DNA from: Sphingorhabdus sp. M41
Lineage (GTDB): Bacteria; Pseudomonadota; Alphaproteobacteria; Sphingomonadales; Sphingomonadaceae
DNA length: 64,000 nt
Assembly: GCF_001586275.1 (NCBI RefSeq)
Contig: NZ_CP014545.1
Span: 1,142,501 to 1,206,500, forward strand
Reading direction: 5' to 3'
The position numbers and the translations under genes are program-made. How positions within the stretch are numbered: the stretch's first letter is position 1; each line of letters opens with the position of its first letter. Below are positions 1 through 64,000 of the stretch, piece after piece. The notes below the pieces were generated by a model that was given only the letters and a program-made list of their open reading frames with translations, searched no databases and was not told the origin of the DNA.

Positions 1-351
1 CTGACACCGGGGCTGGAGCAGCAGACACTGGCCGATTATATGCGCCACCTGACCCATGCGCTGAATATTTGCGGAGAAGATCACGTTGGAATCGGTAGCG
101 ATGCCTTCATGCTGGCCTTCGATACATCGCCTGAAAGCATGAAGGCGTGGGATGACAGCATCAAGCAACGAGCGGATGCCGGTATAGCGGCACCCGGAGA
201 GGGGCCTCCGCCATTTGCGGTTGGCATGAACGGACCGCACAAGTCACTGGTAATTGCCGAAGGATTGTTGAAAGCCGGATATTCCGAGACTGCAGCAGAG
301 AAAGTGCTGGGTGGCAATTTCCTTCGGATTTTCAAAGAGACGTGGCGTTAG
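1..351 (+). CDS. Membrane dipeptidase (peptidase M19), C-terminal part
   Basis: The reading frame is open from the first base and encodes the last 116 residues of a protein whose start lies outside the window. The stretch HVGIGSD near residues 28-34 and the ending GGNFLRIF match the C-terminal part of the M19 (renal/membrane dipeptidase) family, zinc enzymes that cleave dipeptides and some cyclic amides. The N-terminal metal ligands are not in view, so activity cannot be judged. Its last 20 bases overlap the convergent glycosylase gene. Family assignment is fairly secure; the substrate is unknown. Confidence 0.8.
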   Translation: MTPGLEQQTLADYMRHLTHALNICGEDHVGIGSDAFMLAFDTSPESMKAWDDSIKQRADAGIAAPGEGPPPFAVGMNGPHKSLVIAEGLLKAGYSETAAEKVLGGNFLRIFKETWR

Positions 352-1009
352 CTTTCAGGACATTCGCAAAAACCTCCTCAAACATCTCCACCGTCAATCG
401 CCGCGTATTCACATTATACCGGCTGCAGTGATAGCTGTCGATCAGGGTGCGGCCATCTGGTAGTTCGTGCTTCGCGCAGTGGGCGAATTTGTGATCGGCG
501 AGTTTTGCGCCGGACAGGCGGATGATGCTGTCATGGGCGACCTTCCCGAGAGCCAGGATGATTTTCAGTTCCGGCAATCCGTCCAGCGCTTTGGCTAGAT
601 AGGGTCGGCAATTGTTAATCTCCGCGCCGGTCGGCTTGTTTTCCGGCGGCAGGCATTTCACCGCGTTGAGAATGATGGCACCGTTCAATGTAATACCGTC
701 GGCGGGGTCATTGGCGAACACACCATCGACAAAGCCATATTTGGTGAGAGTGGCAAACAGCGTTTCTCCCGAGGCGTCGCCGGTAAACGGCCTGCCGGTG
801 CGGTTGGCGCCCTCCGTGCCCGGCGCGAGGCCGACGATGGCCAGCCATGCCTCCGGGTCGCCAAAGGCCGGAACCGGGGCGTTCCACCAGTCCGGATGGT
901 CCTTGCGCAAGGATTTGCGCAGGCCGACCAGTCGCGGACAGCGCCGGCAGCCTTTCGGGGCTTCCGCAGCGGGAAGCGGGGCAAAAGGAAGAGGGCCATG
1001 ATCGCTCAC
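332..1009 (-). CDS. Uracil-DNA glycosylase, family 5 (UDGb type)
   Basis: A 225-residue protein that should remove uracil or other deaminated bases from DNA at the start of base-excision repair. The active-site stretch GLAPG is at residues 60-64, followed by NRTGR (69-73) and FTGD. The second motif, around residues 192-206, has the form YHCSRYNVNTRRLT, the family 5 version of the HPSxxN loop. Cys21, Cys24, Cys119 and Cys134 fit the four ligands of the [4Fe-4S] cluster known in family 4 and 5 enzymes. The start is GTG, preceded by a G-rich stretch that could serve as ribosome binding site. The 3' end overlaps the dipeptidase gene by 20 bases. Confidence 0.88.
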   Translation of the reverse strand: MSDHGPLPFAPLPAAEAPKGCRRCPRLVGLRKSLRKDHPDWWNAPVPAFGDPEAWLAIVGLAPGTEGANRTGRPFTGDASGETLFATLTKYGFVDGVFANDPADGITLNGAIILNAVKCLPPENKPTGAEINNCRPYLAKALDGLPELKIILALGKVAHDSIIRLSGAKLADHKFAHCAKHELPDGRTLIDSYHCSRYNVNTRRLTVEMFEEVFANVLKANATSL

Positions 1010-1049
1010 AGCCCCCGCCTAAATTCTATCGGACCTGCGGTCCAGTGGA

Positions 1050-1415
1050 TTAGTCCTTCAGATCAGCCGGTACGATACCGCCCGCTGCTGCAATCTTGTT
1101 CATCACCTGCTTGTGCAGCAGGATATTGTCTTCGGCAGAACCGCTATAGTCGCTGTTGCCGAGCTCCTGCGCCAGTTCCTTGCGATTGCCATAGCTGGCA
1201 TCGATCTGGACCAGCTTCATCAGGTCGACAATCGACGTGCGCCAGTTGAGCTTGTCAGATCCGGGGATGCTGTCCAGCCGTGAAGCGACGTCGACTTCGC
1301 TGATCGCCGCGCGCTTGGCTGGTGCCGCTGCGACGGGTGTTGCCGCAACTTCGGGTTCTGCTGCCTTGGCTTCGCCGCCGAAGATTGCGTTCTTAATCTT
1401 TCCAAAAATGCTCAT
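1050..1415 (-). CDS. DUF3597 domain protein
   Basis: A 121-residue protein beginning MSIFGKI, the usual start of DUF3597 proteins, so I place the start at base 1415 rather than at an ATG four codons upstream. An Ala/Pro/Glu-rich linker (about residues 17-36) joins the short amphipathic N-terminus to the conserved C-terminal domain, which contains the family pattern WRTSIVDLMKL and a terminal LHKQVMNKIAAAGG. The molecular function of this family is not known to me. It is probably cytoplasmic, as no signal peptide is visible. Confidence 0.8.
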   Translation of the reverse strand: MSIFGKIKNAIFGGEAKAAEPEVAATPVAAAPAKRAAISEVDVASRLDSIPGSDKLNWRTSIVDLMKLVQIDASYGNRKELAQELGNSDYSGSAEDNILLHKQVMNKIAAAGGIVPADLKD

Positions 1416-1659
1416 ATCGTGCTCCATCTTGATTAGCCGGCCTCATTGTCCGACTTTTGCCTGACCATGCCGTTGCATCATCATCTCGGTGTTCCGGTCG
1501 ATGGAGTCAATTGTCCTTCTTCTGCTGTGGCGGTTGTCAGCCACCAATGGCGTGTAAACACTCGTAAAACCCTTGATCAGGCGGTTTCGCGCCCGAAACT
1601 ATGCTAAGGACTGGGCAAGCGATGAATCAAACGGGCCGTCAAGGCAAAGAAGGAGAGCA

Positions 1660-2241
1660 ATGATGAATATTATGGAAGTTTTGCAACAGTCGGGCGGGAT
1701 CGGCACTATGGCCAAGGAATTGGGCATCAACGAGAATGTCGCAGAGGCCGGTGCTGCAGCATTGCTGCCTGCCATATTGGGCGGTTTCAAGAAAACGACA
1801 CAGGCACAACCAGGCGGTCTGGACGGTCTGGGTGGATTGCTCGGCCAGTTGGGCGGTGGTGGACTGCTCGACAGTGTTCTCGGTACGCAGCCGACCCCGG
1901 TCAGCAAAGGCAATGAAGTGCTTGGTCAGATTTTCGGTTCCAAGGAAGTCAGCCGTACTGTCGCTGCTGGCGCAGAACAGCAGACCGGGATCAGCAGCGA
2001 TTTGCTCAAGAAAATGCTGCCGGTCGTCGCGATGATGGTCGCGGGATATATGGCCAAGCAGAGTGGCGAAAGCGCAGGCAATGGCGGCGGGATTGGCGGT
2101 CTCATCGGTGGTTTGCTGGGTGGCGGCAATAATGCGTCTTCCGGCGGTGGCCTTGGTGGTCTCGGTTCGCTGCTTGACCTGAATGGTGATGGCAATCCAC
2201 TGGATGATATTATCGGCATGGCCGGCAAGCTGATCCGCTAA
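1660..2241 (+). CDS. DUF937 (YidB-like) protein with Gly-rich linkers
   Basis: A 193-residue protein. I start it at ATG 1660 (or the adjacent ATG 1663) because AAGGAGAG lies just upstream; the frame extends 29 codons further 5' but without a comparable site. The N-terminal half (residues 1-60) resembles DUF937, with an Ala-rich helical stretch and LLPAILGGFK. Two glycine-rich segments (about 60-75 and 140-175) surround a central helical block. The C-terminus ends LDLNGDGNPLDDIIGMAGKL, a Ca-loop-like motif that recurs in the next gene. DUF937 proteins have no firmly established role. It probably forms a two-gene unit with the gene at 2269, 27 bases downstream. Confidence 0.75.
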   Translation: MMNIMEVLQQSGGIGTMAKELGINENVAEAGAAALLPAILGGFKKTTQAQPGGLDGLGGLLGQLGGGGLLDSVLGTQPTPVSKGNEVLGQIFGSKEVSRTVAAGAEQQTGISSDLLKKMLPVVAMMVAGYMAKQSGESAGNGGGIGGLIGGLLGGGNNASSGGGLGGLGSLLDLNGDGNPLDDIIGMAGKLIR

Positions 2242-2268
2242 ACCTAGCTCCAACGCAGGACAAAGATT

Positions 2269-2649
2269 ATGGGCATATTCGAAAAAATCATGGACATGCT
2301 GCCTGAAAATTTCAGCATTGACGATATTGCAGAAAAAGCCGGGATGACGGCGGAAGAAGCAAAAAAGGGCGGTGAAGCCCTGTTCGCGAAATTGCGTGAT
2401 GGCAGTACCGACAAGATGACCGCGATCAAGGAAGCGGCTGCCGAAGCGGGTGTGGATGCGGAGAAGCTCAAGGGTCTGTTGCCAGCATTGGCGGAAAAAG
2501 CCGGTCTTGATGGTGAGGGCAGTCTGATGGACAAGCTGACCGGTAAAGAGGGTCTGCTGGGCAAGGCTACCCGTTTTTTCGACCGCGATGGTGATGGAAA
2601 TCCGATCAATGACCTTACCAATATGGCAAAGGGCTTTTTCAAGAAATAG
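2269..2649 (+). CDS. Small helical protein with DxDGDGNP tail, unknown function
   Basis: A 126-residue soluble protein starting MGIFEKIMDMLPENFSIDD, rich in Ala, Lys and Glu and predicted helical, with no signal peptide. I recognise no catalytic domain. Residues about 104-124 (FDRDGDGNPINDLTNMAKGF) closely parallel the C-terminus of the preceding DUF937 protein, suggesting shared ancestry or a shared binding partner for the tails. AGGAC upstream of the ATG can act as a weak ribosome binding site. The 3' end overlaps the convergent nfeD-like gene by 11 bases. Real-gene status is likely from its amino-acid pattern and its position. Confidence 0.7.
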   Translation: MGIFEKIMDMLPENFSIDDIAEKAGMTAEEAKKGGEALFAKLRDGSTDKMTAIKEAAAEAGVDAEKLKGLLPALAEKAGLDGEGSLMDKLTGKEGLLGKATRFFDRDGDGNPINDLTNMAKGFFKK

Positions 2650-3118
2650 GCTTGCTTTCCAGTTGAACGGTGTCCTCCAGCGCTTCCAGCCTGAGGACAC
2701 CGCCTTCGACTGCTGCGACTTTCGCGACCATGCCTTTTTTCATGTCCGGACCTCTTGCCGGCCATACGCCGTCAGCGACTTTCGCGCGACCGCTGGTCGC
2801 TGAAACCGTTTCCACAATGGTCACGGTTTTTCCGATCAGTTGCGCCGAACGGTTGTTGAGCAGCGGGTTCTCGCTTTCGACATTATGCGTCAGATACCAG
2901 CGCCGTCCCCCCCGCACCGCGAGGATGGTCGACAGGCCAAATACAGTCAGCTGACCCGCAAAGGTCATGTCGATAAACAGCGACAATATGCCGGTCACTG
3001 CCGCCGCTGCCGCGACCCAGATCAGGAAGACGCCGGGAACGAACAGCTCCGCCAATGCGAGCAAAGCGGCCAGCCCCAGCCAGACATATTCCGGACTGTT
3101 CAGCGTGAAATCATCCAT
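2639..3118 (-). CDS. NfeD family membrane protein
   Basis: A 159-residue protein with two or three transmembrane helices in the first 75 residues (LGLAALLALAELFVPGVFLI, then AAAAAVTGILSLFI) and a C-terminal beta-rich domain (about 85-155) matching the NfeD OB-fold. Short NfeD proteins are the membrane partners of SPFH/stomatin-like proteins and are thought to act in membrane quality control or microdomain organisation. The SPFH gene lies immediately upstream in the same direction, 26 bases away, the usual pairing, so the two should be cotranscribed and act together. Confidence 0.85.
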   Translation of the reverse strand: MDDFTLNSPEYVWLGLAALLALAELFVPGVFLIWVAAAAAVTGILSLFIDMTFAGQLTVFGLSTILAVRGGRRWYLTHNVESENPLLNNRSAQLIGKTVTIVETVSATSGRAKVADGVWPARGPDMKKGMVAKVAAVEGGVLRLEALEDTVQLESKPIS

Positions 3119-3144
3119 GGCTCATGCTCCGCCTCTTGCCGGCC

Positions 3145-4113
3145 TTACTTGTCCTGATTGTCGAACGGACCCTTGCGCGGGGTCGGCGGCGAGAAGCTTT
3201 CATGGTTATCGCCGAGCGCTTCTTTGGCCAGAGCACCGATGCCTCCCAAAGTTCCGATAAGCTGGGTGGCTTCGACCGGGAATAATATCGTCTTAGCATT
3301 GGGCGAGGTGGCGAATTTTTCGATTGCCTTCACGTAATCCTGTGCGACAAAATAGTTGATTGCCTGGGCATTGCCGCCTGCAATGGCTTCGGACACCATC
3401 TGGGTCGCTTTCGCTTCGGCCTGGGCTTCGCGTTCGCGGGCTTCGGCATCTAGAAAGGCCGCTTCCTTGCGGCCTTCGGCCTGCAGGATCTGGCCCTGCT
3501 TTTCGCCTTCGGAGCGGAGGATTTCGGAAGCCCGGGCGCCTTCGGCATCGAGAATATTGGCGCGTTTTTCGCGTTCTGCCTTCATCTGCCGCGCCATTGC
3601 GTTGATGATATCCTGTGGCGGGCGAATATCCTTGATCTCGACGCGGGTGATCTTGATCCCCCAGGGCGTGGTGGCATCGTCGATAACGGTTAGCAGCCGT
3701 CCGTTGATTTCGTCGCGCTTGGACAATGTCTCGTCCAGATCCATCGAACCCATGACGGTTCGCAGGTTGGTGGTGACGAGGTTGAGGATCGCATTGTACA
3801 GATCATTGACCTCATAGGCGGCCTTGGCAGCATCGAGCACCTGGAAGAAAACCACGCCGTCGGTGGAGATCATCGCATTGTCCTTGGTGATGATTTCCTG
3901 ACCCGGGATATCGAGCACCTGTTCCATCATGTTTACCTTGCGGCCGACGCGATAGAGAAAGGCGGGATAGAAGTTGAATCCCGGCTGGGCGGTCGTGGTG
4001 AATCGACCAAAATATTCGATCGTGTAATGATAGCCTTGCCGGACGATCTTGATGCTCGCAAAAAGATAGATGATGGTGACCAACAGCACCAGCAGTAACA
4101 GTGAAACACCCAT
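3145..4113 (-). CDS. SPFH/Band 7 (stomatin-like, QmcA-type) protein
   Basis: A 322-residue membrane-anchored protein. An N-terminal hydrophobic helix (residues 2-20) is followed by the Band 7/SPFH domain (about 20-190) with the typical stretch QPGFNFYPAFLYRVGRKVNMMEQVLDIPGQ and a long Ala/Glu/Lys-rich coiled coil (190-245). Such proteins oligomerise at the inner membrane and scaffold membrane microdomains or modulate FtsH-type proteases. A good ribosome binding site (AGGGAG) precedes the ATG at 4113. It forms an operon with the downstream nfeD-like gene. The gene is divergent from the M28 peptidase, with which it shares about 100 bases of upstream DNA. Confidence 0.88.
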   Translation of the reverse strand: MGVSLLLLVLLVTIIYLFASIKIVRQGYHYTIEYFGRFTTTAQPGFNFYPAFLYRVGRKVNMMEQVLDIPGQEIITKDNAMISTDGVVFFQVLDAAKAAYEVNDLYNAILNLVTTNLRTVMGSMDLDETLSKRDEINGRLLTVIDDATTPWGIKITRVEIKDIRPPQDIINAMARQMKAEREKRANILDAEGARASEILRSEGEKQGQILQAEGRKEAAFLDAEAREREAQAEAKATQMVSEAIAGGNAQAINYFVAQDYVKAIEKFATSPNAKTILFPVEATQLIGTLGGIGALAKEALGDNHESFSPPTPRKGPFDNQDK

Positions 4114-4160
4114 TTCTATTCTCCCTAGCGAACCGTCTCATTATCATTGATTATTTGCAG

Positions 4161-4166
4161 TATAAT
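4161..4166 (+). promoter_or_regulatory. Candidate -10 box for the M28 peptidase gene
   Basis: A perfect TATAAT lies 50 bases before the peptidase start. The bases 17-18 upstream (near 4138) match -35 only poorly (TCATTA). Just downstream, GGAAAA and TTTTCC (4173-4178 and 4184-4189) form a short dyad in the presumed leader. Evidence is the -10 match alone. Confidence 0.35.
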
Positions 4167-4215
4167 GCCAAGGGAAAAGCATATTTTCCATCTCCCCAGA
4201 AGGGTTGCAGTTGCG

Positions 4216-7241
<3,026 letters not shown>

Positions 7242-7259
7242 GGTCTTGGGAGGCATCAC

Positions 7260-7334
7260 TTGATTGAAGCCAAGATATTTTTGCCAATAATTGTCGGGCC
7301 GGCGGCGCCAGCCAATGATCGCATGGGCACATGA
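7260..7334 (+). CDS. Possible 24-residue leader ORF coupled to the rRNA methyltransferase gene
   Basis: A TTG at 7260 opens a 24-codon frame (starting IEAKIFLPIIVGPAAP after the initiator) that ends TGA at 7332-7334, overlapping the ATG of the next gene in an ATGA. GGGAGG stands six bases before the TTG, the strongest ribosome binding site nearby, whereas the methyltransferase ATG itself has none. This suggests translational coupling. It could instead be chance, with GGGAGG simply a relic. Confidence 0.35.
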   Translation: MIEAKIFLPIIVGPAAPANDRMGT

Positions 7335-8509
7335 CGCCCGCGGCAAGACTGCAAGCCGCGATAGAGATGCTGGACTGGATCATTGCCGCTGCGCGCGACA
7401 ATGGTGCATCTGCGGACAATATCGCCAAGAAATTCTTCAAGGAACGGCGCTACGCGGGGTCGGGTGATCGCCGAGCCATTCGCGAGCTTGTCTATTCTGC
7501 CATCCGGCGTTGGGGCGACCGGCCGGAGAGCGGCCGCCAAGCCATGTTGGGTCTGCTCGTCGAACAGCCAGAATTGCGGGAGCTTTTCGGCGGTTCCAAC
7601 TATGGGCCGGCCGCGATTGCAGAAGGCGAACCGGCTGCCAGCGGTGCGCAAATCCCGGATTGGCTAGTGGACAGATTTGCCAGTCTGATTGACGAGCCGG
7701 AACGGAAGGCGCTGTTTGATCGGGCACCGCTGCACGTGCGTGTCAATGGCCAGCGTTCGACGGACATGGAGGTCAAGTCAGCCTGGCCGGATGCCGTCGC
7801 TCTGGCCTTGCCACATGGCTATGAACTGCCGGCTGGAAGCCAGCTGGAAGACAAGGCGCTCTTTCGCGAAGGCGCCATCGAAATTCAGGATCTCGGCAGT
7901 CAGGCCATAGCTATGGCAGGAGCTGCTGCCAGGCCCGGGCTTGTTCTGGACTTATGTGCAGGAGCCGGTGGTAAAACCCTCGCGTTGTCGGCCATGCTCC
8001 CCCCTGAAAGCAAGATTATCGCGGCCGACACGGACCGTGGCCGGTTGAGCCGGATCGAGCCTCGCAAGCGGAGAGCCAGCGCCCGGAATATCGAAACGAT
8101 TTTGCTCGCACCGGGCAAGGAAATGGAGTCACTGGAGCATCTGAAAGCCAGTTGTGATCTGGTTTTGATCGATGCTCCCTGTAGCGGTACCGGAACCTGG
8201 CGGCGCAATCCCGAACTGCGCTGGCGAATGACGCCCAAGCGGCTCGAACATACAGCAGAATTGCAGCAAAGGCTGATAGCGCTCGGCAGCGAGCTGGTGA
8301 AACCCGGCGGGCGGCTGGTCTATGCCGTTTGCTCGCTGCTCGATGAAGAAGGCGGCGATCAAACAGACCGATTTCTCGAAAGCCACCCGCAGTGGCGGGA
8401 AATATCGATTGATTTGCCGATTGGCCGCCCATATCGTAAAGGCACTCTTCTTTCACCGCATCATGACGGAACGGATGGCTTTTATTTTACTTGCCTCGAA
8501 AAATTGTGA
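7331..8509 (+). CDS. RsmB/NOP family rRNA cytosine-C5 methyltransferase
   Basis: A 392-residue SAM-dependent RNA methyltransferase. The N-terminal about 130 residues form a NusB-like RNA-binding region. The catalytic domain follows, with the SAM motif LDLCAGAGGKTLAL and the two family cysteines: Cys284 in DAPCSGTGTWRRNPE (motif IV) and Cys334 in VCSLLDEEG (motif VI, the catalytic nucleophile in this family). The likely target is 16S rRNA (m5C967 in E. coli RsmB), but orthology to a specific site is not proven. The start codon lacks its own ribosome binding site and overlaps the stop of a short upstream ORF. Confidence 0.88.
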   Translation: MTPAARLQAAIEMLDWIIAAARDNGASADNIAKKFFKERRYAGSGDRRAIRELVYSAIRRWGDRPESGRQAMLGLLVEQPELRELFGGSNYGPAAIAEGEPAASGAQIPDWLVDRFASLIDEPERKALFDRAPLHVRVNGQRSTDMEVKSAWPDAVALALPHGYELPAGSQLEDKALFREGAIEIQDLGSQAIAMAGAAARPGLVLDLCAGAGGKTLALSAMLPPESKIIAADTDRGRLSRIEPRKRRASARNIETILLAPGKEMESLEHLKASCDLVLIDAPCSGTGTWRRNPELRWRMTPKRLEHTAELQQRLIALGSELVKPGGRLVYAVCSLLDEEGGDQTDRFLESHPQWREISIDLPIGRPYRKGTLLSPHHDGTDGFYFTCLEKL

Positions 8510-8578
8510 TAGCCAATCATGTTAAGCCAGCATGCAGATGAGTCTGGCTATGGTCGCGAGAGTTTATTGGAGCTGATT

Positions 8579-9109
8579 ATGCGTTTTTCACCGGCTGTTG
8601 TCGCCTTATCTCTCGTTTTTGCCACTGTTTCCAGCGCCAGTTTTGGCCAGTCCGCCGCTATTGAGATCAAGCAGCGCTCGGTCGAATATATGCAATTGGG
8701 CGAAGCGGCGCAAAAACGTGGCGAACTCGATCTGGCAGCGGATCTTTATGAGACATCATTGGTCGTGGACCCGCGCAACGGATCGGCATTTATCGCTTTG
8801 GCGCAAATCGCCCGGGTGCAGGATTTGCCCGGCAAGGCGATCCGTCTCTATCGCGAAGCGCTGATCCTGGACCCGAACAATCTTGACGCACTGGCTGGAC
8901 AGGGTGAAGCCCTTATCCAGCGTGGTGCTCTGGAAAAAGCCCGTGTGAACCTGTCGCGGATTGAAACCCTGTGCCGGTCGCGCTGTTCGCAAAATGACCA
9001 GCTGGCATCAGCGATCAAGCTAGCGGAGAAGAAACCTGTTCTGTCAGCCGAAGCGGTGACGCCAAAGCCCAAAGTAGGTGATGAAGAACCGGTCACCGAA
9101 ACGCCTTGA
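8579..9109 (+). CDS. Exported TPR-repeat protein
   Basis: A 176-residue protein with a signal peptide (MRFSPAVVALSLVFATVSSA then SFGQ) and about three tetratricopeptide repeats, clearest at residues 34-125 (LGEAAQKRGELDLAADLYET; AIRLYREALILDPNNLDALA). The tail is Lys/Pro/Glu-rich. I start it at ATG 8579 because GGAG lies six bases upstream. TPR proteins act as periplasmic or outer-membrane protein-binding adaptors; the partner is unknown. It converges on the DUF481 gene, with only 19 bases between them and no visible terminator. Confidence 0.8.
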   Translation: MRFSPAVVALSLVFATVSSASFGQSAAIEIKQRSVEYMQLGEAAQKRGELDLAADLYETSLVVDPRNGSAFIALAQIARVQDLPGKAIRLYREALILDPNNLDALAGQGEALIQRGALEKARVNLSRIETLCRSRCSQNDQLASAIKLAEKKPVLSAEAVTPKPKVGDEEPVTETP

Positions 9110-9128
9110 TCCCGGTCTTACCGATGTT

Positions 9129-10079
9129 TCAGAAATCATAGACCAAGGTTGCACGGCTGAGTGTATCGGTTTTAATGCGGCCGACCGGCGGGTTGGTTTC
9201 ATGGTCAATCGTATAGGAAAAACGGGCGGATAACCCACCAAGCAGCTTGGCGTCGAGCGCTGATGTGGCTGTAAAGCTTGTATTGTCGCTATCGATGACG
9301 GCAAGCGCCGATGTGAAACCTTGTGCATCGCTCGCGTAAGTGCCACCGGCATCATGCGAAAAGTTGAGATGGTCGGAAATTTTCCAGTCAAAATCGAGCC
9401 CGGCCAGAGCGGCCAGGCTGCTTTTCGACTCACCACCGGCAAAATCGGTTATGCGAATTGCGGGGCCGGCCTTTACAGCGAGCCGGATATCTTTGGTTTT
9501 AACCAGCTCGTAACCCAGCCCGCCCGACAAGGTATAGCGGGCAGAAAAACCCTGGAAGCGGTCCCGCTCAAATTGTGCCAGGCCATAGGCATATAGGCTT
9601 TTGTCAAACTTGTAATTGGGTTCGATGGTCACGTTCAACTGATCGCGAGTGGTTTTTCCTGCATTGCGTTCATAGTCGGCGCGCGCTTGGAAATTCAAAC
9701 GCCAGTTTACCGCGTCCTTGACCAGTTTGAGACCGCCAGAGATACCTAAATTGCTGGTGTTTCCGGTTGAACGAAAACCGCCAAGTTCACCTTGTCCTTT
9801 CCAGTTTTCGAAAAAGCTCGCCTCTTGTTTCTTGCGCAGCGCTGCCTCGGCCTGTTCTGCCAGTTGGGCATTATAGCCGGCCATGATGGAATCGATTTCA
9901 GCCAGATCATCGGGGTTTGTAGATTTGGCGATTTTTACGACAGCTACTACATCCTGATTGTTACCGGATGCAATGGCGGCATCAATCATGGCTTTGACTG
10001 GAGCAGGCAGCGCGGCGACGGCTGGCGTGGCAATGCTCCCCGCAACTAGAATCGCGGCTGTTAACGCTGGTCTGGACAT
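9129..10079 (-). CDS. DUF481 (YdiY-like) outer-membrane beta-barrel protein
   Basis: A 316-residue exported protein with a signal peptide (residues 1-23, ending AVAAL), a short helical stretch (to about residue 90) and a C-terminal domain of repeating amphipathic beta-strands matching DUF481. It ends in LVYDF with a terminal Phe, the usual signal for BAM-mediated outer-membrane insertion. In E. coli the relative YdiY is acid-inducible; the physiological role is unknown. The gene lies 22 bases upstream of nothing on its own strand except rppH, which is separately oriented the same way and further upstream. Confidence 0.82.
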   Translation of the reverse strand: MSRPALTAAILVAGSIATPAVAALPAPVKAMIDAAIASGNNQDVVAVVKIAKSTNPDDLAEIDSIMAGYNAQLAEQAEAALRKKQEASFFENWKGQGELGGFRSTGNTSNLGISGGLKLVKDAVNWRLNFQARADYERNAGKTTRDQLNVTIEPNYKFDKSLYAYGLAQFERDRFQGFSARYTLSGGLGYELVKTKDIRLAVKAGPAIRITDFAGGESKSSLAALAGLDFDWKISDHLNFSHDAGGTYASDAQGFTSALAVIDSDNTSFTATSALDAKLLGGLSARFSYTIDHETNPPVGRIKTDTLSRATLVYDF

Positions 10080-10101
10080 AGAATATTCCTGATTGCTGCT
10101 A

Positions 10102-10620
10102 TTAAATCAGCGGCAGAAATTCTTTCAATACCGCCCGATACAGGTCCCTTTTGAAGGGAACGATTAAATCTGGCAAGCCATGCGGATCGGTCCATTTCCA
10201 GTTTTTGAATTCGGGATGATCGGTCTCGATATTGATTTGATCGTCATCACCGGTGAAGCGCATCAGGAACCAGCTCTGCCTTTGACCGCGATATTTGCCT
10301 TTCCAGATCTTACCGAGCAGTTCGTCGGGAAGATCGTAGAGATATTCCTCAGGGCTGCGACCAATGATCTGCACGAGATCGTCCACCACACCGGTTTCTT
10401 CCCGGAGCTCGCGCAACGCTGCTGCTTCGGGCTCTTCGCCTTCGTCGATCCCGCCTTGCGGCATTTGCCAGGCATCGGGATATTGGCTGTCGGCCGCATC
10501 CAGTCTTTGACCGACGAACACTTGGCCTGAGCGGTTTGCGAGCATGATACCGGCGCAGGGGCGGTATGGAAGTTTGCTTAAATCGATTTTACTATGCCTT
10601 TTCAAAACTTTCGGCCGCAC
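10102..10620 (-). CDS. rppH: RNA pyrophosphohydrolase (Nudix)
   Basis: A 172-residue Nudix hydrolase that removes pyrophosphate from the 5' end of primary transcripts and so starts mRNA decay. The Nudix box occupies residues 57-79 ([20 protein letters not shown] then TGV), and the RppH-type motifs [12 protein letters not shown] and [11 protein letters not shown] are present. The annotated start is GTG at 10620, which gives about ten more N-terminal residues than usual; a TTG at 10605 is an alternative, and neither has a good ribosome binding site. It lies 22 bases upstream of the DUF481 gene, so the two may be cotranscribed. Confidence 0.92.
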
Positions 10621-10807
10621 GAGATGTCTGGCGCTATTCGGACGAATCCCTGCCTTGCGAAAAGCTGAGGGGCTCGACTTTGATTATAGCGCATTTCTCA
10701 GTGCCGCGCCTAGCGACTCTTAATCCTAAATTGAGACTTGGGTCTCTGCCGGTGGCATTATGAGAAGGCGGGTCAAAATTCTAGAAAATTATGACCAGAA
10801 TCCTGCA

Positions 10808-11758
10808 CTAAGAGTCCAGAGAAGCGAGCAAAGTCTTCCAGGCTGCAATCATCTTGTCGACATCCTGCTGCGCCGAAGGCACCGCTTTGCGGATATTGAT
10901 GAAGCCATGCACATTGCCGGACATTTCGATGAAATTTGTATTCACGCCGTGACGGATCAAATCGGCGGCATAATCGCGACCCTGGTCGCGCAGAGGATCG
11001 AGGCCTGCAGTGACCAGTACCGTTGGCGGTGATTTCGCGAGATCGCCCAGATATGGGGAGACGTGAATGTCATCATCCTTGGCCGCATAATTGCTGTTGA
11101 AATAGTCCATGCTTTCCTTGGTAAGCAGAAAGCCTTCAGCGAATTCGTCCATCGATCCACCCTCTGCATCCATGCGGGTCGCCGGGTAGATGGGGAATTG
11201 CGCGACGATCGGAACGGAAGCAGGATCGGTTGCCAGCACTTGTCCGACCACCAAGGCGAGATTTCCACCCGCGCTATCACCGCAGGGGATCATGCCGCTG
11301 ATCTTGAGTTTGAGCTCGGCCTGATTGTCGGCAACCCAGCGCGTCGCGGCCAGACTGTCATGCGGGGCAGCCGGGAAGGGTGCTTCCGGCGCCAGCCGAT
11401 AGTCAACGGCGATAACCGGAATATCCATTTCGCGCGCAATATAGGTGCAGAAACTATGATGCGATTCGAGGTCGCCGATCACGAAGCCGCCGCCATGATA
11501 GAATATGATGACGGGCGTTTCCCCGCTCCGTTCGGCCTGACCATCATATAGACGGAGCGTCAAATCACCGGCCGGACCGGGACAGGAGAAATCTTCAATC
11601 CGTGCCAGATCGACAGCGTCTGCTTCCAGCATGGCACTCATCATATTGTACATTTCGCGCGCCACTGGAGGCTCGACCTCAGACATGAGCGGCTGGTCCG
11701 ATTGCGCGAGCATAGTCAAAATCATCTGCACATCAGGCCGTACATAAGCGTCAGTCAT
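10808..11758 (-). CDS. Alpha/beta hydrolase, hormone-sensitive lipase family (family IV esterase)
   Basis: A 316-residue cytoplasmic esterase. It has the oxyanion-hole motif HGGG (residues 88-91), the nucleophile elbow GDSAG (160-164, Ser162), Asp254 in AGLDPLRD and His284 in VHGF, a complete catalytic triad in the family IV arrangement. These enzymes hydrolyse short-chain acyl esters; the natural substrate cannot be read from sequence. The gene stands alone. About 190 bases separate it from rppH, and I see no clear signal in that stretch. Confidence 0.88.
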   Translation of the reverse strand: MTDAYVRPDVQMILTMLAQSDQPLMSEVEPPVAREMYNMMSAMLEADAVDLARIEDFSCPGPAGDLTLRLYDGQAERSGETPVIIFYHGGGFVIGDLESHHSFCTYIAREMDIPVIAVDYRLAPEAPFPAAPHDSLAATRWVADNQAELKLKISGMIPCGDSAGGNLALVVGQVLATDPASVPIVAQFPIYPATRMDAEGGSMDEFAEGFLLTKESMDYFNSNYAAKDDDIHVSPYLGDLAKSPPTVLVTAGLDPLRDQGRDYAADLIRHGVNTNFIEMSGNVHGFINIRKAVPSAQQDVDKMIAAWKTLLASLDS

Positions 11759-11939
11759 CGATCATCTCCTAGCGTTTAACTGGTCGATTAGATCAGGCCA
11801 TGTTCACTAGGCAAGCGCTAATCGGGACGCGCCGCCCAAACAAATGCTTTATCCCTATTAGTTTTTGTGGTTTGAAGCGGGGCGCATAGCTGCTCTACAG
11901 CCGGCTGCGTAATAATTATAAAGGCACGGAAAACCCATT

Positions 11940-13829
11940 ATGGCCACCGCATTGAAGCAGGAAGAACCGAATAGTCCCAATAGCGACGGCGCAGAAAATG
12001 TTGTCGTTCGTTTCGCCGGAGATAGCGGCGACGGGATGCAGCTGACCGGAGGGCAGTTCACTCTGTCGACGGCGCTGGCTGGTAGTGATCTTGCGACCTT
12101 CCCCGACTTCCCTGCTGAAATCCGGGCACCGCAGGGCACCTTGTTCGGTGTGTCCGCTTTCCAGATCAATTTCGGCAGTCGCGCGATCGAAACCGCTGGC
12201 GACCAGCCGGATGTGCTGATCGCCATGAACCCGGCGGCTCTGAAGACCAACGTCGATGCCCTGCGCGCAGGCGGTCTGATCATCGCTGACGCTGGCGAGT
12301 TCGGAAAACGGAATCTCGACAAAGCGAAATATGAGAATAATCCGCTGGAAGACGGGTCGCTGGCGAAATGGCAGTTGCTCAAGCTGGATATTTCCGCGCT
12401 GACACTCGAAGCGGTGAAGCCATTCGGGCTGGGCAACAAGGAAGCGCTGCGCTGCAAGAATATGTGGACGCTGGGCCTCGCGCTGTGGATGTTCGAACGC
12501 GACCGCCAGCCGATTGTCGACTGGCTGAAGGGCAAGTTTGCGAAATTGCCGGATGTCGCGGAAGCCAATATCGCGGCGCTCAACGCTGGCCATGCCTATG
12601 GCGAGACGGCGGAACTGTCGGGTGACGGTCTTGGCAACGGCCATCTGACCTCGCGGACGGTCGGCGCTGCTCCCTCGGCACCGGGTAAATATAGGACAGT
12701 GACCGGCGCAGAAGCGCTGTCGCTCGGTCTGGTCGCCGGTGCGCAGCTGGCTGGCCTGCCGATGTTCTTCGGCGGCTATCCGATCACGCCAGCCTCGGCG
12801 ATCCTGCACCATTTGTCGCGGCTGAAGGAATTCGGCGTGACGACCTTCCAGGCGGAAGACGAGATTGCGGCGATATCGGCGGCCATCGGCGCGAGCTATG
12901 CCGGGAAACTCGGTATCACGTCCTCATCTGGCCCTGGTATTGCGCTGAAAGGCGAGGCGATGGGGCTGGCGATCATGACCGAGCTTCCCTTGGTGATTGT
13001 CAATTCACAGCGCGGCGGCCCTTCGACCGGTCTTCCGACCAAGACCGAGCAATCGGATCTCTATCAGGCTGTCTACGGCCGCAACGGCGATGCGCCGATG
13101 CCGGTCATTGCCGCGCGCTCGCCGAGCGATGCGTTTGAATGCGCGATCGAGGCGGTGCGGATTGCGGTGCAATATATGACGCCCGTGATGCTTCTGACCG
13201 ACGGTTATATTGCCAATGCGGCAGAGCCCTGGAAGATTCCGGATGTTGCCGGACTCGAGCCATTTCCGACCAGTTTCCAGGAAACGATGCCGGTAGATGG
13301 CTTGAAACCTTATGCCCGCGACGAGAAGCTGGCGCGGCCCTGGATCAAGCCGGGTACGCCGGGATTGATGCACCGTATTGGCGGCATCGAAAAGGGCATT
13401 GATACCGGACATATCGATTATGGTGCGGCCAACCATCAGAAAATGACTGAAATCCGCCGCGACAAGGTGCTCGGCGTTGCCGACAGCATTCCCGATCAGG
13501 ACGTCGCGCTCGGCAATAGCAGCGGCAAGCTGGCGGTTGTCGGCTGGGGTTCGACCTTCGGGCCGATCCATCAGGCGGTGCGCCGGGCTGTCGAAGCGGG
13601 CAAGGATGTGGCCCATATCCACATCCGGAATATCTGGCCGATGCCGAAAAATCTCGGTGACCTGTTGAAAAGCTATGACAGGATCATCGTTCCGGAAATG
13701 AATACCGGGCAGCTGAAAACCGTGTTGCGCGATCAATATCTGGTCGATGCGAAACCGGTGAACAAGGTTTCCGGCCAGCCCTTTACCATTGCCGAAATTG
13801 AAGCGGCGATTGAGGAGAATCTGTCATGA
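11940..13829 (+). CDS. korA: 2-oxoglutarate:ferredoxin oxidoreductase-type subunit alpha (gamma-alpha fusion)
   Basis: A 629-residue protein. The N-terminal about 200 residues are the gamma-type domain (VVRFAGDSGDGMQLTGGQF). The rest is the alpha domain of 2-oxoacid:acceptor oxidoreductases, with GGYPITPASAILHHLS near residue 278 and SSGPGIALKGEAMGLAI. With KorB it should oxidatively decarboxylate a 2-oxoacid, probably 2-oxoglutarate, to acyl-CoA while reducing ferredoxin. The stop overlaps the korB start in an ATGA. The ribosome binding site is weak (GGAAAA). Substrate assignment rests on the two-subunit Kor architecture and is not certain. Confidence 0.88.
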   Translation: MATALKQEEPNSPNSDGAENVVVRFAGDSGDGMQLTGGQFTLSTALAGSDLATFPDFPAEIRAPQGTLFGVSAFQINFGSRAIETAGDQPDVLIAMNPAALKTNVDALRAGGLIIADAGEFGKRNLDKAKYENNPLEDGSLAKWQLLKLDISALTLEAVKPFGLGNKEALRCKNMWTLGLALWMFERDRQPIVDWLKGKFAKLPDVAEANIAALNAGHAYGETAELSGDGLGNGHLTSRTVGAAPSAPGKYRTVTGAEALSLGLVAGAQLAGLPMFFGGYPITPASAILHHLSRLKEFGVTTFQAEDEIAAISAAIGASYAGKLGITSSSGPGIALKGEAMGLAIMTELPLVIVNSQRGGPSTGLPTKTEQSDLYQAVYGRNGDAPMPVIAARSPSDAFECAIEAVRIAVQYMTPVMLLTDGYIANAAEPWKIPDVAGLEPFPTSFQETMPVDGLKPYARDEKLARPWIKPGTPGLMHRIGGIEKGIDTGHIDYGAANHQKMTEIRRDKVLGVADSIPDQDVALGNSSGKLAVVGWGSTFGPIHQAVRRAVEAGKDVAHIHIRNIWPMPKNLGDLLKSYDRIIVPEMNTGQLKTVLRDQYLVDAKPVNKVSGQPFTIAEIEAAIEENLS

Positions 13830-14857
13830 ACGAGATGACAAAAATCACGACGACGCTCAAAGACTGGGAAACGGATCAGGAAGTACGCTGGTGCCCCGGT
13901 TGCGGCGATTACGCCATTTTGAAGGCCGTACAGCGGACCATGCCCGATCTGGGTGCCGATCCGTCCAAAACGGTCTTTGTCAGCGGTATCGGCTGCTCCT
14001 CGCGCTTTCCTTATTATATGGAGACCTACGGTTTCCATACGATCCATGGTCGTGCGCCCGCGGTGGCGACCGGCGTGAAGCTGGCCAATCCGGAGCTGGA
14101 CGTGTGGATCATCACCGGTGACGGCGACGCGCTGTCGATCGGCGGCAATCACACGATGCATTTGCTGCGTCGCAATCTCGATTGCCAGGTGATGCTGTTC
14201 AACAACGAGATTTACGGCCTGACCAAGGGCCAATATTCGCCGACCAGCCGGCAGGGCACGCAAAGCCCCTCGACGCCATATGGGTCGGTCGACCGGCCTG
14301 CTTCGCCCTGTGCCTTTGCTCTGGGTGCCGGAGCGCGGTTCGTTGCGCGGGGTATCGATATCCACAAGGGCCTGCCCGACGTTCTCAAGGCGGCCCATGC
14401 CCACAAAGGCACGTCGTTCATCGAGATTTTCCAGAATTGCATCGTCTATAACAAGGATGTGTTCGAGGAATTTGCGGCGAAGAAAACCGCCGCCGACACC
14501 CAGCTGCATCTGATGAACGGCGAACCAATGCTGTTTTCCAAGGGCACCAAGGGTATAACGCTCAATCGCAAAACATTGCAGCTGGAAGTTGTCGATGTGG
14601 TCGATGGTGACTGGCAGGCGGCTGACGTGATCGTCCATGATGTCACCAACCGTTCGGTGGCGCATATGCTGATCGAAATGCAGTTTGGCGAATTCCCGAT
14701 GGCCTTGGGCGTGCTCTATGATGATCCGCGGCCGACGTTTGAGGCGGCTGTAGTCGCGCAGAATGAAGCGGCAGCGGCTGGCAAGGCGCCGGATTTGCAG
14801 GCTTTGTTGAGCAAGGGGCAGACCTGGACGGTGGCAGAGGGTGGGCCGGAACTGTAA
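13826..14857 (+). CDS. korB: 2-oxoglutarate:ferredoxin oxidoreductase-type subunit beta
   Basis: A 343-residue thiamine-diphosphate subunit. Cys23 and Cys26 (WCPGCGDY), Cys57 (GIGCSSRFPYY) and Cys205 (FQNC) fit the four ligands of the single [4Fe-4S] cluster of two-subunit enzymes. The TPP/Mg motif is GDGDALSIGGNH (99-109) with Asn126/Asn127. No extra ferredoxin domain is present. It is translationally coupled to korA by a 4-base overlap. The GxxExxY cassette begins ten bases after its stop, so read-through transcription would enter the cassette. Confidence 0.9.
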   Translation: MNEMTKITTTLKDWETDQEVRWCPGCGDYAILKAVQRTMPDLGADPSKTVFVSGIGCSSRFPYYMETYGFHTIHGRAPAVATGVKLANPELDVWIITGDGDALSIGGNHTMHLLRRNLDCQVMLFNNEIYGLTKGQYSPTSRQGTQSPSTPYGSVDRPASPCAFALGAGARFVARGIDIHKGLPDVLKAAHAHKGTSFIEIFQNCIVYNKDVFEEFAAKKTAADTQLHLMNGEPMLFSKGTKGITLNRKTLQLEVVDVVDGDWQAADVIVHDVTNRSVAHMLIEMQFGEFPMALGVLYDDPRPTFEAAVVAQNEAAAAGKAPDLQALLSKGQTWTVAEGGPEL

Positions 14858-14867
14858 AGATTTTTGG

Positions 14868-14895
14868 CTCGCACGAAGACACGAAGGCACTAAGA
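14868..14895 (+). repeat. Left inverted-repeat arm of the GxxExxY cassette
   Basis: The arm is CTCG followed by three 8-base units CACGAAGA, CACGAAGG and CACTAAGA. It pairs with the arm at 15304-15331 over 25 of 28 positions. Confidence 0.85.
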
Positions 14896-14902
14896 TGAGA
14901 CT

Positions 14903-15292
14903 GTGCAAGGTCTTGAAGAAATCGCCAGAATCTCCGTGGATTGCGGGTTTCACTTGCACAGGGATATTGGGCCGGGACTGCTCGAATCCGTCTATGAAGT
15001 TTTGCTTTTCGAAAGCCTGAAGGACAAGGGGCATTCTGTCGAAAGACAGAAGATCATTCCTATTACGTTCAAGGGCCGTGTTTTGGACGAGGCCTTTCGC
15101 GCGGACCTCATCGTCGAAAGGCGACTGCTGATAGAGTTGAAGTCTACCGAACGGCACTCGCCTGTTCATGCAAAGCAACTATTAACCTATTTGCGACTGA
15201 TGGATTTGCCATTGGGTTTCCTGATGAATTTTGGCGCAGCCACTTTCAAAGAAGGCGTCAAACGTCTGGCAAATAACTATTTCCGAGGCTAG
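14903..15292 (+). CDS. GxxExxY family protein (putative PD-(D/E)XK nuclease-like)
   Basis: A 129-residue protein with the family signature GPGLLESVYE near residues 23-32 (Gly-x-x-Glu-x-x-Tyr) and, about 40 residues later, FRADLIVERRLLIELKS, which has the D...E-x-K spacing of a PD-(D/E)XK nuclease fold. Function is unknown for the family. The start is GTG just inside the left repeat; an in-frame TAA at 14891 lies before it, so no longer form is possible, and TTG 14912 is an alternative. The gene is about 52% G+C over 180 bases counted by eye, less than the 68% of a neighbouring DUF457 line. Confidence 0.8.
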   Translation: MQGLEEIARISVDCGFHLHRDIGPGLLESVYEVLLFESLKDKGHSVERQKIIPITFKGRVLDEAFRADLIVERRLLIELKSTERHSPVHAKQLLTYLRLMDLPLGFLMNFGAATFKEGVKRLANNYFRG

Positions 15293-15303
15293 GCAATGCC
15301 AGT

Positions 15304-15331
15304 TCTTTGTGCCTTCGTGGCTTTGTGCGAG
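15304..15331 (-). repeat. Right inverted-repeat arm of the GxxExxY cassette
   Basis: Read on the minus strand the arm is CTCG followed by CACAAAGC, CACGAAGG and CACAAAGA. It matches the left arm at 25 of 28 positions and begins 11 bases after the GxxExxY stop codon. Confidence 0.85.
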
Positions 15332-15338
15332 ATAAAAT

Positions 15339-16319
15339 TTGGATAATCTAACCCACAGCCTCGCCGGTGCCGTTCTCGGCCAGATGGGGCTCAAGAAAAA
15401 AACCGGTCTCGGCATGGCGACGCTGATCATCGCCGCCAATATTCCGGATATCGACGCGGTGGCGACCTTGCTCGGCGGGGTGCAGCATCTGGCGCTCCGG
15501 CGGGGGATCACGCACGGCCCGATCGCTATGCTGGTTCTGCCGCTGTTGCTGACCGGGATCATGATCTGGTTTGATCGCTGGCAGACCAAGCGAGGAAAGC
15601 GGCCGGCGGACCGGTTGCCGATCCACAAGGGCTGGCTGTTGGCGCTGGCCTATATCGGCTGTCTGAGCCATCCGGCGCTGGACTGGCTGAACAGCTATGG
15701 CATCCGCCTGCTCGAGCCCTTTTCTTCGCAGTGGTTTTATGGCGACAGCATCTTCATCATCGATATCTGGATCTGGGCGGCGTTGATCGCCGGCTTGTGG
15801 GTGTCGCGGCGGCGGGAGAAGAAGGGTTTGAGAAATTGGCAGCGACCGGCCTGGACCAGCTTTGCTGCGGTCTGTGCCTATATTTTTGCCAATGGGCTGA
15901 TTACCGGGCAGGCCGAAGCCGAGGCCAAGACAGTTCTCGACAGTAAAGCTTCAGCGGTTGCGCCCGATGATTCACGGGACACGGTTGTCGCCAATCCGCT
16001 TCCGCTCCTATTCTGGAAGCGGGAAATTTTGTGGCGGAACGAATCCGCTTACGGGTCAGGAGCTTATGATCTTTTTGGTGGTTTGGTCCTCAATGAAAAA
16101 CAGAGAATCCCGGATTATGGGCGATTTCTGGTTCCGCAAATCGCGAGAGCCAGCGATGACGCTGCGGCTTTCCTGTTCTGGTCAAGAATGCCGATTGTAA
16201 AGGCGGTTGGCGCGCGCGTAACCGTGCGAGACCAGCGCTTCATGGATCCGCTGGTCGGGGACCGCTTCTCGGTTCGGGTGAATGTCCGAAAAGACAGGTT
16301 GGCACGACCGGCTCCCTGA
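15339..16319 (+). CDS. DUF457/YdjM-type membrane-bound metal-dependent hydrolase
   Basis: A 326-residue integral membrane protein. The first 160 residues carry the family pattern MDNLTHSLAGAVLGQMG, NIPDIDA, RGITHGP and SHPALDWLNSYG, whose His and Asp residues are the presumed metal ligands. About five transmembrane helices are visible (residues 65-85, 103-120, 135-155, 172-190), followed by a soluble C-terminal domain. The function is poorly known. The start is TTG right after an in-frame TAA (15333); MDNLTHS is the normal family N-terminus, so the position looks native. GAGA, part of the cassette end, is the only possible ribosome binding site. Confidence 0.8.
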   Translation: MDNLTHSLAGAVLGQMGLKKKTGLGMATLIIAANIPDIDAVATLLGGVQHLALRRGITHGPIAMLVLPLLLTGIMIWFDRWQTKRGKRPADRLPIHKGWLLALAYIGCLSHPALDWLNSYGIRLLEPFSSQWFYGDSIFIIDIWIWAALIAGLWVSRRREKKGLRNWQRPAWTSFAAVCAYIFANGLITGQAEAEAKTVLDSKASAVAPDDSRDTVVANPLPLLFWKREILWRNESAYGSGAYDLFGGLVLNEKQRIPDYGRFLVPQIARASDDAAAFLFWSRMPIVKAVGARVTVRDQRFMDPLVGDRFSVRVNVRKDRLARPAP

Positions 16320-16333
16320 GTGATGGGAGGAAT

Positions 16334-17728
16334 ATGAGCAAACCCAAGATCATCTGGTTCCGCCGCGACCTGCGCCTTTCCGATCAAGCCGCTGTGGCCG
16401 CTGCTGCTGCATCCGGTTGCCCCGTCATTCCGGTCTATATTCTCGACGATGAAACGCCGAAACACCGCATCATGGGCGGAGCTTCGCGCTGGTGGTTGCA
16501 CCGATCATTGGAAGAATTGGAAGCATGTTTACAGGATCTGGGCTCGCGGCTGATCCTGCGGGAAGGGCCGGCTTCAGAGCATTTGGCCGAAATTGTCAAA
16601 TCGACCGGAGCGGATGAAGTGCATGGGCTGCATCATTATGAGCCGTGGTGGCGCAATGCGGAACGGATGTTGGAAAAAACACTGGGCGATGAGGCGCGTC
16701 TGGTCCTGCATGACGGCAATTATCTGCTGCCGCCGGGTACGGTGACCACCGGTTCTGGCACGCCCTATAAAATCTACACGCCGTTCTGGAAGGCACTGCG
16801 CCAGCATATGCCGCCGGGAGAGTCTGCTTCGGCACCTGAAGCCCTCGATACACCGGACCGTTGGCCGGGCAGTGATGTTCTGGACGACTGGGGCCTGTTG
16901 CCGACCAAACCGGACTGGGCCGCAGATCTTGGCGACCACTGGCAGCCGGGGAGCGCTGGCGCGGAAGACAATCTCGAAGAATTTGCCGACAAGGCCGCGG
17001 AATATGACGAAGGTCGCAATCTGCCTTCGGAAGAACTTGTATCCCGCCTGTCGCCGCATTTGCATTTCGGCGAGATCAGTCCGGCGACGGTCTGGAACCG
17101 GCTGGCGGGACAGGGGAGCAAGGTCGAGACCTATCTCAAGGAGCTGGTCTGGCGCGACTATGCGCAAAATGTCATCGACCAGTTCCCGCAATATGGCGGC
17201 GAGAGCTATCGCGAGAAAATGCGGGCCCTGCCGTGGCGGGATATGGGCGATGCCGACGTAAAGGCGGACTTCAAAGCCTGGTGCAAGGGCAAGACCGGCT
17301 ATCCGATTGTTGATGCCGGGATGCGCGAACTCTGGGCGACCGGCTGGATGCACAACCGGGTGCGGATGATCGCGGCGAGTTTCCTGATCAAGCATCTGCT
17401 GATCGACTGGCGCGAGGGCGAGCAATGGTTCTGGGACACTCTGGTCGACGCCGATTACGCGTCCAACAGCGTCAACTGGCAATGGGTGTCGGGCACCGGT
17501 GTCGACAGCAATATGTTCGTTCGGATCATGGCGCCGCTGACCCAGTCGGAGAAATTCGATGCGGGGGACTATATCCGGCAGTGGGTGCCGGAACTGGCGG
17601 ATATTGACGATCCCTATATCCACGATCCGGAAGACCACGGCTGCAAGCCCGCGGATTATCCGGCAAAGATCATTGGACATAAAGAAGCACGGGCTCGCGC
17701 GCTGGCCGCTTATGCCGAGGTGAAGTGA
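16334..17728 (+). CDS. phrB: Deoxyribodipyrimidine photolyase (class I)
   Basis: A 464-residue light-dependent DNA repair flavoprotein. The N-terminal Rossmann-type photolyase domain (residues 4-130) begins IIWFRRDLRLSDQAA. The C-terminal FAD-binding domain shows LSPHLHFGEISP, ELVWRDYAQNV, GYPIVDAGMRELWATGWMHNR and the DADYASNSVNWQWVSGTG region. These match the bacterial CPD photolyase class; a cryptochrome is less likely given the conserved repair-type residues. GGGAGG gives a strong ribosome binding site, and the DUF457 gene ends 14 bases upstream. Confidence 0.93.
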   Translation: MSKPKIIWFRRDLRLSDQAAVAAAAASGCPVIPVYILDDETPKHRIMGGASRWWLHRSLEELEACLQDLGSRLILREGPASEHLAEIVKSTGADEVHGLHHYEPWWRNAERMLEKTLGDEARLVLHDGNYLLPPGTVTTGSGTPYKIYTPFWKALRQHMPPGESASAPEALDTPDRWPGSDVLDDWGLLPTKPDWAADLGDHWQPGSAGAEDNLEEFADKAAEYDEGRNLPSEELVSRLSPHLHFGEISPATVWNRLAGQGSKVETYLKELVWRDYAQNVIDQFPQYGGESYREKMRALPWRDMGDADVKADFKAWCKGKTGYPIVDAGMRELWATGWMHNRVRMIAASFLIKHLLIDWREGEQWFWDTLVDADYASNSVNWQWVSGTGVDSNMFVRIMAPLTQSEKFDAGDYIRQWVPELADIDDPYIHDPEDHGCKPADYPAKIIGHKEARARALAAYAEVK

Positions 17729-17888
17729 ACCCGGGCATTGAAATGCGTGCGACAAGCCGATATTAATGGTGCGCAGATCAAAGGATATCAGGTCGATGAA
17801 CAAGTAGGTCGCCGTCAGGCAATATCAAAATTAAACTCCTTCAGTCCTTAGGGCTGGATATTTTGACACCTATTATTCAGGATCTCTC

Positions 17889-18671
17889 ATGCACAGATTA
17901 TCAGGAAAATTTTGCGTCATCACCGGTGCCGCCCGCGGCATCGGCAAGGCTATTGCCAAGGCCTTTGTCGACGAAGGGGCGACGGTTTTACTCACCGACT
18001 GCGATCCCGAGACATTGATGGCTGCTAGCGAAGAACTGCGCTGCGACACGTTGGTGCTGGACGTGGAGAAAGAAGCGGACTGGGAACGGCTCGCCGATTT
18101 GCACCCGGCTGCCGATGTCGTTGTCAATAACGCGGGCGTAACCGGTTTTGAAAAGGGCATTGGCCCGCATGATCCGGAAAATGCCTCGCTGGAAGACTGG
18201 CGGGCGGTGCACCGGATCAATCTCGACGGGACCTTCCTTGGCTGTCGCTATGCTATCAGGGCGATGAAGGACAAGGGTACGGGATCGATCATCAATATCT
18301 CGTCGCGCTCCGGTCTGGTCGGCATACCGGGCGCAGCCGCTTATGCCTCGTCCAAGGCCGCGATCCGCAACCACAGCAAATCGGTCGCGCTCTATTGCGC
18401 GCAGCAGGCCTGGCAAATCCGCTGCAATTCGATCCATCCCGCCGCGATCATGAGCCCGATGTGGGAGCCGATGCTGGGTGAAGGTGACGCGCGGGAGGCC
18501 TCGGAAAAGGCGCTGGTTCGCGATACGCCGCTGCAGCGGTTCGGCAAGGACAGCGAAGTGGCGGCGATAGCGGTGTTGCTGGCGTCGGACGAAGCGACCT
18601 ATATCACCGGGTCGGAACTCAATATCGATGGGGGTATTCTCGCTGGCTCTGCCGCCGCACCGGGTTCGTGA
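17889..18671 (+). CDS. Short-chain dehydrogenase/reductase
   Basis: A 260-residue classical SDR. The cofactor motif TGAARGIG is at residues 12-19, NNAG at 80-83, and the catalytic Ser139, Tyr152 and Lys156 (YASSK) are all present. The aspartate at the end of the second strand (TDCD, about residue 37) favours NAD over NADP. It ends with the usual GGILAG after SELNIDGG. The substrate is not recognisable. The 160 bases before it hold TTGACA at about 17863, but without a well-placed -10. Confidence 0.87.
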
Positions 18672-18726
18672 ATTAACGGATAGTTCTACGTTGCCAAGCG
18701 CTTAGCGCTGGTCCATATTTGCGTGC

Positions 18727-19974
18727 ATGAACGTCGACACTCCCAGGCGCGGGCAACATCTGCTTCAGGCGCGCAAACGGTTCGCCACCGGCGGCGGCTT
18801 TTTCGCGCGTCTTTTTGCGCCCGGCTTTCATCATATTCTCGACCGGATTGATGCCGGAATGGATCATGGCACATTTGAGGGCAAGCTGCCCGATGGCACG
18901 ACCAGGATATTGGGCGGACGCGGGGAAGGGCCGATGGCAGAGATCAGGCTGCACAGCTGGAACGCTCTGTTAAGGCTGATCAACAGCGGTTCGGTTGGCT
19001 GGTATCGCGCGTGGGAGCTGGGTGAGTGGGAAAGCTCCGATCTGGTGACCGTGTTCGACCTGTTCACCCGCAATCGCGAAGGGTTGAAAAACACCGGTCG
19101 GGCCTCCGGCTTTTTCAACTGGGTGGTCAGTCGACGGCACCAGAAACGCGACAATGACAAACGGCGCGCGCGGCAGAATATCCAATATCATTATGATCTG
19201 GGCAATGATTTCTACCGGCTGTGGCTGGACGAGAGCATGAGCTATTCCAGCGCCATTTTTGACAACGAATCGGTCAGTCTGGAGCAGGCGCAGCACAACA
19301 AGATCGAGGCGATCGCAAAGCGGCTGTCGACCAGATCGGGTGACAGCGTGCTGGAAATCGGCTGCGGCTGGGGCGCGCTTTCTGGCAGTCTGGCGCGCGA
19401 CCATGGCCTCGACGTGACCGGCATTTCGCTGTCCGACGAACAGACCGCATGGGCGCGGGACCACCATCCCGAAGCGCAGTTTCTGATTCAGGATTATCGC
19501 GATGTCGAGGGCCAGTATGATGCCATTGCCAGCGTCGAAATGGTCGAAGCGGTGGGGCAGCAATATTGGCCCGATTTCCTCGACTGCGTCTCGCGCAACC
19601 TGAAGCCAGGTGGCCGGGCGGCGCTGCAATATATCACCATCGCCGATGATATTTACGAACAATATGCCAGCAGCGCCGACTTCATCCAGACCTATATTTT
19701 CCCCGGTGGCATGCTGCTCTCGGAGAGCCGTTTCCGGGCGCTGGCTGAAAAACGCGGCCTGCAATGGACCGACCAGAAGAATTTCGGTCTCGACTATGCA
19801 CGGACCCTGAAAATCTGGCGCGAGCGGTTTGACGAAGCGGTTGAGCGCGGTGCGCTGCCAGCCGGGTTTGACGAGAAATTCGTCCGCTTGTGGCGCTATT
19901 ATCTGACCTATTGCGAAGGCGGGTTTCGCGGTGGCGGCATCAATGTCGCGCAAGTTACGCTGATAAAAATATAA
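18727..19974 (+). CDS. cfa: Cyclopropane-fatty-acyl-phospholipid synthase family methyltransferase
   Basis: A 415-residue SAM-dependent enzyme that adds a methylene bridge across double bonds in membrane phospholipid acyl chains. The C-terminal catalytic half opens with QYHYDLGNDFYRLWLDESMSYSSAIF, the SAM motif LEIGCGWGALSGSLA is near residue 205, and the conserved MVEAVG and FPGGMLLS follow. It is longer at the N-terminus than a plain methyltransferase, as in E. coli Cfa. The ribosome binding site is not obvious. The serine hydrolase gene follows after 21 bases and may be in the same operon. Confidence 0.88.
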   Translation: MNVDTPRRGQHLLQARKRFATGGGFFARLFAPGFHHILDRIDAGMDHGTFEGKLPDGTTRILGGRGEGPMAEIRLHSWNALLRLINSGSVGWYRAWELGEWESSDLVTVFDLFTRNREGLKNTGRASGFFNWVVSRRHQKRDNDKRRARQNIQYHYDLGNDFYRLWLDESMSYSSAIFDNESVSLEQAQHNKIEAIAKRLSTRSGDSVLEIGCGWGALSGSLARDHGLDVTGISLSDEQTAWARDHHPEAQFLIQDYRDVEGQYDAIASVEMVEAVGQQYWPDFLDCVSRNLKPGGRAALQYITIADDIYEQYASSADFIQTYIFPGGMLLSESRFRALAEKRGLQWTDQKNFGLDYARTLKIWRERFDEAVERGALPAGFDEKFVRLWRYYLTYCEGGFRGGGINVAQVTLIKI

Positions 19975-19995
19975 TGAATATGGGAGAGCGGAATA

Positions 19996-21204
19996 ATGAG
20001 ATTTATCGGAAAAATGGCGATGCTGGGCGTTGCCTGCATCAGCCTGACGGCCTGCGAGCAGGTCCAGAAAGTCGCGGCGGATGTCGCTGGCTTGCCGACT
20101 GACGAGAACGTGCTGTTCTGGACCCAGGATCAACGCGACAATGCGTTCCGCCAGATGGAGGTGCTGACGACCACGCGGACGATCGAAGCGGGTGATACTA
20201 TTCGTGAGCTTCCGGCAGGAAAACCGCTGCCTGCCTCCTTGCCGGCGGCTGATGGCAGCGATATTTCTGTCGACGACTATATGGCCGACCAGCGGCTGGC
20301 CGGACTGGTTGTGTTGCAGGACGGCAAGGTCCGGCTCGAAGAATATCGCCTGGATTTTACCAAGGATGATCGCTGGACCAGCTTCTCGGTCGCCAAGTCT
20401 CTGGTGTCGACGCTGGTCGGGGCTGCGATCAAGGATGGCTATATCAAGTCGCTCGACGATCCGCTGACCAGCTATATCCCGGAACTGAAGGGCAGTGGCT
20501 ATGACGGCGTGACGGTCGAGCAGTTGCTGACCATGACCTCGGGCGTCAAATGGAACGAGGATTATGAGGACAAGGATAGCGATGTTGCGCGCTTCAACAC
20601 GACAAAATCGAAAGACGGCGTCGATCCGGTCATCCTCTATATGAAGACACTGGTCAACGAAGCCGAGCCCGGCACCCGCTGGCAATATAATACCGGCGAG
20701 ACCAATTTGATTGGCGTGCTGGTGGCCAAGGCGACCGGCAAGTCGCTCTCCGAATATCTCTCCGAGAAAGTGTGGGAGCCATATGGCATGGCCCAGGATG
20801 CGGTCTGGATATTGAACGATGGCGGCAAGGAGATTGGTGGTTGCTGTATCTCCGCTACCACGCGGGATTTTGCGCTTTTCGGGCAGTTCGCGATGAATGG
20901 TGGCAAGGTTGGTGACACCGCCGTTGTCCCGGATGGCTGGTATGAAAAGGCTGGCACGAAACAGGCTGATATCGGCATGGACGGCCGCGGCTACGGCTAT
21001 CAATGGTGGACCTATGATGATGGCAGTTTCGCCGCGCAGGGTATTTTCGGTCAGGGAATTTTCATTGATCCCAAGCGCAAGCTGGTGATTGCCGGCAATG
21101 GTAATTGGCCGAGAGCAACGCCGGATGACAAAAAAGCGGGGCGTGATGCCTTTTATCGCGCGGTGCAGGCCTATCTCGACAGCGAAGCAGCACCGGCCAA
21201 GTGA
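19996..21204 (+). CDS. Serine hydrolase, beta-lactamase class C/DD-peptidase fold, lipoprotein
   Basis: A 402-residue protein with a lipoprotein signal peptide (lipobox LTAC, Cys20). It carries the SxxK motif Ser131-Val-Ala-Lys134 and the Tyr231-Asn232 pair (RWQYNTG) typical of the class C beta-lactamase/AmpH/esterase group. A canonical KTG box is not evident; HxG-type variants are common here. It probably hydrolyses an ester or amide in the periplasm. Antibiotic resistance should not be assumed. It follows cfa after 21 bases. Confidence 0.85.
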   Translation: MRFIGKMAMLGVACISLTACEQVQKVAADVAGLPTDENVLFWTQDQRDNAFRQMEVLTTTRTIEAGDTIRELPAGKPLPASLPAADGSDISVDDYMADQRLAGLVVLQDGKVRLEEYRLDFTKDDRWTSFSVAKSLVSTLVGAAIKDGYIKSLDDPLTSYIPELKGSGYDGVTVEQLLTMTSGVKWNEDYEDKDSDVARFNTTKSKDGVDPVILYMKTLVNEAEPGTRWQYNTGETNLIGVLVAKATGKSLSEYLSEKVWEPYGMAQDAVWILNDGGKEIGGCCISATTRDFALFGQFAMNGGKVGDTAVVPDGWYEKAGTKQADIGMDGRGYGYQWWTYDDGSFAAQGIFGQGIFIDPKRKLVIAGNGNWPRATPDDKKAGRDAFYRAVQAYLDSEAAPAK

Positions 21205-21210
21205 TAGCGG

Positions 21211-21912
21211 CTAGCCGATTTCGAACCGTTCACCGGTTTCGAAATCGCTGGCCAATATCTCGACCAGCCGGTCTGCAACCACAGAAGGCAGTTTAACGCT
21301 TTCCGGATCTTCACCGGGATAGGCCCGGGCGCGCATTTCGGTGCGGGTCCGGCCGGGGTCGACAATTGCTGTACGAATCTGACCCAAATTGCGCATTTCT
21401 TCACCATAGCTGAGCACAAGTGTCTCAAAAGCTGCTTTTGATGCACCATAAGCGCCCCAAAATGCCCGCGGCTTTCTGCCAACACTGCTCGTAATTCCGA
21501 CCAGTCTTGCGTTGGCGCTTTTGCGGAGCATCGAATCAAATCCGGCGATCAAGGCTTGCTGGGCGATCAGATTGAGGGTGAGGATCTTGTTGAATTCCTT
21601 GCCGTCGATAGTCGGAACCGGTCCCAGCGAGCCGAGCATGGCGGCGTTGAGAACCAAAATATCGAGCCCCTCCCAGCGTTCGGAAATCGCCGTCGCCAGA
21701 CGGCCGATACTGTCGCCGTCGGTCAGGTCGAGCGGTGCAATGGTCGCATTGCCACCGGCCGCGTGAATCTGTTCTTCGATTTTTTCGAGACCATCGGCGT
21801 TGCGTGCGGTGATCACGACATGCGCGCCTTCTTTGGCCAGTGCCAAAGCGGTTGCTGCGCCGATACCGCGGCTCGCACCCGTAACGAGCGCCAGTTGACC
21901 TTCAAACTTCAT
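21211..21912 (-). CDS. Short-chain dehydrogenase/reductase
   Basis: A 233-residue SDR with TGASRGIG (residues 11-18), LNAA in place of NNAG (88-91), Ser142/143 and Tyr155-x-x-x-Lys159 (YGASK). The Arg after the second strand (TARN) fits an NADP preference. It lies two bases downstream of purF on the same strand, so it is probably cotranscribed with purF, although no metabolic link is known. The substrate is unknown. Confidence 0.87.
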   Translation of the reverse strand: MKFEGQLALVTGASRGIGAATALALAKEGAHVVITARNADGLEKIEEQIHAAGGNATIAPLDLTDGDSIGRLATAISERWEGLDILVLNAAMLGSLGPVPTIDGKEFNKILTLNLIAQQALIAGFDSMLRKSANARLVGITSSVGRKPRAFWGAYGASKAAFETLVLSYGEEMRNLGQIRTAIVDPGRTRTEMRARAYPGEDPESVKLPSVVADRLVEILASDFETGERFEIG

Positions 21913-21914
21913 AG

Positions 21915-23438
21915 TCAGTTCGCCGTTTGCTTGAGACGTGGCAGGTCGCCCGACGGTTCATGTTCCCGCGCCGTTCCTGATGAATCCGACCGCTCGTTGA
22001 GCATGCTGAGCTGGTCGGGTTCTTCTTCGCCATCACGGTCGGTGAGGACGGTCGGATAGGCGCCGGTAAAACAGGCATCGCAATATTGCGGCTGGATGTC
22101 GTGACGGGTTTCCTCGCCGGCAGCGCGGTAGAGGCCGTCGATGGAGACGAAAGCAAGGCTGTCGGCCTGGATGAATTCGCGCATTTCCTCGATCGACTTG
22201 CGGGCCGCGAGCAGTTTTTCCCGTTTCGGCGTGTTCACGCCATAGAAGCAGCTGTGCATGGTCGGCGGGCTGGCGATCCGCATATGGACTTCCGCCGCGC
22301 CGGCTTCGCGCATCATCTGGACGATTTTCAGGCTGGTGGTGCCGCGCACGATCGAGTCGTCGACCAGTACGATTTTCTTGCCGTTGACCAGCGGGCGATT
22401 GGCATTGTGCTTCAGCTTGACGCCGAGATGCCGGACACCGTCACCGGGCTGGATGAAGGTCCGGCCGACATAATGCGAGCGAATGATGCCGAGCTCAAAG
22501 GGGATTCCTGATTCTTCGGAAAATCCGAGTGCAGCGGGGGTGCCGCTGTCGGGAACCGGGATGACATAATCTGCCACAACCGGGCTCTCGATCGCCAGTT
22601 GCGCGCCAATACCCTTGCGCACGCTGTAAACCGAGTTGCCGTCAACGATCGAATCGGGCCGCGAGAAATAGACATGTTCGAAAATGCAGGGACGGGCCTG
22701 ATTGTTGGGAAAGGGGCGATGGGAGCGCAGTTCACCGTTGGAAATGACGATCAGTTCACCCGGTTCGACGCTGCGGACATATTCCGCACCGACCAGATCG
22801 AGCGCGACGGTTTCGGAGGCAAAGACATAGGCTTCGCCAATCCGGCCCATGACCAGCGGACGGATGCCGAGCGGATCGCGGCAGGCAATCATGCCTTCGG
22901 CGGTCATGCAGATCAGCGAATAGGCGCCTTCGACCTGTTTCAGCGCGTCGATGAACTTGTCGAGCAAGGTGCGATATTTGGATGTCGCGACCAGATGGAT
23001 GATGACTTCGGTATCGCTGGTCGACTGGAAGATCGAGCCATGGCGAACCAGCTCGTCGCGCAGTGCCAGCGCATTGGAAATATTGCCATTATGGGCGATG
23101 GCAAAGCCGCCGGACGCGAGATCGGCTTCGAGCGGCTGGACATTGCGCAAAGTGCCGGCGCCGGTGGTCGAGTAGCGGACATGGCCGCAGGCCGAATCAC
23201 CGCGCAGTCGATTGATCACTTCTTCGCTGTCGAAATTGCCAGCTACCGGGCCAAGCGCGCGGTGGCTGTAAAATTCCTTGCCATTGCGGCAGGTAATGCC
23301 GGCGGCTTCCTGACCGCGATGCTGGAGAGCGTGCAGACCGAGCGCAACCATGGCGGCTGCGTCGTCAATGCCGGCGATCCCAAAAACGCCACACTCTTCC
23401 CGCAGCTTGTCGTCATCAAACGGGTGGGTTGTCAGCAT
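21915..23438 (-). CDS. purF: Amidophosphoribosyltransferase
   Basis: A 507-residue enzyme that makes 5-phosphoribosylamine from PRPP and glutamine, the first step of purine synthesis. The N-terminal glutamine amidotransferase domain has Cys16 (EECGVFG), exposed after removal of a 15-residue propeptide in this subfamily. The C-terminal PRTase domain carries the PRPP loop KIVLVDDSIVRGTT. The extra C-terminal 30 residues are Ser/Glu/Asp-rich. The 177-base region before it holds a G-rich/C-rich short inverted repeat around 23493-23516 of unclear meaning. Confidence 0.96.
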   Translation of the reverse strand: MLTTHPFDDDKLREECGVFGIAGIDDAAAMVALGLHALQHRGQEAAGITCRNGKEFYSHRALGPVAGNFDSEEVINRLRGDSACGHVRYSTTGAGTLRNVQPLEADLASGGFAIAHNGNISNALALRDELVRHGSIFQSTSDTEVIIHLVATSKYRTLLDKFIDALKQVEGAYSLICMTAEGMIACRDPLGIRPLVMGRIGEAYVFASETVALDLVGAEYVRSVEPGELIVISNGELRSHRPFPNNQARPCIFEHVYFSRPDSIVDGNSVYSVRKGIGAQLAIESPVVADYVIPVPDSGTPAALGFSEESGIPFELGIIRSHYVGRTFIQPGDGVRHLGVKLKHNANRPLVNGKKIVLVDDSIVRGTTSLKIVQMMREAGAAEVHMRIASPPTMHSCFYGVNTPKREKLLAARKSIEEMREFIQADSLAFVSIDGLYRAAGEETRHDIQPQYCDACFTGAYPTVLTDRDGEEEPDQLSMLNERSDSSGTAREHEPSGDLPRLKQTAN

Positions 23439-23615
23439 ATCTCACCTGGCTTGTAAGTGGTCGGGCGGGGGATGCCTGCCATATAGGTTTGAAAGGGGGG
23501 TTTGTCTGCCCCCAATGTCATAAAATCATAATATTGCGCGAACCGGCTGGCATCTGCTGGATCAATTGCGCCATTAGCCGTTGCGCGGGACCGGATCGGG
23601 TCTTAATCCACTGCC

Positions 23616-23987
23616 ATGACAAAAAGTGAACATGATCGCGAAACCGGAAATCTGCTGCAGCCCAAATATGATTCGAAGGGTTTGATCACGGCGGTGGTCA
23701 GTGATGATTCGTCCGGCGAACTGCTGATGCTGGCGCATATGAATGCCGAGGCGTTGCAGCTGACACAGGATAGCGGCATCGCGCATTTCTATTCCCGCAG
23801 TCGCCAGTGTCTCTGGAAAAAGGGCGAGACCTCCGGCAATATATTGTCGGTGACCGAGATGCGGATCGATTGCGATCAGGATGCGCTGTGGATCAAGGCG
23901 GTGCCGGCAGGCCCCGCCTGTCACACTGGCGAGAGAAGCTGTTTCTATCGAAAAATCGTGGACGGAAAGCTGGAGCCGGTAACTTGA
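23616..23987 (+). CDS. hisI: Phosphoribosyl-AMP cyclohydrolase
   Basis: A 123-residue enzyme of the third step of histidine biosynthesis, opening the purine ring of PR-AMP. The conserved metal-binding stretches are present: [23 protein letters not shown] and [13 protein letters not shown], with the zinc cysteines in the last two. It is a stand-alone HisI without a HisE domain. No ribosome binding site is visible before the ATG. The stop overlaps the start of the lipoprotein gene (TGATG). Confidence 0.95.
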
Positions 23988-24508
23988 TGCGCATCGCTGC
24001 GCTGCTCTTGGCCCTGTTGCTGGCAGGCTGTGACCAAGGTCAATCGGATGCCGAGAAAGCCGTGGCCGAAATTTCTCCGCTGGAACAAGCCGCGATTGAT
24101 GCCGGTGTGATTCCCGATGTTCGGAATGTCACGCTTTCCGGCGCTTATGAGCGACGCAGCGATTTGGGGACCGACAGTTTTTGTGCGGTTGGCAATGATG
24201 AAAAGGGCTATCAGATCGGAATGATCGCGGTGTTCGGGCCAGCCACCCAGTGCGAAGGGCTGGGCGAAGCCGAACGCGATGGAGAAAATGTCCGAATCAC
24301 TCTCAACAGTGAAAAAAAATGCAGCTTCACAGCCCGTTTCGACGGTGTTGAACTGAAATTGCCTGGCGATTTGCCGGACGGCTGCGCGAGCTATTGCAGC
24401 CGGCGCGCTGGTTTCGAAGGGGTCAGCTTTTACAGGATCGGCGAGGGCGATGCGGTTGCCCGATCGACCGGTGGCCGGAATTTCGAGAATCTGTGCCCCG
24501 GCGGATAG
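23987..24508 (+). CDS. Cys-rich lipoprotein of unknown function
   Basis: A 173-residue protein beginning [17 protein letters not shown], a clear lipoprotein signal with lipobox LAGC. Beyond the lipidated Cys there are six cysteines, an even number that suggests up to three disulfides in the periplasm. I recognise no domain. The start overlaps the hisI stop, so it should be translationally coupled to hisI. Codon use looks like that of its neighbours. Confidence 0.75.
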   Translation: MRIAALLLALLLAGCDQGQSDAEKAVAEISPLEQAAIDAGVIPDVRNVTLSGAYERRSDLGTDSFCAVGNDEKGYQIGMIAVFGPATQCEGLGEAERDGENVRITLNSEKKCSFTARFDGVELKLPGDLPDGCASYCSRRAGFEGVSFYRIGEGDAVARSTGGRNFENLCPGG

Positions 24509-24510
24509 CA

Positions 24511-24539
24511 TTGACGTTTACGTTAGCGTAAGCTATGCG
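24511..24539 (+). promoter_or_regulatory. Promoter with embedded dyad before the MerR gene
   Basis: TTGACG (24511-24516) and TATGCG (24534-24539) are spaced by 17 bases. The spacer contains the dyad TTACG-TTAG-CGTAA (24518-24531), placed where a MerR-family protein would bind. The gene start at 24546 is only six bases after the -10 and has no ribosome binding site, so the transcript may be leaderless. The dyad resembles, from memory, operators of LiuR-type MerR regulators of acyl-CoA catabolism. Confidence 0.5.
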
Positions 24540-24545
24540 GTGCTT

Positions 24546-24983
24546 ATGTCGAAGCCGCCAAACCATGCCGAACTTGATACGCCGGATCTGAAGAATAGGG
24601 AGACCTATACGATATCCGACCTGTCGGAAGAATTTGGCGTTACCGCCCGCGCGCTGCGCTTCTACGAGGACGAGGGGCTGATAGCTCCGGACCGCAAGGG
24701 GCTGTCCCGGATATATACCAAGCGCGACCGGGCGCGGCTTGCCTGGATCATGCGGGCAAAAAATGTCGGGTTCAGCCTGACCGAAATTCGCGACATGATC
24801 GACCTCTATGATCTAGGCGACGGTCGGCAGACGCAGATGCAGGTTACGGTCGAAAAATGTCAGGAAAAAGTTGATACGCTGAAGAAACAGCGCGCCGACA
24901 TCGACAGCTCGATCAAGGAATTGACCGGTTTTATAAAGACTGTGCAGGACGCCATGGCGGACACCAAAGCACAGCATCAATAG
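24546..24983 (+). CDS. MerR family transcriptional regulator (LiuR-like)
   Basis: A 145-residue regulator with an N-terminal winged helix-turn-helix (residues 19-88: TYTISDLSEEFGVTARALRF, then GLSRIYTKRDRARL) and a C-terminal dimerisation coiled coil (about 95-140). It lacks the cysteines of metal-sensing MerR proteins. It is followed after 55 bases by an acyl-CoA dehydrogenase gene. The pairing fits regulators of branched-chain or fatty acyl-CoA degradation. A dyad in its own promoter suggests autoregulation. I start it at ATG 24546; the frame is open upstream through the promoter. Confidence 0.85.
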   Translation: MSKPPNHAELDTPDLKNRETYTISDLSEEFGVTARALRFYEDEGLIAPDRKGLSRIYTKRDRARLAWIMRAKNVGFSLTEIRDMIDLYDLGDGRQTQMQVTVEKCQEKVDTLKKQRADIDSSIKELTGFIKTVQDAMADTKAQHQ

Positions 24984-25038
24984 AGGATAGATGCCGGTAA
25001 TGACCGGTACCCCCAATTTGAGTAGAAAGTAAATAATC

Positions 25039-26841
25039 ATGCCCAGTTACACCGCACCGATCGGCGAAGTTCGTTTCATTCTCAACGAAGTTCTCAATCT
25101 TGAAAAATATACCAGGATTCCGGGATTTGAAAATGCAACGCCGGAAATGGTCGATGCGATTCTCACCGAGGCCGGGAAATTTTCGACCGAAGTGCTGCAT
25201 CCGCTCAACCAGTCGGGCGACGAAGAAGGCTGCACCCGTCACGCTGATGGCTCTGTTACGACGCCAAAGGGCTTCAGGGAAGCCTATCAGCAACTGACCG
25301 AGGGCGGCTGGACGACATTGTCCTCCCCGGAAGAATTTGGCGGCCAGGGATTGCCGCGCGTGATTGGCAATGCGGTCATGGAATTCATGGTCTCGGCCAA
25401 TCAGGCGCTGGAAATGTATACCGGCCTGACCCAGGGCGCGATTGCCTCGATCCTCACCGAGGGTAGCGAAGAGCAGAAGCAGGTCTACGCCACCCAGATG
25501 ATTTCCGGCAAATGGACCGGGACGATGAATCTGACCGAAGCGCATTGCGGTACCGATCTGGGTCTCATTCGTACCAAGGCCGAACCAATGCCCGGCGGCA
25601 GCTATGCCATCACCGGCCAGAAGATTTTCATCTCTGCCGGCGAGCATGACATGGCGGAAAATATCATCCATCTGGTTCTGGCGAAAACGCCGGGTGCTCC
25701 CGATAGCTCGAAAGGCATCTCGCTGTTCATCGTGCCGAAATTCCTTGTCAACGAGGATGGCTCGCTGGGCGCGCGCAACGGCGTGAGCTGTGGTTCGATC
25801 GAGGAAAAAATGGGCATTCACGGCAATGCGACCTGCGTGATGAACTATGACGGTGCGACCGGCTATATGGTTGGCGAAGAGAATAAGGGCCTGCGCGCGA
25901 TGTTCATCATGATGAACGCAGCGCGGCTTGGCGTCGGTCTGCAGGGACTGGCGCAGGGCGAAATCGCCTATCAGAATGCGGTGGTCTATGCCGGTGACCG
26001 GCGTCAGGGCAGGGCACTGACCGGAGCGCAGGATCCGGAAGAAAAGGCCGACACATTGTTCGTCCATCCCGACGTTCGCCGGATGTTGATGGACGGCAAG
26101 GCGTTTACCGAGTCAATGCGTGCACTGGTTCTCTGGGGCGCGTTGCAGGTTGATCTGGCGGACAAGGCGGAAACCGAGGAAGAACGGCAGTCGGCCAATG
26201 ATCTGGTCAGCCTGCTGACTCCCGTGGTCAAGGGCTATGGCACCTATATGGGCTATCAGATCGCCACCGAGTCGCAGCAGGTTTATGGTGGCCATGGCTA
26301 TATCAAGGAATGGGGCATGGAACAGTTCGTGCGCGATGCGCGAATTGCCATGATTTACGAGGGCACCAACGGTGTTCAGGCGATGGATCTCGTCGGCCGC
26401 AAGCTCGGCCAGAATGGCGGCCGCGCGGTGCAGGCCTTCTTCAAAGTCGTGGCCGAGGAAATTGCGGAAGCAAAAAGTCACGACAAGCTCTCCGGATTTG
26501 CCGAGGCGCTCGAAAAAGCCAATGGCGAACTGCAGAAAGCGACGATGTGGTTCATGCAGCATGGCATGGCCAATCCGAACAACGCTGGCGCCGGCGCCTA
26601 TCATTATATGCATCTGATGGGCATTGTATCGCTCGGACTGATGTGGTTGCGGATGAGCAAGGCGGCGCAAGCTGCTCTGGACGCGGGTACGGACAATCCG
26701 AAATATTACGAGGCCAAGCTGGTGACGGCGCAATATTTTGCCGAACGGTTCCTGCCGGATACCGGATCGCTGCGCCGCAAGATTGAAGGTGGTGCCGACT
26801 CGATCATGGCGCTGGATCCGGAAATGTTCGCGGTTGCCTGA
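25039..26841 (+). CDS. Acyl-CoA dehydrogenase, DmdC-like long form
   Basis: A 600-residue FAD enzyme starting MPSYTAPI, the usual start of the roughly 600-residue subgroup that includes DmdC (3-methylmercaptopropionyl-CoA dehydrogenase) and several fatty acyl-CoA dehydrogenases. It shows the core motif [19 protein letters not shown], the signature [20 protein letters not shown] and the catalytic Glu in [12 protein letters not shown], plus the extra C-terminal domain. The substrate cannot be fixed from sequence, and a role in DMSP breakdown should not be assumed. Its stop and that of the convergent gene lie in a 6-base dyad (GCCTGA...TCAGGC). Confidence 0.9.
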
Positions 26842-26850
26842 GCTTTCTAA

Positions 26851-27639
26851 TCAGGCGGCTTCATTCTGTTCCGCCTGCCTATAGGCTTCTTCCCACATGC
26901 CAAGATTTCGCCGGGCATCCTGTACAAAGGGTGACCGGCGAATTCCCCATAAGGCCAGATCATTGGCAAGCCGGCCAAGCAGGCGCATCGGCCGCTTTAC
27001 CTGGATCAGCAGGATGACCCGGCGCTGATCCGTGTCATTGTGCACCTCATGATAATAGCTGTCGTCAAAAACCAGCCATTTGCCCGGCTCCCAGAACAAA
27101 TCGATATCCTCGACCTGCATCGCGCATTTTTCCGGTCTGTCGGGGATGATCAGTCCGAGATGGCAAGTGACCAGGCCCCGAGTGACGCCGCGGTGACGGG
27201 GAATCGTGGCACCGGGCTCGAGAATCGAGAAAAAGGCCGAGTTGAGATCAGGTATCTGGCGCACCAGTTCCGCCGTTACCGGCGCGCGGGCGCAATTTTC
27301 TGCCACTTCATAGCCATAGCCGATCAGGAAGAAGGAGCGCCAATTGCCATCGCCGGCAATCCGCGCATGATCGGGTGAAATTTCCTTGAGCGGCGGTACG
27401 GCGTCGCGGTGGCGCAGAATCGCGGCAGCTTCCTGCGCGATCGTCTGCCAATTTGCGGTCAGCCTGTCGGTCCATTGAAATGCATTGGCCTGGATGACCG
27501 GTTCCGTCGGGATTTTCGACTGGCCCATCGATATCCGGTTCATCGTGCCGCGCAGCCGTTTGCCGATCTTGATGATCAGGGGGCGCTGGTTGGCATCAGC
27601 CGTCGAGGCGGAGGTTCCGCGAAGCTTTTGCATGGTCAT
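26851..27639 (-). CDS. Aspartyl/asparaginyl beta-hydroxylase-fold dioxygenase (LpxO-like)
   Basis: A 262-residue protein of the AspH/LpxO group of Fe(II)/2-oxoglutarate oxygenases. The expected iron-ligand and cofactor pattern is present: PRHRGVTRGLVTCHLGL and FDDSYYHEVHNDTDQRRVIL. I start it at ATG 27639, which has AAAGG nine bases upstream; the frame extends to a TTG at 27684. Known relatives hydroxylate Asp/Asn residues or the 2-position of lipid A acyl chains. The substrate here is unknown. A second, larger relative lies at 34026-35093. Confidence 0.82.
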   Translation of the reverse strand: MTMQKLRGTSASTADANQRPLIIKIGKRLRGTMNRISMGQSKIPTEPVIQANAFQWTDRLTANWQTIAQEAAAILRHRDAVPPLKEISPDHARIAGDGNWRSFFLIGYGYEVAENCARAPVTAELVRQIPDLNSAFFSILEPGATIPRHRGVTRGLVTCHLGLIIPDRPEKCAMQVEDIDLFWEPGKWLVFDDSYYHEVHNDTDQRRVILLIQVKRPMRLLGRLANDLALWGIRRSPFVQDARRNLGMWEEAYRQAEQNEAA

Positions 27640-27683
27640 GGCTTGCAACCTTTCAGTTGAAATATCCCGGACCCGTTGTTCCA

Positions 27684-27689
27684 ATTATA
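27684..27689 (-). promoter_or_regulatory. Candidate -10 box for the LpxO-like gene
   Basis: On the minus strand this is a perfect TATAAT, 45 bases before the chosen start codon. The bases 17 upstream match -35 poorly (CGAAAT), so support is limited to the -10. Confidence 0.3.
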
Positions 27690-27909
27690 CAGCAAAATGT
27701 GACGATATTTCGACAAACCTCCGCCGAAATTCTGTTTAACGCGCTGCTGCCTTTCGCCCACGATGAATGGTGTTTATTTATCGATAGGCGTCGGAAACCA
27801 GCTGTTTAGCGCCGATTTCAACCATATGGTCGAAGCTCGCTGGACCCGCGACCACGGATCCGCCAGCACATCGGTGACAGGGGAATGATATGCATAAGGA
27901 GTATATGCA

Positions 27910-28194
27910 ATGCATTCCAACAAAGCCCCCAATCGCATAAGCCGGATGATGCCTTTTCTGATTACTGTCGGATTGGGACTATCGGGCGCAGCTTTTGCCG
28001 CAGAGCCAGAATCTCCACCGCACCCCTCTGATGACATGCCGTCCGAAATACCGGCACCAACCATCGACAGTGATGGTGATGGCTTGATGGATGCCTGGGA
28101 TCGCAGCGGTGACGGGCAGGCCGACGTCTGGGATGAAGATGGTGACGGCCAGCCGGATCTGCTCGACCATGATGGAGATGGTGAGCCGGACTAG
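27910..28194 (+). CDS. Small exported Asp/Gly-repeat (thrombospondin type 3-like) protein
   Basis: A 94-residue protein with a signal peptide (to about residue 31, ending AAFAAEP), a short Pro/Ser linker and four consecutive DxDGDGxxD-like units (about residues 52-94: DSDGDGLMD, RSGDGQAD, DEDGDGQPD, DHDGDGEPD). Such repeats bind Ca2+ in thrombospondin type 3 and related modules. AAGGAG stands eight bases before the ATG. The protein ends within the last repeat and has no other domain. A strong terminator follows. Function unknown; a periplasmic calcium binder is inference. Confidence 0.75.
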   Translation: MHSNKAPNRISRMMPFLITVGLGLSGAAFAAEPESPPHPSDDMPSEIPAPTIDSDGDGLMDAWDRSGDGQADVWDEDGDGQPDLLDHDGDGEPD

Positions 28195-28218
28195 AGCTAC
28201 CGTTCACACGGCGTGGAA

Positions 28219-28252
28219 ACATCGGACCTAATATTGGTCCGGTGTTTTTTTA
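28219..28252. terminator. Intrinsic terminator
   Basis: ACATCGGACC and GGTCCGGTGT form a 10-base stem with one G-T pair around TAATATT, followed by a run of T. It serves the small repeat gene on the plus strand, and the minus-strand dienelactone hydrolase stop codon lies inside it. Confidence 0.8.
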
Positions 28253-28968
28253 TTCTCGAACACCTCGTCAAACATGCTGAGCATGGCGGCCTTGCTTTGC
28301 CGGTCTGCCGACGCGTTATAGCGGACCGCCTCCAGTGACTTCGAACTGCTGCTGATGTCGGTGAATCCGTGAACCACGCCCGAGTAGATATGCATGTGGC
28401 AATCCGCTCCGGAAATATCCATTTCTTCAAGAAATTCGCGCACCTGCTTGGGCGGGACGAGCGGGTCGGCCCGGCCATGGCAGACCAGAATGCGCGCCTT
28501 AATGGTGCCGCGCTTTGCCGGTAGCGGGGTTGCCAGGAGGCCATGGAAACTGACCACGAGCGCGATGTCCTCACCGCCGCGCGCCATTTCGAGAACGACT
28601 TCGCCACCCATGCAATAGCCGATCGCAGCAATGCGGTTATTGGCGAGCTTTGACCGTGTCCGCAATTCTTCCAGCGCGCAGCGGAAACGGTCGCGATAAT
28701 ATTCGGCGTCCGCGCGCAATTCGTTCGCCAGCACCCTTGCTTCGCGAATATCTTCCAGGAAGCCCTTGCCGTAGAGGTCGCAGACCATTGCGCTATAGCC
28801 CAGCGAGGCAAGCCATCGGGCGCGGTCGAACATGATCTTGTTCGGTCCTGCAATAGTCGGCACGATCAATATGCCCGCACGCGGATAGCGGCTGGGCTGT
28901 GCCATATAGCCGGACAGATTTACATCACCATGCCGATAGGTGAATTGCTGGACCTCAATCGAGCTCAT
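28228..28968 (-). CDS. Dienelactone hydrolase family protein
   Basis: A 246-residue alpha/beta hydrolase. The nucleophile elbow is GYCMGG, with Cys in place of Ser as in dienelactone hydrolase, and the Asp ([10 protein letters not shown]) and His (GVVHGFTD) of the triad are present. The family includes carboxymethylenebutenolidase of chloro-aromatic degradation and many enzymes of unknown substrate. It overlaps the upstream cysK gene by 4 bases, so the two are translated together; a metabolic link is not evident. Confidence 0.85.
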
Positions 28969-29885
28969 TCTTCGGGAAGAAACTCTGGCACGGATAAATA
29001 ACGCTCGCCGGTGTCATAGTTGAAGCCGAGAATTCTCGCCTGACTGCCCAGTTCCGGCAGTTTCTGGGCGATCGCAGCCAGAGTTGCGCCGGATGATATG
29101 CCAACCAGCATACCCTCTTCCTTGGCGGCTCTCAGCGCCATGGCCTTGGCATCGGCTGGATCGACCTGAATTGCTCCGTCGATGCTCTGTGTGTGGAGAT
29201 TGCCGGGGATGAAGCCTGCGCCAATGCCCTGAATCGGGTGCGGGCCAGGCTGGCCGCCGCTGATTACCGGCGAGGATGTCGGTTCGACGGCATAGACTTT
29301 CAAATGGCTCCAATGTTCTTTCAAAACTTCGGCCACGCCGGTGATATGGCCACCGGTGCCGACACCGGTGATGATAGCATCCAGCGGGTTGTCCTTGAAA
29401 TCATTAAGAATCTCGATTGCAGTGGTGCGCTTGTGCACTTCGAAATTGGCAGGGTTCTCAAATTGTTGCGGCATCCAGGCGCCGGGCGTCTGATCGACCA
29501 GTTCCTGTGCGCGCTCGATCGCGCCCTTCATGCCCTTTTCCTTCGGGCTGAGGTCGAAGGTTGCGCCATAAGCCAGCATCAGCCGGCGGCGTTCGAGCGA
29601 CATCGATTCGGGCATCACCAGAACCAGCGTATAGCCCTTGACCGCTGCGACCATTGCGAGACCCACGCCGGTATTGCCGGATGTCGGCTCGATGATCGTG
29701 CCACCGGGCTTGAGCGCGCCGGATTTTTCCGCATCCTCGATCATCGCAAGGCCGATCCGGTCCTTGATTGATCCGCCCGGGTTGGAGCGTTCGGACTTGA
29801 TCCACACATTGGCATCCGCGAACAGGCGTTGCATCTTGATATGTGGTGTATTTCCAATGGTTTCGAGAATGTTGTTGGCAATCAT
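28965..29885 (-). CDS. cysK: Cysteine synthase A (O-acetylserine sulfhydrylase)
   Basis: A 306-residue PLP enzyme that makes cysteine from O-acetylserine and sulfide. The PLP lysine is Lys41 in NPGGSIKDR, the substrate loop TSGNTG is at 68-73, and the phosphate-binding [10 protein letters not shown] type segment ([10 protein letters not shown]) follows. Length and motifs are standard for CysK. It is the first gene of a two-gene unit with the dienelactone hydrolase. Confidence 0.95.
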
Positions 29886-29909
29886 TATCCTGCACTCCTG
29901 GTTATATTC

Positions 29910-31181
29910 TCATTCTTTTGCCGGGCTTCGTCGGGGTTCTTCCGGCGGATCAAAAGTTTTGGCAGCACCCAGTTGCGGAAACAGGCGCGACCATAGTCCT
30001 GTGACCACTATAGCACCGGCTCCGCCCGCGACAATGGCGGCAATGGGGCCGACCAGAACGGCAAGGCCACCGGACAGCGCATCGCCGAGTTCGTTCGACG
30101 CGCTGATCGTCATCTGGCTGACCGCGCCAACCCGTCCGCGCTTGGCATCCGGCGTGTGCAGCTGGATCAGCGAGCTGCGGACATAGACGCCAAACATGTC
30201 GGCAGCGCCGCAAATCCCCAGGCAGGCCATCGACAGGTAGAGATTGGTGCTGAGCCCGAATCCGATGGTGCCCAGTCCGAAGATGCCCATCGCGACCAGC
30301 ATGCTGTTGCCGACATTCTTGCTGAGCGGGGCAAAGGAGAAAATCAGCGCGACAATCACCGCGCCAACGGCGGGGGAGGCCGCGAGCAGCGACAGACCGA
30401 TTTCGCCGGCATTCAAGATATCCTTGGCAAAGACCGGGATCATCGCGGTGGCGCCGGCGAGGAACATGACCAGCAGATCGAGCGTGATTGCCCCGAGTAC
30501 CAGCTTGTTGGTCCAGACATAGGCCATGCCGTCGCCGACCTGTTGCAAGGGGCCCCTGGTCTTGTCGGCCGCAGGTCGCGGCACCGGGCCGATCAGGAAA
30601 ACCGCGAGCGTTGCCAGCGCATAAAGGCCGGCGCAGACGAAATAGGGCAGGGCGGCATCGACCTTGTAGAGCGGGCCTGCCATGCCCGGACCGGCAATGA
30701 CGCCGACTTGCCAGGCGATGGTCGACAGCGCGATGGCGCGTGGAAGAGAGGCTTTCGGGACGAGATTGGGCGCGAGCGAGGTGATCGCGGGGCCGAGAAA
30801 GGCCCGGCAAATACCAAGCAGCACGGCGATGATATAGATGGTCCAGAGCGTAATGCCGCCGGTTGCGGTCAGCAGACCCAGAGCCAGCGCAATCAAAGCC
30901 TGGGCAGCCAGCACGATACGGGCGATCCAGCGGCGATCCATATGGTCGGCAACCCAGCCGACCAGCGGCGTCAGGATGAACAGCGGCACGAATTGCAGCA
31001 GCCCGAGCAGGCCCAATATCCCGGCCGAGGCGCTGACCCCCATGTCCTCGCGGGCCAGATTATAGGCTTGCCAGCCGAGGATCAGCATCATCGCGTAAAG
31101 TGCAAACATCGACGCCAGTCGCGAGAACCAGAGGTAGCGATAATTGGCGATGGTGAAGGGATGTGGTGCGGAGCTGATCAC
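29910..31181 (-). CDS. MFS transporter (EntS/MFS_3-type exporter)
   Basis: A roughly 423-residue major facilitator protein with about 12 transmembrane helices and the loop 2-3 motif GWVADHMDRRW. The general pattern fits the MFS_3 exporter group. The start is uncertain: the frame extends to GTG 31283, but homologues of this type begin close to SAPHPFTIANYRYLW, so I choose GTG 31181, which also leaves 154 bases for a divergent promoter. The substrate is unknown. It lies 24 bases upstream of cysK on the same strand. Confidence 0.82.
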   Translation of the reverse strand: MISSAPHPFTIANYRYLWFSRLASMFALYAMMLILGWQAYNLAREDMGVSASAGILGLLGLLQFVPLFILTPLVGWVADHMDRRWIARIVLAAQALIALALGLLTATGGITLWTIYIIAVLLGICRAFLGPAITSLAPNLVPKASLPRAIALSTIAWQVGVIAGPGMAGPLYKVDAALPYFVCAGLYALATLAVFLIGPVPRPAADKTRGPLQQVGDGMAYVWTNKLVLGAITLDLLVMFLAGATAMIPVFAKDILNAGEIGLSLLAASPAVGAVIVALIFSFAPLSKNVGNSMLVAMGIFGLGTIGFGLSTNLYLSMACLGICGAADMFGVYVRSSLIQLHTPDAKRGRVGAVSQMTISASNELGDALSGGLAVLVGPIAAIVAGGAGAIVVTGLWSRLFPQLGAAKTFDPPEEPRRSPAKE

Positions 31182-31335
31182 GGGACAGTTGCTAGCGATT
31201 GCGGGAAGTTGCTGCAATGATTTCGTTCGCCGGCGACATAATTTCGCGGATGGCGGTTGGTCGAATAGCACTGGCCAAGCCACGGGCGACTATGCAAGTC
31301 TGTCACCGAGAGAAACATTCCCCGGGGAGACAGAA

Positions 31336-33093
31336 ATGAAGATGCGCAATCTGATGCTGGCGGTATCGCTGGCCGCCTTGACGGTGACCGGCTGCAAAAA
31401 AATCGAGGATCATACGGTCGCTGCGATGGAAATTGACGAAAGCAGTGCCTGGGGTGGTTATCTGTCCAGCTTTCTCGACTCCTATTTCCCGATCAATCCG
31501 ACATTTGCCGTTTATCAGGGCAAGCATGAATTTGACGGTCAGCTTCCCGACTGGAGCCCAGAGGGCCTGAAAAAGGCGGTCGACCTGCGCAAGAAGGCGA
31601 TAGCGGATGCGCAGGCGATTGATGCCGCTGATCTGAGTGAAGCGGAACGGTTCGAGCGCGACTATCTGGTCAGCGTGATGGAAGGCGAGCTTTTCTGGCT
31701 GGAGACCGCCGACTCGCCACACAAGAATCCGGCTTATTATGTCGGTGCTCTGGATCCCAATGTCTATATTGCCCGGCCCTATGCCGATGCCGAAACGCGG
31801 ATGAAAGCGTTTATCAAATATGCCAATGCTGTTCCGGCCGCCGCCGCGCAGATCAAGGAAAATCTGCAATTGCCGCTGCCAGAAACCTATCTGAAATTCG
31901 GACAGGCCGGTTTTGGCGGCTTCGCGGACTATTTTACCGGCGATGCCAAGGCCGCCTTTGCCGAGGTGAAGGATAGCGAACTGCAGCAGCAATTTGATGT
32001 TGCTGCCGCTGCTGCGGCTGCCGCGATGAAGGATCTGGCCGGTCATATCGGTTCGGTTCCGGCGACCAAGGATGGCTATGCGCTGGGCGCCGATAAATTT
32101 GCCGCGATGGTGAGCAAGACCGAGGGCGTGAATGTCTCTCTCGACGAACTGGAAGCCATTGGCCGGGCGGATCTCAAACGCAATCAGGCAGCATTGGCCA
32201 AGGCTTGCGGCGCTTTTGCACCGGGCGCAAGCATCGTCGACTGTTTTGCAAAAATGGCGGCGAACAAGCCGGAAAAGGGGCCGGTGCAGGAAGCCCGCGA
32301 CCAATTGCCGCCGCTGCGCCAGTTCATTATCGACAAGGATCTGGTGAGCATTCCCGGCACCGAAGTTGCCCAGGTCGAGGAATCGCCGCCCTATAACCGT
32401 CAGAACAGTGCCTATATCGACATACCCGGTCCTTATGAGACAGGCCTGCCGAGCGTCTATTATATCTCGCCGCCAGACCCGTCCTGGGATGAAGCCACAA
32501 GAGCCGCCTATATCCCCGGCAAGATGGACCTGCTCGGCACCACGATCCACGAAGTATGGCCGGGCCATTTCCTGAATTTCCTCCACGCCAATCGCGCGGA
32601 ATCGATCTTCGGCAAATTGTTCGTCGGCTATGCCTTTGCCGAGGGCTGGGCCCATTATACCGAAGAGATGATGGTCGAGGCCGGTCTGCACGATGGCGAT
32701 CCGGAAACCAGAATCGGTCAGCTGTCCAATGCGTTGCTGCGCAACTGCCGCTATTTGTCGGCAATCGGCCTGCATGCGCGGGGGATGACGGTCGAACAGA
32801 GCCTCGATATGTTCCGGACGCAATGTTATCAGGATCTCGGCAACGCAACCCAGCAGGCAGCACGCGGTACCTATGATCCGGCCTATCTCAACTATACGAT
32901 GGGCAAGCTGATGATCCGCAAGTTGCGCGAAGACTGGACCAATGCCCATTTTGCCGAGCAGAAGGCCGGGGAAAATGGCGCAACTGCTGGCTGGAAGGAG
33001 TTTCATGACGAATTCCTCAGCCATGGCGGCCCGCCGATCCCATTGGTGCGCAAGGCGATGATGAAGGAAGCCGAAGCAAAAGCGGTTTTCTAG
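31336..33093 (+). CDS. DUF885 family lipoprotein, putative zinc peptidase
   Basis: A 585-residue exported protein starting MKMRNLMLAVSLAALTVTGC, a lipoprotein signal with lipobox VTGC. GGGGAGA gives a good ribosome binding site, so the longer frame upstream is not used. The DUF885 signature HEVWPGH is at residues 405-411, a gluzincin-like HExxxxH, with the downstream EGWAHYTEEM supplying the probable third metal ligand. Relatives are thought to be carboxypeptidase-like; the activity is not proven. It probably sits on the periplasmic face of a membrane. Confidence 0.87.
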   Translation: MKMRNLMLAVSLAALTVTGCKKIEDHTVAAMEIDESSAWGGYLSSFLDSYFPINPTFAVYQGKHEFDGQLPDWSPEGLKKAVDLRKKAIADAQAIDAADLSEAERFERDYLVSVMEGELFWLETADSPHKNPAYYVGALDPNVYIARPYADAETRMKAFIKYANAVPAAAAQIKENLQLPLPETYLKFGQAGFGGFADYFTGDAKAAFAEVKDSELQQQFDVAAAAAAAAMKDLAGHIGSVPATKDGYALGADKFAAMVSKTEGVNVSLDELEAIGRADLKRNQAALAKACGAFAPGASIVDCFAKMAANKPEKGPVQEARDQLPPLRQFIIDKDLVSIPGTEVAQVEESPPYNRQNSAYIDIPGPYETGLPSVYYISPPDPSWDEATRAAYIPGKMDLLGTTIHEVWPGHFLNFLHANRAESIFGKLFVGYAFAEGWAHYTEEMMVEAGLHDGDPETRIGQLSNALLRNCRYLSAIGLHARGMTVEQSLDMFRTQCYQDLGNATQQAARGTYDPAYLNYTMGKLMIRKLREDWTNAHFAEQKAGENGATAGWKEFHDEFLSHGGPPIPLVRKAMMKEAEAKAVF

Positions 33094-33145
33094 ACTCTCT
33101 GTTCCGACGCAGGCGGAAGGGGTTCCGCGCGAAACATCAAAATCA

Positions 33146-33171
33146 TGGGCACCTGCGAGCGCGGGTGCCCA
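33146..33171. terminator. Possible hairpin after the DUF885 gene
   Basis: TGGGCACC and GGTGCCCA form a perfect 8-base stem 53 bases after the stop. No T run follows, so terminator function is doubtful. Confidence 0.3.
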
Positions 33172-33299
33172 AATCCCGCCATTAACGCTCCTCCTTAATA
33201 TTCCGGAAACCATCGTACCGCTGCGGGACGCCATGAAAATCGACCGTTTCTTGCCTGAAATCCATGGTAAACACTCCGTTAACTTCTGGAGTATGAGCG

Positions 33300-33992
33300 A
33301 TGGTCGAGAAAATTGCATATCGGATGAGCGCATCGGTTTTGCTGCTGGCAGCTTTAGCGATTGTTGCGATTTTGTTGATGGGGCTGACCCGCGCCGATGC
33401 TGAGGCGTCTTCTTCTTTGTCCAAGCCGGTGGCCAGTGCGCAAGTTGCTTCCGCACACTCCGCACAAAATGATTCCTTGCTTGAGCCAATCGTTGCGGAG
33501 CCCAGCGCAATTGTGGACAAATTGCCGCTGAGTGACAAGTTCGTGGTCAAGCGTATCCTCCAGATCGATGAGCCTTTCGTCCACGGCTATTATAAATGGG
33601 ATGACGAAGGCGTGCCGGAAGGCGAGCTGGTCGTCACTGTCGATCTCAAGGCCGAGAGCATTTCCGTTTTCCGGGCTGGCTATGAAATCGGAGCGGCCGT
33701 GATCACCTTTGGCGATTCCGAGAAGCCGACTCCGACCGGCGTCTTCCCGATCAGCCAGAAGAGCAAGGACCATGTCTCCAACATCTATGGCTCGCCAATG
33801 CCTTATATGATGCGGCTGACCAATGACGGCGTCGCCATCCATGCTTCCGATGTCAAATGGGGATGGGGAACGCGCGGCTGTATCGGTGTGCCGCTGGAAT
33901 TTGCGCGGCGTCTGTTCGAACAGGCCACGCTGGGCGACCGGGTGATCGTGACCAACGGCAAGATGCTCGGCCTCGGTGACGCGATATTGTAA
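33300..33992 (+). CDS. L,D-transpeptidase (YkuD domain)
   Basis: A 230-residue envelope protein with an N-terminal hydrophobic segment (residues 10-30), a low-complexity linker and a C-terminal YkuD domain (about 108-225). The catalytic motif is His181-Ala-Ser-Asp...Gly-Cys194 (HASDVKWGWGTRGCIGVP), so the nucleophile Cys and the His are intact. It may crosslink peptidoglycan by 3-3 bonds or anchor proteins to it. GGAG before the ATG is part of a short dyad with ACTCC at 33273-33277. Confidence 0.88.
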   Translation: MVEKIAYRMSASVLLLAALAIVAILLMGLTRADAEASSSLSKPVASAQVASAHSAQNDSLLEPIVAEPSAIVDKLPLSDKFVVKRILQIDEPFVHGYYKWDDEGVPEGELVVTVDLKAESISVFRAGYEIGAAVITFGDSEKPTPTGVFPISQKSKDHVSNIYGSPMPYMMRLTNDGVAIHASDVKWGWGTRGCIGVPLEFARRLFEQATLGDRVIVTNGKMLGLGDAIL

Positions 33993-34025
33993 GATTGGCT
34001 GCAGTCAGCCAGTCAGCAATGGCCG

Positions 34026-35093
34026 CTATATCTCAACCGGTTTCTGATATTCGTTGATCGACTCGAAAATCGTTGTCAGCGCCTGGCGTTCTTCAGCGGA
34101 AATTTCCGGGCGCCAGATTTCGAACAGCAGGATCACCCGTCGCTGGTCGCTGCGATTCCAGGCTTCATGTTCGAAACTGTCATCGAAGATCAACGCCTCT
34201 CCCGCTTTCCAGGGGCGGGTTTCACCGCCGACACGCAAGGCGCAATCGGAAGGCAGAATCAACGGGATGTGGCAGATCAGCCGGGTATTGAGCATGCCAT
34301 AATGCGGTGCGATATGCGTGCCTGGTTCGAGCACGGAATAGAGCGCCATGGGTGAACGTTCCTGGATCACCGGAATCGGCGCCGCTGCCAGCGCCGCCAT
34401 TGTCTTCGGACAATGGACCGAATTTTGCGTGATCTCGACGCCATCTTTCCAGAAATAATGAGCGCCCCAGCTGGGATCGTCGAGCAGCGGGTTATTCGGC
34501 CGAGGCCGGTTGGGCTGCCCCTGGACATAGGGCTTGAACTCCTGCGTCCGCGCAATCACGTCGCGCAATTCTTCCTGCATGTCCGGAATGGCCGCTTCCA
34601 TTTCGGCCAGCCATGGAAATTCCGATCGTTCGTAAAATTCCCGCTGCGGCATGCCAGGATAATAGAAGACCGAGGGTTTCTGGTAGAAAATTTCCTTGCG
34701 ACCCATCAGCAGATCGATGGCGTGGCGAACCGGAATCGGCGTGTCATTGCCCGCCAGTCCGGATTCATCCAGTTTGCGAAACAAAAAGGCTTCAAAACGG
34801 CCATGGGCTCCGGCCAGAAATTCTTCCGCCTGTTTTATCTTGGGCCGCAGGTCATCCGAAACCGCAGCACCGGCACTGACCATGTTCAGGGCCGCCCTGT
34901 AAAAGCCGTTTGCTGCCCGGTCATCGTCCACCCGCGCCTTCAGCTCACCCATCAGGAACAGCGCAGCAAGATGGCGCTTGTCGGCCGCCAACAGTTTTTG
35001 CAGCGCTGCTTCGGCGATAGCATCATTGCCACTGCGCAGTGCGGAAACCGCCTCACCAAGCAGGGAGTCTCTTGTGTCTGTATCTGGGTTCAT
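34026..35093 (-). CDS. Asp/Asn beta-hydroxylase-fold dioxygenase with TPR-like N-terminus
   Basis: A 355-residue protein. Residues 8-100 are Ala/Leu-rich paired helices resembling TPRs. The C-terminal 200 residues are the AspH/LpxO-type oxygenase domain, with APHYGMLNTRLICHIPL and FDDSFEHEAWNRSDQRRVIL carrying the expected metal ligands. I choose ATG 35093 since the conserved protein begins there; the frame runs on to 35207. No ribosome binding site is visible, and a TATAAA lies six bases upstream, which allows a leaderless transcript. The substrate is unknown. Confidence 0.82.
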   Translation of the reverse strand: MNPDTDTRDSLLGEAVSALRSGNDAIAEAALQKLLAADKRHLAALFLMGELKARVDDDRAANGFYRAALNMVSAGAAVSDDLRPKIKQAEEFLAGAHGRFEAFLFRKLDESGLAGNDTPIPVRHAIDLLMGRKEIFYQKPSVFYYPGMPQREFYERSEFPWLAEMEAAIPDMQEELRDVIARTQEFKPYVQGQPNRPRPNNPLLDDPSWGAHYFWKDGVEITQNSVHCPKTMAALAAAPIPVIQERSPMALYSVLEPGTHIAPHYGMLNTRLICHIPLILPSDCALRVGGETRPWKAGEALIFDDSFEHEAWNRSDQRRVILLFEIWRPEISAEERQALTTIFESINEYQKPVEI

Positions 35094-35099
35094 GGCCAG

Positions 35100-35127
35100 T
35101 TTATAGCGCAGAACTTGGAGGAGACAA
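35100..35127 (-). promoter_or_regulatory. Candidate promoter of the TPR-AspH gene
   Basis: On the minus strand TTGTCT (35122-35127) and TATAAA (35100-35105) are 16 bases apart, and the -10 is six bases before the ATG. A leaderless message would follow. Confidence 0.35.
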
Positions 35128-35511
35128 GCGCGTCCAAAGATAGATTTGCCGAACCGGGCCATGGTGGAAAGAGCGCCCTGAAGGCAATGCCGGGATGGCA
35201 GGCCCATTGTATTGTGCTGACTTCCGGAGCAACCGATTGGCGGGAATATTATGTCGGTACGAAACGCTCAAGCCTTACAATAAGCTTTCTGGCTCCCTAT
35301 ATGCTCTACAGGCCATTGTGACCGTTCGAAGGCGATCCACACTGGCATTGTCTCTTCACGTTCAGAAATAACTCTGATCGGCTTTCCTGAGGCAGGACAT
35401 CATTCGCAGCATTATCGTTTGAACTTGTTCGCCGACAGTCGATCCGTTCGGTCGCCTCCTTGAGGCAGGACCGCAGATTGCCGCCCCAAAATCACATTGC
35501 AAGGAAATATC
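35128..35511. other. Noncoding stretch before the small-gene cluster
   Basis: About 380 bases with no credible gene on either strand. The 11-base word TGAGGCAGGAC occurs twice, at 35388-35398 and 35461-35471. I see no confident promoter, RNA gene or mobile element. Confidence 0.4.
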
Positions 35512-35652
35512 ATGGCCAAATCGCAGAAGAAATCCAACCGCGAAGTCCGCAAGCCCAAGGCCGAGAAGAAAAAGACCAATGCGTCCAATCCTTCGACCAA
35601 ATCCGGCGTCGTGCCAGGCCTCGACAATATCAAAAGCAATCGTGGGACTTAA
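35512..35652 (+). CDS. 46-residue Lys-rich protein, unknown function
   Basis: A short basic protein starting MAKSQKKSNREVRKPKAEKK and ending KSNRGT. AAGGAA stands five bases before the ATG. The strongly basic, low-complexity character suggests nucleic-acid or ribosome association, but that is inference. It lies 21 bases upstream of the 80-residue gene at 35674 and probably shares its transcript. Confidence 0.65.
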   Translation: MAKSQKKSNREVRKPKAEKKKTNASNPSTKSGVVPGLDNIKSNRGT

Positions 35653-35673
35653 TCTAACAAAAGGAACACCACG

Positions 35674-35916
35674 ATGCGCGTAAAGGCAGAAACATGCCGC
35701 GAACAGGAAGCGTTACAGCTTGCTCTCGCGACCAATGATCCACTGGAAAGCCGACGCAAAGTCGCGGCTGCAGCGGCAAAGGCATGGGGGATCGAAGCCA
35801 TCCAGGCCGAAAAACGCGAAGCCGGTCATTTGAGTCCCCGCGACAAGCTGGATGCAGAGATCACGCTTGAATTTGCAGAAGAAACAGATGCCGACATAGC
35901 GCAGGACGGGAATTGA
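35674..35916 (+). CDS. 80-residue acidic/helical protein, unknown function
   Basis: A small soluble protein rich in Ala, Glu and Lys, mostly helical, with no signal peptide and no domain I recognise. AAAAGGAA lies upstream of the ATG. Only one base separates its stop from the ATG of the 37-residue membrane protein that follows, so the two are very likely cotranscribed and translationally coupled. Confidence 0.65.
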   Translation: MRVKAETCREQEALQLALATNDPLESRRKVAAAAAKAWGIEAIQAEKREAGHLSPRDKLDAEITLEFAEETDADIAQDGN

Positions 35917-35917
35917 A

Positions 35918-36031
35918 ATGGAGCTACGATTGATGATTGCTTATGGTTTGATTGCGCTGATGGTGGTCAGCATAAGTGCAGGCATATTGGTGGCCCGGAA
36001 GAGAAATAAAAAGAAACGCGGTGGTTACTGA
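35918..36031 (+). CDS. 37-residue single-span membrane protein, unknown function
   Basis: A tiny protein with one hydrophobic helix (about residues 5-26: LMIAYGLIALMVVSISAGIL) followed by a basic tail ending RKRNKKKRGGY, which by the positive-inside rule would be cytoplasmic. It starts one base after the preceding gene's stop, and GACGGGAA lies upstream. A real membrane microprotein is likely from the helix-plus-basic-tail pattern. Confidence 0.55.
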   Translation: MELRLMIAYGLIALMVVSISAGILVARKRNKKKRGGY

Positions 36032-36049
36032 TAGAGAGGATTGCTTGGT

Positions 36050-38374
36050 TCAGGCGACTTCGACAAAACTATCCAGCACCCTTTTGTCACCCGACTTCTC
36101 GAACGCAATTTCCAGCTTGTTGCCTTCCTTCACCTTCACTTCGCCATAGCCGAATTTGGTGTGGAAAACGCGCATGCCGACGGTCACATCATCGCGACCC
36201 TTGTTGCCTAGCGACACGGCGCTGCGGCGGGCCTCCTTGATAACACGCGGGTTTTTGTCGAACCCGCCCGGTGCAGACGCTGCGCGTTGCCAGCCGGGCC
36301 CGCGTTTGCCGGCTCTTGTTGCATTTGTCGCGGCGAGATGGGCGAACGGATCGCTATTCTCGCTCCAGTTGGCGCGCCACAGGCTTTCGCCGCCGCTCAT
36401 GCTGCTTTCATGCTCGATATGGTCGTCGGGCAATTCGCTGATGAAGCGTGACGGGATCGAGCTGTTCCACTGGCCGTAGATGCGCCGGTTGGCAGCATGA
36501 AAGATGGTGCATTTTTTCTTGGCCCGGGTGATCGCGACATAGGCGAGGCGGCGTTCTTCCTCGAGGCTGGCATTGCCGCCCTCGTCGAGGCTGCGCTGTG
36601 ACGGGAACACGCCTTCCTCCCAGCCGACGCAGAAAACATGATCATATTCCAGACCCTTGGCGCCGTGCATGGTCATGATCGTGACCTTGGCCTCGTCGTC
36701 GCGGGCGTCATTGTCCATGACCAGCGAAACATGCTCGAGAAATTCGCCGAGCGTTTCATATTCTTCCATCGCGCGGGCGAGTTCCGTCAGATTTTCCAGA
36801 CGGCCAGCGGCTTCGGTCGAGCGGTCGGCCTGCAGCATCGTCGTATAGCCGCATTCGTCGAGAACGACCCGGGCGAGTTCGGCATGATCGGTGTCGGCGG
36901 CCATGTCGCGCCAGCGGATGAAATTGCGCATCAGTTCGAGCAAGGTGTTGCGCGCGCGCGGCGGCAGTTCGTCGGTGTCGCAGATGCTGAGCGCAGCGGC
37001 GGCGAGGGGGATGCCCTGCGCGCGGGCAAGCCGGTGGACTTTTTCTATCGTCTTGTCGCCAAGACCGCGTTTCGGCGTGTTGACGATCCGTTCGAAAGCG
37101 AGATCATCCGAGGGCTGGGTGATCACGCGGAGATAGGCGAGGGCGTCGCGGATTTCGGCGCGTTCATAGAAGCGGAAGCCGCCAATGATCTTGTACGGCA
37201 TGCCGATAGAGATGAACCGGTCCTCGAACTCGCGGGTCTGGAACTGGGCGCGGACAAGAATTGCGACATCGTTGAGCGAGACTTGCTTGAGCTGCTGCAG
37301 CGATTCGATTTCATCGCCGATGCGCCGGGCTTCTTCCGGGCCATCCCAGACGCCGATGACCTGTACCTTGTCGCCTTCGGTTTCTTCGGTCCACAGGGTC
37401 TTGCCGAGGCGGCCGCTATTATGGTTGATCAGGCCGGAGGCAGCGGCGAGAATATGCGGGGTGGAGCGGTAATTCTGCTCCAGCTTGACCACTGTCGCCT
37501 CGGGAAAATCCTTCTCGAAGCGCAGGATATTGGCGACTTCCGCGCCGCGCCATGAATAGATTGACTGGTCATCATCGCCGACGCAGCAGATATTCTGGTG
37601 GCTCTGGGCGAGCAGCCGCAGCCACAGATATTGCGAGCTGTTGGTGTCCTGATATTCGTCGACCAATATATATTTGAAGCGCTCCTGATAGCGTTTCAAA
37701 ATCTCGCGGTTGGTCTTCAGCAGGTTCAGGATATGGAGCAGCAGGTCACCAAAGTCGCATGCGTTTAGCGCCTTCAGCCGGGCCTGATAGGCTGCGTAAA
37801 ATTCCTGTCCGCGGCCATTGGCATAGCGTTCATTCTCGTTGGCATCGAGATCCTGCGGGTTGAGACCCCGGTTCTTCCACTGGTCGATCAGGCCGGCCAG
37901 CATCCTCGGCGGCCAGCGTTTCTCGTCGATTTCAGCGGCCTGGATCATTTGCTTGAGCAGCCTTAGCTGGTCATCGGTGTCGAGTATGGTGAAATTGCTC
38001 TGCAGGCCGACCAGTTCGGCATGCTGGCGCAGCATTTTCGCGCCGATACTGTGGAAGGTGCCGAGCCACGGCATGCCTTCAAAACTCTCGCCGACGATCG
38101 ACGCAATCCGCTCCTTCATCTCGCGGGCGGCCTTGTTGGTGAAGGTGACGGCGAGAATCTCGCTCGGCCAGGCCTTGCGCGAGAAAACGATATGCGCCAG
38201 CCGCCGGGTCAGGGCAGCGGTCTTGCCCGTGCCAGCGCCAGCCAGCACCAGCACCGGGCCTTCGGTGGTCAGCACGGCCTCTCGCTGCGGCACATTCAGG
38301 CCGCGGACATAGGGAGGATCATTCTCGTTCGGTATATTGACTATATCGGTCACAGGTGAACAGTTAGGGAACAT
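36050..38374 (-). CDS. uvrD: ATP-dependent DNA helicase UvrD/PcrA
   Basis: A roughly 774-residue superfamily 1A 3'-5' helicase of nucleotide-excision and mismatch repair. The Q motif (LNVPQREAV), Walker A GAGTGKT (about residues 46-52), the Walker B region VDEYQDTN, GDDDQSIYSWRGA (motif III), QNYRS (motif IV), TMHGAKGLEYDHVF (V) and VAITRAKKK (VI) are all in view, and a Tudor-like C-terminal domain ends the protein. The start is uncertain: ATG 38374 is used, with a GTG at 38353 and a longer frame to 38449 as alternatives, none with a good ribosome binding site. Confidence 0.93.
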   Translation of the reverse strand: MFPNCSPVTDIVNIPNENDPPYVRGLNVPQREAVLTTEGPVLVLAGAGTGKTAALTRRLAHIVFSRKAWPSEILAVTFTNKAAREMKERIASIVGESFEGMPWLGTFHSIGAKMLRQHAELVGLQSNFTILDTDDQLRLLKQMIQAAEIDEKRWPPRMLAGLIDQWKNRGLNPQDLDANENERYANGRGQEFYAAYQARLKALNACDFGDLLLHILNLLKTNREILKRYQERFKYILVDEYQDTNSSQYLWLRLLAQSHQNICCVGDDDQSIYSWRGAEVANILRFEKDFPEATVVKLEQNYRSTPHILAAASGLINHNSGRLGKTLWTEETEGDKVQVIGVWDGPEEARRIGDEIESLQQLKQVSLNDVAILVRAQFQTREFEDRFISIGMPYKIIGGFRFYERAEIRDALAYLRVITQPSDDLAFERIVNTPKRGLGDKTIEKVHRLARAQGIPLAAAALSICDTDELPPRARNTLLELMRNFIRWRDMAADTDHAELARVVLDECGYTTMLQADRSTEAAGRLENLTELARAMEEYETLGEFLEHVSLVMDNDARDDEAKVTIMTMHGAKGLEYDHVFCVGWEEGVFPSQRSLDEGGNASLEEERRLAYVAITRAKKKCTIFHAANRRIYGQWNSSIPSRFISELPDDHIEHESSMSGGESLWRANWSENSDPFAHLAATNATRAGKRGPGWQRAASAPGGFDKNPRVIKEARRSAVSLGNKGRDDVTVGMRVFHTKFGYGEVKVKEGNKLEIAFEKSGDKRVLDSFVEVA

Positions 38375-38491
38375 CGCGCAGCGGAGCAAGGCCCCAATCA
38401 TGCTTTTATGTTTATGCGTCCGATACGCCTGAGGGAACCATTTTCCCACCCGGCTGTTTTGTAGGCAGGAACAATTTAGCTGGAGATCAAC

Positions 38492-38782
38492 ATGCGTAAG
38501 ATCACAATTTTGAGCGCTATAACGGCCGCAACCATGGCTTTTTCAGGCGCTGCCAATGCCACCCAGAGCGAAATGCCGGATGGTGCCAAAACGGAGGCAA
38601 AGGCCGAGGTGCTGCAAAAAGCTGCGAATGGCCGTGCCCAGACAATCATGTTGAATGACAAGGAATATCAAGTGTGCGGAGGCGATGTGACCGACGGCTG
38701 CATCAACCCACGCGAAGCGGGATTGAATTTCGGCAACCGGGCGCTCGACTATTGGCCCGGGAAACCTGCTAGCGAAATGTAA
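38492..38782 (+). CDS. 96-residue exported protein, unknown function
   Basis: A small secreted protein with a clear signal peptide (MRKITILSAITAATMAFSGA then ANA) and a 70-residue mature part with two cysteines (CGGDVTDGC), possibly a disulfide. No domain is recognised. TGGAG lies before the ATG. A strong terminator follows its stop, so it is probably monocistronic. Confidence 0.7.
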   Translation: MRKITILSAITAATMAFSGAANATQSEMPDGAKTEAKAEVLQKAANGRAQTIMLNDKEYQVCGGDVTDGCINPREAGLNFGNRALDYWPGKPASEM

Positions 38783-38802
38783 TCGTTTTGGCGATTTGGC
38801 TT

Positions 38803-38841
38803 GAAAAGGCGAGGCAGCGCAACCGGTTGTCTCGCCTTTTC
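38803..38841 (+). terminator. Intrinsic terminator
   Basis: GAAAAGGCGAG and CTCGCCTTTTC form a perfect 11-base stem with a 17-base loop, 20 bases after the 96-residue gene. The T run is part of the descending arm. Confidence 0.7.
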
Positions 38842-38933
38842 CATAGTATACCCTAAAGGACAGGTTGTAAGTTATGTTGCGATGCACCATTTGTTAATCC
38901 ATGGACGTCAAAGCACAGGCCAAGGAGTTTCAA

Positions 38934-39059
38934 ATGAGCAAAAGACTGACCACAAGTGCGATCATCGCCACGCTGTTGATGGCTGCTACCACATTCTATA
39001 GCAGCACCCAGCTGGATCATCAGCAAACCGCGTCACTGACCGCGTCGATGGAAGGCTAG
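38934..39059 (+). CDS. 41-residue exported or membrane peptide, unknown function
   Basis: A very short protein with a basic start (MSKRLTTS) and a hydrophobic segment (AIIATLLMAATTFY), either a signal peptide with a short mature part or a membrane anchor. AAGGAG is optimally placed before the ATG, the best support for expression. Its last 4 bases overlap the 3' end of the convergent rsmD gene. Confidence 0.55.
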   Translation: MSKRLTTSAIIATLLMAATTFYSSTQLDHQQTASLTASMEG

Positions 39060-39598
39060 ATCCCTTCCGGGCGCAGGATATGGATCCGCGCCTTGCCGCT
39101 ATCGCGGACACAATCCAGATTATATCCCTTGACGACAACATCCTCGTTTCTGCCGGTTTCAATAGCGATCCAGCTTGAAGGCGCGAACCAGCCGTGGCGT
39201 CCCAGCTTGTCCAGCGCCACCGCACCAGCACCCGAATCATAAGGCGGGTCCATCAGGATCAGATCATAAGGCTTGCGCGCTGCGCCCAGGTGGAGAACTG
39301 ATCCGATCCGGACATCGGCATCTGCTCCCAAAGTTTCGATATTTTTTTCCAGCGCCCTGAGCGCGTCCTTGTCCTGTTCGACGAAAGTGCAATGTCCGGC
39401 GCCGCGTGACAGCGCTTCCAGGCCCAACGCACCCGAACCGGAAAACAGGTCGAGTATCTGCAGATCCTCGAAATCGCCGAGTCGGCTGGTCAGCATCGAA
39501 AACAGCCGTTCGCGCGTGCGGTCGGCTGTCGGCCGTGTGGTCTCGCCCTTGGGTGCGACGATTTTTCTGCCGCGCCATTTTCCTGCGATTATGCGCAT
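39056..39598 (-). CDS. rsmD: 16S rRNA (guanine966-N2)-methyltransferase
   Basis: A 180-residue SAM-dependent enzyme. It begins MRIIAGKWRGRKI, shows the SAM motif LDLFSGSGALGLEALSRGA and the catalytic DPPY (MDPPYDSG), all typical of RsmD, which methylates G966 of 16S rRNA. GGAAAAG lies upstream. The frame is open 6 codons further but MRIIAG is the family start. A palindromic repeat lies between it and the upstream rluB-like gene. Confidence 0.92.
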   Translation of the reverse strand: MRIIAGKWRGRKIVAPKGETTRPTADRTRERLFSMLTSRLGDFEDLQILDLFSGSGALGLEALSRGAGHCTFVEQDKDALRALEKNIETLGADADVRIGSVLHLGAARKPYDLILMDPPYDSGAGAVALDKLGRHGWFAPSSWIAIETGRNEDVVVKGYNLDCVRDSGKARIHILRPEGI

Positions 39599-39620
39599 AT
39601 CTTTTCCGAGAGGCAAAGCA

Positions 39621-39692
39621 CCGTTCGTGCTGAGCTTGTCGAAGCACGCTTCTCGGAGGAGAGATGTCCTTCGACAGGCTCAGGACGAACGG
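39621..39692. repeat. CCGTTCG palindromic repeat, copy 1
   Basis: Arms 39621-39644 and 39669-39692 are inverted and match at 22 of 24 positions, separated by 24 bases. A second copy, with almost the same left arm, lies at 47606-47676. It is an interspersed repeat of the kind common in sphingomonads; its function is unknown. Confidence 0.85.
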
Positions 39693-39716
39693 ATGTTATA
39701 ACGCACGCGCGGTCGG

Positions 39717-40529
39717 TCATTTTAGCGATTTTCTGAACTGCACCAGATCATGCTGGCGCACGACCTCGATCTCGCCTTTTTGCAGGTCGCCGAGCACGAA
39801 GGGGCCGTAGCGGGTGCGGATCAGTCGGGACACTTCGAGACCGAAATGTTCCAGCACCTTGCGGACTTCGCGATTCTTGCCTTCGGTCAGGGTCAGTTCG
39901 ATCCACTGGTTGCGCCCGGTGCGCCGCTCGAGATTGGCAGTGATCGGGCCATAATGCATGCCGTCGATGGTAATCCCGCGATAGAGCTCCTCGAGCTGGT
40001 TCTGGCTGATGTCGCCGAATGTCCGAGCGCGATAGGTGCGTTCGATGCCGTTTTTCGGCAGTTCCATTTCGCGCTTGAACTCGCCATCGGTGGTCATCAG
40101 CAACAGGCCCTCGGTATTCATGTCGAGGCGGCCAATCGGCATGACCCGCTCCATTTCCTGAGGCAAGACGTCGTAAATCGTCTTCCTGCCGGAAAAGTCA
40201 CGTTCTGCGGTGAGATAGCCATTGGGCTTGTGAAAGCGATAGAGCTTGGCCGGCGAGGGTTCTGCGACCGGATTGCCGTCCACGGTAATTCCGGTCAGAT
40301 TCTTTAGCAGAAGCGAGGGATGTTCGACCGGGTTGCCGTTCAGTTCAATCCGTCCGGCTTCGATCATCCGTTCGATTTCGCGGCGCGATGCAACGCCGGC
40401 ACGGGCGAGCAGTTTGGCAATGCGCTGGCCTTCGCGAACTTCGCCGGTTGGTGCTTTCGCCACTGCCGGAGCCTTTGCCCCGGGGGTCGGTTTCGCGCGA
40501 TATATCTTGGCTGGTTTATCTTCGGTCAT
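39717..40529 (-). CDS. rluB: 23S rRNA pseudouridine synthase, RluB/RsuA family
   Basis: A 270-residue enzyme with an N-terminal S4 RNA-binding domain (about residues 32-90, QRIAKLLARAGVASRREIER) and a pseudouridine synthase domain with catalytic Asp136 in GRLDMNTEGLLL. The N-terminal 30 residues are Lys/Ala/Pro-rich. By domain order it fits RluB (U2605 of 23S rRNA), but RluE/RluF/RsuA cannot be fully excluded. I start it at ATG 40529. Confidence 0.85.
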   Translation of the reverse strand: MTEDKPAKIYRAKPTPGAKAPAVAKAPTGEVREGQRIAKLLARAGVASRREIERMIEAGRIELNGNPVEHPSLLLKNLTGITVDGNPVAEPSPAKLYRFHKPNGYLTAERDFSGRKTIYDVLPQEMERVMPIGRLDMNTEGLLLMTTDGEFKREMELPKNGIERTYRARTFGDISQNQLEELYRGITIDGMHYGPITANLERRTGRNQWIELTLTEGKNREVRKVLEHFGLEVSRLIRTRYGPFVLGDLQKGEIEVVRQHDLVQFRKSLK

Positions 40530-40624
40530 GGCCGGGATCCATGGCCGAAAAATGCGCTGTCTGCAATCTGTAACCTCTGGTTTCATTGCCGCGAACAGCT
40601 ATTGTCACCCTCAAGGAGCGGGAA

Positions 40625-41404
40625 ATGAGAAAGATTGTCATAAGCGCATTGATTGGCGGAGCGGCTTTTGCCGGAATCGCCGGTGCGCAACTGGCGCCGA
40701 CCTCTGCCGCCAGCTCGGTTCAGGTGACGACACCCGCAGGTCGCTCCGATGATGCCGGTGGTTCCAATCCGGTTGTCATCGAGCTTTTCACCAGTCAGGG
40801 ATGTTCGTCCTGTCCCCCCGCAGATTTGCTGGCTCGAAGGCTGGCAAAAGACGACTCCCTGCTGGTGATCACGCGGCCGGTGACCTACTGGGACCGGCTC
40901 GGCTGGAAGGATACACTGGCGCGCGAGGACAATACGCGGTTGCAGCGCGCCTATGCCGACAAGGGTCATGAAGGAGCAGGGGTCTACACCCCGCAAATCG
41001 TGGTCAACGGCGGTGGTGGCGCGGTGGGTTCGCGGGAGAATGATATCCGCTCGCTGGTCCGGCGGGCTGACCGGGCAGGTCCCCTGATCACAACTGCCAC
41101 CGATGCCGGCGGGCAGATTTCAATCACCATCAGCGGAAAATCCGACTATATGGCCGGGGTGTCGCTGATCGCGCTCAGTTCCTCGGAAACCGTGCGGATC
41201 GGATGCGGGGAAAACGGCGGGCGGACCCTGCATTATGTCAATGTGGTCAAGGCCGAACGCAATCTCGGCAGCTGGCGCGGCAGGCCGATGCGGCTGGCTA
41301 TATCTCCTGAAGACCTGAACATCAGCGGCGCGGACAGATATGCGATTGTTGTTCAGCGTCCGGGAGCAGGGGCGATTGTGGCGGCCAAGCTGCTGGATAT
41401 CTGA
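40625..41404 (+). CDS. DUF1223 thioredoxin-like exported protein
   Basis: A 259-residue protein with an N-terminal signal or anchor (MRKIVISALIGGAAFAGIAG) and a thioredoxin-like domain beginning VVIELFTSQGCSSCPPAD, the DUF1223 hallmark, where CSSC is in the place of the redox CxxC. A Gly-rich turn (VNGGGGAVGS) lies mid-protein. The role is unknown; a periplasmic thiol function is inference. AAGGAG gives a strong ribosome binding site. Confidence 0.85.
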   Translation: MRKIVISALIGGAAFAGIAGAQLAPTSAASSVQVTTPAGRSDDAGGSNPVVIELFTSQGCSSCPPADLLARRLAKDDSLLVITRPVTYWDRLGWKDTLAREDNTRLQRAYADKGHEGAGVYTPQIVVNGGGGAVGSRENDIRSLVRRADRAGPLITTATDAGGQISITISGKSDYMAGVSLIALSSSETVRIGCGENGGRTLHYVNVVKAERNLGSWRGRPMRLAISPEDLNISGADRYAIVVQRPGAGAIVAAKLLDI

Positions 41405-41479
41405 GGGGCGAAGCGATTTCATTTTGGACTTCCTGCCATAACCGTTTAGTGGCGATAGCGAACGGGTAAGGAGTATCGG

Positions 41480-43183
41480 GTGACCGCATCGGAAACGAAG
41501 GAAAAACCGGGTTGGCGCAAAGTAATCGCGTCGCTGGGCAATCGCAAAACGCTGTTCATGACAATCTTCGGATTTGCGGCGGGCTTACCCTATGCTTTGC
41601 TCCTCGGAACTCTCTATGCTTGGCTTTCTGATGCAGAAGTCGATCTCGAAACCATGGGCGTGTTTTCGCTCATTGGATTAGCTTACGCGTTCAAATTTCT
41701 TTGGTCGCCAGCGCTTGATCGCATTGATGTCCCATTGCTGAAGAAATTGGGGAAGCGCAAACAGTGGATCGTCACCGCGCAAATATTGCTCGGTTTCATT
41801 CTGGTTGTTCTGGCCTCGCTCAATCCGGTTTCTTCGCTTGGGTTATTCTCCCTGTTGGCGGGAATAGGTGCGTTCGCCTCCGCTACACAAGATGTTGTCA
41901 TCGATGCCTGGCGGGTCGATGTGGCCGATGAAGTCGCGACGATTGATATTCTGTCTACCGTTTATCAAATGGGGTACAGGATCGCTGCGCTTGTCGGCGG
42001 CGCGTTGGCACTTTTTCTGGCCGAAAGAACCGACTGGCCAACCGTTTACTTGACGATGGGGGCGATAATGCTCTTGATCGGTTTTGCTGGCCTGTTTGCA
42101 CCCGATGCAGAGACAACCGTGCAGACCGCCAAAGAAATGGCCGATGAGCATGGCTTACGGAAAACCGGCCAGCTTGATCCGCGTGTTCGTGGATGGGCGC
42201 TGCTAGCCGTGGCAATCCTGTGGGGCTGGGCCTTGCTAACGGTGGGAACATTCATGGTTCGGTCATTGGGAAGCGATGCAGAAACGCGTCCTGATTCAGT
42301 CGCATTCATCTCCACGATGGGGCCCCTGATTGTCGTGGCAACGGTAGTAATTCCCGTCCTGATTTCAGCCTTGCTGGTGCGCTTCGAACGCAAGGGGCAA
42401 TATCTGTTGACCAAGGATGTGCCTGCTGAATCTACCGCAGGCCGGTTTCTTGATCATGGCTACCGCGCGCTGGTTCTTCCGCTCACTGAATTCGTCGGAC
42501 GGTTGGGGTGGGCGCTGATCGTCATATTGGGGCTGGTTCTAACCTATCGCATTACGGATTCCATCTGGGGAAGCTTTGCCTACCCGTTTTATCTGGGAGA
42601 GCTTCAATATACCAAAGACGAAGTCGCCGTCGCTTCGAAGTTTTTCGGGATCGGCGCGTTGATGATAGGACTTGCGGCTGGCGGTTATATGCTCACAACT
42701 TTGGGACGCATGTTAACTCTTACTCTGGGTGCTGTTCTCGCTGCTGCCACCAATTTGCTCTATGCGGATTTGGCGAGAGGCGGAGCTGTGGTCCAATCCG
42801 TTAGCGATATAACGGGGTTCACCTGGCTGATCGCAAATCTGGGAGGGGATGCAGGACTTGCTAAGCTAATGATGGCTATCGCTGGCGAGAATATTGCTGT
42901 TGGTATCGCCGGAGCCGCCTTTGTCGCCTATTTGTCTTCGATTGTCGCCAAAGGCTATAGCGCGGTCCAATATGCGCTTCTTTCATCACTTACCATGCTG
43001 GTCGGGACATTAGGCCGCGGTGCATTGGGTCAGATGATCGAGGAACAGGGCTATTTTCACGTATTCATTTTGACCACGCTCATGGGCGGAATTGCGGTCA
43101 TAATCTGCATCATCGAATGGATTCGTATTTCGCGTCTGGGTGCCAAGTCCGGAATAGACCAAACGGCTCTGAAGGGCGTTTAG
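41480..43183 (+). CDS. AmpG-like MFS permease
   Basis: A 567-residue membrane protein with about 14 predicted helices. Its N-terminus (LFMTIFGFAAGLPYALLLGTLYAWLS, then FKFLWSPALDRI) matches AmpG, the importer of GlcNAc-anhydromuropeptides released by peptidoglycan turnover, so a role in cell-wall recycling is likely. The start is GTG with TAAGGAG upstream. The last 4 bases overlap the convergent folC gene. No ampC/ampR pair adjoins it. Confidence 0.85.
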   Translation: MTASETKEKPGWRKVIASLGNRKTLFMTIFGFAAGLPYALLLGTLYAWLSDAEVDLETMGVFSLIGLAYAFKFLWSPALDRIDVPLLKKLGKRKQWIVTAQILLGFILVVLASLNPVSSLGLFSLLAGIGAFASATQDVVIDAWRVDVADEVATIDILSTVYQMGYRIAALVGGALALFLAERTDWPTVYLTMGAIMLLIGFAGLFAPDAETTVQTAKEMADEHGLRKTGQLDPRVRGWALLAVAILWGWALLTVGTFMVRSLGSDAETRPDSVAFISTMGPLIVVATVVIPVLISALLVRFERKGQYLLTKDVPAESTAGRFLDHGYRALVLPLTEFVGRLGWALIVILGLVLTYRITDSIWGSFAYPFYLGELQYTKDEVAVASKFFGIGALMIGLAAGGYMLTTLGRMLTLTLGAVLAAATNLLYADLARGGAVVQSVSDITGFTWLIANLGGDAGLAKLMMAIAGENIAVGIAGAAFVAYLSSIVAKGYSAVQYALLSSLTMLVGTLGRGALGQMIEEQGYFHVFILTTLMGGIAVIICIIEWIRISRLGAKSGIDQTALKGV

Positions 43184-44502
43184 TCCGGGACCTGCTCGTT
43201 CGCTTTCAGCACCTCGCCGGCCAGATAGAGCGATCCCGCAATCAATACGGTTTTGCCCGGTTCAGCATCCAGAGATTGGAGCGCCGACATGATATCGCTC
43301 GCTTCCTGAATCGGTGCACCGGCATCCGGATAATCACCGAGAGCATGCGATTCATGGCCCGGCACCGGGATCACGGTCACGCTGGCCAGTTTCTCGTGCA
43401 GCGGGGTGATGATCGCCGCCGGATCCTTGTTCGACAGCATCCCGATCACCAGATCAATCGAGCCCGCTTCATAGTCGGCGAAATATTTGGCGAGCGCCAG
43501 TCCGGCGCTGACATTATGGCCGCCGTCGACCCAGACCTCGGCGTCAGATGGCAGCAAATGGGTGACCGGTCCGGCGATCAGGAAATGCATCCGTCCCGGC
43601 CATTGCGCCCAGCCCATGGCGGCCTTTAGCGCGGCATCAGAAATCTTGATCCTGTCCTGATGGCGCAGCATCGCGATGGCGAGCGCGGCATTGTCCGCCT
43701 GATGCGCGCCGACCAGCGCGGGCAGGGGCAGGTTGAGCTTTCCTGCATGATCCTTGTAGTGAAGCTGGCCTTCGTAAATCGCTGCATCCCATTCCTCGCC
43801 GCGGGGAAAATGCTGCGCACCGATGTCTGCAGCATGATCGGCGATGGCGTGCAGCATTTCGTCAGCATATTTTTGCGTCAGCAGGGGCGCGTTCTTTTTC
43901 GCAATACCGGCCTTTTCCCAGGCAATGCGGGTCATGGGATCGTCCGGTGTGCCTTCTTCCGGGCTTAGCAGAAAGCCTTCATGATCGATGCCGAGCGCTG
44001 CTATGCCGGTAGCGACCGGGTCGGTGATGACATTGGTGGCGTCGAGCCTGCCGCCGAGACCGACTTCCAGGATGCAGGCATCGGCCGGTGTCTCGGAGAA
44101 GGCGAGAAAGGCGGCGGCGGTGGTAGCCTCGAAGAAACTGGGATTGATATCTTCGCTGATGTCGAGAACCCGGGCAAGCAATTCGGCGAGATATTCATCC
44201 TCGATCAGCTTGCCAGCCAGCCTTATCCGCTCGTTGAACCGGACCAGATGCGGGCTGGTATAGACATGGGCCTTGAGTCCTTCCGCTTCGATCGCGGCGC
44301 GCAGGAAGGCGCAGGTCGAGCCCTTGCCATTGGTGCCAGCGACGTGGAATATAGGGGGTAGCTTATCCTGTGGATTGCCGAGACGGTTGAGGATCTCGAG
44401 GATTCGTTCCAGCCCCAGCACATCGCGCCCGGGAGAGAGCATTTCCAGCCGGTCGAGCTGTTTCTGGACGGCCGGATGATCCGACTTCGCGCCGTCTGCC
44501 AT
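43180..44502 (-). CDS. folC: Folylpolyglutamate/dihydrofolate synthase
   Basis: A 440-residue Mur-ligase-type ATP enzyme that makes dihydrofolate and adds glutamate tails to folates. The P-loop is VAGTNGKGST, and ILEVGLGGRLDATNV and GIDHEG follow, both standard for FolC. It is the last gene of the lapA-pyrF-trpF-trpB-trpA-accD-folC group and is separated from accD by a composite hairpin repeat. Confidence 0.95.
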   Translation of the reverse strand: MADGAKSDHPAVQKQLDRLEMLSPGRDVLGLERILEILNRLGNPQDKLPPIFHVAGTNGKGSTCAFLRAAIEAEGLKAHVYTSPHLVRFNERIRLAGKLIEDEYLAELLARVLDISEDINPSFFEATTAAAFLAFSETPADACILEVGLGGRLDATNVITDPVATGIAALGIDHEGFLLSPEEGTPDDPMTRIAWEKAGIAKKNAPLLTQKYADEMLHAIADHAADIGAQHFPRGEEWDAAIYEGQLHYKDHAGKLNLPLPALVGAHQADNAALAIAMLRHQDRIKISDAALKAAMGWAQWPGRMHFLIAGPVTHLLPSDAEVWVDGGHNVSAGLALAKYFADYEAGSIDLVIGMLSNKDPAAIITPLHEKLASVTVIPVPGHESHALGDYPDAGAPIQEASDIMSALQSLDAEPGKTVLIAGSLYLAGEVLKANEQVPD

Positions 44503-44506
44503 TACT

Positions 44507-44612
44507 CCCCTCCCGCTCGCGGGAGGGGCCAGGGGTGGGCTTGAATATGTGAAATCGCAGTTTTGGTCATGGAGGATAATCCCACCCCTAATCCCTCCCG
44601 CAAGCGGGAGGG
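44507..44612. repeat. Composite hairpin repeat (BIME-like) between accD and folC
   Basis: A first hairpin (44507-44528: CCCCTCCCGC and GCGGGAGGGG, 2-base loop) and a second (44593-44612: CCCTCCCGC and GCGGGAGGG) flank an outer inverted pair AGGGGTGGG (44531-44539) and CCCACCCCT (44581-44589). It fills nearly the whole accD-folC gap. It resembles pairs of REP elements; its effect on transcription of folC is unknown. Confidence 0.85.
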
Positions 44613-44616
44613 GGAT

Positions 44617-45471
44617 TTAGGCCGCGTCTTTCCATGCCATCAGATAGCCCATGACATGGGCCAGCTTCTCGCGCAGTTCCTTGCGGTGCACGACCATGTC
44701 GATCATGCCGTGCTCGAGCAGATATTCCGCCGTCTGGAACCCTTCGGGCAGTTTCTCGCGTATGGTATTCTCGATCACCCGCTGGCCGGCAAAGCCGATC
44801 ATGGCGCCGGGTTCGGAAATATGGACGTCGCCGAGCATCGCATAGCTGGCGGTGACGCCGCCGGTGGTAGGATCGGTCAACACGACGATGAACGGGATAC
44901 CCGCTTCGCGCAGCATCGAGATCGCTACCGTGGTCTTGGGCATTTGCATGAGCGACAATATGCCTTCCTGCATCCGCGCGCCGCCGGCGGCGGTGAAGAT
45001 GATATAGGGGCATTGGTCCTTCAGCGCCCGCTTGGCACCATCGACAAAGGCCTGACCCACGGCCAGCCCCATCGAACCGCCCATGAAGGCAAAATCCTGT
45101 ACGCCGACGACGCAGGGAATGCTTTCGATCGTGCCTTTGACGTTGATCAGCGCATCCTGTTCGCCGGTCTTGGTCCGCGCATCTTTCAGCCTGTCGGCAT
45201 ATTTTTTCTGATCTTTGAACTTCAGCGGGTCTTCCAGCACCGGCGCCCAGGGGATCAGCTTCCAGCTGCCTTCGTCCATGATCTGGGCGAAGCGGGTCAT
45301 CGGACCGATGCGGCCGTGATGCTCGCATTTCGGGCAGATATGCATATTGTCCTCATATTCCTTGAGGAAGACCATTGCTTCGCATTTCTTGCACTTGTGC
45401 CAGAGATTGTCGGGCGTTTCGCGCTTGGTGATCGACGCGATCTTGTTGCGGACATTGCTTAGCCAGCTCAT
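44617..45471 (-). CDS. accD: Acetyl-CoA carboxylase, carboxyltransferase subunit beta
   Basis: A 284-residue subunit that, with AccA, transfers carboxyl from biotin to acetyl-CoA to make malonyl-CoA. The N-terminal zinc ribbon has Cys27, Cys30, Cys46 and Cys49 (HKCKKC...CPKCEH). The crotonase-like carboxyltransferase core follows, with [15 protein letters not shown] and [17 protein letters not shown]. Location within the trp-fol operon is usual in Alphaproteobacteria. Confidence 0.96.
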
Positions 45472-45488
45472 ATTATCATTCCTCTAGT

Positions 45489-45559
45489 CCGTTCGCATCG
45501 AGCGAAGTCGAGATGCCGTGTTTCGCGGCCTGTGTCTCGACTTCGCTCGACACGAACGG
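45489..45559. repeat. CCGTTCG palindromic repeat, variant family
   Basis: Arms 45489-45513 and 45535-45559 are inverted and match at 23 of 25 positions. The tips (CCGTTCG / CGAACGG) equal those of the repeats at 39621 and 47606, but the inner arm (TCGAGCGAAGTCGAGA) differs, so it is a distinct subfamily. It lies between trpA and accD. Confidence 0.85.
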
Positions 45560-45568
45560 TGTGCGATA

Positions 45569-46363
45569 TCAATTCTTTCCGGCGGCCCTGATAGCATCGG
45601 AAAGCGACTTAACATAGTCCCTGACATGCGGCGCTGCGTCTTTGCCATGTTCGGCGACTATCTCCACAATTGCCGAGCCGACGACGACGCCATCCGCTAC
45701 GCGGGCGATCTCGGCGGTCTGTTCGGGGGTGCGCACGCCAAAGCCAACCGCGACCGGCAGGTCGGTGCCCGCTTTCAGCCGCGTGACCGCTTCTTCGATG
45801 CTGGCCTGCGCCGCTTGTTGCTGGCCGGTGATGCCTGCGACGGAGACATAATAGAGAAAGCCCGACGCGTTATTCAATATGGTGGGCAGGCGCTCGGCAT
45901 CGGTGGTTGGGGTCGCGAGGCGGATCACCGCAACATCCTTGGCGCGCAGCGCGTCGCCGAGGCTTTCGTCTTCCTCAACCGGAATATCGACGCAGATCAC
46001 CGCATCAACGCCGGCGTCGACGCAGGCATTGGCGAACCACTCGGAGCCCCGGATCGTCATCGGATTGGCATAGCCCATCAGCACCAGCGGCGTGTCGGGG
46101 TGACGCTGACGAAATTCCTTCGCCATGTTGAAGATGTCAGCGGTCTTGGTGCCCGCGGCAAGGCTACGGATATCCGCTTCCTGGATCGAGGGGCCGTCGG
46201 CCATCGGATCGGTGAACGGCATGCCGAGTTCGATCACATCGGCCCCGCCTTCGACGAGCGCGTCTAGAATGGCGCCGGTATCGGTAGGGGTCGGATCGCC
46301 AGCTGTAACGAAGGTGACGAGCGCGGCGCGGTCGGCGGGGAAGGATTGAGAGAGACGAGTCAT
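45569..46363 (-). CDS. trpA: Tryptophan synthase alpha chain
   Basis: A 264-residue barrel that cleaves indole-3-glycerol phosphate to indole. The catalytic Glu45 ([11 protein letters not shown]) and Asp56 (ADGP) correspond to Glu49 and Asp60 of E. coli TrpA. The start ATG at 46363 overlaps the trpB stop in an ATGA, the usual coupling that helps equal synthesis of the two chains. Confidence 0.96.
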
Positions 46364-47592
46364 ATCTCGGTTCCCAGCGCTTCGGCGACGGTGAAAATAT
46401 CCTTGTCGCCGCGACCGCACAAGTTCGCGAGGATGATCTTGTCCCGGTCCATTTTCACCGCTTCGCGCACCACCGCTGCAATCGCATGGCTCGGTTCGAG
46501 CGCCGGAATGATGCCTTCGGTGCGGCAAAGCAGCTGGAAGGCGTCAAGTGCTTCTTTGTCGGTGGCGCTGTCATAGTCGACGCGGCCGGATTCCTTGAGC
46601 CAGCTATGTTCGGGTCCGATGCCGGGATAGTCGAGGCCGGCGCTGATCGAATGGGCTTCGGTGATCTGGCCATCCTCGTCCTGCAGCAAATAGGTCTTGT
46701 TGCCGTGCAAGATACCGGGGCCGCCGCCTGCGAGACTCGCCGCATGTTCTTTGTCGAGACCATGGCCCGCCGCCTCGATGCCGAGCATTTTGACGTCCGG
46801 GTCATCCAAGAACGGATGGAACAGGCCGATGGCATTGGAGCCGCCGCCAATGGCTGCGACCAGCATGTCCGGCAAGCGCCCGACGCGGTCGAGCATCTGG
46901 GCGCGGGCTTCCTTGCCGATGACGCTTTGAAAATCGCGGACCAGCTCGGGATAGGGATGGGGACCGGCGGCGGTGCCGATGATGTAGAATGTGTCGTGGA
47001 CATTGGCTACCCAGTCGCGCAAAGCCTCGTTCATCGCATCCTTCAGCGTCGCCGCGCCGCTGGTCACCGGGACGACTTCCGCGCCGAGCAATTTCATCCG
47101 GAACAGATTGGGCTTCTGCCGCGCGACATCGGTGGCGCCCATGAAGATGGTGCAGGGTAGGCCAAAGCGGGCGCAGACAGTTGCCGTCGCCACGCCATGC
47201 TGACCGGCGCCGGTTTCCGCGATAATCCGTGTCTTGCCCATGCGCATGGCGAGCAGGATCTGGCCGACGCAATTGTTGATCTTGTGCGCGCCGGTATGGT
47301 TGAGCTCGTCGCGCTTGAACCAGATTTGCGCGCCTTTGCCTTCCGGCGCATCTTTGCGGACTTCCTCGGTCAGGCTCTCGGCATAATAGAGCGGCGAGGG
47401 GCGACCGACATAATTTTGCAGCAGATCGTTGAACTGCTCCCCGAACGCCGGATCGGCCTGCGCCGCGCGATAATGTTTTTCCAGATCGAGGATCAGCGGC
47501 ATCAAGGTTTCGGCGACATAGCGCCCGCCAAATTCGCCGAAATGGCCGCGATCATCCGGCATGTTGCGGTAGCTGTTGGGTGTGTCGTTCAT
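46360..47592 (-). CDS. trpB: Tryptophan synthase beta chain
   Basis: A 410-residue PLP enzyme that joins indole and serine. The PLP lysine is Lys104 in HTGAHKINN, and the Gly-rich phosphate loop GGGSNAIG and the motif [17 protein letters not shown] follow. It starts with an ordinary ATG after a palindromic repeat that fills the trpF-trpB gap. Confidence 0.97.
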
Positions 47593-47605
47593 GAGTTCGA
47601 TATTT

Positions 47606-47676
47606 CCGTTCGTGCTGAGCTTGTCGAAGCAGGAACCCTTGCGGCAATCACCCTTCGACAGGCTCAGGGCGAACGG
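47606..47676. repeat. CCGTTCG palindromic repeat, copy 2
   Basis: Arms 47606-47629 and 47653-47676 are inverted and match at 21 of 24 positions. Its left arm is identical to that of the copy at 39621. It lies between trpF and trpB and covers almost the whole gap. Confidence 0.85.
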
Positions 47677-47679
47677 GTC

Positions 47680-48324
47680 TTACTTGGACGCGTCATAGTC
47701 CCGCACCGCTTGGCAAAAGGCGGCGATTCTGTCCACCTGTTTGACGCCGGGCGCGGATTCGACGCCGGAGGACACATCGACCAGCGGGGCTTGCGTAGCC
47801 TTGAGCGCATCGGTGACATTGTCCGGATCAAGGCCGCCGGCGAGGCCCCAGTCGAGCTGATGGTCATGATCCGCCAGCAGGGACCAGTCAAAGGAGGTGC
47901 CGGTTCCGCCGGGTAGAGCTTTTGCCGGGGCGTCAAACAGCAACCGGTCGGCAGCGCCGACATAGCGGCTGGATTTCGCCAGCGTCGGCTTGTCCTTCAC
48001 GCCCAGCGCTTTCCAGATTTCAAGGCCGCTATTGTCCGCCACCAGCTTCAGCCAATCCGGGGTCTCGCTGCCGTGGAACTGGATGACGTCGGGTTTGACC
48101 GCGCTAATGGCTTTGCCGGTAAGCTTTGGGTCCGCATTGACCAGCAGCAGCACTGTCCTGATCCTGTTGGCAACATATTGACGAAGCTCAGCCGCGCGTT
48201 CCAGCGATACATGGCGCGGGCTTTTCTCGAAATGCACGAGGCCGATATGGGTCGCACCGGCTTCGACCGCTGCATCGACGGCGGCTTCGGTGGAGAGGCC
48301 GCAGATTTTGATTTTGGTTGTCAT
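47680..48324 (-). CDS. trpF: Phosphoribosylanthranilate isomerase
   Basis: A 214-residue TIM-barrel enzyme of tryptophan synthesis. It starts MTTKIKICGLSTEAAVDAAV with the conserved KICG motif (catalytic Cys), and has FDAPAKALPGGTG and the phosphate-site GGLDPDNV. It is preceded by the low-G+C orphan gene on the same strand, 9 bases away, which separates it from pyrF. Confidence 0.95.
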   Translation of the reverse strand: MTTKIKICGLSTEAAVDAAVEAGATHIGLVHFEKSPRHVSLERAAELRQYVANRIRTVLLLVNADPKLTGKAISAVKPDVIQFHGSETPDWLKLVADNSGLEIWKALGVKDKPTLAKSSRYVGAADRLLFDAPAKALPGGTGTSFDWSLLADHDHQLDWGLAGGLDPDNVTDALKATQAPLVDVSSGVESAPGVKQVDRIAAFCQAVRDYDASK

Positions 48325-48333
48325 ATCACACTC

Positions 48334-48762
48334 TTAAAGGCAGTACAGTGTCGCGGTACGGGACTTTTTATCCATCATCAACCTGACCTCATCGCGAAAA
48401 CTTGCGATGCTACTCAGCGGCACTAGAAACCGGGTGCTGCCAAATTTTTTAGGATCATCTCGGTCGCGGAGCTCAACAGATAAATCAATATGACCTTGCT
48501 CGTTTATCTGGTCGAACAGAATTTTGATAATCGTTTGATGCTCACCGGTTTCTAAAGTCTGTCCCCAACATTCCTCGACTTTAGAAAAATGCTTACTGGG
48601 CTGCTCTAAGGCTTGACCAAACTCTACAATGTCTTGCCACTGAACCCAAAAATCAGATTCTAAGCGAGTGAAGCCGTTCACGACTCTCACATACAGCAGA
48701 CCAAAATCATCGTCAGATGACCATTCATACTCAAGGGTCAGAGATTTTGCTTTTTCTTCCAT
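48334..48762 (-). CDS. Low-G+C orphan protein between pyrF and trpF
   Basis: A 142-residue soluble protein with no signal peptide, transmembrane helix or domain I recognise; the N-terminus is MEEKAKSLTLEYEWSSDDDF. Counting bases 48481-48720 gives 100 G+C in 240 (about 42%), against 40 of 60 in a sample of pyrF, so it was probably acquired recently. It lies in the same orientation as pyrF and trpF with gaps of only 12 and 9 bases, so it would be carried on the operon transcript. No ribosome binding site is obvious. Function unknown. Confidence 0.7.
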   Translation of the reverse strand: MEEKAKSLTLEYEWSSDDDFGLLYVRVVNGFTRLESDFWVQWQDIVEFGQALEQPSKHFSKVEECWGQTLETGEHQTIIKILFDQINEQGHIDLSVELRDRDDPKKFGSTRFLVPLSSIASFRDEVRLMMDKKSRTATLYCL

Positions 48763-48774
48763 TCGACAGTCGAG

Positions 48775-49449
48775 CTAAAGCGTCGCCTCAATCGCCCGCG
48801 CTGCCGCGTTGGGATCTTCCGCGCCGGTAATCGGCCGGCCAATCACCAGCACGCTCGCGCCATTGTCGCGCGCCTGCCTTGGTGTCACCGCGCGCTTCTG
48901 GTCGCCCATCGTGCCGCCCTTGGTGCGCAGGCCGGGGACGACGAAAAAGCCGTCTTTCCAGATTTTATGCGCTGCGGCCACTTCATTGCCCGAGCAGACG
49001 ATGCCGTCCAGTCCGGACTCGCGGGCCAGTGCGGCCAGCCGCTCGACCTGGTCATGCGGAGAGCCGCTATAGCCGATCTTGCCCATGTCGCGTTCGTCCA
49101 GCGATGTCAGCAGGGTTACGCCGACGACCTTGGTATGTTCGTTTGCCGCCGCCTTGGCGTCTTCCATCATCGCGCGGCCACCAGAGGCGTGGATTGTTAC
49201 GATCGCGGGTTCCAGAACATTGATCGCCTGCATTGCCTTGGCAACAGTATTGGGAATGTCGTGCAGCTTGAGATCAAGAAAGATCGGCAGATCCAGCTTC
49301 TGGATTTCGTGCACGCCATGATGGCCGTGGGCGCAGAAAAATTCGAGGCCGAGTTTCAGGCCGCCGACATGCCCCTTGACCGATTGCGCAATCGTGATGG
49401 CCCGGTCGAGGTCGGGCGTGTCGATTGCGACAAAAATCGGATTGGTCAT
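48775..49449 (-). CDS. pyrF: Orotidine-5'-phosphate decarboxylase
   Basis: A 224-residue barrel that makes UMP from OMP. The catalytic stretch is DLKLHDIPNTVAKA with the Asp-x-Lys-x-x-Asp pattern, and the phosphate site near the C-terminus (VIGRPITGAEDP) follows. It overlaps the upstream lapA gene by 4 bases. The usual downstream neighbour trpF is pushed away by the orphan gene. Confidence 0.96.
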   Translation of the reverse strand: MTNPIFVAIDTPDLDRAITIAQSVKGHVGGLKLGLEFFCAHGHHGVHEIQKLDLPIFLDLKLHDIPNTVAKAMQAINVLEPAIVTIHASGGRAMMEDAKAAANEHTKVVGVTLLTSLDERDMGKIGYSGSPHDQVERLAALARESGLDGIVCSGNEVAAAHKIWKDGFFVVPGLRTKGGTMGDQKRAVTPRQARDNGASVLVIGRPITGAEDPNAAARAIEATL

Positions 49450-49790
49450 ATGCTTGATGCTTTCTCGCTACCGACCGGAGATACGGCCGGTGCGGGTTCT
49501 ACCGTCGCTGTCGGAGTTGGTGCACGGCTTGGCGCGGGGGTTGGCACCGTCGCCGGCCTTGCGGCATTTTCCAATGTCTTGATCCGGCGCAACATCCGCC
49601 ATTTGGAGCCCCTAAGGAGCAGCCATGTCGGCACAAAGCCAATCAGGAAAGCGCCGACGACGAAGGTTGAAACCCTCGCTTCGACCACAGCCGCTCCGAG
49701 ATCCAGCGAAGCCCGTGCCTCATTGGTCCACCAGAAGATGAAGGTTGCAACCAGCAGAAGAACCCAGAACAGGATTTTAATAAATTGCAT
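49446..49790 (-). CDS. LapA domain (DUF1049) membrane protein
   Basis: A 114-residue protein with two transmembrane helices (about residues 3-20 and 42-60) and a Pro/Ala-rich C-terminus. The layout matches the LapA/DUF1049 family; E. coli LapA works with LapB in LPS assembly control, but no such role is shown here. AAGGTG precedes the ATG. It is coupled to pyrF by a 4-base overlap. Confidence 0.78.
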   Translation of the reverse strand: MQFIKILFWVLLLVATFIFWWTNEARASLDLGAAVVEARVSTFVVGAFLIGFVPTWLLLRGSKWRMLRRIKTLENAARPATVPTPAPSRAPTPTATVEPAPAVSPVGSEKASSI

Positions 49791-49875
49791 GCTTCACCTT
49801 TTTTCCGTGTGGCAGCTATCCTAGCCTTAAAAATGGCGGGTGGCCAGATGCTAAGACATGATAGGCAAAACCCGC

Positions 49876-51177
49876 CTATTCGCCGAAGACCCGCGCGAAT
49901 ATTGTGTCGACATGCTTGAAATGATAATCGAGATTGAAGCGTTCCTCGAGCTCTTCGTCCGACAGTTTCGCCGAAACATCGGGATCGGCCTTGAGCAGGT
50001 CGAGCAGCGCGATCTCGCCGTCCGATTCCCAGACCTTCATCGCGTTGCGCTGGACGATGCGGTAGCTGTCCTCGCGGCTGATGCCGGCCTGGGTGAGGGC
50101 GAGCAGGACGCGCTGCGAATGGACCAGACCGCCCATACGGTCGAGATTTTTCTGCATCCGTTCGGGATAGATCAGCAGCTTGTCGATGACACCGGTCAGG
50201 CGAACCAGCGAGAAGTCGAGCGTGATCGTCGCATCCGGTCCGATCATCCGTTCGACCGAACTGTGCGAGATATCGCGCTCGTGCCACAGCGCGACATTTT
50301 CCATCGCCGGCAGGGCGTAGCTGCGGACCATCCGGGCGAGGCCGGTCAGGTTTTCGGTCAGGATCGGGTTGCGCTTGTGCGGCATCGCGCTGCTGCCCTT
50401 CTGGCCCGGCGAGAAATATTCCTCGGCCTCGAGCACTTCGGTGCGCTGCAGGTGGCGTACTTCGACGGCGAGTCGTTCAACCGACGAGGCAATCACGCCG
50501 AGCGTGGCGAAAAATTGGGCATGGCGGTCGCGCGGGATCACCTGGGTGGAGATTGGTTCGACGGTGAGGCCGAGTTTCTCGGCGACATGCTCCTCGACTT
50601 TGGGGTCGATATTGGCGAAGGTTCCAACCGCGCCGGAAATCGCACAGGTGGCGATTTCCTTGCGCGCGGCGACCAGCCGTTCACGATTGCGCTCGAATTC
50701 GGCATAGGCCTGCGCCAGTTTCAGACCGAAAGTGACCGGTTCGCCGTGAATGCCGTGGCTGCGGCCGATGGTCGGGGTGAACTTATGCTCATAGGCCCGC
50801 TTCTTGATCGCTGCGAGCAGGGCATCGATATCGGCCAGCAAAATGTCGGACGCGCGCGCCAGCTGCACGGCGAGACAGGTGTCGAGGACATCGCTCGAGG
50901 TCATGCCCTGATGCATGAAGCGCGATTCTTCACCTACATTTTCGGCAACATTGGTCAGGAAGGCGATTACGTCATGCTTCACTTCGCGCTCGATCTCGTC
51001 GATCCGCGCCACGTCGAACTTGCCCTTGGCCCAGATCGCTTTTGCCGCTTCCTTCGGTACCACGCCCAGTTCAGCGAGAGCATCGGTGGCGTGCGCTTCA
51101 ATCTCGAACCAGATCTGGAATTTCGATTCAGGCTCCCAGATGGCAACCATTTCGGGACGGGAATAGCGTGGAATCAT
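49876..51177 (-). CDS. purB: Adenylosuccinate lyase
   Basis: A 433-residue enzyme acting twice in purine synthesis (SAICAR cleavage and adenylosuccinate cleavage). The signature SSAMPHKRNPI of the fumarase/aspartase superfamily is present, as are TSSDVLDT and GRSHGIHGEP. It is divergent from the phosphofructokinase gene, with about 113 bases between starts, and 85 bases upstream of lapA on the same strand. Confidence 0.96.
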   Translation of the reverse strand: MIPRYSRPEMVAIWEPESKFQIWFEIEAHATDALAELGVVPKEAAKAIWAKGKFDVARIDEIEREVKHDVIAFLTNVAENVGEESRFMHQGMTSSDVLDTCLAVQLARASDILLADIDALLAAIKKRAYEHKFTPTIGRSHGIHGEPVTFGLKLAQAYAEFERNRERLVAARKEIATCAISGAVGTFANIDPKVEEHVAEKLGLTVEPISTQVIPRDRHAQFFATLGVIASSVERLAVEVRHLQRTEVLEAEEYFSPGQKGSSAMPHKRNPILTENLTGLARMVRSYALPAMENVALWHERDISHSSVERMIGPDATITLDFSLVRLTGVIDKLLIYPERMQKNLDRMGGLVHSQRVLLALTQAGISREDSYRIVQRNAMKVWESDGEIALLDLLKADPDVSAKLSDEELEERFNLDYHFKHVDTIFARVFGE

Positions 51178-51290
51178 GATTGGTCCTTGGACAAAGAGGA
51201 TGATTACGGCAATGAAGTGCCTTGATTTGCCGTCCCGCTAGCACCTACGAATTGAGTCGGCAATGCAGCGGCAGAAACAGGGAGAATAAA

Positions 51291-52391
51291 ATGCGTCTGG
51301 CTATACTCACCGGCGGTGGCGATGTCCCGGGCCTCAATCCCTGCATCCAGTCGATTGCGACATCGGCGTGGCAGCGCGGCTGGGATGTGGTCGGATTGCG
51401 CCGGGGATGGGAAGGAGTGCTCGAGATTAATCCGACCAATCCTTGGGCCAGCGAAAACAGCGTGATGATGCTCGACAAGGACCGGGTGCGCGGCATCGAC
51501 CGGCAGGGCGGCACGATATTACACAGCTCCCGCTGCGATCCGCGCACGACCAAACAGGGCGACCAGACCCAGAAGGTGCTGGACGTGCTTGACGCCCTAA
51601 AGGTCGATGTGCTGATCACCATGGGCGGCGATGGCACGCTACGTTTCTCGGCCTATCTGTCGAGCCTCGGCCGCAACGTCATTTCGATTCCCAAGACGAT
51701 GGACAATGATGTCTATGGTACCGATTATTGTATCGGTTTCTCGACTGCTGTTACCCGCTCGGTGCAGGCGATCAACTCGTTGCGGACCACGGCGGCAAGC
51801 CACGAACGGATTGCGGTGATCGAATTGTTCGGCCGGCGATCTGGCGAAACGGCGCTGCTATCCGGATTTCTCTCGCAGGCCGACCGGACGGTGATTGCCG
51901 AAGTTCCTGCGGACATTGATGTCCTGCTGCCGCTGTTGCTCAATGACAAGCAAGCCAATCCTGAATCCTACGCGATATGTCTGGTGTCCGAGGGGGCCAG
52001 ATTATCGGGTGGAACGGATTATGTCGACGAAATCAACAAGTCGAATACAAGCCGAGAAGGTTTGAATATCGGCACGCAGCTGGCGCGGGAGATCGAAGCG
52101 CGCAGCGATCAGCGGACGATCGTGCAGGAACTGGCCTATCTGATGCGCGCCGGCGAACCAGATGCGATGGACCGGATGGTCGGCTTTGCCTTTGGCGCGC
52201 TGGCGGTGCAGCTGATCGAGCAGGACCGGATGGCCAATATGGTCTGCCTCACCGACGGCAATTACGGCGTCGTGCCGATCGGTACGCTGCTGGAAGACAC
52301 CAAGGGCGTCAATGTGTCTGGTCTCTATGACGCCACCCAATATCGCCCCAACCTGATTCAGGTCGAAGGCATGCCGATGTTCCTCTACTGA
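51291..52391 (+). CDS. 6-phosphofructokinase family protein, mixed ATP/PPi signature
   Basis: A 366-residue PFK with the N-terminal glycine-rich motif GGGDVPGLN (residues 8-16), GGDGT (112-116) and IPKTMDND (about 133-140). Gly at the position after GGD is typical of ATP enzymes, while Lys135 in PKTMDND is the residue usually found in pyrophosphate-dependent enzymes; the G/K mix also occurs in some ATP-dependent long-type enzymes. I therefore do not decide the phosphate donor. GGGAG precedes ATG 51291. It is divergent from purB. Confidence 0.85.
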   Translation: MRLAILTGGGDVPGLNPCIQSIATSAWQRGWDVVGLRRGWEGVLEINPTNPWASENSVMMLDKDRVRGIDRQGGTILHSSRCDPRTTKQGDQTQKVLDVLDALKVDVLITMGGDGTLRFSAYLSSLGRNVISIPKTMDNDVYGTDYCIGFSTAVTRSVQAINSLRTTAASHERIAVIELFGRRSGETALLSGFLSQADRTVIAEVPADIDVLLPLLLNDKQANPESYAICLVSEGARLSGGTDYVDEINKSNTSREGLNIGTQLAREIEARSDQRTIVQELAYLMRAGEPDAMDRMVGFAFGALAVQLIEQDRMANMVCLTDGNYGVVPIGTLLEDTKGVNVSGLYDATQYRPNLIQVEGMPMFLY

Positions 52392-52406
52392 CCGGCAACT
52401 GTTTCG

Positions 52407-53111
52407 CTAGATCAAACCCTTTGATCGCAGGGACGTGTGACCGTTGATGCCAATGATGACATGATCATGGACAGCGATGCCAAGCGTTCTGCCAGCGTCA
52501 CAAATGTCCTTTGTAATCGCGATATCCTGTCGGCTGGGAGTGCTGTCACCGCTCGGATGATTGTGGACGAGGATGATTGCGGCTGATCCCAGGGCCAGCG
52601 CGCGTTTGATGACTTCGCGGGTATAGATTGCCGCCTGATCAATCGACCCCTCGCTAACCAGTTCATCCCGGATCAGCCGGTTCTTGCTGTTCAGATGCAG
52701 CACCCGGACCCGTTCATGGGACAAATGCGCCATATCGGCCCGCAAATAATCGAGCAGAGCCTGCCAGCTGGACAAGATCGGTTGGGTCCGCACCGGCTCC
52801 GAAATCAGGCGCAATGCGGCGATTTGCACAATCTTCAGCGCAGCCACGCTGGTCTCGCCCATGCCGGGGACATTCTTCAGCGCATCGGTGTCGGTAACCA
52901 GAAGGCCTGAAAAACTTCCGAATTCCTCGATCAGTTGTTTGGCGAGAGGTTTTGTGTCGCGTCTCGGGATCGCCAGTGCGAGCAGATATTCGACCAGTTC
53001 ATGGTCGTGCAGGGCATGGCCCTGACCAGTCAATATGCGGTGACGAAGCCGAGCGCGATGACCGCTGATGTGTTTGCGGTCGTCCGCCTGAATTTCAAAT
53101 CCCGTGGTCAT
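52407..53111 (-). CDS. RadC family JAMM/MPN protein
   Basis: A 234-residue protein with an N-terminal helix-hairpin-helix-like region (NVPGMGETSVAALK) and the C-terminal JAMM metal motif HNHPSGDSTPSRQD, with His-x-His and downstream Asp. The family name derives from an E. coli mutation later shown not to be in this gene; its function is unclear. The start is ATG 53111, divergent from ydbH. The protein converges with the phosphofructokinase after 15 bases. Confidence 0.87.
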   Translation of the reverse strand: MTTGFEIQADDRKHISGHRARLRHRILTGQGHALHDHELVEYLLALAIPRRDTKPLAKQLIEEFGSFSGLLVTDTDALKNVPGMGETSVAALKIVQIAALRLISEPVRTQPILSSWQALLDYLRADMAHLSHERVRVLHLNSKNRLIRDELVSEGSIDQAAIYTREVIKRALALGSAAIILVHNHPSGDSTPSRQDIAITKDICDAGRTLGIAVHDHVIIGINGHTSLRSKGLI

Positions 53112-53217
53112 TGACAGCTTATAGCCGGAACAAACCAAGAACTGTGTTGATAAGCGAAAAACAGACCGAAAATGTCCAATGCTCGAACAGACAGCAAAAA
53201 CTGGTCGGTTCAGACAC

Positions 53218-53251
53218 TTGCACATTGCAACTTAATGCAGACTTCTGCATT
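53218..53251. promoter_or_regulatory. Two dyads and phased TGCA boxes before ydbH
   Basis: TTGCA-CAT-TGCAA (53218-53230) and AATGCAGA-CT-TCTGCATT (53234-53251, perfect) are adjacent. The tetranucleotide TGCA occurs at 53219, 53226, 53236, 53246 and 53257, three of the gaps being 10, 10 and 11 bases. The block ends 9 bases before the ydbH ATG and may be an operator. No protein is known to me for it. Confidence 0.45.
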
Positions 53252-53260
53252 TCACCTGCA

Positions 53261-56200
53261 ATGGAAGAAGAAATCGCCAATGACCCCGTCGGTCGCCGCT
53301 CCCGGTTTCGACTGTTCGGCGGGATATTGCTTGTTCTGATTCTGCTCGGCCTGATTGCCCTGTGGGTGAGTCGGACGACACTGGCCGACAATTTGGTCAA
53401 ATCGCAGCTCGAACAGATGGATGTTGCGGCCACTTATGAGATCGAGGAAATCGGGCTCCGCAAACAGGTCATTCGCAATCTGGTCATCGGTGATCCGGAG
53501 CGGCCGGATCTGACCGCTGACCTGGTCGAGGTCGGCAACTCGCTGACGCTGGGCGGAGTCGGCATCAACTGGGTCAGCGCGAGCGGCGTGAAGCTGTTCG
53601 GGCGGATGGAAAATGGCAAGCTCAGCTTCGGCGAGCTCGACAAATTTACCGATCCGGAAGATGACAGCCCGCTGGCACTGCCGGATATCTGGCTGGGTTT
53701 GGCCGACGCGAAGCTTCGGATAGACAGCGATTATGGCGTCATTGGACTGGCACTCAATGGTAAAGGCGAGTTGCACGACGGTTTCAGCGGAGAGATCGCG
53801 GCGATCAGCCGAAGCCTGAATGCGGGCGGCTGCGGTCTCCGGAAACCGACCTTCTTTGGCGAAGTGGCAATACGCGGCAAGAAACCGCATCTCGAGGGTC
53901 CTTTGCGGCTGCCTTCTGTCACGTGCGATGATCTTGATCTGAGTGCGGATGATTTTGCAGCGCAAGTCTCGGTCGATCTCGGCGTCGATCTGGCGAGTTG
54001 GTCCGGCAATGTCGGTCTGGTCGGTGGCCCGTTGCGCTATGCCGACTATAGCAGTCAGGAAATCAAGGCGAGCCTGGAACTGGCCGGTGACTTGAAACAG
54101 AGCAGCGGCGATATCGACCTGACCGCCAGCGGTTTGAAATCTCCTTTTGGCAAGGCCGCCGTTTCTCAGATCAAGGGGCCATTTGAAGTCGGTTATGGCG
54201 GCGCGCAGATGACGGCCAGCTTTACTGGTCAGCCGGAAATTCGCGGTGCCCAGGTTTCGCAAAATCTTTTGCGGCAGGCCGGGAGCCTGTCTGCTTCCGT
54301 CGCGGGGACTCCGGTAGGTCCTATCGCGGACCGGCTGGCGAAAGCCGTTCAGCAGGCCGGAAACCAGTTCGATATATCCAGCGATATAAAATTTTCCAAG
54401 ACCGCCGACCGGACAACGCTCTCGCTCAATGAACTCGGCGCGCGCTCGCGCTCTGGCGCCACGCTGACACTGAGTGAGCCAATGCTATTGGCCTTTACCG
54501 ACAAGAATATCAGGATGCTCGCCGACGGTCCCATTCAGCTTGCCGGCGGTGGTTTTCCCAGCGCCAAATTGCTGCTCGACGACGGCAGCCTGTCTCGCGG
54601 ATTTTCCGGCCGGCTGGAAATGGCCAATTATCAGGTCGGTTCGGCACAGCTGAAGATTCCGGCACTGGCTTTTTCACCGACGAAACAGGGCGGCACCAAT
54701 ATCGACGGGCGGATCATCCTGACCGGACCGCTCGGGGACGGGCAGATTACCGGGCTGCAGGTGCCGGTCAGCGGAAATGTCAGCAGGAATGGCGATTTCG
54801 CGCTGTTCCGCCAGTGTATCAACCTGCAATTTGCCAGCCTGCGCACCGCTTCCTTGCGCGCCGGGCCGACCAGCGCGCGCTTGTGTCCGCAGGGCAATGC
54901 CATTGTGACCGGCAGCGGATCGGGAGTGAATATCGCGGCCAATGCGCCCTCGCTCAAGCTGAACGGCGCTGTCGGCAACATGCCGCTGGTGATTACGAGC
55001 GGCGCGCTGGGTTTTTCCCTGGCGAAAGGTCTGACGGCGCAAAATGTCGGTATCAGGCTGGGCACTGCTGACAGTATGACCAGTTTCGATATGGCGATGC
55101 TGAGCGCAGCTTTCGGAAGCACGATCAATGGACGAATAGAAGGTGCTTCCGGGAAGATCGCCAATGTCCCGCTTTTGATGGAAAAGGTCGAAGGCGACTG
55201 GCGTTATGAGAATGGCAAATTCCTGGCCGATGCCAGTCTGCTGGTCCGCGATGAGCAACCGGTGGAACGTTTTCGCCCCTTGATCAGCAACGACGTCAAA
55301 CTGGCTTTCGACGGCAATGATATTGCCGCAACGGGTTGGCTGCGCGAGCCCGATACCCTGATTGAAATTGCTGCCGTGGATATTGTCCATAGTTTGAAGA
55401 GCAGCGTGGGCAGGGCGCTGATTGACGTCCAGTCGCTGATGTTCAATGAACGCCTGCAGCCGGAGCAGCTGACTCCGCTGACCCTGGGTGTGATCGCCAA
55501 TGTCCAAGGGGAAATATCAGGGGTGGGGCGGATCAACTGGGATTCGTCTGAAAATGGCATCAAGAGCACCGGGACGTTCAAGACCCACGGCATGAATCTG
55601 GCGGCAGCTTTCGGTCCGGTGACCGGCCTTGCTGGCGAAATTCAATTTTCCGATCTGCTCGCGCTGGAGACCGGCCCGGGCCAGATTGTAAGTCTTTCCG
55701 AAGTCAATCCCGGTATTGCCGTGTTCAACGGGCAAATTCGCTACCGCCTGCTTCCGGACTTTAAATTGCAGGTGGAAGCGGGAGAATGGCCTTTTGCCGG
55801 TGGCAAATTATATCTTGAGCCGACCATATTGGATTTGAGCGAAGAAGCCGAGCGGCGACTGCAATTCACCGTCGAAGGCGTTGATGCCGCGCAGTTCCTG
55901 ACTCAGTTTGATTTCGAGAATATGACCGCGACCGGTGTGTTTGATGGCAAGCTGCCGATGGTCTTTGATCAGGATGGCGGCCGGATTGTCGGCGGCTATC
56001 TGGTGGCGCGCGACGGCGGTGGTACGCTCGCCTATGTCGGGGAACTGACCTATGAAGATATGGGCACCATGGCGAACTTTGCCTTCAATGCGCTCAAATC
56101 GATCAAATATCGTAATCTGACCATTGGCATGGACGGTGATATCGCAGGCGAAATCATCACCCAGGTTAAATTTGACGGGTTGCAGCAGGGCGATGATGCG

Positions 56201-56404
56201 AGCCGCAATTTCATCACCAAACAGCTGGCTCGCATCCCGATCCAGTTCAACGTCCGCATCCAGGCACCGTTCATGCAATTGATGAGCAGCGCAAAATCCT
56301 ATTATGAACCGGAAATATTGGTCGGCCAGAATCTGCCAGCGCTGTTGCGGGCGCAGGAGGCCCGGGCAAAGGCAGCAGTGAAGGTTCTCGAAGAAGATGA
56401 ATAG
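53261..56404 (+). CDS. ydbH: YdbH family intermembrane phospholipid transport protein
   Basis: A 1047-residue AsmA-like protein. A basic N-terminus and one hydrophobic helix (about residues 21-43, GGILLVLILLGLIALWV) anchor it in the inner membrane, and the rest is mainly long beta-strands with repeated hydrophobic stretches, as in the DctA-YdbH family. In E. coli YdbH, TamB and YhdP are bridge proteins moving phospholipid to the outer membrane. I choose ATG 53261 because the frame upstream to 53111 overlaps radC control DNA and the usual N-terminus begins here. The stop overlaps the possible longer ynbE start. Confidence 0.87.
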   Translation: MEEEIANDPVGRRSRFRLFGGILLVLILLGLIALWVSRTTLADNLVKSQLEQMDVAATYEIEEIGLRKQVIRNLVIGDPERPDLTADLVEVGNSLTLGGVGINWVSASGVKLFGRMENGKLSFGELDKFTDPEDDSPLALPDIWLGLADAKLRIDSDYGVIGLALNGKGELHDGFSGEIAAISRSLNAGGCGLRKPTFFGEVAIRGKKPHLEGPLRLPSVTCDDLDLSADDFAAQVSVDLGVDLASWSGNVGLVGGPLRYADYSSQEIKASLELAGDLKQSSGDIDLTASGLKSPFGKAAVSQIKGPFEVGYGGAQMTASFTGQPEIRGAQVSQNLLRQAGSLSASVAGTPVGPIADRLAKAVQQAGNQFDISSDIKFSKTADRTTLSLNELGARSRSGATLTLSEPMLLAFTDKNIRMLADGPIQLAGGGFPSAKLLLDDGSLSRGFSGRLEMANYQVGSAQLKIPALAFSPTKQGGTNIDGRIILTGPLGDGQITGLQVPVSGNVSRNGDFALFRQCINLQFASLRTASLRAGPTSARLCPQGNAIVTGSGSGVNIAANAPSLKLNGAVGNMPLVITSGALGFSLAKGLTAQNVGIRLGTADSMTSFDMAMLSAAFGSTINGRIEGASGKIANVPLLMEKVEGDWRYENGKFLADASLLVRDEQPVERFRPLISNDVKLAFDGNDIAATGWLREPDTLIEIAAVDIVHSLKSSVGRALIDVQSLMFNERLQPEQLTPLTLGVIANVQGEISGVGRINWDSSENGIKSTGTFKTHGMNLAAAFGPVTGLAGEIQFSDLLALETGPGQIVSLSEVNPGIAVFNGQIRYRLLPDFKLQVEAGEWPFAGGKLYLEPTILDLSEEAERRLQFTVEGVDAAQFLTQFDFENMTATGVFDGKLPMVFDQDGGRIVGGYLVARDGGGTLAYVGELTYEDMGTMANFAFNALKSIKYRNLTIGMDGDIAGEIITQVKFDGLQQGDDASRNFITKQLARIPIQFNVRIQAPFMQLMSSAKSYYEPEILVGQNLPALLRAQEARAKAAVKVLEEDE

Positions 56405-56426
56405 TCCATTCAGCCGGGGGAAAGCG

Positions 56427-56672
56427 ATGATGCTTTATCAGACAAGTCAATTGACGGATCGATCTTATGGTGCGATTCGTCGCAATATGAGGAGTTTAAC
56501 CACTGCCGGTTTGATGTTGGGAATATTGACAGGGCTTGCCGCCTGCGTGCAGGTCACTGCCCCGGACAAACCGATTGTCATCAATCTCAATATCAATATC
56601 AAGCAGGAAGTGGTGTATCGCCTCGACGGTGATGCAAAAGACCTGATCAACCAAGAAGCGGATATTTTCTAA
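56427..56672 (+). CDS. ynbE: YnbE family lipoprotein
   Basis: An 81-residue lipoprotein with a signal ending in lipobox LAAC (LMLGILTGLAACVQV) and a conserved tail PDKPIVINLNINIKQEVVYR. In E. coli YnbE (61 residues) joins YdbH at the outer membrane. GGGGGAAAG before ATG 56427 supports that start, yet starting at ATG 56487 would give exactly 61 residues and match E. coli; the start is uncertain. It lies between ydbH and ydbL, the stop overlapping the ydbL start (TAATG). Confidence 0.82.
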   Translation: MMLYQTSQLTDRSYGAIRRNMRSLTTAGLMLGILTGLAACVQVTAPDKPIVINLNINIKQEVVYRLDGDAKDLINQEADIF

Positions 56673-57067
56673 TGTTTGACTATGTAAAGAAAAACAAGGC
56701 TTTGGCTGTAATCGGCGGGCTGGTTTTGACCGCAGTCGTGGCTGTACCGGTCATGGCGCAACGCGATCCCGCCTATGAAGCGGCCCGGTCGTCGGGCGCG
56801 ATTGGCGAAAAGCCTGATGGCTATCTTGGCTATGTGAAGTCGCCTTCACCGGCGATCAAGGCGCTGGTCGAGGATATCAATATCAAGCGCAAGGCGGCCT
56901 ATACCCGCAAGGCGCAGGAAACCAATTCGACGGTCGAGCAGTTCGCTTTCACCTCGGGCTGCAACCTGATCATGCGGACCGCGGCTGGTGAAAAATATCA
57001 GACGCCGGCCGGGACCTGGAACACGCGGGACAGTTCTGATCCGGTGCGGGATTCTCGCTGCCCCTGA
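56672..57067 (+). CDS. ydbL: YdbL family (DUF1318) periplasmic protein
   Basis: A 131-residue exported protein with an N-terminal hydrophobic signal (KALAVIGGLVLTAVVAVPVMA) and a DUF1318 domain with GAIGEKPDGYLGYVKS. In E. coli YdbL is the third product of the ydbH-ynbE-ydbL operon and affects function of the bridge. The C-terminal Cys-rich end (CNLIM...SRCP) could form a disulfide. A bidirectional terminator follows. Confidence 0.87.
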   Translation: MFDYVKKNKALAVIGGLVLTAVVAVPVMAQRDPAYEAARSSGAIGEKPDGYLGYVKSPSPAIKALVEDINIKRKAAYTRKAQETNSTVEQFAFTSGCNLIMRTAAGEKYQTPAGTWNTRDSSDPVRDSRCP

Positions 57068-57092
57068 GCCAGAGTATAAAATCAATGACGGG

Positions 57093-57130
57093 AAGGCGTG
57101 CCAGCTAGTCTGGCGCGCCTTTTTCTTTTT
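57093..57130. terminator. Bidirectional intrinsic terminator after ydbL
   Basis: AAGGCGTGCCAG and CTGGCGCGCCTT form a stem with one mismatch around CTAGT, followed by a T-rich run. The minus-strand MscS stop codon (57105-57107) lies in the loop. Confidence 0.75.
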
Positions 57131-58499
57131 CATTGCCGAATGACCCGCTGACCAGATGCAGGTCGCGCTGAGGGAAGGGGATGGCGATGCCATATTTGCT
57201 CAGCGCCGTTTCAATCTCCCAGCAATAGGTCGCATGAACCTTGCCCGGCTTCTTGGTCGCTTCGTCGGTCAGCCAGACGATCAGTTCGAAATCAAGGCTG
57301 CTGTCGCCAAATCCGACCAGCCAGACATCAGGCTTGCGGTTCTTGAAGCCCTTCAGGGTGAATTCGACATTGTCGGCCGCTTCCAATATCGCCTTTTTAA
57401 CCAGATCCTTGTCGGTTCCATAGGCGACGCCGACTGGCACGTGCATGCGGCGCTTGGCTTCCCGCAAGGTCCAGTTGATCACCCGTTTGTTGATGAATTC
57501 CGAATTGGGGACCAGCATGTCGATATTGTCGTTGGTGGTGATCAGGGTGCTGCGGACGTTGATTTCCCGCACTTCGCCGGTGATGCCGCTTTCCAGATCG
57601 ACAAAATCTCCGACCTTGAGCGTTTTTTCGAGAATGATGATGATGCCGGCGACGAAATTGGAGAAAATCGACTGCAGGCCAAAGCCGATGCCGACACCGA
57701 GAGCGCCGGTGAACACGGCGAATGCGGTGAGGTCGATGCCGATCATGTTGAGCGCGATGAAAATGGCGATGCCGATCATCAAGATGCGGACCAGTTGACC
57801 GAACAGCCCGCGGACCGAGGGGGTCATTCGCTCGGACTTGCTCAGCCGCGTTTCAATGAGGCGGGAGAAAAAGGAGGCACCCCAAACAAGCGCAACCGCG
57901 ATCACCAGAACCTTGAATATATCGAGGAGGGAAAGATCCTCGCCCAACGGTAATACAAGACTGTCGATAAATTCGATCAGCGGCGTGAACAGGCGCACCA
58001 CCACCAGCAGTGCCCCGATTATTGTCAGAACGATGATCGTCCAGCGCCACAACGGATCACGGCTGGTCAGGGCGAAGGTGCGAATGATGAGCGTTGCGAC
58101 GAGCGCCGCGCCGACTATCCGCATATAGTCCACCGGAATGCCGCGTCCGGCGAAGCCCGAGATGATCAGCCAGATAATCGTGGAAGCAATGAGCGGAAAG
58201 ACCAGCGTAGCCGAGACGGCTTCATATTTTCCGCCGCGAAAACTCTCAGCCAGATCGGCAAAGAAGCCGCCGGTCGCGGCCCGTAATATGCGGGTAAAAA
58301 TGAAGCCGAGCGCGAGCGCGACAACGATCCCGCCCAGCTGCAACCAGATTGTGCCTGACAGCAGCTCCGCCTGCATGCGCAGTAAGAAGGAGGAAAAAAA
58401 CGTGCTGATGTCGCGAAAGCCTTCGCCGATATCCTGAATCGACGGGACATCGGTTATGTCCGGTATGGTATTCGCTAGGGCAAGAAAGTGCACGATCAT
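57105..58499 (-). CDS. Mechanosensitive ion channel (MscS family)
   Basis: A 464-residue inner-membrane protein with about five N-terminal transmembrane helices and the MscS pore/beta domain: GALGVGIGFGLQSIFSNFVAGIIII, then DFVDLESGITGEVREINVRST. The N-terminal part is longer than in E. coli MscS. It opens at high membrane tension on osmotic downshock. It is the third gene of the CDF-zntB-mscS group, 4 bases after zntB. Confidence 0.88.
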   Translation of the reverse strand: MIVHFLALANTIPDITDVPSIQDIGEGFRDISTFFSSFLLRMQAELLSGTIWLQLGGIVVALALGFIFTRILRAATGGFFADLAESFRGGKYEAVSATLVFPLIASTIIWLIISGFAGRGIPVDYMRIVGAALVATLIIRTFALTSRDPLWRWTIIVLTIIGALLVVVRLFTPLIEFIDSLVLPLGEDLSLLDIFKVLVIAVALVWGASFFSRLIETRLSKSERMTPSVRGLFGQLVRILMIGIAIFIALNMIGIDLTAFAVFTGALGVGIGFGLQSIFSNFVAGIIIILEKTLKVGDFVDLESGITGEVREINVRSTLITTNDNIDMLVPNSEFINKRVINWTLREAKRRMHVPVGVAYGTDKDLVKKAILEAADNVEFTLKGFKNRKPDVWLVGFGDSSLDFELIVWLTDEATKKPGKVHATYCWEIETALSKYGIAIPFPQRDLHLVSGSFGNEKEKGAPD

Positions 58500-58503
58500 A
58501 TTT

Positions 58504-59553
58504 TCATATCCATTTCAGGCGCCGGAGTACGTAAACTTCGGTGACCATCAATATCGTCATGATGGCGCAGGTGATCCAGAACGCCACATTGCTGTTCACC
58601 CCGGGCATGCCGCCGACATTGATGCCGAGCAACCCGGTCAGAAAACTGAGCGGCAGGAAAATGGCGGCGACAATGGACAAGGCGTACATCGTCCGGTTCA
58701 TCGATTCCGCCATTTTGTTGGCCAGTTCGTCCAGCACCACGATCGCCCGGTCGCGCGCCGCATCCAGATCTTCCAGATAGCGCAGCGTCCGGTCGGCGGT
58801 TTCCCGCAATGCCATGCGGTGACTGGGCGTGAGCCAGTCCGGTGCATCATATTGCAAATTGGCCAGCGCTTCACGTTGCGGAGACAAATAACGGCGCAAA
58901 GCCACAGTATCCTGGCGCGATTCGGCGATTTTGCTACGCAATCTGGTTGGTTGTTCGGTATCAACCTGCGCTTCCAAGGCATCGAGCCGGTCTTCCAGTT
59001 CGATAATGACATCGTTGATTTTCAGGGACAGTCGCTCCGAAAGAGCAACGAACAGATCGGCAGTCGTTTCGGCCCCATGCGCGCCATCGACAATCTCTGA
59101 AAGCACATCGCGGGGTGTCATCAGCCTCTCGTAGCGCACCGTGATGATCCGCTTTGGCTCCACCCACATGCGCAGGGCAACCATGTCCTCGGGTTCGGCA
59201 CCTTCGTTGAGATTGACGCCGCGCAGGATCACCAGCAGCCCGTCGTCAACCCGCAGGCTGCGGGGGCGTGACTCCTTGGCCAGCAAGGCACCGACCACGG
59301 GGGCAGGGATCCCGGATTTTTCGCGCAACCATGTTTCCGCCCGCTCAGAAACATTGTCGAGATGGAGCCAGAGCGGATTTTTTTCGGTGTCGGTCGCTTC
59401 GATTTCCGCCCAATCGCACAGTCTTCCGCCGCCTTTGCCGTCCAATATGCATCCGAACAACAGCCCGTCTTCCGGTTCGATGTCATGCACGCGGGAATTT
59501 ATCACGGCTTTGCTATTCACTGGCTGCTCCTGCTTGCGATCTGGCCCTTTCAT
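58504..59553 (-). CDS. zntB: CorA/ZntB-type metal ion transporter
   Basis: A 349-residue protein with a large cytoplasmic domain and two C-terminal transmembrane helices. The signature between them is GINVGGMPG, which in place of GMN marks ZntB-like proteins of zinc transport rather than CorA magnesium channels. It follows the CDF gene by 15 bases and precedes the MscS gene by 4. Transport direction and ion are not certain. Confidence 0.85.
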   Translation of the reverse strand: MKGPDRKQEQPVNSKAVINSRVHDIEPEDGLLFGCILDGKGGGRLCDWAEIEATDTEKNPLWLHLDNVSERAETWLREKSGIPAPVVGALLAKESRPRSLRVDDGLLVILRGVNLNEGAEPEDMVALRMWVEPKRIITVRYERLMTPRDVLSEIVDGAHGAETTADLFVALSERLSLKINDVIIELEDRLDALEAQVDTEQPTRLRSKIAESRQDTVALRRYLSPQREALANLQYDAPDWLTPSHRMALRETADRTLRYLEDLDAARDRAIVVLDELANKMAESMNRTMYALSIVAAIFLPLSFLTGLLGINVGGMPGVNSNVAFWITCAIMTILMVTEVYVLRRLKWI

Positions 59554-59568
59554 TTTGCGTCGCCCTGA

Positions 59569-60537
59569 TTATTTTCCATCGGGCGGTCGCTGCGAACTCA
59601 TTTCGCCGGCAGCGATTGCCGTAGCATGATGCTGGCGCCAGCTTTGTGCCTCGATGAATATCCGCTTCACTTGCGGAAATTCGTGTTTGATCGTCTTTTC
59701 AAAATCGGTAATCGCCTGTTCGACCTTGTCGGCGGTCAAACTGTCATCAAAATCGACACTGGCTGCCAGCAATATATCTTCCGGCCCCATATGCATGGTC
59801 AATATTTCATTGAGCCCGGTGATCCTCTTGTCATCGGACACCACAGCGCGGATCCCGGCGACCACTTCCGGGGAAGCGCCTTCGCCAATCAGCAGGCCCT
59901 TGCTTTCATAAGCCAGTAGCAACGCGACAAAGGCCAGAACAACGCCGATGCAAATCGACGCAATGCCATCGAGTATCGGCATATTGAAATATTGTGAGGC
60001 GAATATGCCGGCAAATGCGATGATCAATCCCGCCATTGCGGCGCTGTCCTCGAACAGGATCGTGAAAACCGTCGGGTCCTTTGAGTTGCGCACGGCCGCA
60101 TACCAGGACTGGTCCCCTCGCGTGCGCCGGAATTCCCGAAAGGCTACCCACCAGGCCGCGCCTTCGAATAGCATCGCCAAGCCCAGAACCGCGTAAGACC
60201 ATATTGGCGATTCCACCGGGTGCGGATTGTAAAGACTTTGCACGCCTTCGTAGATGGAAATTCCGGCACCAACCGCGAAGATCAATATCGCCACCACGAA
60301 GGTCCAGAAATATAATTCCATGCCATAGCCGAATGGATGTTTCTCATCAGGCGGACGTACGGCGCGTTTAAGGCCGAACAGAATCAATAGCTGGTTGCCG
60401 CTGTCGACAACCGAATGGACGCCTTCGCTGAACATGGCGGAGCTGCCGGTGACGGAAGCCGCCACAAATTTGGAAACGGCAATCAGGCTGTTGCCAGCCA
60501 ATGCCGCGTAAATAACCGTCTTCGAACCTGATGCCAT
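59569..60537 (-). CDS. Cation diffusion facilitator (CDF) transporter
   Basis: A 322-residue protein with about six transmembrane helices and a C-terminal cytoplasmic domain. The first half shows EGVHSVVDSGNQLLILFG and a His/Asp-rich loop (PPDEKHPFGYG). The layout resembles the FieF/SLC30A9 type. It probably exports a divalent metal such as Zn2+ or Fe2+ in exchange for protons; the ion is inferred. It leads a three-gene operon with zntB and mscS. Confidence 0.85.
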   Translation of the reverse strand: MASGSKTVIYAALAGNSLIAVSKFVAASVTGSSAMFSEGVHSVVDSGNQLLILFGLKRAVRPPDEKHPFGYGMELYFWTFVVAILIFAVGAGISIYEGVQSLYNPHPVESPIWSYAVLGLAMLFEGAAWWVAFREFRRTRGDQSWYAAVRNSKDPTVFTILFEDSAAMAGLIIAFAGIFASQYFNMPILDGIASICIGVVLAFVALLLAYESKGLLIGEGASPEVVAGIRAVVSDDKRITGLNEILTMHMGPEDILLAASVDFDDSLTADKVEQAITDFEKTIKHEFPQVKRIFIEAQSWRQHHATAIAAGEMSSQRPPDGK

Positions 60538-60735
60538 AAACGCGGCTCCCTTGCCTTGTGCAGGCAGCCTTCCACCACAATCTGTCTCGCGTCAAGAAAA
60601 TGGCCGATGACGAAAGGTCCCTCCGGGCCATTCTCCCGATCGTTCCGCAGCGCCTTTTTTTGTCCGAATGCCGGCCTGAATGTCTCTCGAATTTGCCCGC
60701 TTAATCCATGTAATTTCTGCGTTGCAGCATTGCTG
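60538..60735. other. Noncoding stretch between CDF gene and F0 operon promoter
   Basis: About 200 bases between divergent transcription units. I see no credible gene or RNA in it. Confidence 0.4.
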
Positions 60736-60764
60736 TTGACTTGGGCTCGCTGCTTTCCTAAACG
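60736..60764 (+). promoter_or_regulatory. Probable promoter of the F0 ATP synthase operon
   Basis: TTGACT (60736-60741) and TAAACG (60759-60764) are spaced by 17 bases, 77 bases before the atpI start. The leader that follows ends in AAGGGG before the ATG. Confidence 0.5.
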
Positions 60765-60841
60765 GACCGCGCCTTGGCGGGTCGGCCTGCTGTTGTTTAT
60801 GGCTCTTTTTGGCGCTCTTCGGGGCTTTTTAAGGGGTTGTA

Positions 60842-61189
60842 ATGGCAGTAAGCGAATCTGATCAGGATCCCCTCGAAGAGGATGTGCGGGTTTCATCGCT
60901 GGAAGAGCGGCTGGAATCGGCGCAGAATAGAGAGCGGATCAAAGCGGGGCACCGGAGCAAGGGGCCAGACGAAAGTCAGGGGCTCGGCGCAAGGGTGCTA
61001 AGCTATTTAATTGGAGGCGTGGCTGCCGGTTTTTTGATTGGGTGGATTTTCGACACCTGGTTGGGAACGACGCCATTGTTCCTGTTGCTATTCTTCTTCC
61101 TCGGAACGGGAGTAGCGTTCAGGAAAATTTATGTGATTGCGAGCCAGCCGGTAGACGATATCGGAACGGCGATAACAGATGATGATTGA
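60842..61189 (+). CDS. atpI: ATP synthase accessory protein AtpI/AtpZ
   Basis: A 115-residue protein with a charged N-terminus and two transmembrane helices (about residues 57-75 and 80-100). It matches AtpI, which assists assembly of the c-ring or Mg2+ supply. AAGGGG stands just before the ATG. It begins the F0 operon, as in other Alphaproteobacteria. Confidence 0.85.
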   Translation: MAVSESDQDPLEEDVRVSSLEERLESAQNRERIKAGHRSKGPDESQGLGARVLSYLIGGVAAGFLIGWIFDTWLGTTPLFLLLFFFLGTGVAFRKIYVIASQPVDDIGTAITDDD

Positions 61190-61207
61190 CGATCAGGGGT
61201 TAAATTA

Positions 61208-61987
61208 GTGGCTACCGAAGGCAAAATTGATCCTATGCACCAATTCGAAGTGCAGCCCATCTTTGATGGCTTCACTTTATTTGGTCAGCAGATCAATTTC
61301 ACCAACAGCGCGCTTTGGATGTTTCTTGTCCTTGGCCTGCTTTATGTATTCATGATCGGCGGTATGAAGCGCGAGCTCGTTCCCGGTCGCTGGCAGGTCA
61401 TGGTTGAGGGTATTGTCGGATTTATCGACAATCTCATCCTCAACAGCATCGGTCCCAATGGCAAGAAATATACGCCCTGGATCTTCACCCTGTTCATGTT
61501 CATTCTATTTTCGAACCTGCTCGGCATGATGCCCTTTGGTATCATTCCCGGTGTTCATCCGTTCACCGTTACCAGCCAGTTCACGGTTACCGGCCTGTTG
61601 GCAGCGATCAGCTTTTCGATCGTGCTGATTGTGGGCTTCTGGAAACATGGCTTTAAATTTTTCAGCCTGTTCATTCCCCATGGCACGCCGGTACCGATGA
61701 TTCCGCTGATTTTCATGGTCGAAGTGCTTTCCTTCCTCGTTCGCCCGTTCAGCCTCGCGCTGCGACTGTTTGTTGCGATGATCGCTGGCCATATCCTGAT
61801 CAAGGTGTTCGCGAGCTTTGTCGTTCAGGCTATTGACGCAGGCGGTGCCAGCTGGGGTATCGCGCTTCTCAGCATCATCTTCATCGCCTTCGTCAGTGCG
61901 CTGGAACTTCTGGTCTGTGCCATTCAAGCCTATGTTTTCGCTCTGCTCACAACATTGTACATCAATGATGCGGAAAATCTTCACTAA
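61208..61987 (+). CDS. atpB: ATP synthase F0 subunit a
   Basis: A 259-residue membrane subunit forming the proton half-channels. The family arginine lies in FSLALRLFVAMIAGHIL, and five to six helices are visible. The start is GTG with AGGGG upstream. Present with subunits c, b' and b, with the F1 genes elsewhere in the genome, a typical alphaproteobacterial arrangement. Confidence 0.95.
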   Translation: MATEGKIDPMHQFEVQPIFDGFTLFGQQINFTNSALWMFLVLGLLYVFMIGGMKRELVPGRWQVMVEGIVGFIDNLILNSIGPNGKKYTPWIFTLFMFILFSNLLGMMPFGIIPGVHPFTVTSQFTVTGLLAAISFSIVLIVGFWKHGFKFFSLFIPHGTPVPMIPLIFMVEVLSFLVRPFSLALRLFVAMIAGHILIKVFASFVVQAIDAGGASWGIALLSIIFIAFVSALELLVCAIQAYVFALLTTLYINDAENLH

Positions 61988-62026
61988 GTCACTTTCAATC
62001 CTAGTTTCACAATACGGAGTTTAAAA

Positions 62027-62347
62027 ATGAATCTCGCTTCTGCACAAGTAATCGGCGCTGGCCTTGCTGCCATCGGTATCGGAGTTTCTGCTGCTGGTGT
62101 TGGTAACGTCTTCGCTTCCTTCCTCGAAGGCGCTTTGCGTAACCCATCTGCGGCTGACGGCCAGCAGGGTCGTCTGTTCATCGGCTTTGCTGCTGCTGAA
62201 TTGCTTGGTCTGATCGCCTTTGCCGTTGCAATGATGATCCTTTACGCTCCACCAGCTGACAATTCGGTTGAAGTCGTTGCAGTGGAAGCTGCAGCGGTCG
62301 ACGCGCCAGCTGCAGTAGAAGCACCGGCAGCTGCACCAGCAGAATAA
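62027..62347 (+). CDS. atpE: ATP synthase F0 subunit c with C-terminal extension
   Basis: A 106-residue proteolipid. The two helices, the RNP loop (RNPSAADGQQGR) and the proton-carrying Glu58 in AAAELLGLIAF are normal. The c subunit usually ends near the second helix (about 75 residues); here about 30 extra residues follow, rich in Ala, Val, Pro and Glu. The tail would project from the ring on the periplasmic side, as both c termini do. ACGGAG precedes the ATG. Confidence 0.93.
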   Translation: MNLASAQVIGAGLAAIGIGVSAAGVGNVFASFLEGALRNPSAADGQQGRLFIGFAAAELLGLIAFAVAMMILYAPPADNSVEVVAVEAAAVDAPAAVEAPAAAPAE

Positions 62348-62419
62348 TCATCAGAGCGGGTTGGCGTTGCCGACCCGCTCTAACTTGCCGATTTTGCTTT
62401 TCGAAACATCAGGTGAATA

Positions 62420-62905
62420 ATGCCTCAAATTAGTCAGCTTATGGAAGTCTACGGCAGCCAGTTTTTCTGGTTGCTGATCGTCATTGGCATAATCTATTTC
62501 GGCATTGCCAGAAATATGGTGCCGAAGATCAGCAAAACCGTCGATGACCGTCAAAAACGGATTTCCGACGACCTCGCTGCGGCGCAGGCCGGGCAGAACA
62601 AGGCCGAGCAGATCGAAGCCGACTATCGAGCCAGTATCGATGATGCGCGGGCCGATGCGGTTGCCAAGGTCAGCGAAGCCAGAGCGCTTGCGACGAAAAA
62701 GAATGAGGCAGCCGTCAAGCGCGCGGATGCCGCGATTGGCAAAAAAGCCGATGAAGCGGATCTCGCCCTGAAGACAGCCAAGAGCAATGCGCTCAAGGAA
62801 ATTGAGGCCGTGGCAGCGGAAGCGGCACAAGCCATCGTGAAGACGGTTTCCGGTGCCAAGGTTACTGCAACCGATGCAAAAAAGGCGGTCAAGGCCGCTT
62901 TCTGA
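62420..62905 (+). CDS. atpF': ATP synthase F0 subunit b'
   Basis: A 161-residue stator subunit with one N-terminal transmembrane helix (FFWLLIVIGIIYFGIA) and a long Ala/Lys/Asp-rich coiled coil. Position before atpF and the sequence QISQLMEVYGSQFFWLL suggest the b' form. It pairs with the b subunit at 62926. AGGTGA lies before the ATG. Confidence 0.9.
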   Translation: MPQISQLMEVYGSQFFWLLIVIGIIYFGIARNMVPKISKTVDDRQKRISDDLAAAQAGQNKAEQIEADYRASIDDARADAVAKVSEARALATKKNEAAVKRADAAIGKKADEADLALKTAKSNALKEIEAVAAEAAQAIVKTVSGAKVTATDAKKAVKAAF

Positions 62906-62925
62906 GCGCCTGCTGAAGGAGATAG

Positions 62926-63456
62926 ATGATGCTATTGACGATGTTGGCAGAGGGCGCAGGAGCCGCGGGTCCGTTCGCGGATCCGACATTCTGGGTAGCG
63001 GTCGGCGTGCTGGTCGTATTCGCGATCATGTTGTGGATGAAAGTTCCCAAGATTGTCGGCGGAATGCTCGACAATCAGATCGCCGAGATTAAAAGAACGC
63101 TCGATGAAGCGGCCAACCTGCGTAAGGAAGCCGAAGCTCTGAAAGCCGAATATGAAGCCAAGACCGCCGGTGCTCAGGCAGAAGTCGAAGCGCTGATGGA
63201 AAATGCTGAAAAAGAGGCCGCTACTCTGGTCATGCAGGCAGAGGCCGATACCAAAGCACTGGTCGCTCGCCGGAAGAAAATGGCGGAAGAGAAAATCGGC
63301 GCAGCAGAACGTTCTGCCGTAGCGGAAGTTCGCGCCAAGGCTGCATCGGCAGCAACCCAGGCAGCGCAAACCCTGATCGCTGCGCGTCACGATGCAACTG
63401 CGGACAAGGCTTTGATTGACAAGGCTATTGGCGATATCGGCAAAACGCTGAATTAA
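62926..63456 (+). CDS. atpF: ATP synthase F0 subunit b
   Basis: A 176-residue stator subunit with an N-terminal transmembrane helix (FWVAVGVLVVFAIMLWMKVP) and a long charged coiled coil. AAGGAG precedes ATG 62926; ATG 62929 is also possible. It is the last F0 gene here, followed by a palindrome at 63516. Confidence 0.92.
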   Translation: MMLLTMLAEGAGAAGPFADPTFWVAVGVLVVFAIMLWMKVPKIVGGMLDNQIAEIKRTLDEAANLRKEAEALKAEYEAKTAGAQAEVEALMENAEKEAATLVMQAEADTKALVARRKKMAEEKIGAAERSAVAEVRAKAASAATQAAQTLIAARHDATADKALIDKAIGDIGKTLN

Positions 63457-63515
63457 GTCACCGGCCACCCAGCGCAAGCAGGGGCGCCGTGTTTATCAAC
63501 TGAATTTTCAGATCA

Positions 63516-63555
63516 TCGTTCCGCTAATCCCGCGCTTGCGGGAATGGCGGAACGA
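63516..63555. terminator. Hairpin after the F0 operon
   Basis: TCGTTCCGC and GCGGAACGA (9 bases) enclose TCCCGC and GCGGGA (6 bases), making a strong two-step stem. No long T run follows, so it may be a palindromic repeat rather than a classical terminator. Confidence 0.5.
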
Positions 63556-63597
63556 TTGATTCTGGCATTGCACCCCATGCACGCTTAGATAAGCCCC

Positions 63598-64000
63598 ATG
63601 TCCAAAGCCGAGCGTCCCGACCATCCCAATGCCGCATCCCGTTTCAACGAGGATAAGGCAACCTATGCGGTGCGCGGGGAGGGCGATACCCCCGATCTCG
63701 AAGCCGGGATGGCAGCTGTCCGCGAGGTGTTGAACACGCTGCCGACACGGCCAGGCGTCTACCGGATGCAGGACAAGCGCGGTGACGTTCTCTATGTCGG
63801 CAAGGCGCGGTCGCTAAAGGCCCGCGTCGGTGCCTATGTCCAGATGAACCGGCTGCCGCAGCGCTTGATGCGGATGGTCGCGCAAACCCGTTCGATGACC
63901 ATTGTCACCACCGGCAGCGAAGCCGAGGCATTGTTGCTCGAAGCACAGCTGATCAAGAAATTCCGCCCGGCTTACAATGTCCTGTTGCGCGATGATAAGA
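63598..64000 (+). CDS. uvrC: UvrABC excinuclease subunit C, N-terminal part
   Basis: The first 134 codons of UvrC, which makes both cuts in nucleotide excision repair. The GIY-YIG domain starts about residue 47 ([20 protein letters not shown], then [10 protein letters not shown]). A 40-residue N-terminal extension rich in charged residues precedes it. The frame runs off the window edge without a stop. Confidence 0.93.

Follow-up and report, generated by a model that had tools for sequence, protein, structure and literature searches.

The gene for a small Cas4-like nuclease of the GxxExxY family lies nearly always between mirror-image arrays of seven-letter words, an arrangement that recurs in nine or more bacterial phyla. 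Moreover, gene-less arrays are linked to the resident gene and are spelled like it. In the view towards which we lean, the GxxExxY nuclease and arrays of CRCNNAG words together make up a chromosomal repeat system of two parts, and the cassette described here, from Sphingorhabdus sp. M41, is the master copy that carries its gene.

The cassette between korB and the DUF457 gene

The stretch of DNA analysed (the window, 64,000 nucleotides) covers positions 1142501-1206500 of a single-contig genome of 3.34 Mb. Between korB and a DUF457 gene it contains a cassette of 464 bp, at 14868-15331, which is organised with its neighbours as follows:

13826..14857, forward strand: korB, beta subunit of 2-oxoacid:ferredoxin oxidoreductase; open reading frame with orthologues aligned in relatives; the upstream neighbour, which fixes the site
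14862..14895, forward strand: left arm, outer TTTT..CTCG, then CACGAAG-A-CACGAAG-G-CACTAAG; from the sequence and the inverted-repeat alignment
14903..15292, forward strand: GxxExxY gene, 129 aa, GTG at 14903 to stop at 15292; from the open reading frame, profile matches and AlphaFold2 model
15304..15337, reverse strand: right arm, inverted, inward CACAAAG-C-CACGAAG-G-CACAAAG, outer CTCG; from the sequence and the inverted-repeat alignment
15339..16319, forward strand: DUF457 membrane protein gene, the downstream neighbour; open reading frame, family name from the first-pass annotation

The name korB for the gene at 13826..14857 follows the first-pass annotation. The arms, CTCGCACGAAGACACGAAGGCACTAAGA and (reverse) CTCGCACAAAGCCACGAAGGCACAAAGA, are identical in inverted orientation at 25 of 28 positions, and the inverted repeat extends to 34 nt at 85% (14862-14895 and 15304-15337). 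The first-pass annotation had given the cassette the limits 14868-15331, arms of CACRAAGN type matching at 25 of 28 positions and a single GxxExxY gene inside, and was exact in all of this. Scored as in the cross-phylum arm test below, the arm pair reaches 19 (29 matches, 5 mismatches), and a score of at least 16 is attained by just 0.2% of control windows. The DUF457 gene has a TTG start immediately 3' of the arm and an ATG start in relatives without the cassette. The words CRCRAAGNCRCRAAG do not occur again in the 64-kb window at 0 or 1 mismatch.

The host genome carries a second GxxExxY cassette, with arms of CGCGAAG type, whose neighbours, in our own reading of the sequences, are presumably parE and a hotdog thioesterase gene. 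Another dispersed palindromic family is represented in the window by inverted pairs of GAGCYTGTCGAAG at 39632-39681 and 47617-47665; no such pair is expected by chance, and similar sequences gave many side matches across the host genus.

Arms around GxxExxY genes across phyla

A scan of 84,980 species genomes returned 80 GxxExxY loci from many phyla, and 75 of them, including one viral contig, were tested for arms. With flanks measured from the conserved domain, an inverted repeat scoring at least 12 was present at 68 of the 75 loci, against 57 of 2443 control windows (2.3%) cut to the same geometry from these loci. Of the 68 left arms, 60 contain at least two CRCNNA[GT] words. The first-pass annotation had suggested that similar words flank GxxExxY genes in other phyla, and these counts bear this out. 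The loci belong to Pseudomonadota, Verrucomicrobiota, Lentisphaerota, Thermodesulfobacteriota and Bacteroidota, and also to Planctomycetota, Cyanobacteriota, Chloroflexota, KSB1 and SAR324.

When the flanks were instead taken outside the ORF, arms were detected at 45 of the 75 loci. In many loci the 3' arm falls within the last part of the coding sequence, which specifies the C-terminus, and for this reason some sphingomonads appeared arm-less, an artefact that was corrected by measuring from the conserved domain. In a phylum sample the occurrence of the gene is patchy, 35 of 249 genomes carrying TIGR04256, and most of these loci have arms of like build in other spellings, for example CCGCAGAGTACGCAGAGTT or CCACAGATGCACACAGATGAACACAGAT. 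One Planctomycetales chromosome has seven GxxExxY paralogues, at least five of them with clear arms, in differing spellings. In a sample drawn around GxxExxY itself, 104 of 116 arm-bounded intervals near GxxExxY loci contain GxxExxY; inspection by eye revealed no transposase in the remaining 12. The gene is essentially chromosomal: phage records gave no GxxExxY match, and it was found on 7 of 72,556 plasmids and one viral contig.

Some other observations were made on these loci. Arms also bound apparent type I restriction specificity subunits (HsdS; L217:6863-8563 and L222:4291-5647), and some GxxExxY loci seem to lie within or beside HsdS-type loci. Near the parE-hotdog junction of one genome, two GxxExxY cassettes stand at most 1.9 kb apart on one contig (L088 and L111, G012:C2:106905-109176). 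A GxxExxY locus of sphingomonad type was found in a record titled Arthrobacter sp. TPD3018 (L244, QDFQ01000005.1), which may be mislabelled or contaminated.

The GxxExxY protein

The cassette protein is assigned to the family by two profiles, TIGR04256 (E 9.9e-35; 119.4 bits for a cut-off of 35 bits) and PF13366/PDDEXK_3 (E 2.6e-34; 118.5 bits for a cut-off of 22 bits). Its 129 residues include E28, D68, E78xK80 and Q92xxxY96; in a set of 60 sequences E28, D68, E78 and K80 never vary, and Q92 and Y96 are almost always kept. The set E, D, ExK and QxxxY is that used by RecB- and Cas4-type nucleases. The AlphaFold2 model of the protein (pLDDT 94.6) has as its nearest solved structure SSO0001 (4ic1; Foldseek E 2.3e-4), which we take to be a Cas4 protein. 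The two align over 101 residues with an rmsd of 4.5 and a Z of 9.3, slightly above the usual background of fold searches. The structure search also matched Hjc and restriction enzymes, and the alpha-beta core with D and ExK, which characterises the PD-(D/E)XK nuclease superfamily, is present in the model.

Beyond the fold, the features of Cas4 are missing, as the protein has one cysteine and no iron-sulphur cysteine set. PADLOC returned just weak matches to RT-associated PDDEXK and Cas4, no cas gene was recognised among the ORFs adjoining the cassette, and no clear sequence relative was found in the PDB (a single match, E 0.12). The nuclease active site is retained in nearly all GxxExxY members, and the protein is best read as a Cas4/RecB-like PD-(D/E)XK nuclease, with an enzyme activity predicted from model and residues. 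One member counts against our preferred reading: in G003 (L097) the catalytic D68 is lost by a change of Asp to Gly (FRAGLIV) in an otherwise intact gene.

Gene-less copies and their spelling

Further arm copies, for which the first-pass annotation had proposed a search, do occur in the host genome and in related ones, some enclosing the gene and others not. In the host genome, at least eight more arm pairs enclose a short core only, with no gene; one of them lies between what we take, from the sequences, to be ruvA and ruvB. The gene-less copies measure 50-80 bp and are scattered in the host genome and relatives. Within the host genus they occur in 16 of 32 genomes, with up to 19 pattern matches each, and a reversed-pattern control gave zero matches in the 32 genomes; as many as 50 copies were counted in G139. 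In the phylum sample, period-8 gene-less palindromes were present in 16 of 35 gene-carrying genomes but in 7 of 214 gene-free ones (p 9e-11), and this association persists both outside (p 0.0006) and inside (p 0.02) the dominant family. However, the seven gene-free genomes, three of them complete, retain 1-14 gene-less copies, which counts against our preferred reading.

The spelling of the gene-less copies follows that of the resident cassette. Of 15 genus genomes with a cassette in the CRCRAAG spelling, 13 have solo copies spelled likewise, as do 2 of 16 others (p 5e-5), in a tally made by hand that leaves out G043, where the cassette runs into a contig edge. A second spelling, ACGCRAAG..GCGCNAAGATTTT, shows the reciprocal pattern, being found in all eight genomes whose gene has it and as one weak stray with 2 mismatches. 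Moreover, arms resemble the gene-less copies of their own genome more than those of others (p<0.0002 for 15 genomes; p=0.001 for 10 genera represented once each). The distances between arms and between proteins are correlated overall (rho 0.30), but no correlation is seen for pairs below 50% identity, and the spelling code is therefore not conserved at depth.

History of the korB-DUF457 cassette

The korB-DUF457 cassette is an old resident and no recent arrival, because it occupies the same junction in five sphingomonad lineages, belongs to one protein clade and is under strong purifying selection. It is present at this junction in Sphingopyxis, Sphingorhabdus and one unclassified sphingomonad MAG, and in Sphingomonas canadensis a cassette adjoins korB. 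A location elsewhere in G041 and G044 was considered and rejected, both having the cassette at the korB-DUF457 junction. The korB-site proteins form one tree group, as do the parE-site proteins; the korB-site group also takes in one Parerythrobacter protein of unassigned location. The divergence of the cassette is comparable to that of its flanks, and the strong purifying selection on the gene is estimated from a median dN/dS of 0.13 at a dS of 0.74. These results go against the roving, mobile cassette supposed in the first-pass annotation. That annotation had held that a cassette at the same site in all relatives, with ordinary divergence and with no arm copies elsewhere, would refute mobility; site and divergence are as described there, whereas other arm copies do exist. 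It had also looked to empty korB-DUF457 junctions as support for mobility. Such junctions exist in relatives (G007, G009, G012 and G021), but on the korB tree they are most simply separate losses rather than gains. They contain no arms.

In G008 an internal deletion at the korB site has kept both arm ends around the deleted gene, and such decay is one way in which gene-less pairs arise. Synonymous distances are lower in the cassette than around it in three species pairs. G001-G002 has 0.08 in the cassette and 0.30-0.68 in four flanking genes, G000-G041 has 0.18 and 0.36-0.54, and G003-G011 has 0.21 and 0.39-0.53. In these pairs identity peaks between the arms, and the tracts do not always span both of them. 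Judged from these distances, cassette tracts are exchanged between species. In G011-G044 other genes nearby show exchange too; the cassette is thus not alone in exchanging alleles, which counts against our preferred reading.

Indirect signs of movement

The cassette has terminal inverted repeats, as insertion sequences and DNA transposons do, and the ends of the elements are sharp, with T at -3 in 53 of 62 and C at -2 in 60 of 62 (outer TC(G/A)). No target-site duplication is visible at the korB site or at about 18 Sphingopyxis copies, a comparison that includes no same-species empty site, and no clean recent insertion was caught among the sites compared between species; both count against our preferred reading. 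Empty-site comparison at the ruvA-ruvB and ALDH-ALS spacers was discarded, as these spacers have diverged too far for an insertion to be placed. The sole near-identical pair of filled and unfilled sites (site S in G000 and G004) is most plausibly explained by a deletion between the arm ends, not by an insertion. Near-identical gene-less families have been amplified in Sphingopyxis. The near-identical family of G298 reaches past the arms, and as its flanks are repeated too, its copies are weakened as proof of transposition and may belong to a larger repeat; flank-only copies of this family were not detected. At six Sphingopyxis loci (L361, L362, L363, L364, L366 and L369), two spellings are interleaved as A-B-A'-B' in a repeated compound element, much like the mosaics (BIMEs) that REPs form. 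That the arms move, possibly by transposition, is indirectly suggested by their dispersal, the sharpness of the element ends and the amplified Sphingopyxis families.

A proposed two-part repeat system and its alternatives

The constant features of the arms are the words and the sharp outer TC(G/A). It is hardly credible that the cassette acts at the RNA level in the manner of the 23S rRNA intervening sequences, with a transcript that folds on the arms and is processed. Folding is possible (z -3.7), as for any inverted repeat, but in 31 elements, a set of limited power, the variable arm positions of one element agree no more often than those of different elements with a common spelling (0.75 and 0.77), and Rfam gave no match to the cassette. 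In the same 31 elements, also with limited power, spacer bases match at 0.55 within and 0.46 between elements (p 0.06). Pairwise covariation of the arms was sought as support for an RNA stem and not found, which speaks against a base-paired stem and against the folding of the transcript entertained in the first-pass annotation. We favour, from these sequence comparisons, a word array that is recognised by a protein, with the product of the flanking gene as candidate. The GxxExxY protein is the obvious one because the arm spelling follows its gene.

The two-part system that we favour would consist of a small PD-(D/E)XK nuclease, closest to Cas4 in predicted fold and with the RecB-type E, D, ExK and QxxxY, and of arrays of about three 7-bp CRCNNAG words, in inverted pairs around the gene and in gene-less pairs elsewhere. 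We infer that the protein binds and cuts DNA and itself causes the dispersal of the arrays. It would bind the word array in its own spelling, probably with one array per subunit, such that an inverted pair forms a synapse, and would nick or cut the DNA close to where the arrays end. As the cut is repaired or replicated, the array pair could then be copied, at a low rate, to other sites, and cassette alleles could also be converted between relatives.

Alternatively, the arms may be operator and genome-organising sites, which GxxExxY would bind to regulate its own expression and, at the dispersed sites, to act in replication, supercoiling or at mRNA 3' ends, with copies spread by duplication, slippage and recombination. 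Long residence and strong purifying selection would fit a host function, no target-site duplication was seen at the sites compared, and the unit arrays resemble binding sites more than paired stems. We nevertheless consider this explanation unlikely, as it accounts neither for the sharp element ends and the scattering to dozens of unrelated places nor for the patchy occurrence of the gene and its retained nuclease active site. A homing-like selfish gene, which would cut at the array in alleles that are divergent or lack the gene, and would be copied in, with solo arrays mostly as deletion remnants, is rather improbable: the conversion-like identity peaks inside the cassette in several species pairs and the solo pair left in G008 agree with it, but the empty korB-DUF457 junctions offer no array to cut, solo copies far outnumber gene copies and lie at other sites, and the exchanged tracts sometimes miss one arm. 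We see even less reason to believe that some transposase encoded elsewhere acts on the arms and carries the cassette as a passenger. The constant layout of the terminal inverted repeats and the gene-less copies in gene-free genomes would suit such a passenger; against it stand the presence of GxxExxY in most arm-bounded intervals of a sample drawn around GxxExxY, with no transposase recognised in the others, and an arm spelling that tracks the resident gene, because of which mobilisation in trans is not the simplest reading.

Relation to known systems

The proposed two-part system is closest to REPIN-RAYT, in which short repeats in inverted pairs are dispersed over the chromosome, are tied to a nuclease gene that they flank and persist for long times (PMC8049555, PMC3733652). 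Layout, persistence and link to a gene are alike, since here too dispersed inverted pairs also flank the gene of an enzyme. However, the enzyme there is a Y1 tyrosine HUH transposase, whereas the sole gene between the arms here encodes a putative PD-(D/E)XK nuclease; the GTAG-tagged hairpin is replaced by an array of 7-bp words spaced at 8-11 bp. As the enzyme is unrelated, the GxxExxY system is not a member of REPIN-RAYT. Cas4/RecB-type nucleases give the best structural match and share E, D, ExK and QxxxY, but in contrast to Cas4 the GxxExxY protein has 129 aa and no iron-sulphur cysteines, and its gene is chromosomal, packaged by arms and without a cas neighbour in view. PMC4046053 mentions a Cas4-like nuclease alongside casposons. 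These have inverted terminal repeats as well, but the GxxExxY cassette is without Cas1, polymerase or a detectable target-site duplication. Multicopy dispersed intergenic families, some of them palindromic, appear in passages of PMC2996986 on Geobacter genomes, where no link to a GxxExxY gene is made. The cassette also differs from the 23S rRNA intervening sequence (S23) in being intergenic between protein genes and in that its protein is not a four-helix bundle. The PF13366 and TIGR04256 models cover the protein alone, leaving the arms and dispersed copies outside, and in the open-access literature searched by arm words and family name no description of either was found.

This looks like an undescribed repeat-plus-enzyme system, with the layout of REPINs and an unrelated nuclease in place of their own transposase. 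The GxxExxY family, large and without an assigned function, gains a directly testable candidate substrate in the flanking word array. More tentatively, and with somewhat less than even confidence, we propose a separate and ancient class of repeat systems that spans nine or more phyla. In these systems a minimal Cas4-like nuclease would spread arrays in its own spelling independently of transposases, phages and plasmids, and many 'CACGAAG / CACAGAG / CACAGAT' intergenic repeats of environmental genomes would be their products. If true, this would explain a very common and so far unexplained class of intergenic repeats, and a REPIN-like lifestyle would have arisen twice, the second time around an unrelated enzyme of Cas4-related fold.
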